A DNA stretch of 23,179 nt, taken from positions 1-23,179 of IMG/VR virus record IMGVR_UViG_3300008952_000316; one strand, written 5' to 3'. This document shows positions 1 through 23,179 of the stretch, in pieces. The notes beneath the pieces were generated by a model. That model ran no database searches. It had not been told where the DNA came from and saw only the letters and a program-made list of their open reading frames with translations. The position numbers were made by a program, and so were the translations under genes. The first letter of the stretch is position 1, and each line of letters starts with the position of its first letter. Source of the stretch: a virus.

Positions 1-320
1 CGAGCCTTAACCTGTACCAAAACACCACCGTCAGTAGCTGCACCTGCTAAAATTCCACCAGTAGATCGAGTAAAAAATGATCCCGTTTTAGATCCACCCT
101 TTAAATCATTTAATCCATCAATAGCAAATCCACTAGTTACATGATAAGCAGTCACCTTCTTTATTTTACCTTGAATTCTTTCCTGACGTTTTCCATAAAA
201 AGGAAAAAGAGGATATCCAGAACCAATCATTCCATAATTAAAAACCAATTCATAAACATCATAATGATCAGTACTAACATATTCAACACGTTCCTGCATA
301 AATTGTTTTAATGTTTTCAT
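1..320 (-). CDS. Partial protein with capsid-targeting-like N-terminus (3' end off the window)
   Basis: The reading frame opens at ATG 320 and runs off the left edge after 106 codons. Its start overlaps the stop of the preceding gene as ATGA, so it is translationally coupled. The first ten residues, MKTLKQFMQE, match the pattern of the T4 internal-protein capsid-targeting sequence (MKTYQEFIAE, cut after Glu10 by the gp21 protease). Further in, a His-Val-Thr-Ser motif (residues 60-63) is followed by a Gly-rich stretch and a short beta-like segment. This faintly recalls the HxTS strand of ADP-ribosyltransferases, the activity of packaged T4 Alt, but too little sequence is present to assign a fold. 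I infer a virion-internal protein made late. Confidence 0.75.
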   Translation of the reverse strand, partial: MKTLKQFMQERVEYVSTDHYDVYELVFNYGMIGSGYPLFPFYGKRQERIQGKIKKVTAYHVTSGFAIDGLNDLKGGSKTGSFFTRSTGGILAGAATDGGVLVQVKA

Positions 321-1624
321 TTACGTTTACCTATTCCATTAAATTTTACAGCAAGACTAAATTGTCCTAACTTTTTCACCCCAGCATTTCCAGACTTATT
401 AGACCTTATTGACATATTCATTATCAATTCATCATCACCAGATTCCAACTGTATAAACCAATTTTGTTTCGAAGTTGAACTTTCATAAGCTTTAATAAAT
501 TTAACTTGTGGAATAAATACACCTAATTCATCAACATCCTTTACTTCTTCATAATTAGATCCAATACCTTTTATAACAATAGTAGGAACATCAGGCGCAT
601 CTCTTAATATTTCACTTTTTATATATTTAAGAGATTCATCCTTATCTTTATTAAATAATCCAATAACACCTGATCTCATAATCTGTAAATACCTATCATA
701 CCCACCTTCATATGTCTTGCTATCAGTTTTATCCAATTGTCTCAATATTTCTTCGGTTTTTCTTCGATCCTTATGTCTACCGTTAGAACCGCCATCATAA
801 GTTTTAAACGAAGGTATACCTTCTAATTGAGAAAATACTTGATTATATACAGCTTTCTTTAAATTATCATATAATTTCTTTTCGCCAAATAAATCAAAAA
901 TTTTATTAACATAAGTATTTAATAAAGGTTCCTTAGTTTTCTTCCCACCAGCTTTAAGACTAACACCTAAAATATTACCATCATTAAATTTCAAAAACAT
1001 ATCCCCAGGATGATTAGAAGGAACTCCACTCGGTTTAGTTCTATAACCCCAATACGCAATATCTATGGATTTATCATCATTCTTATCTCTAAGAAATTTC
1101 AAAATAGCAATAGCATTTTCCAATTTTTCTTTAAATTTGGATGAAGTTTCGGCAGCTGCAATAAAATCAATTGCTTGTTTTTTATCTGGTCCCATAACAC
1201 AATCCAAAGTTTCAATATCTGTACCAATAACAAATTTATATAATTCATCTGGATCTTCAGAATAAAAATTCTTTTCAAATGCCATACATGGAAATAATTC
1301 GGTAATGGTGGAATTTAGTGTAGTTTCTTGCATACCTCCAGTATCGGCTTTAAACAATAACAGATACTTAAATTCATCATAAACTAATTCTATAGGATCA
1401 AAACTGGAAAAACTACTAGGCACAACCGAAAAGGGAATCCCATTTGATTGTAATCTATGGCCTATAGAATCTCTATCGGAATCTCTATCGGAAGATCTAA
1501 CAACTATAACAGTTCTTTTGGAAGAACTTTTCTTAGAAAGTTCCGTTTTATATCCCTTAAAAATATCTACAGGCAAATCATTCTTAGATTCAGTAAAATA
1601 AGAAAATTGTTTAAACGTTTTCAT
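317..1624 (-). CDS. 435-aa protein with capsid-targeting-like N-terminus and a possible PD-(D/E)xK nuclease core
   Basis: The frame starts at ATG 1624, directly after the TAA of the small upstream ORF, and ends in an ATGA overlap with the next gene. The N-terminus MKTFKQFSYFTES resembles a T4 capsid-targeting sequence, with the candidate cut after Glu12. Around residues 205-226 the sequence reads N-H-P-G-D, then about 13 residues, then G-V-S-L-K-A-G. This spacing (D208, S222, K224) is like the Asp...(E/D/S)xK core of restriction-endonuclease-fold proteins. The remainder is charged and soluble, without membrane segments. A 12-bp tandem duplication encodes DRDSDRDS at about residues 46-53. A TATAAATA box lies 155 nt upstream. 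The nuclease idea is inference from one motif. Confidence 0.8.
   Translation of the reverse strand: MKTFKQFSYFTESKNDLPVDIFKGYKTELSKKSSSKRTVIVVRSSDRDSDRDSIGHRLQSNGIPFSVVPSSFSSFDPIELVYDEFKYLLLFKADTGGMQETTLNSTITELFPCMAFEKNFYSEDPDELYKFVIGTDIETLDCVMGPDKKQAIDFIAAAETSSKFKEKLENAIAILKFLRDKNDDKSIDIAYWGYRTKPSGVPSNHPGDMFLKFNDGNILGVSLKAGGKKTKEPLLNTYVNKIFDLFGEKKLYDNLKKAVYNQVFSQLEGIPSFKTYDGGSNGRHKDRRKTEEILRQLDKTDSKTYEGGYDRYLQIMRSGVIGLFNKDKDESLKYIKSEILRDAPDVPTIVIKGIGSNYEEVKDVDELGVFIPQVKFIKAYESSTSKQNWFIQLESGDDELIMNMSIRSNKSGNAGVKKLGQFSLAVKFNGIGKRK
1468..1491. repeat. 12-bp perfect tandem duplication inside the 435-aa gene
   Basis: AATCTCTATCGG occurs twice head to tail on the plus strand. On the coding strand it yields a repeated Asp-Arg-Asp-Ser unit. 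The frame is preserved, consistent with replication slippage in a linker. Confidence 0.8.
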
Positions 1625-1798
1625 TTAAAATGGTATCCCTTTGAAATGGTATATCATCATTATAATTATCCAAAAAAGTCCTATCGTAATCCAGAAAGGC
1701 AGAATATGCCATTCGTAAAATAAACGAACAGCATATTCCCACCCCAACTTTTTCCAAATAGTTGTATATTCTTGTAAGTATTTATAAAATGTCCTCAT
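1625..1798 (-). CDS. 57-aa single-span membrane protein
   Basis: The ATG at 1798 opens a 57-codon frame whose TAA abuts the ATG of the next gene. It overlaps the end of the preceding gene by 17 nt, so all three are packed without spacers. The N-terminus MRTFYKYLQE is amphipathic and aromatic. It also fits the Met-basic...aromatic...Glu10 pattern of the capsid-targeting-like proteins downstream. A transmembrane span covers about residues 33-50 (ILPFWITIGLFWIIIMMI). No function is recognised. The ribosome site is weak, so expression probably depends on coupling. The tight junctions on both sides are the main support. Confidence 0.6.
   Translation of the reverse strand: MRTFYKYLQEYTTIWKKLGWEYAVRLFYEWHILPFWITIGLFWIIIMMIYHFKGIPF
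1779..1786 (-). promoter_or_regulatory. TATAAATA box, candidate T4-type late promoter
   Basis: The minus strand reads TATAAATA, the T4 late -10 consensus recognised by gp55 with the gp45 clamp. It lies 155 nt before the 435-aa gene and inside the early codons of the 57-aa ORF. Chance occurrence is possible in AT-rich DNA. Confidence 0.4.
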
Positions 1799-2033
1799 TG
1801 GGATTTCTTACCCTCACTGTAGTAATACTTTCAACGGGTAATCTCCAAGGAGTTGCCCTACTGTCATCTAAAACTTTTAACGAACAAACATCTTCCATAT
1901 CATCCCAAGTAACACTATTAACTTTACACCAATGAAATTGTCCATGAGCTAATATTCCAACATCAATCTTTTGTTCTTCTGCACTTTTTAAAATCTCTAA
2001 ATTTAATTGTCCAGCCTCGTACAAACTCATCAT
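1782..2033 (-). CDS. Conserved-looking small protein, unknown function
   Basis: The ATG at 2033 is preferred because AAGGGG sits 7 nt upstream. A TTG at 2051 in the same frame would add six residues but lacks such a site. The product is 83 aa and soluble. Mid-protein it reads VGILAHGQFHWCKVNSVTWDDME, and near the end ATPWRLPVESITTVRVRNP, a mix suggesting a compact beta-rich fold with Trp/His surface residues. It follows the 63-aa gene at 31 nt, probably in the same transcript from the promoter near 2.29 kb. I do not recognise the family. Confidence 0.7.
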   Translation of the reverse strand: MMSLYEAGQLNLEILKSAEEQKIDVGILAHGQFHWCKVNSVTWDDMEDVCSLKVLDDSRATPWRLPVESITTVRVRNPNEDIL

Positions 2034-2064
2034 TGATATGCCCCTTATCAACTTAAAATTAAAT

Positions 2065-2256
2065 TTAACATCCTATAGAATACACAGTTGCATTCTTCAG
2101 GATTTCCTCTTCTGATTGTTGAATAATAAAATCTTTAACCGCTTGAGCCAAAAATGGTTCAACGTTTTCCACTTCTTTAACTTGTTCCAATATCCAATCA
2201 TATAACTCATTAGGAATTTCAACTTCTACTTCTACCATATCATCATCAGTTTTCAT
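2065..2256 (-). CDS. Small acidic helical protein, first gene after a strong promoter
   Basis: ATG 2256 is preceded by AAGGGGG with a 4-nt spacer, and the -10 box ends only about 22 nt upstream, giving a very short leader. The 63-aa product is acidic and mostly helical. EIPNELYDWILEQVKEVENV resembles the C-terminal helix-helix part of small phage proteins that act on nucleic acids or as RHH-like dimers. However, no full ribbon-helix-helix domain can be demonstrated. As the first gene of a unit with a host-type promoter it is likely expressed early. Function unknown. Confidence 0.75.
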   Translation of the reverse strand: MKTDDDMVEVEVEIPNELYDWILEQVKEVENVEPFLAQAVKDFIIQQSEEEILKNATVYSIGC

Positions 2257-2278
2257 ATTACCCCCTTAAATTATTATA

Positions 2279-2308
2279 ATTATACCATAATTCACTCACA
2301 AATGGCAA
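2279..2308 (-). promoter_or_regulatory. Host sigma70-type promoter with extended -10
   Basis: On the minus strand TTGCCA (2308-2303) is separated by 18 bp from TATAAT (2284-2279), with TGG just before the -10. The same design occurs at 10.4, 19.0 and 22.4 kb. It drives the 63-aa and following genes. Confidence 0.8.
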
Positions 2309-2312
2309 GCTT

Positions 2313-2320
2313 TATTTATA
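2313..2320 (-). promoter_or_regulatory. TATAAATA box, candidate late promoter
   Basis: A TATAAATA octamer on the minus strand lies 4 nt upstream of the TTGCCA of the extended -10 promoter and downstream of an intrinsic terminator. The gap therefore carries both an early-type and a late-type start signal. Confidence 0.5.
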
Positions 2321-2332
2321 AAAAAAATATCC

Positions 2333-2364
2333 AAAAAAAAGTCCCTCACTCTCGCAAGGGACTT
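2333..2364 (-). terminator. Rho-independent terminator
   Basis: The minus-strand RNA would form an 8-bp perfect stem (AAGUCCCU with AGGGACUU, 2364-2357 with 2346-2339) around a 10-nt loop, followed by a run of eight U. The stop codon of the 67-aa gene lies in the hairpin. It separates that transcription unit from the promoter pair just downstream. Confidence 0.88.
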
Positions 2365-2549
2365 ACTCCATTTAAACTTTTAGAATATTCTTTAAGATCT
2401 TCTACCTTTTCTCTTAACGTCCTCAACTTTTTTCCATTATCAGTTAAAGTCATTAAAGTATCTAATCTACTGAGAACAATTTCACATATACCATTTATTT
2501 CAACTCCCACTATTTGTTCACAAGTATTGTATAATATTTCTTTTTTCAT
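2346..2549 (-). CDS. 67-aa helical protein, unknown function
   Basis: ATG 2549 has GGGGA eight nt upstream. A TTG at 2564 in frame is less likely. The product MKKEILYNTCEQIVG... is helical throughout, and the second half (LMTLTDNGKKLRTLREKVED) looks like a short coiled coil. It is the last gene of its unit: its stop codon is inside the terminator hairpin. No family recognised. Confidence 0.7.
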   Translation of the reverse strand: MKKEILYNTCEQIVGVEINGICEIVLSRLDTLMTLTDNGKKLRTLREKVEDLKEYSKSLNGVSPLRE

Positions 2550-2564
2550 CCAAAAGGTCCCCAA

Positions 2565-2642
2565 TCATTTTTTAGTTTTCCGAAACCAGATAATAGTCAC
2601 CAATCCCATAAAAACCCAAACACTAATTACAATACCCATCAT
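2565..2642 (-). CDS. 25-aa single-span membrane peptide (candidate)
   Basis: Two consecutive ATG codons (2642, 2639) open a short frame encoding MMGIVISVWVFMGLVTIIWF followed by a basic RKTKK tail and TGA. AGGA lies about 10 nt upstream. A hydrophobic span with a positively charged C-terminal end is typical of phage micro-membrane proteins. It fills an otherwise empty gap between the 43-aa and 67-aa ORFs. Support is length-limited; it could be a chance frame. Confidence 0.45.
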   Translation of the reverse strand: MMGIVISVWVFMGLVTIIWFRKTKK

Positions 2643-2668
2643 AATTTTCTAATCCTTTTAAAGTAAAT

Positions 2669-2800
2669 CTATAAATGCCAAAAATTATATTTTTTTCTAT
2701 ATTGACCAGTCAATCTCAAAACAATAGAAGTCAAAATATCAATTAATACATATTGCAGTAAACACAAATACATGAAAATATAGAGTCCTATTTTAATCAT
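2669..2800 (-). CDS. 43-aa membrane peptide coupled to the transporter gene
   Basis: ATG 2800 overlaps the stop of the PiT-like gene as ATGA. The frame encodes MIKIGLYIFMYLCLLQYVLIDILTSIVLRL-type hydrophobic sequence (residues 3-30), then a basic tail (QYRKKYNFWHL). This is a classic single-span topology with a positive C-terminus. Coupling to the transporter suggests co-expression and possibly a partner role, but that is inference. Confidence 0.5.
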   Translation of the reverse strand: MIKIGLYIFMYLCLLQYVLIDILTSIVLRLTGQYRKKYNFWHL

Positions 2801-2805
2801 GGCAA
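2777..2805 (-). promoter_or_regulatory. Weak candidate promoter at the transporter stop
   Basis: TTGCCA (2805-2800) is followed after 17 bp by TATATT (2782-2777). The spacing matches the strong promoters elsewhere in the window, but there is no TGn extension and the -10 is imperfect. The TTGCCA also encodes the last residues of the transporter. Confidence 0.3.
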
Positions 2806-3720
2806 ATATATTGCAACTCCAACACTAATTAATAATCCTACTACTAATTTTAAAAAATCCCAACCAACTCCAACAAAACTCTCCCGTTGTTTTTTCTTCA
2901 GTGTTTGAGTCATAGCAATTTCCCTTCCTGCTAACATCCCCACAAACAACCATGTCGTACTCATAGGTATTGGATTTATCACCTTAAAAGTGAATAATAA
3001 TCCACCATAAATAAAATCTATTAATGTGACCTGTTTCAAATTTATAACATGAGATTTTCTTTGTACTACTTGTTGAATTTTACCTCCACCAATATAAAAA
3101 ATCACACCTAATAACGAAAACGAAGTTACTAAATATAATAACAACATTTCAACCGAAAGTTGTCTCGGTAAAAACACACATTCATTTGCAGTATCATGCA
3201 TTAACCAAGTTATCCATAAAAATGAAGTAGAAACTATTTGTAATTTACCCCAAATAGGCGATACTCTACTCCACCACACCTGATTCTTTTTAGTATGTCT
3301 TGCAACTAATGTCCAAATTACAAAAGCAACAACACTAGCAACCACATATCCAGTGATTGATTTCTTTACCATCTTCATGATAGTAGGTGTCGAAGCAAAT
3401 GTAGTTAAAGTAAATAGAGTTGTTGATACTGGAACCCCAACCCTAGTCAATATCAATAAACATACTGGAGCAAGCAAATACTTATATCTAAAAGTTTCTG
3501 GATATGGAATAGTTGACAATCTACCCCATGACAAATCTCCATCATTTAAAAACCAACCAACAGTTGCAGTTACAACCATCAATCCACCAAACCACAACCA
3601 CAACTGATACCATGATCTCTGTTTATTTGAAGATATAAACGTTCCTAATGTCTGAATACTATCATTCGCAACAACGGAATATGCTGACATAAAAAAACCA
3701 ATTAATAATAAACTCCCCAA
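2797..3720 (-). CDS. PiT-like (inorganic phosphate transporter-related) membrane permease
   Basis: The product of about 307 aa is a polytopic membrane protein. It shows the two-fold pseudo-repeat of PiT-family permeases. An N-terminal V-A-N-D-S-I-Q-T-L-G-T-F (N19, D20) and P-V-S-T-T (97-101) are echoed by H-D-T-A-N (175-179) and P-M-S-T-T (252-256). In PiT symporters the GANDxAN and PVSTT motifs line the ion/phosphate path. I therefore read this as a divergent PiT-type anion permease placed in the host inner membrane during infection. The start is TTG 3720, supported by AAGGA 6 nt upstream at the end of the preceding gene. An ATG at 3690 would remove the first ten residues. Substrate is inferred, not shown. 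Confidence 0.72.
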   Translation of the reverse strand: MGSLLLIGFFMSAYSVVANDSIQTLGTFISSNKQRSWYQLWLWFGGLMVVTATVGWFLNDGDLSWGRLSTIPYPETFRYKYLLAPVCLLILTRVGVPVSTTLFTLTTFASTPTIMKMVKKSITGYVVASVVAFVIWTLVARHTKKNQVWWSRVSPIWGKLQIVSTSFLWITWLMHDTANECVFLPRQLSVEMLLLYLVTSFSLLGVIFYIGGGKIQQVVQRKSHVINLKQVTLIDFIYGGLLFTFKVINPIPMSTTWLFVGMLAGREIAMTQTLKKKQRESFVGVGWDFLKLVVGLLISVGVAIYLP

Positions 3721-3722
3721 TT

Positions 3723-3944
3723 CTATTCCTTATCCTCATCGTCTAAATACTCTTCAACATCTCTAATAAAATCCACAATCTCCATCACAGCATCTTCTAA
3801 TCTCTGCAACCTGTCCATAATATCAACTAACTTATTTTTATCTAATCCAACCTGTTCCAACACAGCATCCGGAATAGGGACAGGCGAAGCTTTCAATGCT
3901 GTTTTTGCGACACTCTTGAAAAATTTTTTCACTTTGAACTCCAT
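3723..3944 (-). CDS. 73-aa small acidic-tailed protein
   Basis: ATG 3944 gives MEFKVKKFFKSVAKTALKAS, a basic amphipathic N-terminus. A helical segment (NKLVDIMDRLQRLEDAVMEI) and a strongly acidic end (EEYLDDEDKE) follow. The pattern V-P-I-P-D-A-V-L-E-Q-V-G-L-D in the middle could be a helix-turn-helix-like hinge. A TTG at 3965 is an alternative start. The gene overlaps the 53-aa ORF by 16 nt and is followed 2 nt later by the transporter. Unknown function; it may associate with membranes through its N-terminus. Confidence 0.65.
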   Translation of the reverse strand: MEFKVKKFFKSVAKTALKASPVPIPDAVLEQVGLDKNKLVDIMDRLQRLEDAVMEIVDFIRDVEEYLDDEDKE

Positions 3945-4090
3945 ATGGGAAGTGCATAAAACCAATTTTTAAATTTTTCCCATTTTGTTAAAGGTTTTTC
4001 TTGCTTGGGTTTTTCTACCCATTCGATTTTTAATTTTCTACGATGTGTGCCCTTAAATACCTTTTTTCTTTGAAAATGTCTAGAATTCAT
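3929..4090 (-). CDS. 53-aa basic protein, paralogue of the 65-aa protein upstream
   Basis: The ATG at 4090 overlaps the stop of the lipoprotein gene as ATGA. The product is very basic at its N-terminus (SRHFQRKKVFKGTHRRKLK). It then carries E-K-P-L-T-K-W-E-K-F-K-N-W, which aligns with E-K-P-K-T-R-W-Q-K-I-K-D-W in the protein encoded at 4316-4513. The shared Trp-spaced amphipathic helix shows the two are related. Both flank the lipoprotein gene and are coupled to it. Function unknown; the amphipathic Trp helix could bind membrane. Confidence 0.62.
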   Translation of the reverse strand: MNSRHFQRKKVFKGTHRRKLKIEWVEKPKQEKPLTKWEKFKNWFYALPIWSSK

Positions 4091-4323
4091 TGATCCTCAG
4101 TTCTACATTCCAACTGTTTTTCCAATTTAGATATAATCTCGTTTGCTTTTTTTAATTTATTTTCTAATTCAATTTCTTTACGTTGTCTATATGCAATTTC
4201 TTGTTCAAAGGTAACTGCTTGTTCCTTAACTAATCCATTTTCTGCGAATTCGCAACCAGTCAATTCTAGCAGAGATACTACAAATAGTATAGAAAGGAGA
4301 AAGAGTATTATGTTCTTAATCAT
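4087..4323 (-). CDS. Coiled-coil lipoprotein (spanin-like candidate)
   Basis: The 78-aa product has a lipoprotein signal: basic MIKN, hydrophobic core to residue 20, and lipobox L-T-G-C with Cys24 as the modified residue. The mature part is a charged helix (about residues 36-72, ELENKLKKANEIISKLEKQL) with heptad character. A short lipid-anchored coiled coil recalls phage outer-membrane spanin subunits (Rz1-type), although Rz1 proteins are usually Pro-rich. Its start overlaps the upstream gene and its stop overlaps the downstream start, so it is coupled on both sides. A spanin role would need a partner with an N-terminal membrane anchor. Confidence 0.75.
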   Translation of the reverse strand: MIKNIILFLLSILFVVSLLELTGCEFAENGLVKEQAVTFEQEIAYRQRKEIELENKLKKANEIISKLEKQLECRTEDQ

Positions 4324-4513
4324 TTATTCCCCCCACTGGCCAATAATATTGAGCGAGTAGTTGTCCCCCTATTGGAGTATTCAACCAATCCTTAATCTTC
4401 TGCCATCGTGTTTTAGGTTTTTCTTCTCCCTTTATTTTTATAACCTTCTTTTTGCCTAATCTCTTTCCTGTACTGATATCAATCAAACCTTCTCTAACTA
4501 CTTTTTCTTTCAT
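4316..4513 (-). CDS. 65-aa basic protein with Trp-spaced amphipathic helix
   Basis: The product begins MKEKVVREGLIDISTGKRLG and is Lys-rich. It then carries the E-K-P-K-T-R-W-Q-K-I-K-D-W-L segment shared with the 53-aa protein at 3929-4090, and ends Q-Y-Y-W-P-V-G-G-I-N-D. AGGAT lies upstream of ATG 4513. It overlaps the lipoprotein start by 8 nt. I do not recognise a family; the duplicated helix is the only informative feature. Confidence 0.65.
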   Translation of the reverse strand: MKEKVVREGLIDISTGKRLGKKKVIKIKGEEKPKTRWQKIKDWLNTPIGGQLLAQYYWPVGGIND

Positions 4514-4521
4514 TTTTTATC

Positions 4522-4725
4522 CTATACTGGATTTGATGCAATATGCTTAGTTATTTCCTCAGTAACCTTTGCTTTGTATTGAATCTTTCCAGGAATATTC
4601 CATAGTACATTTTTCTCATCCAGTTTACCATCCTTTACTAATGCCCATGCTTCCTTTGAACTCGTTGCCTCAATTTCAACCGTATTTTCTGATGCTTGAG
4701 TATAAGTTATTCTATAAGTTTTCAT
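4522..4725 (-). CDS. 67-aa small beta-alpha-beta protein, paralogue of the gene at 11.7 kb
   Basis: The protein reads KTYRITYTQASENTVEIEAT, then a helix (SSKEAWALVKDGKL), then KNVLW and K-A-K-V-T-E-E-I-T. The same order (R-I-S-Y...V-T-V-E-V-E-A...A-A-A-W-A-I-I-T-N-G...K-N-V-V-W...E-I-T) occurs in the 71-aa protein at 11635-11850. The pattern of an amphipathic strand, 'eieA.s.eeAw' helix and second strand resembles small DpnD/PcfM-like C-terminal domains, but this is a weak likeness. AAAGG precedes ATG 4725. Confidence 0.7.
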   Translation of the reverse strand: MKTYRITYTQASENTVEIEATSSKEAWALVKDGKLDEKNVLWNIPGKIQYKAKVTEEITKHIASNPV

Positions 4726-4761
4726 TCCTTTACCTTTCTATCTTACCTCAATTTTTAATAG

Positions 4762-5313
4762 TTAATCATCTCTACTTTCTGATGTAGTTGCTTGTTCTAA
4801 TAACCTATTATCATTTTCAGCATTATTAAACCAAAAGTCTACAACTTTTGAAAAGGAAGCAACAAAAGCCCCTAACATAATCAACATAATTTCTTTCCAC
4901 TCAGGAGCAATGTCAGATCCTGCCCAAGTTGATCTAATAATCATCCCTAATATAATTCCAAAAATTGTTATCATAGCTACCGTTGCATACCATTTTCTGG
5001 ATTGCCTATATTGAATAATTTTTAATAAAGCTTCATTAATTTCTTGATCATGTGTTTCTCTCAATGTATCCATTAGACTTTCATCCGTAGCACTTTCAGT
5101 CAATTTTTTCAAAGCACTTTCCTTAATTTCTGTAGTAACATCCTCTTCATCATTCTCAAAAAGATGTAATTTATCTTCTACTATTGATTCCGATTCCTTC
5201 TTCGTCTGCCGGACCCTTGACCTCGATTCCCTCTCATCTGACGAAACTGTTGAATCATCTGTTCTCTTTCGCCTGGCGATGCGTTCTGAAATCTTTGAAT
5301 TTGTGTTTGCCAT
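4762..5313 (-). CDS. 183-aa two-TM membrane protein (holin-like candidate)
   Basis: The N-terminal 100 residues are charged, Arg/Ser/Glu-rich and probably disordered or helical. Two transmembrane spans follow at about 110-131 (WYATVAMITIFGIILGMII) and 141-160 (IMLIMLGAFVASFSKVVDF). The tail is short and polar. The GAFVASFSKVVDFWF segment recalls phage holin-type proteins. The start is ATG 5313 with an excellent GGAGGGGG site 7-9 nt upstream. That site lies inside the preceding gene, so the first 44 codons overlap it in another frame. With the nearby lipoprotein it could belong to a lysis set, but no endolysin is visible in the window. Confidence 0.72.
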   Translation of the reverse strand: MANTNSKISERIARRKRTDDSTVSSDERESRSRVRQTKKESESIVEDKLHLFENDEEDVTTEIKESALKKLTESATDESLMDTLRETHDQEINEALLKIIQYRQSRKWYATVAMITIFGIILGMIIRSTWAGSDIAPEWKEIMLIMLGAFVASFSKVVDFWFNNAENDNRLLEQATTSESRDD

Positions 5314-5804
5314 TGTTGGCCCCCTCCAGTACCTCCCGTTCTACCTGAAACTCGTTGATTTCTTTGTCTAGTGGTATTTTCTGTAGTTGTATCAGTACTG
5401 GATTTAACTGATGTAGATTTACCCCTACTTCTACTCGAATTTCTTTTATTTCCTGTCACATTTAAAAATCCGACACTAGAACTTTTTAATTCTACCTCAT
5501 TTTCTAATAGTATTTTGTTTCTACCCAATTCCAAAACTTCACCCAAACCAGATAAACTATCACCAACTTCAACAATATGAATCCTATTTCTACCAATTTC
5601 GGAAACATATGCTCTAGCAAAATCCTTTCCTATAATAGTACCAACTAATTCATACTTCGGTGAACGATCTGGTTTAGTCCAACCCAACGGTCTAAATAAA
5701 TTATTATCAGAGATTATTTTATAATACTGATAATCATCAGCTGGGATTTCATATCCCAGCTGAATTTGTGTCATAATAAACAGTAGAATGAATTTAAGAT
5801 TCAT
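5181..5804 (-). CDS. Secreted protein with a GspC/PilP-like domain and a basic Gln/Arg-rich tail
   Basis: Residues 1-17 form a signal peptide-like segment (MNLKFILLFIMTQIQLG). Residues 28-109 (YKIISDNNLFRPLGW...YELVGTIIG...AYVSEI...IHIVEVGDSL...EVLELGRNKILLENE) follow the pattern of the periplasmic HR domain of type II secretion protein GspC and pilus protein PilP: LvGt, then a strand, Vgd-l, then a final strand. From about 115 on, the protein is low complexity (Ser/Thr/Arg, then Gly/Gln/Arg) and includes S-P-G-E-R-E-Q-M-I-Q-Q-F. Its last 133 nt overlap the next gene in another frame. The start overlaps the hsp20 stop. Fold assignment is by pattern only. Confidence 0.65.
   Translation of the reverse strand: MNLKFILLFIMTQIQLGYEIPADDYQYYKIISDNNLFRPLGWTKPDRSPKYELVGTIIGKDFARAYVSEIGRNRIHIVEVGDSLSGLGEVLELGRNKILLENEVELKSSSVGFLNVTGNKRNSSRSRGKSTSVKSSTDTTTENTTRQRNQRVSGRTGGTGGGQQWQTQIQRFQNASPGEREQMIQQFRQMRGNRGQGSGRRRRNRNQ
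5738..5762 (-). repeat. Perfect 10-bp hairpin just after the signal-peptide codons
   Basis: CAGCTGGGAT and ATCCCAGCTG pair perfectly around a 5-nt loop. The hairpin covers codons 15-23 of the secreted protein. No U-run follows, so it is not a terminator. Confidence 0.85.
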
Positions 5805-6255
5805 CTGATTTCAATAACCTCTTTTTACCATTACCAATATCAATTTTTTTCGGTCGTTTCGACTCAGGTAACACTTTTTTCAAAGTGATACTAATCAAAC
5901 CATCCTGTAAATCTGCACTTTCTACCTCAACATAGTCTTGTAAAGTCCAAGTTCTAGTAAAAGTTCTATTAGCAATGCCTTTATGCACATATTCATTCTT
6001 TTTAGATTCTTGATTACCTGAAACGGTCAAACTAGAATCTTGTGGATCATGTTCTACAGAAAGTTCCTTTTCAGAAAATCCTGCAACAGCAATTTCTATA
6101 ACCCATGTATCATCATCTCCCTTAATTATATTATATGGAGGATAAGGTGAAGGTGTAGATTTTGCTGCTTCAAAACTAGCTAATTTATCCCATAATTGTT
6201 CAAAACCAACAAAATAAGGATCCAGTTTACCAACTTGTGCAAATGTAAATGTCAT
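5794..6255 (-). CDS. hsp20: Small heat-shock protein (Hsp20 family)
   Basis: The 153-aa protein contains an alpha-crystallin domain at about 40-140: P-P-Y-N-I-I-K, W-V-I-E-I-A-V-A-G-F, L-T-V-S-G, then the F-T-R-T-W-T-L strand and D-G-L-I-S-I-T-L. These are the conserved A-x-x-x-G-F and final G-x-L-x-I-x-L-type strands of IbpA-like chaperones. Such holdases keep unfolding proteins soluble in the cytoplasm. Hsp20 genes are frequent in marine T4-like phages, where a role in head or tail assembly is suspected. AGGAG precedes ATG 6255, and a late-type TATAAATA box lies 70 nt upstream. The end overlaps the next gene by 11 nt. Confidence 0.93.
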   Translation of the reverse strand: MTFTFAQVGKLDPYFVGFEQLWDKLASFEAAKSTPSPYPPYNIIKGDDDTWVIEIAVAGFSEKELSVEHDPQDSSLTVSGNQESKKNEYVHKGIANRTFTRTWTLQDYVEVESADLQDGLISITLKKVLPESKRPKKIDIGNGKKRLLKSDES

Positions 6256-6292
6256 AATTTTTTCTCCTAAAAATTTAGCAAGATTAATATTA

Positions 6293-6317
6293 ATGAGCCT
6301 TAAAATTAAGCACTCAT
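6293..6317. repeat. Imperfect inverted repeat in the hsp20 leader
   Basis: ATGAG-C-CTTAA and TTAAG-CA-CTCAT pair across a 2-nt centre. It falls between the TATAAATA box and hsp20, so the hsp20 leader RNA could fold here. No U-tract argues against a simple terminator. Confidence 0.6.
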
Positions 6318-6324
6318 AAAATTA

Positions 6325-6332
6325 TATTTATA
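6325..6332 (-). promoter_or_regulatory. TATAAATA box, candidate late promoter for hsp20
   Basis: The minus strand carries TATAAATA 70 nt upstream of hsp20, overlapping the stop of the 33-aa ORF. A TTGCCA hexamer lies 6 nt further upstream, without a good -10 at the right distance. A late signal is thus the simpler reading. Confidence 0.6.
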
Positions 6333-6429
6333 AAAATTTGGCAATCGCCCTAAGAACGAAATACCAAAAAGAAAAGCAGAATAATAAAATTCCACCCCAT
6401 ACCAACATCTTAACATAATCAAAATTCAT
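6328..6429 (-). CDS. 33-aa single-span membrane peptide
   Basis: ATG 6429 has GGAG five nt upstream and overlaps the end of the SemiSWEET-like gene by 11 nt. The product MNFDYVKMLVWGGILLFCFS continues into WYFVLRAIAKFL. It gives a single hydrophobic span (about 8-26) with a basic C-terminus. The good ribosome site, coupling and topology support a real gene. It may accompany the transporter; no family is recognisable at this length. Confidence 0.6.
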   Translation of the reverse strand: MNFDYVKMLVWGGILLFCFSFWYFVLRAIAKFL

Positions 6430-6676
6430 ACTTTCTCCATACAATCATACAAATAATAGTAGCCAACAACCCAAACGAATAATTTATCCATAACCAAAAT
6501 CCAGGATCTTTTTGCAAAACAATATAAACCAACCCTGAAGAATATCCCACAAAATTAACACCCAACATAATAAAACTCACATCTTTAGAACTCCTATTTT
6601 TCACCATTTTATATATTTGAGGAATATATGCTCCACTAAAACATACTGTCAACAATATCCCAAAAAACTCTTCCAT
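6419..6676 (-). CDS. SemiSWEET-like PQ-loop transporter
   Basis: The 85-aa protein has three predicted membrane spans (about 3-20, 35-54, 62-80). A PQ motif sits at the end of the first (G-A-Y-I-P-Q-I-Y-K-M, P19-Q20), followed by R-S-S-K-D-V-S-F, the usual PQ-loop continuation. One PQ-loop repeat in about 85-95 residues is the size and plan of bacterial SemiSWEET proteins. These dimerise and move sugars by facilitated diffusion across the inner membrane. The substrate cannot be read from the sequence; other PQ-loop proteins move amino acids. It lies between an oxygenase and a micro-membrane ORF. AAAGG precedes the start. Confidence 0.78.
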   Translation of the reverse strand: MEEFFGILLTVCFSGAYIPQIYKMVKNRSSKDVSFIMLGVNFVGYSSGLVYIVLQKDPGFWLWINYSFGLLATIICMIVWRKYEF

Positions 6677-6691
6677 AATATATTACCTTTT

Positions 6692-7327
6692 TTACCTAAG
6701 CGGTGGACCACTCACCCATTGAACCATAGATTCTCTTATCCCCTTAGTAACAGGAGTAACTTTATGCGACATATAAGAAGGAAAACATATTACAGTTCCC
6801 TTTCCCCTCGGGAAAACTTGTGGTGTCGAAGATTCATGCATCATAACTTCACCACCTTCATAATCATCTTCATCAGATAATTGAACTATCATAGAAACTT
6901 TTCTCATATTTGTACTAGGGCCACAATCTGCGTGCCAATCATAAAAATTTCCTGTTTCATCTTCAGAACCATAATATCTAGCAAATTGAATTAATTCCAT
7001 ACTTCCAAGTAAATCAAATTTCCACATATTATTATTGGCCTCTACTACCATATCTCCCATTTTTTCATAAATCCAAGTAGTTTCCTCTATAATATCTATC
7101 CAAGCAGTAGAAGTTCTTCTTATAGTATTATCAACACCTTGAGCAACATCTTGATATTCGGCAAGCGATGCTTCATTGAATTCTAAAGTATCAGCATATT
7201 TTCTTATTTTTTGAATTTCTATATCATTAAAACCGTCTTTAAAAAAATACCACCCACAAGGTTCTGTACTATGATAAAAAGGTTGAGATTGCCGACTTAA
7301 TAAAAAATCATTATATAACATATTCAT
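6692..7327 (-). CDS. 2-oxoglutarate/Fe(II) oxygenase, PKHD/prolyl-hydroxylase type
   Basis: The 211-aa protein carries a double-stranded beta-helix oxygenase core. The iron ligands are W-H-A-D (H132, D134) and H188 in F-P-S-Y-M-S-H-K-V-T-P-V-T, with R198 positioned to bind 2-oxoglutarate. E-G-G-E-V (157-161) is the usual strand before the catalytic His. These enzymes hydroxylate protein side chains (often Pro, Lys or Asp) or small molecules, releasing succinate and CO2. The target is unknown. It lies directly after the ribonucleotide reductase (10 nt) and before the SemiSWEET-like gene. AGGGGA precedes ATG 7327. All catalytic residues are present. Confidence 0.88.
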   Translation of the reverse strand: MNMLYNDFLLSRQSQPFYHSTEPCGWYFFKDGFNDIEIQKIRKYADTLEFNEASLAEYQDVAQGVDNTIRRTSTAWIDIIEETTWIYEKMGDMVVEANNNMWKFDLLGSMELIQFARYYGSEDETGNFYDWHADCGPSTNMRKVSMIVQLSDEDDYEGGEVMMHESSTPQVFPRGKGTVICFPSYMSHKVTPVTKGIRESMVQWVSGPPLR

Positions 7328-7337
7328 TTAACATCCC

Positions 7338-9332
7338 CTAAAATATTTCACACGAACTACCCGAACAAGCTAATTCTCCTTGCAGATCAGTGTTATCTTC
7401 AATTTCAATTATATTTTCAATATTTATAGATTTTACATATTTAGTCAATTTTTCATATTCATCCTTACCACAGTCCTCAAAAGGCGCTTGTACATAGGTT
7501 CCATTATCATATGGTAAAAAAGACAAACCATTAAAAGAATCTTGATTATCCCACACCCATGACCCCACAGATGTCCATTCATCACTTTTAACAGAAACAG
7601 TTGCAGACACATTATGGCTATTCATACCTTTATTATGTCCTGGAGTAATCCAATTATCTTTAAAATGTTTTATTCTTTCCAAGAATTTTGTTACATCTTC
7701 CTTTCGTGTAATAGCACCTTCTGGGGCTCTTACAGGAATAGTTATAACAGCTCCTGGACCAAATACTTCATCTTCAACCAATTCTGGGATTTCTTCTACC
7801 AAATATTTATAAATAGCTTCATTTTTCCCAACCCTAATTCGACGTTTATAGTAATCACTATGCCATGCATGAATTCCAGAAGAAGTGCCCAGAACCAAAC
7901 TACCTGTCCCCTCTGGTTTTATACAAGTAACACGTCTAGCAGGATTTATACCCAATAATCCAGCAACTCGTTTATTTTCCTCTACGGCACATTTTGAAGC
8001 TTCATAAAAACTATAATCATTATAATCGACTGAAGCAAGTCCAGTCAAAGAAACACCCAATAACGATTCCTTTTCTGTCATTTTTTTCCACTCAGGCCTT
8101 AAATAATGAAAATCCGTATAAGACGCTTGTAGAGTACCGATAAATGCAGCTGCTTTAGCACGTCTTTCCAAATCTTCTTGATTTTCCAACCCCGAAACAT
8201 TTATCGAAGTCAAATTACAAAACTGAAAAGGATTTAAAGCAATTTCACAACACGGATTAGAACCTAAATTAGTATCATTAGTAAAATATAATCCTGGTTC
8301 ACCACTACCACTTTCAACTAAAATATTCCATTTATCAGTAAACGTTTCTTTATCTATCATAGGTCTTGCAACCATAATAGAATTATTACTTCTAGAACGT
8401 TCAGGATAAAGATAATACCATTCTATTTTTCCTTCATCTTTAAGTTTATTATAATCTGTTTCAGGCAAATATACTTCAACCGTTTTACAATAGGTTTCAT
8501 CTCTCCAAACATTCACCCTAACATTATAAACTCCATTTTCTGCAGTCAAAACTTCTTCAATAACACCATCATAAGCAGATTTACATTTTAACATTTCTTT
8601 ATCATCAATACTAAATAATGAAATTAATGCACTTCTACGAATACCTCCAGCAAGTACTGCATCAGCAATTATACACTGAATATCATGGCATTCAAGAGGT
8701 GTTAATTTATCACCATCCTTTTTCCTATCCAACATAGACTGTATCATATTCAAACTTTTTTTCAATGGTTCTGGTCCAGGAGCTTTTCCGCCACTAATAA
8801 CCAACTGTGCACCCTTTTCCCTAACACCCCTATAATCAAATAGTGGTAAAGTTTTCCCATGGAAATATGCTTTCATCAACATTTTTACAGCATCCGCCCA
8901 ACCTTCTATAGAATCTTGTATTAGATACCGTCTTGATTTTAAAGGTTTTCTTATCTCAGGCAATTGGTCAACATGATGTCTCTGAACACTATAACCAACT
9001 CCTGCTCCTGACAATAATAAAAACATAGTCTCCGAAAATGTCAAGGTGTCTACAACAGGTAAATATGAACAATTAAACATTCTTGAAGGATTAACATCAA
9101 TTGCCATACCTGCAAATTGCATAGAACGCATTGATGGTATTACTTTCTTTTGATATACTAATTGATAAACATCTTCTATTTCATCCTTTAATCTAGGATA
9201 TTTATCAATGTGCATTTGTTTATTTCTGTCTACCGTTTCTTTAAAAGTTTCTCTTCTACTTTTCTCTGGCAAATACTTCGCATATTTCATATAATGAATT
9301 ACATCACTCATTAACTCTAGATTTGTTTCCAT
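7338..9332 (-). CDS. nrdJ: Adenosylcobalamin-dependent class II ribonucleotide reductase (monomeric type)
   Basis: The 664-aa enzyme reduces ribonucleotides to deoxyribonucleotides using a B12-generated thiyl radical. It has N-P-C-C-E-I with C361 and E363, then C372, plus C88 (M-F-N-C-S-Y). The spacings Cys-x-Glu and +11 to the next Cys match C408, E410 and C419 of the Lactobacillus triphosphate reductase. The C-terminus C-S-G-S-S-C (656-661) matches its reducing pair. F-D-Y-R-G-V-R-E-K-G-A and G-G-K-A-P-G-P are monomeric class II hallmarks. No small radical subunit (nrdB) lies nearby, as expected. About 45 extra residues (around 258-305) interrupt the loop before R-S-N-N-S. GGAG precedes ATG 9332. 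Confidence 0.9.
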   Translation of the reverse strand: METNLELMSDVIHYMKYAKYLPEKSRRETFKETVDRNKQMHIDKYPRLKDEIEDVYQLVYQKKVIPSMRSMQFAGMAIDVNPSRMFNCSYLPVVDTLTFSETMFLLLSGAGVGYSVQRHHVDQLPEIRKPLKSRRYLIQDSIEGWADAVKMLMKAYFHGKTLPLFDYRGVREKGAQLVISGGKAPGPEPLKKSLNMIQSMLDRKKDGDKLTPLECHDIQCIIADAVLAGGIRRSALISLFSIDDKEMLKCKSAYDGVIEEVLTAENGVYNVRVNVWRDETYCKTVEVYLPETDYNKLKDEGKIEWYYLYPERSRSNNSIMVARPMIDKETFTDKWNILVESGSGEPGLYFTNDTNLGSNPCCEIALNPFQFCNLTSINVSGLENQEDLERRAKAAAFIGTLQASYTDFHYLRPEWKKMTEKESLLGVSLTGLASVDYNDYSFYEASKCAVEENKRVAGLLGINPARRVTCIKPEGTGSLVLGTSSGIHAWHSDYYKRRIRVGKNEAIYKYLVEEIPELVEDEVFGPGAVITIPVRAPEGAITRKEDVTKFLERIKHFKDNWITPGHNKGMNSHNVSATVSVKSDEWTSVGSWVWDNQDSFNGLSFLPYDNGTYVQAPFEDCGKDEYEKLTKYVKSINIENIIEIEDNTDLQGELACSGSSCEIF

Positions 9333-9342
9333 TCTTTTCTCC

Positions 9343-10347
9343 TCAACATTTTCTCCATTCAGTTAATCTTACTCTTGCTCTAAGTCCTTCGTAAATATTA
9401 TTTTCTATAATTGCTTTTACATTTAAATTTCTAATAAACATTTCATTAACATCTTTATCCTTAATATAATCAGGCCAAATACAAATCTTACATCCCTTAT
9501 TTATCAAATGTTCCATTTTATTAACTAACGATTTGTTTCTACATTCATTGTCAAAAACAAAATTCAGTGTATCAATATCAAATAAGTCAATACTACTGAC
9601 AAGATCACTCCCAGCGACAGCAATACTATTATCCATAAACATACTGTCAAAAGGACCCTCAAAAACGTAAATATCCTTTTCCCTATCCACTTTATCCATA
9701 CCAAAAATTTTTGCATGGTTTTCATGGATTTTTATTGTAATGTATCTAAGATTAGATACCCCTACACTTCTCCCCTGTAATGCTATTAATTCTTTTTTAT
9801 CGTTGTAAAATGGAATTACTATACGATTATCATTAGACAACAAATTGTCATGTCCATCTACAATATCACTAACAAACAAATCAAAATTGTCCGTATAGTA
9901 TAGTTCTTCTAATTTTGGAATTTTTCTATCGATCAAATACTTCTTGGCAGGATGGTCATCATTTAATTCATAAACACCAATCACATTATCAGAAAGATCA
10001 CATAAAGATTTCTTAAAGACAGGAGCTGAAAATTTATATTCAGCTGGTTTAGTAGACGAGGATTTTTTCCAATCACCTTTAGAAAAATTTTCTAAAACAT
10101 ATTGTTTATGTAATACTGGATCCAAATACTTAATAAAATTTGATAACGTAGTTCCCATTCCACAATTATGACACTTATACAATAATGAATTCTTTTTCTT
10201 GTATAAAAATCCTCTAGTCTTATTAGGATTTTTCTTAGAATCTCCACAATAAGGACACCTAAACGAAAATAAGTGATCCTTTTTTCTAGTAAATTTATCT
10301 AATCTTGAAGACAAATAGCCCGCAAACTTTACATCTATATGAATCAT
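9343..10347 (-). CDS. DNA primase (T4 gp61-like)
   Basis: The 334-aa protein makes RNA primers for lagging-strand synthesis with the gp41 helicase. An N-terminal zinc-binding motif (C31-P-Y-C34 and C59-H-N-C62) reads template. A TOPRIM fold follows, with E230-G-P-F-D234 and V-F-D266-N-E as metal ligands. R-I-V-I-P-F-Y-N-D (175-183) is the strand motif before TOPRIM in DnaG-type primases. Length fits T4 gp61 (about 340). It starts the unit from the promoter at 10.39 kb, with GAGGGTG upstream of ATG 10347, and is followed closely by nrdJ. This suggests co-expression of priming and nucleotide supply. Confidence 0.92.
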   Translation of the reverse strand: MIHIDVKFAGYLSSRLDKFTRKKDHLFSFRCPYCGDSKKNPNKTRGFLYKKKNSLLYKCHNCGMGTTLSNFIKYLDPVLHKQYVLENFSKGDWKKSSSTKPAEYKFSAPVFKKSLCDLSDNVIGVYELNDDHPAKKYLIDRKIPKLEELYYTDNFDLFVSDIVDGHDNLLSNDNRIVIPFYNDKKELIALQGRSVGVSNLRYITIKIHENHAKIFGMDKVDREKDIYVFEGPFDSMFMDNSIAVAGSDLVSSIDLFDIDTLNFVFDNECRNKSLVNKMEHLINKGCKICIWPDYIKDKDVNEMFIRNLNVKAIIENNIYEGLRARVRLTEWRKC

Positions 10348-10379
10348 TAAACATCACCCTCACTGGATACATTATTAAT

Positions 10380-10408
10380 ATTATAACATATTATCAATCA
10401 AATGGCAA
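10380..10408 (-). promoter_or_regulatory. Host sigma70-type promoter for the primase-nrdJ unit
   Basis: TTGCCA (10408-10403), 17-bp spacer, TATAAT (10385-10380), with TGT just before the -10 (extended -10). The expected start of transcription is about 25 nt before the primase ATG. Confidence 0.82.
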
Positions 10409-10413
10409 GTTTT

Positions 10414-10620
10414 TTATTTGATAAGTTGAACTAAAGTCAAAATTGTACTGATAAATGCTGGAAGTCCTGCTCCAAGTATAACAAGTTTCCAACCAAGTTT
10501 TAACGTCATATCTATACGTTCTAACCTAATTTCTACATCATGTAAATGATTATCTTTTAGTTCTTTAATATCAGACTCGATCGTATCGAGTCTATTCATT
10601 ATAATTTCAGTTGTGTCCAT
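10414..10620 (-). CDS. 68-aa coiled-coil plus membrane-anchor protein (XhlA/holin-accessory-like)
   Basis: An amphipathic helix (residues 1-38, D-T-I-E-S-D-I-K-E-L-K-D-N...V-E-I-R-L-E-R-I-D) is followed by one hydrophobic span (about 42-66, LGWKLVILGAGLPAFISTIL). This layout resembles haemolysin XhlA-type phage proteins that work with holins, and also generic phage inner-membrane proteins. GGAG lies about 9 nt before ATG 10620. It ends just before the primase promoter, so it is last in its unit. A lysis role is inference from layout. Confidence 0.7.
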   Translation of the reverse strand: MDTTEIIMNRLDTIESDIKELKDNHLHDVEIRLERIDMTLKLGWKLVILGAGLPAFISTILTLVQLIK

Positions 10621-10659
10621 TGAAAATCACTCCGTCATAATACAGAAATAAATATTGCA

Positions 10660-11217
10660 TTACCTTTTCCTTCTTTTTCGTTTAACTTCCGTAGCAAACT
10701 TTTTCCAATTCAATTTCTTGTTTCTTCTGATAACCCTTTTTTGTCGTTTTTTGGAAACAGGGGGATTACCAGTTAATCCAGAAATTTCACCAGCCGCTAC
10801 GCTATTAGTAGGAGCGTTTTCTAACAACAGTTTATTAAAATCTACAATTTCCCTTTCAGTAAGAAGTTTATGATCATTAATATATTTGTTAAATGTTTTT
10901 TCTATTAACAATTTATCATCCAACGTTGCATGACAGTATTCTTTAATCAAAAACAAAGCAGAAGCTAAACTACCTAATTTTCCTCTCATAAAAGGAATTT
11001 TTTGAACAATCTTTTTCAAATTATATACTAATCTATGAAAAGTATTATATGATCGTTTTTCTTCTGCTGTTTTTCTTTGGCGTCTACTTTTTAAAACTTT
11101 CCCATCATCATCAATCACACCCAACTTATAAGCTTCGGTATTTTCCCAAGGAGTGACCAGCAATTTCACAAATCTATATGCAAGATAAGTATCAACAGCA
11201 GATTTAACGATAGACAT
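10660..11217 (-). CDS. Conserved marine T4-like phage protein, basic C-terminus, unknown function
   Basis: The 185-aa protein begins MSIVKSAVDTYLAYRFVKLL, then T-P-W-E-N-T-E-A-Y-K-L-G-V-I-D. This N-terminal pattern is one I associate with a conserved structural/assembly protein of T4-like marine phages, though no role is established to my knowledge. The middle is helical (K-I-P-F-M-R-G-K-L-G-S-L-A-S-A-L). The C-terminal 35 residues are very basic (K-K-R-Q-K-R-V-I-R-R-N-K-K and K-R-K-R-R-K-R), suggesting nucleic acid contact. Its start overlaps the preceding stop (TAATG), so it is coupled to the 133-aa gene. Confidence 0.8.
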   Translation of the reverse strand: MSIVKSAVDTYLAYRFVKLLVTPWENTEAYKLGVIDDDGKVLKSRRQRKTAEEKRSYNTFHRLVYNLKKIVQKIPFMRGKLGSLASALFLIKEYCHATLDDKLLIEKTFNKYINDHKLLTEREIVDFNKLLLENAPTNSVAAGEISGLTGNPPVSKKRQKRVIRRNKKLNWKKFATEVKRKRRKR

Positions 11218-11618
11218 TACTTCTCTTCCCTTAATATTGCTATTATTTGTTTATTTAAAGAAATTTCCACAGTATTCAAAACTAAAAAATCTTCAGAAAT
11301 TCCAAAAATTTGCTCAGGTATTCTTTCCATATAAACCAAAACAGTTTTCAGCAGAGGCCAATATTTGTCTTCCAGTTTAAAGAACAAAATCCTTAAGGCA
11401 TTTTTATCACCAAATACATTGAATAGAAGAATAAGATGACCTATAATCAATCTATCCTTAAATATTCCGTCATTTAAAAATCTATTAAATAATCTTTTGA
11501 TATATTTAATATGATTTAAGTCATCGTAAAATTCTTCTATTCCAGTACATGATGCGTTGTTATAATTGGAGGCAGCAAATAATATAAAATTATCATCTGT
11601 AAGAAAATCAAAATCCAC
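11217..11618 (-). CDS. Conserved T4-like phage protein, unknown function
   Basis: The 133-aa product starts at GTG 11618 (GGAG ten nt upstream). It reads D-D-N-F-I-L-F-A-A-S-N-Y-N-N-A-S-C, E-E-F-Y-D-D-L, I-K-Y-I-K-R-L-F-N-R-F and H-L-I-L-L-F-N-V-F-G. This all-helical pattern recurs as a small conserved gene in T4-like marine phages, usually next to the basic protein that follows here. The gene order and TAATG coupling to the 185-aa gene support joint function, perhaps in virion assembly. That is inference. Confidence 0.78.
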   Translation of the reverse strand: MDFDFLTDDNFILFAASNYNNASCTGIEEFYDDLNHIKYIKRLFNRFLNDGIFKDRLIIGHLILLFNVFGDKNALRILFFKLEDKYWPLLKTVLVYMERIPEQIFGISEDFLVLNTVEISLNKQIIAILREEK

Positions 11619-11634
11619 AAATCACCATCTCCCT

Positions 11635-11850
11635 CTAAGCAGGATTAGCTTGATCAGCTACTGTTATTTCTTGGGTTTTAGTTGCAGTAAAAACTTCTTC
11701 GGATGCTTCCTGCCAAACAACATTTTTTCCTGCTCCCTCATAAACCATTTCACCATTAGTAATTATTGCCCAAGCAGCTGCTACATCAGCAGCTTCCACT
11801 TCAACAGTAACATCTAATGCTCTATTATAACTAATTCTAAAATTCGCCAT
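11635..11850 (-). CDS. 71-aa small protein, paralogue of the gene at 4.6 kb
   Basis: The sequence A-N-F-R-I-S-Y-N-R-A-L-D-V-T-V-E-V-E-A-A-D, helix A-A-A-W-A-I-I-T-N-G, K-N-V-V-W and final T-Q-E-I-T align end to end with the 67-aa protein at 4522-4725. Strand-helix-strand organisation is likely. It sits between the probable structural protein and the 133-aa gene, with AAAGGAG before ATG 11850. Function unknown. Confidence 0.75.
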   Translation of the reverse strand: MANFRISYNRALDVTVEVEAADVAAAWAIITNGEMVYEGAGKNVVWQEASEEVFTATKTQEITVADQANPA

Positions 11851-11870
11851 TATTTTATGTCTCCTTTATA

Positions 11871-12833
11871 TTACGCTGGGAACCTTATATTTTCATGATC
11901 ACCCGTTATTGTTCCACTAGCAACCAATGTTTCATAATGCACCCTTCCTGCACGTCCACCTGTTCCAGCTGTCCGTTTCACCCAACCTGGCGTGATCCCT
12001 TGACCACCTGTACCCAATGCAGCAATTGCAGTTGCAGTATCACCAGTTAATGAATGACTAGATCCTGTACCAACATCAGTGATATCAATATATGCATCTC
12101 CATCAGCTGTAGTTTTTAACCGAACTCCAGGCGAAGGTGTTTTGCCTTGAATATAATATTTTGTTCCATTAACTAAACCTTCGACATCTCCTCCACCACC
12201 ATTTGAATAAGTAACTGGATCATTTTCGTTCAATGCATTGACTTGAGCATTAGTCAATACAATTTCATCACCTGAAGCACTCGCTTTGGAGCTATCAGAA
12301 CCATCAAACGTTGCAGCAGTTGGAGGATCTATTGCAACCGTTGGAACTGTTTCGTAACTAGATCCAACATTTGTAACAGTAACACTAGTTACTTGACCAT
12401 TAGTAACAACAGCATCACCATCTGCACTAGCACCGCCTCCACCCGTGACAGATACATCAGCATCCGCAGCATTAATATAACCTGAACCTGAAGTCACAAT
12501 TGCAATTTCTGTTACATTATCTTCACCAGAACTTGCTTCGGCATTATCCACACCAAAAATCGCATTCGCATCAACATCAGATAAATGTCGAGGAGGATTT
12601 CTCCTTATTGTAGCCGGATTTCCTGTTGATCCGGCATATACCTTAGTCAGAGTAACCTGACTAGTAGAATCAACTGTTTTTACCCTATAAGGGACATCAG
12701 CCATAACTAAAATATCACCCACAGTTATATTATCTGTGGCCGTATTCGTAAATCCAGTAACCGTAGCACTAGCATTAGTAGCTGTAAGAGTACCATTAAC
12801 AGTTCCTGAATCAACATTTCCCCATAAACTCAT
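11871..12833 (-). CDS. Probable virion structural protein with GSGY beta repeats
   Basis: The 320-aa protein is Gly/Thr/Ala-rich, low in charged residues and beta-like throughout. Repeats of the form V-T-S-G-S-G-Y...V-S-V-T-G-G-G-G and V-T-N-V-G-S-S-Y...V-P-T-V-A-I (about 112-170) are typical of phage fibre or decoration proteins. The end (G-W-V-K-R-T-A-G-T-G-G-R-A-G-R-V-H-Y-E-T-L-V-A) matches a C-terminal pattern I associate with marine T4-like structural proteins. GGAG precedes ATG 12833. G+C and Ala content look higher than in neighbours, as is common for highly expressed virion genes. Likely a head-decoration or fibre-type protein. Confidence 0.78.
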   Translation of the reverse strand: MSLWGNVDSGTVNGTLTATNASATVTGFTNTATDNITVGDILVMADVPYRVKTVDSTSQVTLTKVYAGSTGNPATIRRNPPRHLSDVDANAIFGVDNAEASSGEDNVTEIAIVTSGSGYINAADADVSVTGGGGASADGDAVVTNGQVTSVTVTNVGSSYETVPTVAIDPPTAATFDGSDSSKASASGDEIVLTNAQVNALNENDPVTYSNGGGGDVEGLVNGTKYYIQGKTPSPGVRLKTTADGDAYIDITDVGTGSSHSLTGDTATAIAALGTGGQGITPGWVKRTAGTGGRAGRVHYETLVASGTITGDHENIRFPA

Positions 12834-12856
12834 TATTCTTTCTCCTTTTGTTTATA

Positions 12857-13273
12857 CTATTTAGTTTTTTTCTTATTTAGAATTTTTCGGACTGTTTCAC
12901 GATACTGTTTAGTTCTACCATCAATTCTACCGGATTTAGTATGACGTCCAACCTTTTTTTCTTCTGCCTTTTCGTCCTTACCTTTCCAATTCTTATCAAC
13001 ATAATCAAAAAATTCCTTTTTCTTAGCTCCCTTTAAATCATCTGGTTCATTTACCCCAAATTTTTTCATGGCTTTCTTAAAGAATTTTTGGTATGCAGTA
13101 TCTTTTTCTTCTGTTTGATTTGGTGATTGATCACCCAAATTAGTTTTGACCATTTCAACTTCGTCTTCAGTCGCATTACCTTGAAGAACACTCTGAATAG
13201 CATTTACCAAAGAAGGATCAGATAAATCAAACCCGCCAATCAAATCTTCAGTTTTTTTATTTGTCTCAGACAT
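12857..13273 (-). CDS. 138-aa charged protein, probable head or core assembly
   Basis: The N-terminal half is acidic. The middle reads A-Y-Q-K-F-F-K-K-A-M-K-K-F-G-V, then K-K-K-E-F-F-D-Y-V-D-K-N-W-K-G, a motif that occurs at the end of several marine phage structural or scaffold-like proteins. The C-terminus is basic (K-S-G-R-I-D-G-R-T-K-Q-Y-R-E-T). GGGGAG lies 6 nt before ATG 13273, and the start overlaps the end of the Ntn-hydrolase-like gene by 8 nt. Placement next to the structural gene supports an assembly role; no enzyme motif is visible. Confidence 0.7.
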   Translation of the reverse strand: MSETNKKTEDLIGGFDLSDPSLVNAIQSVLQGNATEDEVEMVKTNLGDQSPNQTEEKDTAYQKFFKKAMKKFGVNEPDDLKGAKKKEFFDYVDKNWKGKDEKAEEKKVGRHTKSGRIDGRTKQYRETVRKILNKKKTK

Positions 13274-14144
13274 TAGATTCTCCCCTATTAAAATATTCCT
13301 TCATAGTAAATAACTTTTTAGAAGAAATTATTTCAAACCCCGTTTTATATTTTGGTTCTATTAGTTTATTATAATCAATATTCATTTTACACATAATTGG
13401 TCTATAGTGTAAAGTCAATTCTTTTGGATCCACCAACATTTGCCCAGTAGTTCTCATTTTTTCTTTACCTGTATCTAACCTGAGTGGATTCATTTGCGGA
13501 TCTTTGTTATCAGTATTAGAACAAACATCGAAAATATCTTTTGGTTCTTTAATTCTTTTAAGATTATCCTTAACCATTTTCAATCTGGTATCACTACTTA
13601 ATCTATCTTTTTTCTGTTTGGGATTATCTGTCTGATAACCACTCCAAGGTATTAATACCCCGTGATTAGTTCTTAAAACTGTATCACCAACCCCAATTTT
13701 CTTAACTTCACTATAATATTTTTTATTAGGACCATGATAATCTTCAAAAGCACCTTCCAATATATACATCGTCTTTGAATCAAAAACCAAAGTATTCCCA
13801 GGAATTTCATCAGCAACTAAAGTATCTAATGCCTTTTCAACAGTTTTTTCCAATAAAGCTTTCCTAATCCTTATACCATCTGGTGCATAATAATTTTCAT
13901 CCCTACCAGTAGCTTTATCTGCTTCGTCTTCATCTTTCTTAACCATAACAGCAGCAGAAAGTATAGAAACACCAAATTCATTTAATCCTTCACTATACTT
14001 AGTTTTTTCATCAAGTAGATAAAATCGTTCTATTCCACCCTTAAAACTACGTTTAAAATTAACAGTTGCCTGATAATTTCTGTCGCGTTGTTTGAATCCT
14101 ACCCACCCTACTTCGGGGAAATATTTTCCTAATACGATACACAC
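13266..14144 (-). CDS. Ntn-hydrolase-like amidase (choloylglycine hydrolase / C45 type)
   Basis: The start is GTG 14144 (GAGGA upstream), which places Cys at residue 2, free to become the N-terminal nucleophile once Met is removed. The following F-K-Q-R-D-R-N-Y (R20, D21, N23), N-E-F-G (55-58), G-N-T-L-V-F-D...Y-I-L-E (116-130) and R-T-N-H-G (158-162) appear in the order known from linear-amide Ntn hydrolases such as bile-salt hydrolase, penicillin V acylase and C45 acyltransferases. These cut or transfer acyl groups on non-peptide C-N bonds. Length (292 aa) fits. No signal peptide, so it acts in the cytoplasm or inside the virion. The substrate is unknown. Confidence 0.65.
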   Translation of the reverse strand: MCIVLGKYFPEVGWVGFKQRDRNYQATVNFKRSFKGGIERFYLLDEKTKYSEGLNEFGVSILSAAVMVKKDEDEADKATGRDENYYAPDGIRIRKALLEKTVEKALDTLVADEIPGNTLVFDSKTMYILEGAFEDYHGPNKKYYSEVKKIGVGDTVLRTNHGVLIPWSGYQTDNPKQKKDRLSSDTRLKMVKDNLKRIKEPKDIFDVCSNTDNKDPQMNPLRLDTGKEKMRTTGQMLVDPKELTLHYRPIMCKMNIDYNKLIEPKYKTGFEIISSKKLFTMKEYFNRGESNV

Positions 14145-14215
14145 GAATTTTTTCCTCGTTTATCGATCTTATTTTCAACAGTTTTCTGCGAATTTTCCTA
14201 ATTTTTAAATTACTA

Positions 14216-14782
14216 TTATAATACACCCAATCCAACTCCAACATCAGAATACAATTGAGCTTTCTGACCATTATCTAAACTATTAGGTATTCCACTAAAA
14301 AAAAGTTCTACATTATTATCTACCACTGCTTGTCTCATCTTAGAAGCCGACATACCTTCAACACCCTCAGCATCAGGATCTCTTTCACCTGCACTAGATA
14401 CAATAATTTTTTCAAACTTGTAATATCCATGGGATGATGCTTTTCCATTATATTTATTCAATAATGCATCAAATGATTTTATTCTATCACTGCCTACTAT
14501 CATACACACCGAATCATAACCCATTTCATACAATTCCACAAGAATCTGTAAGGCATCTCTAGAATCACTAGATATAATATCAGATCTATATTCAGGAAAA
14601 ATCTTTTTCATCCAATACAATTTAGTCTTATATTTCAACGGATCTTTTTTGCCAGTAGTATGACTCAAATAAATGAAATAATCAGCATTATATTTATTTG
14701 CATATTTGAACCCAAAATCCAACAATTTACCATGACCAATAGTAGGTGGATTAAACCTACCGAAAGTAAATGTAGCTTTCAT
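14216..14782 (-). CDS. Nucleotidyltransferase (cytidylyltransferase / NMN adenylyltransferase-like)
   Basis: The 188-aa protein begins M-K-A-T-F-T-F-G-R-F-N-P-P-T-I-G-H, the first nucleotide-binding motif (T14-x-G-H17). It later has V-G-S-D-R (95-99) and G-M-S-A-S-K-M-R (142-149), equivalent to the ISSTxxR motif. These enzymes join a nucleoside triphosphate to a phosphorylated substrate (NMN, pantetheine, glycerol or choline phosphate), releasing pyrophosphate. The exact substrate is open. ATG 14782 is chosen because it has GGAG upstream, begins at the family motif and overlaps the stop of the 51-aa ORF as ATGA. Neighbours are a glycosyltransferase and a ligase-like gene. Confidence 0.85.
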   Translation of the reverse strand: MKATFTFGRFNPPTIGHGKLLDFGFKYANKYNADYFIYLSHTTGKKDPLKYKTKLYWMKKIFPEYRSDIISSDSRDALQILVELYEMGYDSVCMIVGSDRIKSFDALLNKYNGKASSHGYYKFEKIIVSSAGERDPDAEGVEGMSASKMRQAVVDNNVELFFSGIPNSLDNGQKAQLYSDVGVGLGVL

Positions 14783-14934
14783 TTGTTTTCTCCAAAATAT
14801 TTTTTCCAAAGACCACCGACAAACCCCACAACCCAGAACACATCATATAAAAACGACAAAAAACAACGAAACAGAAAACTTCCCACTGGTGATGTAAAAC
14901 AAATATATCCAATAGTCTGTGAAATTAATTTCAT
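14779..14934 (-). CDS. 51-aa membrane protein
   Basis: The frame from ATG 14934 lies 3 nt after the glycosyltransferase stop and ends in an ATGA overlap with the nucleotidyltransferase, so it exactly fills the gap. The product has two hydrophobic stretches (about 6-30 and 32-42) rich in Phe, Cys and Gly (VGSFLFRCFLSFLYDVFWVV) and a basic end (L-W-K-K-Y-F-G-E-N-K). Precise packing on both sides supports a real gene. It could anchor or accompany the neighbouring transferases; no family recognised. Confidence 0.65.
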   Translation of the reverse strand: MKLISQTIGYICFTSPVGSFLFRCFLSFLYDVFWVVGFVGGLWKKYFGENK

Positions 14935-14937
14935 TAT

Positions 14938-15714
14938 TTATCCCAATTTCAAATTTTTTCTTAGAATCGATGATGTAGTTTTTTTCATCCATCTCCTTGT
15001 TTCTTTCCCACAAACTACATCAATTATTGCACCCAAATCAATAGATTGAATTTCTTTACCCATTTTAAATAATCTTTTCTGAACAACTCTACTAGCCAAA
15101 CCAGCAGTAGGAATACATAAATCTACATCATCTATATTTTCGAGTACTTTTGGAAACCACTCATCCATTTTATAATAAGAATCATTATTAGGGACCTTAA
15201 CAAAATAATCTATTCTACCTAAAAATTGTTCCAAATAAGCCATTTCTTCTTTTGAGTCCCAACAATTAATTAACATTTTCTTTTTAGGTTTTATATTCTC
15301 ATCCATAAAATCAATTATTAATTCTGGTTCAAATGTAGTTAAATAAGGTATAAAAGAATGAGATTCATAAAATCCATTCTCTACACCTATGAGTTTTAAT
15401 GCTTTCTCTGTCCTATCATAATCAATCAAATCTAATCCCTCAGGTCTGAACCATCCCTCTTTTCCCCCAACCATACCATCTTCAATAGGATATCTATCAT
15501 ATATCATTGCTTTAATAAAATTTGGATGTTCAATTTTAAATGCTTCTTCTAGTTCTTCTGCTAATTCTGGTGAATATTTATGATACCCATCATTTTCACC
15601 TATCATAACATAAAAATCACCATCACCAAATCTAGTATAAAATAATCTTTTTTCTGCTTTTAATAATAAATTCAATTTATTTAATGTAGAACGTGTATCA
15701 TTTGTAGAAATCAT
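14938..15714 (-). CDS. GT-D-type glycosyltransferase (DUF1792-like)
   Basis: The 258-aa protein has R-F-G-D-G-D-F-Y (28-35), the signature of the GT-D glycosyltransferase fold, where the Asp residues hold the metal and sugar nucleotide. Y-H-K-Y-S-P-E-L-A-E-E-L follows, as in that family. The C-terminal half has alternating strands and helices ending D-L-G-A-I-I-D-V. It should transfer a sugar from an NDP-sugar in the cytoplasm. In phages such enzymes may act on modified DNA bases, or on virion or host surface glycans. Its place between the ligase-like and nucleotidyltransferase genes, about 2 kb from the TET/JBP-like oxygenase, leaves both open. Confidence 0.75.
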   Translation of the reverse strand: MISTNDTRSTLNKLNLLLKAEKRLFYTRFGDGDFYVMIGENDGYHKYSPELAEELEEAFKIEHPNFIKAMIYDRYPIEDGMVGGKEGWFRPEGLDLIDYDRTEKALKLIGVENGFYESHSFIPYLTTFEPELIIDFMDENIKPKKKMLINCWDSKEEMAYLEQFLGRIDYFVKVPNNDSYYKMDEWFPKVLENIDDVDLCIPTAGLASRVVQKRLFKMGKEIQSIDLGAIIDVVCGKETRRWMKKTTSSILRKNLKLG

Positions 15715-15717
15715 ATA

Positions 15718-16968
15718 TCATTTATCCCAATTTTTCTCAACATTAAAATTGTTGAAAGAAAATTCTAATCTATCAACTAACTTAACAGCACTCCCATCTT
15801 TATCTATAGCAACAAATCCTTCAGGATTTACTACCTTATACCCATTCTTAGTACGAATAAAAGTGCTTGTATCAGCTTTTGCCCCTTCATTAAGTTTGTC
15901 CACAATTAGATTTTTGGCTTCCACCAAAAACCCCTGAAAGGAAATAACTGCTTCTAAAGTTTTTCTTGTTGATACAATTGTATCCAAATACTGTTCTTTC
16001 TGATTCCGTTTAATTCTTTTAGACTCTTCACGTTTAACCTTTCCAATAACTTTATCTTCCCAAAATTCATCAAAATATTTTATGTATTGGGAAATATGAG
16101 AATTCGGGTTTTTAACCATTTTCCCACTTCTTATTTTGGAATTATAAAATGTTTTTAGTTTAGAACCAATAGCACCCGAAGGATAAGTTAATTCCTGATT
16201 CATGAATTCTTTATATTTTCCACTATCAATTTTATGAAACATTTTCCCAGCATTAGAAAGAAACTTAGTAACAACATCAGTTTCTGAAGAAGTCATAGTA
16301 ACAGACCCCGATTTATCAGGATACTCAGCACTTTGATACCAAACATTTGAGGTTTTTTTCAACCCACTGACATCTGCACCAAAAGAAGCATCCATATCAG
16401 GTAAACTAGAACCTTGATATGTAGTATGAAAAACAATCCCAATATTAGAAACCAATATTTCATCTGCGAGTTCACTTTTTTCGGGAACAGCATAAACAAT
16501 AGTATTCGGTTGAAATGTAATATACCTTTCACCATCTATTGTGGTATATTGAATATCTTCTTTGGTAAACATCATATCGCCTTGCAATACATTAGTAATT
16601 CCCAAAGAAGATAATTCCTTTAATGCAATACGAAGTTTTGATGCAAGTCCACCTGAAATCCCATAATATTCTATATCACCTTCGTGTTTAATCAACTTAG
16701 CAGTTTTAGAAAACACTGCTTTAGTCCCAACAAAAAATTGATCGTCTTCAGGATCAATGCCACAAAATATAGCAGGAGCTCCATCCCACTTAACAGTAAC
16801 ATCGACTTTATCCGGAGATCTGCCTGCTAACATATCCCTAAGTGACCTTAAGAAATTGATAGCAGACCTACCGCCCTCAAAACCTGCATTCAGAATTTCA
16901 TCTTCAAGATGTTCCAAATGCAGATTCTTACCAGAACCTTCAGACAAGAATTCTATAAATCCTCGCAC
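15718..16968 (-). CDS. 416-aa ligase/nucleotidyltransferase-like protein with capsid-targeting-like N-terminus
   Basis: The start is GTG 16968 (GGAG 7 nt upstream), 22 nt after a TATAAATA late box. The N-terminus M-R-G-F-I-E-F-L-S-E|G fits the T4 gp21 site exactly: (L/I)-x-Glu then Gly, with Glu at position 10 as in T4 internal proteins. Residues 56-66 read V-T-V-K-W-D-G-A-P-A-I. This resembles motif I (KxDG) of DNA/RNA ligases and capping enzymes, whose Lys (K60) takes the AMP. Q-G-D-M-M-F (129-134) and G-I-V-F-H (177-181) fit weakly to motifs III and IV, but the motif IV Glu is missing. I infer a divergent covalent nucleotidyltransferase that may be packaged. An inactive relative is possible. 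Confidence 0.7.
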   Translation of the reverse strand: MRGFIEFLSEGSGKNLHLEHLEDEILNAGFEGGRSAINFLRSLRDMLAGRSPDKVDVTVKWDGAPAIFCGIDPEDDQFFVGTKAVFSKTAKLIKHEGDIEYYGISGGLASKLRIALKELSSLGITNVLQGDMMFTKEDIQYTTIDGERYITFQPNTIVYAVPEKSELADEILVSNIGIVFHTTYQGSSLPDMDASFGADVSGLKKTSNVWYQSAEYPDKSGSVTMTSSETDVVTKFLSNAGKMFHKIDSGKYKEFMNQELTYPSGAIGSKLKTFYNSKIRSGKMVKNPNSHISQYIKYFDEFWEDKVIGKVKREESKRIKRNQKEQYLDTIVSTRKTLEAVISFQGFLVEAKNLIVDKLNEGAKADTSTFIRTKNGYKVVNPEGFVAIDKDGSAVKLVDRLEFSFNNFNVEKNWDK

Positions 16969-16989
16969 CTATAAACTCCATTTATTAGC

Positions 16990-16997
16990 TATTTATA
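16990..16997 (-). promoter_or_regulatory. TATAAATA late promoter for the ligase-like gene
   Basis: A TATAAATA octamer stands 22 nt before the GTG start, leaving a short leader with its own GGAG. It lies just past the 26-aa ORF. The best-placed late box in the window. Confidence 0.7.
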
Positions 16998-16998
16998 A

Positions 16999-17079
16999 TT
17001 ACCAAAGCTTCGCAACAAACAATAGCAAAAAAACGGAAATTAAAATAGCTGTAGATAAGCTAAAAACCCATTTAGTCAT
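16999..17079 (-). CDS. 26-aa single-span membrane peptide
   Basis: ATG 17079 has AAAGG about 8 nt upstream and follows the oxygenase stop by 3 nt. The product MTKWVFSLSTAILISVFLLL, ending in F-V-A-K-L-W, is almost entirely one membrane span with a Lys near each end. Position and ribosome site support it; homology cannot be judged at this length. Confidence 0.5.
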   Translation of the reverse strand: MTKWVFSLSTAILISVFLLLFVAKLW

Positions 17080-17082
17080 TAA

Positions 17083-17877
17083 TTACACCTTTCCCGCAAA
17101 AGCGATACAAATGTATCGAGTTCCACTAGTAACTGGTCTCGCACCATGTTTATGACCACAATATCCCGGATGAAAAGCCATCCACCCTTTAGGCAAATTA
17201 ACTGTTACACCCCATTTATCAAAATATGTTCCCCCACCTTCAAAATCGTCATTCAAAGTTGTGACAAAAGTAATAGCAGATTGATCATGATGAATATCTA
17301 AATGAGATTGATTTTGGACTTCATACTTAGCAATAAAAGTTTCAGACAAAAAATTACCTTTTTCTATATTCCATACATCACACGCTATTGGATAAGCATA
17401 TTGAGTAAGATAATCTTCATATGTCTCATCCCAATTTCTTCCATCAGGTCCACCCATTTCTATTAATGGAATATCCGTAGTAGGATAATTATCATGTCTA
17501 TCAGATGTCCAACCATCACACTGTTCCGCATCCGCTATTAAAGTATCACAGAAAAGATGTGTGAAGAAAGGCATCTTATAAATATTTATTCCAACGTTAT
17601 TAATCTTAATTTCTTCTACCACAAGATTAGCAGAAACATTATTATAAATTTCAGGAACCAAAAAATCCCTTTCGGCTTCTTTAGATTCCCTAACATTATT
17701 TTCTATTTGAATAGCATTTGCAACAGGCTTTTTCCTAGTCTGTGTTGCGGACTCTGATCGAATAGGATTATCTGGCAATGCAGTTTGTTGCACATCTAAT
17801 GTCGGGACTTCTTGTGGATTAACAGTTTTTGTAATATCTAAACTTTCCCTAATTATTTCAGGTTGAAATTCTACCAT
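17083..17877 (-). CDS. 2OG-Fe(II) oxygenase, prolyl/lysyl hydroxylase type, with disordered N-terminal extension
   Basis: Residues 1-90 are polar, Pro/Gln/Glu-rich and probably disordered. The oxygenase core follows, with H196-H-D198 as iron ligands, E-G-G-G-T-Y-F (213-219), then H244-G-A-R-P-V-T-S-G-T-R254, giving the distal His and the 2OG-binding Arg. This is the P4Hc (prolyl 4-hydroxylase/PLOD-like) pattern. The likely reaction is hydroxylation of a protein side chain, target unknown. The disordered extension could tether it to a partner. It follows the TET/JBP-like gene by 10 nt. AAGGAG precedes ATG 17877. Confidence 0.87.
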   Translation of the reverse strand: MVEFQPEIIRESLDITKTVNPQEVPTLDVQQTALPDNPIRSESATQTRKKPVANAIQIENNVRESKEAERDFLVPEIYNNVSANLVVEEIKINNVGINIYKMPFFTHLFCDTLIADAEQCDGWTSDRHDNYPTTDIPLIEMGGPDGRNWDETYEDYLTQYAYPIACDVWNIEKGNFLSETFIAKYEVQNQSHLDIHHDQSAITFVTTLNDDFEGGGTYFDKWGVTVNLPKGWMAFHPGYCGHKHGARPVTSGTRYICIAFAGKV

Positions 17878-17887
17878 TTTATACTCC

Positions 17888-18994
17888 TTAAAAAAATTGT
17901 TCTAAACTTCCTTGTTGAGATTCATACCAATTCACAAATTCTTTGGTATCCCACATTCCTTCTTTAACATATCCTTCATGTTGTACATATTCCCATTCAG
18001 CAGTATTCCACATTCCAGCTTCATACCCAAACACTTCAAAAAACTTCTCCCTCAATTTTTCATGTTCTATTGTACTACATCCAGACAACTTCTCTCTATA
18101 ATAACAAACCAAAGATAATCTTCCTTGTTTAGGATCATCAAATTCTATAGGAGTATTTCCATGAACTTCATGGACATCCATACCGACAAAATCTCTAGGC
18201 CTTGCATTTATAGCCACTCTATACTTTGGTATTACTGTATACCCCCCTTTATAATCACCATGTCCAACAATAATAAGAATTCCAAAACCACTAGGTAAAT
18301 CACCAGCATCTTTATGTCCTGCTGTTCTAAAATTTTTATTAATCGTTACAGTGGAAAATACGGTATTATCTATAATAAAACCATTATCCGTTTTTTCAAC
18401 CCATTTCTTTTGGTTTGCCCAACGATCAGAAATATGATATTCAAAACGACTACTTATTTGTTGTAGAAAAGGAATTCCAGACTTAAATTTATCAGAATTT
18501 CCTTTATTGAATGCTGTTTCTCTACAAAAAGGAAATCTAGGATATCTATCAAAATACCCAGCAATCCCAGCTTCCACTCTATTAGCATAATTTGTATCAG
18601 AAACAGATCCATCTTTTCTGATAACTTTTCTCATAAATTTCTTTGTGTTAGGATCTTCATCAGGGTCATAATAAAATTTCCTAATCGGATTTTTCTGTGT
18701 ACGACTATGTACCTGATGGTTTTCTTCTGAAACAGGACCTGCTGCTACTCCTCTATTATCTGTAACATTAACTGCAGCGTTAAACGCTTCATAAGCAATC
18801 ATCTGATCCTCATCAGAAAAAGCATTCTTTTCAAACACACATAATAATTCCCTTTCACCCTCAGCGTTTGGAGTTTTCCAAATTTTACAGGATTCGTTTA
18901 TAACAATATCATAATTGGAATCATCTAACCATTCCCCTAACAAATAGTCTTGATCCTCGCCTTGATACTGATCATCTAAATAAATATCTTTCAC
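17888..18994 (-). CDS. TET/JBP-like 2OG-Fe(II) oxygenase (candidate DNA-base oxidase)
   Basis: The start is GTG 18994, with AAGGAG 6 nt upstream and a promoter immediately before. The C-terminal domain reads T-V-T-I-N-K-N-F-R-T-A-G-H-K-D (H227, D229), D-L-P-S-G-F-G, G-G-Y-T-V-I-P, D-V-H-E-V-H-G-N (distal His H278) and R-L-S-L-V-C-Y-Y-R (R292). This N-x-N-F-R-T...HxD...S-G-F-G...H-G-N...R-x-S order is characteristic of TET/JBP enzymes, which oxidise the methyl of 5-methylcytosine or thymine in DNA. Residues 1-190 are a domain I cannot name. The tail repeats G-M-W-N/D-T-x-E-W/F. Free small-molecule substrates are an alternative. Confidence 0.8.
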   Translation of the reverse strand: MKDIYLDDQYQGEDQDYLLGEWLDDSNYDIVINESCKIWKTPNAEGERELLCVFEKNAFSDEDQMIAYEAFNAAVNVTDNRGVAAGPVSEENHQVHSRTQKNPIRKFYYDPDEDPNTKKFMRKVIRKDGSVSDTNYANRVEAGIAGYFDRYPRFPFCRETAFNKGNSDKFKSGIPFLQQISSRFEYHISDRWANQKKWVEKTDNGFIIDNTVFSTVTINKNFRTAGHKDAGDLPSGFGILIIVGHGDYKGGYTVIPKYRVAINARPRDFVGMDVHEVHGNTPIEFDDPKQGRLSLVCYYREKLSGCSTIEHEKLREKFFEVFGYEAGMWNTAEWEYVQHEGYVKEGMWDTKEFVNWYESQQGSLEQFF

Positions 18995-19016
18995 AATTTT
19001 CTCCTTTATACTACAT

Positions 19017-19045
19017 ATTATACCATATTTAGACATCTTTGGCAA
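19017..19045 (-). promoter_or_regulatory. Host sigma70-type promoter for the TET/JBP-like gene
   Basis: TTGCCA (19045-19040), 17-bp spacer, TATAAT (19022-19017) with TGG before it. AAGGAG and GTG 18994 follow at once, so the leader is under 20 nt. Confidence 0.85.
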
Positions 19046-19047
19046 GC

Positions 19048-19650
19048 TTAAAATGTCAAGAAAAATACTTGCATCAATCTCATTTTACCCTTGTCATGTT
19101 TATCACCAAAATAATTAGAAGTTCTATGAAAAAATTTTGCGTTAAATATAACCATTCTATTATATTTATACTTTACACTATCATATTTCACCCAAGCAGT
19201 ATCATAATTTTGTAAACAAGCTTCAGTGTTTTGAATATCAGCATATATATTATTACTATAATCTATCCCAAACTCCCCCTTCTTCCCACTTTTTTTATGA
19301 ATATAAAAATCTGTTCCACAATCATAGTCAGGATATTCCTTATTCAAATAAACTAAAGCAGAATAAACAACCCCATGTTGATCATCAGTATGTACCCAAG
19401 GATTATCTTCAACAGAATTAAGTTGAAAACCACCAAACCCTCTCTCCCCCCAATAATTCATTTTTTTATTAAACAATTTTTCAAATACATTTTTAACGGG
19501 AAGATTATGATTACCCCCAGTAGCCTCGGTTCGCATTCCAGGATATCCTTCAGTATCTTCAAAAACTTGACTTAAAGCATAATTTCTAACCATATCAGGA
19601 TCATCATAAAAATCGTCAATTATCAAATATAAAACATCATCCCAAATCAT
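19048..19650 (-). CDS. 2OG-Fe(II) oxygenase-like protein, DUF6445-type, second copy
   Basis: Using ATG 19650 (GAGG about 9 nt upstream) the protein has 200 residues; a TTG at 19665 would add five. The core has W-V-H-T-D, Y-S-A-L-V-Y-L-N, C-G-T-D-F-Y, then N-R-M-V-I-F...F-F-H-R-T-S-N-Y-F-G...R-L-M-Q-V-F-F. Numbered from 19650 the ligands are H87, D89 and H175, with R191 for 2-oxoglutarate. It is clearly related to the adjacent gene upstream (same motif order), so a tandem duplication is likely. Both begin with the I-x-D-D-F-Y-D pattern. The biochemical substrate of this family is not known to me. It ends just before the promoter at 19.03 kb. Confidence 0.8.
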   Translation of the reverse strand: MIWDDVLYLIIDDFYDDPDMVRNYALSQVFEDTEGYPGMRTEATGGNHNLPVKNVFEKLFNKKMNYWGERGFGGFQLNSVEDNPWVHTDDQHGVVYSALVYLNKEYPDYDCGTDFYIHKKSGKKGEFGIDYSNNIYADIQNTEACLQNYDTAWVKYDSVKYKYNRMVIFNAKFFHRTSNYFGDKHDKGKMRLMQVFFLTF

Positions 19651-20242
19651 AATCTTCGACCTCAAAAAAGAAACACTGGAACAACCTAGAATTTTTTAAC
19701 GTATCACCAAAATAATTATTTGCACAATGCCACATTCCAGCATCATATAAAACTAATCTATTAAACTTATATCCTATATAATCAATTATAGACCATTTAG
19801 TTTTATCTTGTCCATCGGCCATATACTTATCATCTTCCACATCATTACCACTACACACATAAGTATTAGATTCCAAATGTTTAAAAAATGTAGTACCGTA
19901 ATCCCCTGGAGGTGGATTTGGATGTAAAAATATCAAAGCTGCATGAGTACAACCTTTGGTTTGATCTTTATGTATCCAAGTCTGTTCTCCGTGTAAAACA
20001 TACTGGAATCCTCCATTATAACTATTATCCCACTTCAATATAGTCCTACCAAAATATGTTTCTAAAAATTGTTTAACGCCCAGATTATGATTAAGAGAAT
20101 TTTCTTTTGGTAACAAACTATTATCCCTACTCCTAAACCCAGGATAATTACCAACAATATCATACTCTAAACCTAAAGCATACTTTCTAACATCATTTGG
20201 TGTATCATAAAAATCATCAAAAACAGTTATCATATTTTTCAT
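19637..20242 (-). CDS. 2OG-Fe(II) oxygenase-like protein, DUF6445-type, first copy
   Basis: The 201-aa product starts M-I-T-V-F-D-D-F-Y-D-T-P-N-D-V-R-K-Y-A-L, a leader shared with its neighbour. Iron ligands are predicted at H91 and D93 (W-I-H-K-D) and H172 (M-W-H-C-A-N-N-Y-F-G), with R186 (S-R-L-F-Q-C-F-F-F). All are conserved between the two copies, so both look active. Between the strands it has a longer P-N-P-P-P-G-D-Y-G-T-T-F-F loop. The stop overlaps the next start by 14 nt. Function unknown beyond the oxygenase fold; hydroxylation of a protein, lipid or nucleobase is possible. Confidence 0.82.
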   Translation of the reverse strand: MKNMITVFDDFYDTPNDVRKYALGLEYDIVGNYPGFRSRDNSLLPKENSLNHNLGVKQFLETYFGRTILKWDNSYNGGFQYVLHGEQTWIHKDQTKGCTHAALIFLHPNPPPGDYGTTFFKHLESNTYVCSGNDVEDDKYMADGQDKTKWSIIDYIGYKFNRLVLYDAGMWHCANNYFGDTLKNSRLFQCFFFEVEDYDLG

Positions 20243-20250
20243 TATTCACA

Positions 20251-20571
20251 CTACCCTTTATCGTTAGGATTATCAAGAACAAATCCATCATCGTTATAGT
20301 AAAGTTTTGACCCTTCCAAACCTTCCATAGATTCTTCATCCACAACTAAATCAAACTCACCCAAATTCATAAAATTATCATATAAATGATTAATAGCATC
20401 ACTTCGAACGTCTAACCCGAGAACGTATTTTCGTCCTATTTTCTCGTCTTTTCTTATCCCCAATCGAAGAAGTGTTTGACTTAAGATCATGCCTTCTGTT
20501 GCTATCACTTTCAATACTTTTTCGACTACGGACTCTGACACTTCTACTGGCATCTCGTTGTCTACTAACAC
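20251..20571 (-). CDS. 106-aa acidic protein embedded out of frame in the lipoprotein gene
   Basis: The GTG start at 20571 has GGAGG 7 nt upstream, inside the preceding gene. The first 173 nt therefore overlap that gene in a different frame. The product is acidic (E-M-P-V-E-V-S-E-S-V-V-E-K-V, later D-L-V-V-D-E-E-S-M-E-G-L-E-G). Its middle (L-R-L-G-I-R-K-D-E-K-I-G-R-K-Y-V-L-G-L-D) and ending (L-Y-Y-N-D-D-G-F-V-L-D) look like a normal globular protein. The 148 nt beyond the overlap code for this protein alone. It is followed by the DUF6445-type gene 8 nt later. I do not recognise the family. Confidence 0.72.
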   Translation of the reverse strand: MLVDNEMPVEVSESVVEKVLKVIATEGMILSQTLLRLGIRKDEKIGRKYVLGLDVRSDAINHLYDNFMNLGEFDLVVDEESMEGLEGSKLYYNDDGFVLDNPNDKG

Positions 20572-20869
20572 TAGAATACCTCCGAGGAATAGGTTTATTA
20601 TAATATGGTCGTTGTTTGATAATTGGTGCTGACGGAGCAGTAAAAATCATTGGATAATAATATATTCTCGGGGGTTTTAATCTCGGAGGTTTAAGTAGGC
20701 GGGGAACATATACCAATTCCACATTATGTCCATAAGAATAACCATATGGTCCAGCGGGATTATGCGGAATAGGATAAATTATGTCTATATTTGAACTAGG
20801 TTCAACAACATATTTACATCCACCAATAAACAAAAAACTCAAAAAAATTAAAATTGTAAATCGTCCCAT
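20399..20869 (-). CDS. Lipoprotein with Pro/Tyr-rich middle and Arg/Ser-rich tail
   Basis: The 156-aa protein starts M-G-R-F-T-I-L-I-F-L-S-F-L-F-I-G-G-C, a type II signal with lipobox I-G-G-C and Cys18 for lipid attachment. It should reach the periplasmic side of the inner or outer membrane. Residues 25-95 are Pro/Tyr-rich (N-P-A-G-P-Y-G-Y-S-Y-G, R-L-K-P-P-R-I-Y-Y-Y-P). Residues 96-156 are Arg/Ser-rich and end R-S-R-V-R-R-S-K. The tail is encoded where the next gene overlaps, so it may have arisen by overprinting. The start overlaps the gp41 stop by 22 nt. Superinfection exclusion, surface change or lysis are conceivable; none is shown. Confidence 0.72.
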   Translation of the reverse strand: MGRFTILIFLSFLFIGGCKYVVEPSSNIDIIYPIPHNPAGPYGYSYGHNVELVYVPRLLKPPRLKPPRIYYYPMIFTAPSAPIIKQRPYYNKPIPRRYSSVSRQRDASRSVRVRSRKSIESDSNRRHDLKSNTSSIGDKKRRENRTKIRSRVRRSK

Positions 20870-22236
20870 TTATTTTCTCCTTTTTTGTTATTATCAAAAA
20901 TGGGCATAACAAAATCCGAATTTTTAACATCTGAATCATGTAATTCTTGTGCATCATCTTCCACATCATATAATCGCATTTTACCCCTATCACACCCAAT
21001 CACAAATCTCCTATTTAATGTTGGATCATTATATCTATTTTTCAACTGTTTTACCATTATTTGATTAAGTTCTTCCAATTCTTCAGTAACTATTAGAGCG
21101 AACATAAAATCTGCAGTAGTAGGTAAACCAAAACTCTCAGAAGTATCAGTCAATTCCACATCACTATTGGAATATCCAGACCTAGTAGTTTGAGTTGCAC
21201 TCATAATAGGTAAATTTTTTTCTACAGCAAGACCTCGGAGTTCTTCTGCAATAGATTTTACCAAAGTATAAGAATTAGCATTTGCGCCTGCATTAATTCT
21301 ACTAGATGAACATATATTTAAATAATCAATAAATATGATATCCGGCATAAATGTTTTCTTTAGACGTAATTCATTCAATAAATGTCTGAAATGTCCTACA
21401 TGAGCTACCGCAGTTGGATATTCCTTAATGATTAAATTCCCAATTGTCTTTTTTCTTTCACTTTCCAACCTTTTTTGAAAGGAATTCTCGTCCAAAGCAA
21501 CAATATCATCTAAAGCAACATCTAATAAATTCGCATCTATCCTTTCTGCAATACGTTCTTCTGCCATCTCAAGAGTAATGTATAAAACATTTTTCCCATC
21601 CTTTAAACATCCCGCAGCTTGATGACACATAAACATAGACTTCCCAACACCTGTACCTGCAAGGCAAATATTTAAAGATTTTTTAGATAATCCGCCCTTC
21701 GTTATCATATTGAAATGATTTAAATCAAATTTGATTTTTTCCTCAACCCTATGATAAAACTCAAAACGTTCATCACCATCTTCAAAATAATCATGTCCCA
21801 CATTAGGATCAAAACTTACCGAAAGTGCATCGGTAAGTATTTTAGGAATTTCACCTTCACCCTTATCTTTATCTTTACCATCTACTATGGATATTGATTC
21901 CATCAAAGCATTGTAGACAGCTTTCTCTTGACAAAATTTTTCAGTAGATTCAATTAACCATTCTTCAGATTCCTCCACCTTATCATATATTTCTTTCAAA
22001 TATTCTATTATATTAGTGTATTGATTATCATTCAAAGTATCTTTCTGATTAAATTCAACTCTTAATATGTCAATAGAAGGAAGTTCATTATACTTGTCGA
22101 CAAAATCATTTATTTCTCCATATATCAAATTTTCAGAATTATCATGAAAATATTCAGGTTTTAAAAAAGGCAAAACCTTTCTAGCATAAATTTCATTGTG
22201 CACTAGACTCGATAAAATCTTTGTTTCCAACCGCAT
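20848..22236 (-). CDS. Replicative DNA helicase (T4 gp41 / DnaB type)
   Basis: The 462-aa protein has a DnaB-like N-terminal helical domain (residues 1-110, E-T-K-I-L-S-S-L-V-H...F-L-K-P-E-Y-F) and a RecA-like motor. Walker A is G-T-G-V-G-K-S at 194-200 and Walker B is D-I-I-F-I-D-Y-L near 300. S-A-T-Q-T-T-R (motif H3 sensor) lies downstream. It unwinds DNA at the fork, partnering the gp61-type primase encoded at 9.3-10.3 kb. ATG 22236 is preferred because GGAG lies 6 nt upstream and the sequence there matches the T4 gp41 beginning. An in-frame ATG at 22275 adds 13 residues. An internal promoter lies about 125 nt upstream. Confidence 0.94.
   Translation of the reverse strand: MRLETKILSSLVHNEIYARKVLPFLKPEYFHDNSENLIYGEINDFVDKYNELPSIDILRVEFNQKDTLNDNQYTNIIEYLKEIYDKVEESEEWLIESTEKFCQEKAVYNALMESISIVDGKDKDKGEGEIPKILTDALSVSFDPNVGHDYFEDGDERFEFYHRVEEKIKFDLNHFNMITKGGLSKKSLNICLAGTGVGKSMFMCHQAAGCLKDGKNVLYITLEMAEERIAERIDANLLDVALDDIVALDENSFQKRLESERKKTIGNLIIKEYPTAVAHVGHFRHLLNELRLKKTFMPDIIFIDYLNICSSSRINAGANANSYTLVKSIAEELRGLAVEKNLPIMSATQTTRSGYSNSDVELTDTSESFGLPTTADFMFALIVTEELEELNQIMVKQLKNRYNDPTLNRRFVIGCDRGKMRLYDVEDDAQELHDSDVKNSDFVMPIFDNNKKGENKWDDLQF
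21814..21838. repeat. Perfect 9-bp hairpin within the helicase gene
   Basis: ACTTACCGA and TCGGTAAGT pair perfectly around a 7-nt loop in the linker region of the helicase. No U-run follows on either strand. It may be chance or a local mRNA structure. Confidence 0.7.
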
Positions 22237-22561
22237 CCAATTCTCCAGTTTCCATTTTACTTTTAATATCATCATCCATTATAGACAATAAAATTTCAAA
22301 AAGTAATTTTTCAAATTTATGACGACTACTCTCGTCTATAGATGCCCGATAAGGCATTTTAAGTATAACATAATTAAACGAAACTGGCAAGTTTTTTATT
22401 TCATCAACTTGCAATTCTTCTTCAGAAGGGACATGAACCTTTTCATAACGATATACACATCCCCTATACCTTCCCCTGAGAATTTTAATATCCCACCATT
22501 TACCATCATCCGCATGAGATAACTTATAATGTTTATTTTCCCTCTTCTTGCGATATTTCAT
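22193..22561 (-). CDS. 122-aa conserved-position protein between uvsX and gp41
   Basis: The start at ATG 22561 is supported by GAGG 6 nt upstream; a TTG at 22579 is possible. The N-terminus is basic (M-K-Y-R-K-K-R-E-N-K-H-Y-K-L). G-K-W-W-D-I-K-I-L-R-G-R-Y-R-G-C-V-Y-R-Y-E then suggests a small beta domain. The C-terminal half is helical (S-S-R-H-K-F-E-K-L-L-F-E-I-L-L-S-I). It overlaps uvsX by 29 nt and the helicase by 44 nt, so the three are coupled. A recombination or replication accessory role is inferred from position only. Confidence 0.75.
   Translation of the reverse strand: MKYRKKRENKHYKLSHADDGKWWDIKILRGRYRGCVYRYEKVHVPSEEELQVDEIKNLPVSFNYVILKMPYRASIDESSRHKFEKLLFEILLSIMDDDIKSKMETGELDAVGNKDFIESSAQ
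22362..22390 (-). promoter_or_regulatory. Internal promoter upstream of the helicase gene
   Basis: TTGCCA (22390-22385), 17-bp spacer, TATACT (22367-22362) preceded by TGT. It lies inside the 122-aa gene and shares the exact design of the promoters at 2.3, 10.4 and 19.0 kb. It would raise gp41 expression independently of uvsX. Confidence 0.65.
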
Positions 22562-23179
22562 CAATTGCCTCACTTTCAATTTCTTCTTCTATTTCATCCT
22601 CAAAACCATAACTAAATGCAATTTTTACATAATCTTCTAATCTATCCATAAGTTCAGCAGTAAAATATTGTTCAGGATTACTATAAAGTTCCTTTGCAAA
22701 ATATTTAGATCCACTAGGAACTTCTATACGATTTCCAGCCTTTTTTAGATCCCCACTAGCAATACCCAATTCAATCAAACCATAATATCTATCCAACCCC
22801 GTATCATATTTCAATAAAACTTCAACTTCTTTATTCTCCTTAGAAAGTCTACTTTTTTGCATTCTAACTTTAATTATATTTCCAACCACTTCTGTTCCAT
22901 CACGTTGTTTTTTCTTAGATAAAAACGCAATAGTAGAAGCCGAATACTTAAGACCTGAACCACCACTCATTTCTTTCATAGGGACATATGATCCAATCAC
23001 ATCATAAACATGGTTACAAACCAATAAAGGAACATTTGCCTTGGCCAATTTTAAATTCAACACTCTAAAAGTTGCCTTTAAAATCTGAGATTTAGTCATA
23101 TCTCTAGTTTCACTACCTTCAGCAGTATCTTCAAGTTCTTTGGTACTAGACAATTGACCTAAACTATCTAAAACCATAA
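22533..23179 (-). CDS. uvsX: UvsX recombinase (RecA-like), C-terminal part
   Basis: About 215 residues are present; the N-terminus with Walker A lies beyond the right edge. The visible part opens at Walker B (V-L-D-S-L-G-Q-L-S-S). It continues with the L2-type loop K-E-M-S-G-G-S-G-L-K-Y-S-A-S, then I-K-V-R-M-Q-K-S-R-L-S, and ends in an acidic tail (E-D-E-I-E-E-E-I-E-S-E). The tail resembles the acidic C-terminus of T4 UvsX, which modulates DNA and Gp32/UvsY interactions. UvsX forms filaments on single-stranded DNA for strand exchange, repair and recombination-dependent replication. It is followed by overlapping genes in the same transcript. Confidence 0.95.
   Translation of the reverse strand, partial: MVLDSLGQLSSTKELEDTAEGSETRDMTKSQILKATFRVLNLKLAKANVPLLVCNHVYDVIGSYVPMKEMSGGSGLKYSASTIAFLSKKKQRDGTEVVGNIIKVRMQKSRLSKENKEVEVLLKYDTGLDRYYGLIELGIASGDLKKAGNRIEVPSGSKYFAKELYSNPEQYFTAELMDRLEDYVKIAFSYGFEDEIEEEIESEAIDEISQEEGK

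Follow-up and report, generated by a model that had tools for sequence, protein, structure and literature searches.

The window analysed here spans the entire 23,179 bases of one IMG/VR record. It is part of the genome of a marine T4-like phage and encodes a genuine TET/JBP-type 2OG-Fe(II) dioxygenase of 368 aa (17888-18994, minus strand). This protein is a divergent new member of an already known kind of phage DNA-hypermodification enzyme, and it probably initiates a protective DNA decoration by hydroxylating a DNA base. On balance, thymine would be about twice as likely as cytosine to be that base, and the reading that we favour, with somewhat better than even confidence, is that the enzyme hydroxylates thymine in DNA for hypermodification and that a nearby nucleotidyltransferase, and probably a nearby GT-D glycosyltransferase, do other work.

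The window has a UvsX/RecA end and also encodes a gp41-type helicase, a primase and a ribonucleotide reductase; each of these genes lies on the minus strand. The order as transcribed is UvsX, the gp41/DnaB-like replicative helicase (20848-22275, minus strand), two small genes, two tandem DUF6445 genes, TET, a 2OG-Fe(II) oxygenase gene, DUF6267 (15718-16968, minus strand), GT-D and the nucleotidyltransferase. The DUF6445-DUF6445-TET-2OG block is compact: the first DUF6445 gene to be transcribed (19637-20242, minus strand) overlaps the other (19048-19665, minus strand) by 29 bp, the latter ends about 53 bp ahead of the TET start codon, and the PHROG 61-like 2OG-Fe(II) oxygenase gene (17083-17877, minus strand) follows TET after 10 bp. 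All of the genes named in the original prediction, which was made from the sequence alone, are open on the minus strand with the same coordinates, and its choice of TET start is correct, the GTG at 18994 having an AAAGGAG Shine-Dalgarno sequence ahead of it. The nucleotidyltransferase starts at ATG 14782 with GGAG, and its frame is also opened by an upstream TTG at 14809.

The family, fold and catalytic residues of the 17888-18994 product were established computationally, and they support its earlier assignment as a TET/JBP-type oxygenase. It matches Tet_JBP (PF12851) with an E value of 2.5e-21 and 76 bits (cut-off 34.9) and PHROG 24024 with an E value of 5e-84. An AlphaFold model (pTM 0.82, 28 sequences) was compared with the PDB using Foldseek, and ranks 1-26 are exclusively TET2, NgTET1, CMD1 and CcTet; VIA-align gave Z scores from 21.7 (TET2) to 17.9 across TET2, CMD1, NgTET1 and CcTet, and at most 14.3 for ALKBH3 and AlkB-type proteins. 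The catalytic HxD...H...R motif is unbroken (H227, D229, H278 and R292), with each position kept in 161-162 of 162 relatives. The protein forms a lone long branch of uncertain placement in the tree. Its matches are of the TET type only, and no J-binding domain was recognised among them.

Scans of viral contigs with the single TET, GT-D and 2OG proteins of the window returned no matches, and relatives were found through profile and motif scans. Phage TETs of the window's clade number in the hundreds, and homologues are present in 13 phage records, including seven isolates (HTVC112P, DLP_6, P12024L, Cr30, S-CBWM1, C48C1 and Melnitz), where they are frequently misannotated as SNF2 DNA repair proteins. 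We used 154 IMG/VR TET loci from two profile scans, taken from the best 80 of each scan with many more matches reported, and selected loci by conserved peptides; genes were then called and clustered, and the clusters identified. Neighbours were counted on a non-redundant set of 51 loci, each having 4 kb or more of downstream sequence, and the fractions hold for these sampled loci only, since they were chosen by conserved peptides and from the best 80 per scan.

An amino-acid:DNA transferase (ADDT, PF18724) is present in 24 of the 51 sampled loci and the hydroxymethyluracil-kinase-like P-loop nucleotide kinase 3 (PF18751) in 26, with both co-occurring in 22 (Fisher 2e-8). A TET-associated glycosyltransferase (TAGT, PF20691) is found in ten, never with the kinase (p 3e-4); the isolate P12024L has such a TET-TAGT pair. 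ParB-like genes lie upstream of most short TET forms, glutamine amidotransferase genes lie downstream of many, and the Arthrobacter phage Kharcho has ParB, TET-like and P-loop kinase genes consecutively. The kinase and the amino-acid transferase are 5-hydroxymethyluracil (hmU) pathway enzymes, established for M6/ViI-type phages. Because 37 of the 51 sampled loci contain at least one of ADDT, P-loop kinase and TAGT, we infer that this is a DNA-hypermodification clade, a role that would rest on a strong, non-random gene association that itself has precedent. In the Rhodococcus phage Tonitrus, a set comprising ParB, tet-like, aGPT-PPlase2 and 5-hmU-kinase genes is described as thymidine hypermodification, for which the pathways of Lee et al. 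2018 and 2022 are cited (PMC11955845). The relatives of the window TET resemble the Tonitrus-type modules in being accompanied by ParB-like, ADDT and P-loop kinase genes, but the window TET differs in that no ParB, ADDT or hmU kinase gene was found within its 23 kb, a fragment that may be incomplete. Nor is there a TAGT (PF20691) beside it, the glycosyltransferase there being GT-D, and the window is one of nine sampled loci that have neither ADDT, P-loop kinase, TAGT nor an FkbM partner.

This want of a partner gene in the window, together with the three other 2OG oxygenases packed around TET, could suit an enzyme whose target is RNA, a protein or a free nucleotide and which plays no part in DNA hypermodification. 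We consider this quite improbable, because the fold match is specific to DNA-acting TETs (Z scores of 18-22, versus at most 14.3 for AlkB-type proteins) and most sampled relatives occupy DNA-modification neighbourhoods; DNA is the presumed substrate.

The three neighbouring 2OG-type oxygenases were part of the original prediction and are indeed present, with HxD...H...R readable in each. The 17083-17877 product matches PHROG 61 (E 6e-21), with a Pfam score under the gathering threshold, and the 19048-19665 and 19637-20242 products are 2OG-oxygenase-like proteins matching DUF6445 and PHROG 1644. Together with TET they fill a slot bordered by gp41 and DUF6267. In contigs L135 and L159 (gp41 of the latter being fragmented by the gene caller) the order UvsX-gp41-TET-GATase-amidoligase/GNAT-ADDT-kinase-DUF6267 is syntenic with the window, and in TET-free relatives the gp41-DUF6267 interval contains other, variable genes. 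We propose that TET is cargo between gp41 and the DUF6267/cytidyltransferase pair, in the slot that holds a full hypermodification operon in related phages. Since the window's slot holds TET and three other oxygenases, the second-step enzyme may be encoded in the missing genome outside the 23-kb fragment, or may be the 17083-17877 product or the DUF6445 pair.

In the proposed reaction the 17888-18994 enzyme would act on a pyrimidine that is part of the phage DNA, hydroxylating its 5-methyl group with Fe(II) and 2-oxoglutarate and most likely converting thymine to hmU, and the new hydroxyl would serve as an anchor for further groups that block host nucleases, protection being the presumed purpose. 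The choice of base draws on gene content. The original prediction noted that no DNA cytosine methyltransferase was visible and left the parent base open; there is no C5-cytosine methyltransferase in all 23,179 bases. Likewise, no C5-methyltransferase (PF00145) was found in 37 larger TET-relative records (20-197 kb), and no thymidylate synthase (TS)-type hydroxymethylase (PF00303) scored over the cut-off in the same 37, with control genomes matching in both searches; many of these records are fragments, so that these absences are no proof for any single phage. Among the seven isolates, PF00145 matches Melnitz alone and PF00303 exceeds the cut-off in Cr30 alone. In the classic M6/ViI pathways hmU is made by a TS-type enzyme (PMC9599517), which sets them apart from the TET relatives. 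Thymine is favoured as the parent base because these relatives lack a C5-methyltransferase and a TS-type hydroxymethylase but have hmU-type downstream genes, and because, with no C5-methyltransferase found, thymine would be the sole available 5-methylpyrimidine unless the host supplies the methyl group.

The main competitor, to which we give roughly half the credence of thymine, is a cytosine route like that of the phage TETs of Burke and co-workers (2021). Here 5mC would come from a C5-methyltransferase encoded by the host or beyond the fragment, TET would convert it to 5hmC, and an enzyme acting afterwards would add the decoration. The candidate base-contact residues of the window TET are D232, Y298 and R300, and its pocket lacks the His of TET2 and NgTET1. 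In the alignment D232 pairs with the 5mC N4-binding residue of TET2, NgTET1 and CMD1 (CMD1 D350), and R300 with CMD1 R418, to which it would correspond by its position after a shared stacking residue; in CMD1, D350 holds N4 and R418 holds O2 of 5mC (PMC7854593). This match to 5mC-binding residues argues for cytosine. So does the company of the model, in that the solved homologues that it matches (TET2, CMD1, NgTET1 and CcTet) all act on 5mC according to the literature. Melnitz, a T4-like Methylophilales phage (Kyanoviridae) with a backbone close to that of the window, has an HhaI-type C5-methyltransferase gene directly before its TET, which also suits the cytosine route. However, the Melnitz TET occupies another genome place and has diverged more than any other in the set, with 26% identity to the window's. 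Position 300 is Arg in 160 of 161 relatives and Asp only in Melnitz, a change that, as a single case, is suggestive in coinciding with the C5-methyltransferase. The 0/37 and 1/7 counts for C5-methyltransferase and the kinase and ADDT partners known from hmU chemistry further weigh against cytosine.

If the clade does hydroxylate thymine in DNA, it would provide phages with a second, post-replicative route to hmU in addition to the known dUMP hydroxymethylase, and the cultured isolates Cr30, DLP6 and HTVC112P would allow a direct test for JBP-type activity beyond the kinetoplastids. There would then be a rule of two exclusive downstream branches, kinase with amino-acid transfer or TAGT glycosylation, and the window copy would represent a divergent lineage that follows a third branch.

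The original prediction had TET make a hydroxymethylated base, to which GT-D could add a sugar, and the nucleotidyltransferase activate a precursor, which in the full reading would be that sugar. The idea of a DNA-hypermodification locus holds in so far as the TET clade travels with such genes, but not for GT-D and the nucleotidyltransferase as partners, and in full we regard it as unlikely. GT-D itself (14938-15714, minus strand) is a real glycosyltransferase fold, borne out by model, motif and relatives: its score against PF08759 is 27.8, barely above the cut-off of 27, but its relatives match most of the profile length, the model aligns with DUF1792/GT-D structures (PDB 4PHR, 4PFX and 5V4A) at Z scores of 19.2-19.6, and it shares with them the RFGDGD motif, the window form being phage-borne. 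(A PF08759 profile search over 45 records gave no match even in the window and was discarded.) GT-D lies on the same strand as TET and within 2.2 kb of it, and the TET-TAGT arrangement of ten of the 51 sampled relatives, including the P12024L pair, lends the proposed partnership some precedent. However, GT-D is spaced tightly (3 bp) after DUF6267, not after TET, and none of 164 TET-relative loci has a GT-D relative. The four viral proteins closest to GT-D (three were aligned, at 39-42% identity) are encoded in nucleotide-sugar cassettes, with genes for a GDP-mannose dehydratase, a sugar aminotransferase and a PfkB kinase around them, and no TET was found in their records in a search repeated with positive controls. 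Some GT-D relatives are fused to a SPASM/radical-SAM domain.

These neighbourhoods suggest that the window GT-D is probably outside the DNA-modification step and more likely functions in connection with glycans or with decoration of the virion; its action as a DNA glycosyltransferase is possible but unsupported, and we know of no DNA-acting member of the GT-D fold. A base-J-like sugar-thymine in a T4-like phage, with TET/JBP hydroxylating thymine in DNA and GT-D glycosylating it, would resemble base J of kinetoplastids in the proposed hydroxylation of T by a TET/JBP oxygenase, although nothing in the analysis points to a glucosylating partner, and we rate it the least probable of the readings weighed here. 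The phage TETs of Burke and co-workers (2021) and Pyle and co-workers (2024) are reportedly accompanied by a C5-methyltransferase and glycosyltransferases. The window shares with them the TET/JBP fold, the catalytic motif and a nearby glycosyltransferase gene, but neither it nor the 37 relatives has a C5-methyltransferase, and its glycosyltransferase is a GT-D that is unlinked to TET elsewhere.

The cytidyltransferase-like nucleotidyltransferase (14216-14782, minus strand) matches PF01467 (E 1.2e-4) and PHROG 3041, 'cytidyltransferase' (E 1e-56). DUF6267 matches 452 phage records and the nucleotidyltransferase 526, mostly cyanophages, and 55 of 80 DUF6267 loci from IMG/VR have the nucleotidyltransferase nearby; in the stretches covered at the 80 loci there is neither a TET (within 9 kb) nor a GT-D. 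DUF6267 and the nucleotidyltransferase are a widespread backbone gene pair of marine T4-like phages. The nucleotidyltransferase is unlikely to be part of the TET locus because it is a common gene of these phages, mostly in those without TET, and we rejected its predicted role in activating a DNA precursor. A kinship of DUF6267 with KxDG-type ligases was likewise unsupported among PDB sequences. The closest isolate for both DUF6267 (56%) and the nucleotidyltransferase (52%) is Melnitz.

The FkbM methyltransferase, found in at least 29 loci among the genes clustered around TET relatives, forms a ParB-TET-FkbM module in pelagiphage-type contigs, namely HTVC112P (L002, 6973-9195) and related IMG/VR loci. 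This module is a possible third downstream branch, in which the oxidised base, or a group placed on it, would be methylated. In the phage Melnitz (MZ577097; L008, 4010-6194 and beyond), the genes for a C5-methyltransferase and TET are grouped with one for a protein of 427 aa and one for a P-loop kinase-3 protein. This arrangement suggests kinase chemistry acting on hydroxymethylcytosine and not on hmU.

Two relatives of the window GT-D protein (L167, 65-1744; L186, 3826-5505) have a SPASM domain of the radical-SAM type followed by a fused GT-D domain. The fusion is unusual, and both examples are located in phage nucleotide-sugar cassettes.

In the window itself, the DUF6267 protein (15718-16968) has a K-W-D-G-A-P stretch close to its N-terminus that is reminiscent of the KxDG motif of ligase and capping nucleotidyltransferases; comparison with PDB sequences gave no match indicating a ligase-type relation. 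The 292-aa protein encoded at 13266-14144 has neither a Pfam match at gathering score nor a PHROG match, and its sequence begins M-C; with an N-terminal cysteine, it could be an Ntn-type hydrolase.

The DUF6445 proteins (19048-20242) belong to PHROG 1644, named 'minor coat protein', but they contain HxD...H...R as in 2OG oxygenases, and judged by this motif the name looks wrong. A fifth 2OG oxygenase, YbiX/PKHD-like, is encoded at 6692-7327, immediately after the ribonucleotide reductase gene.
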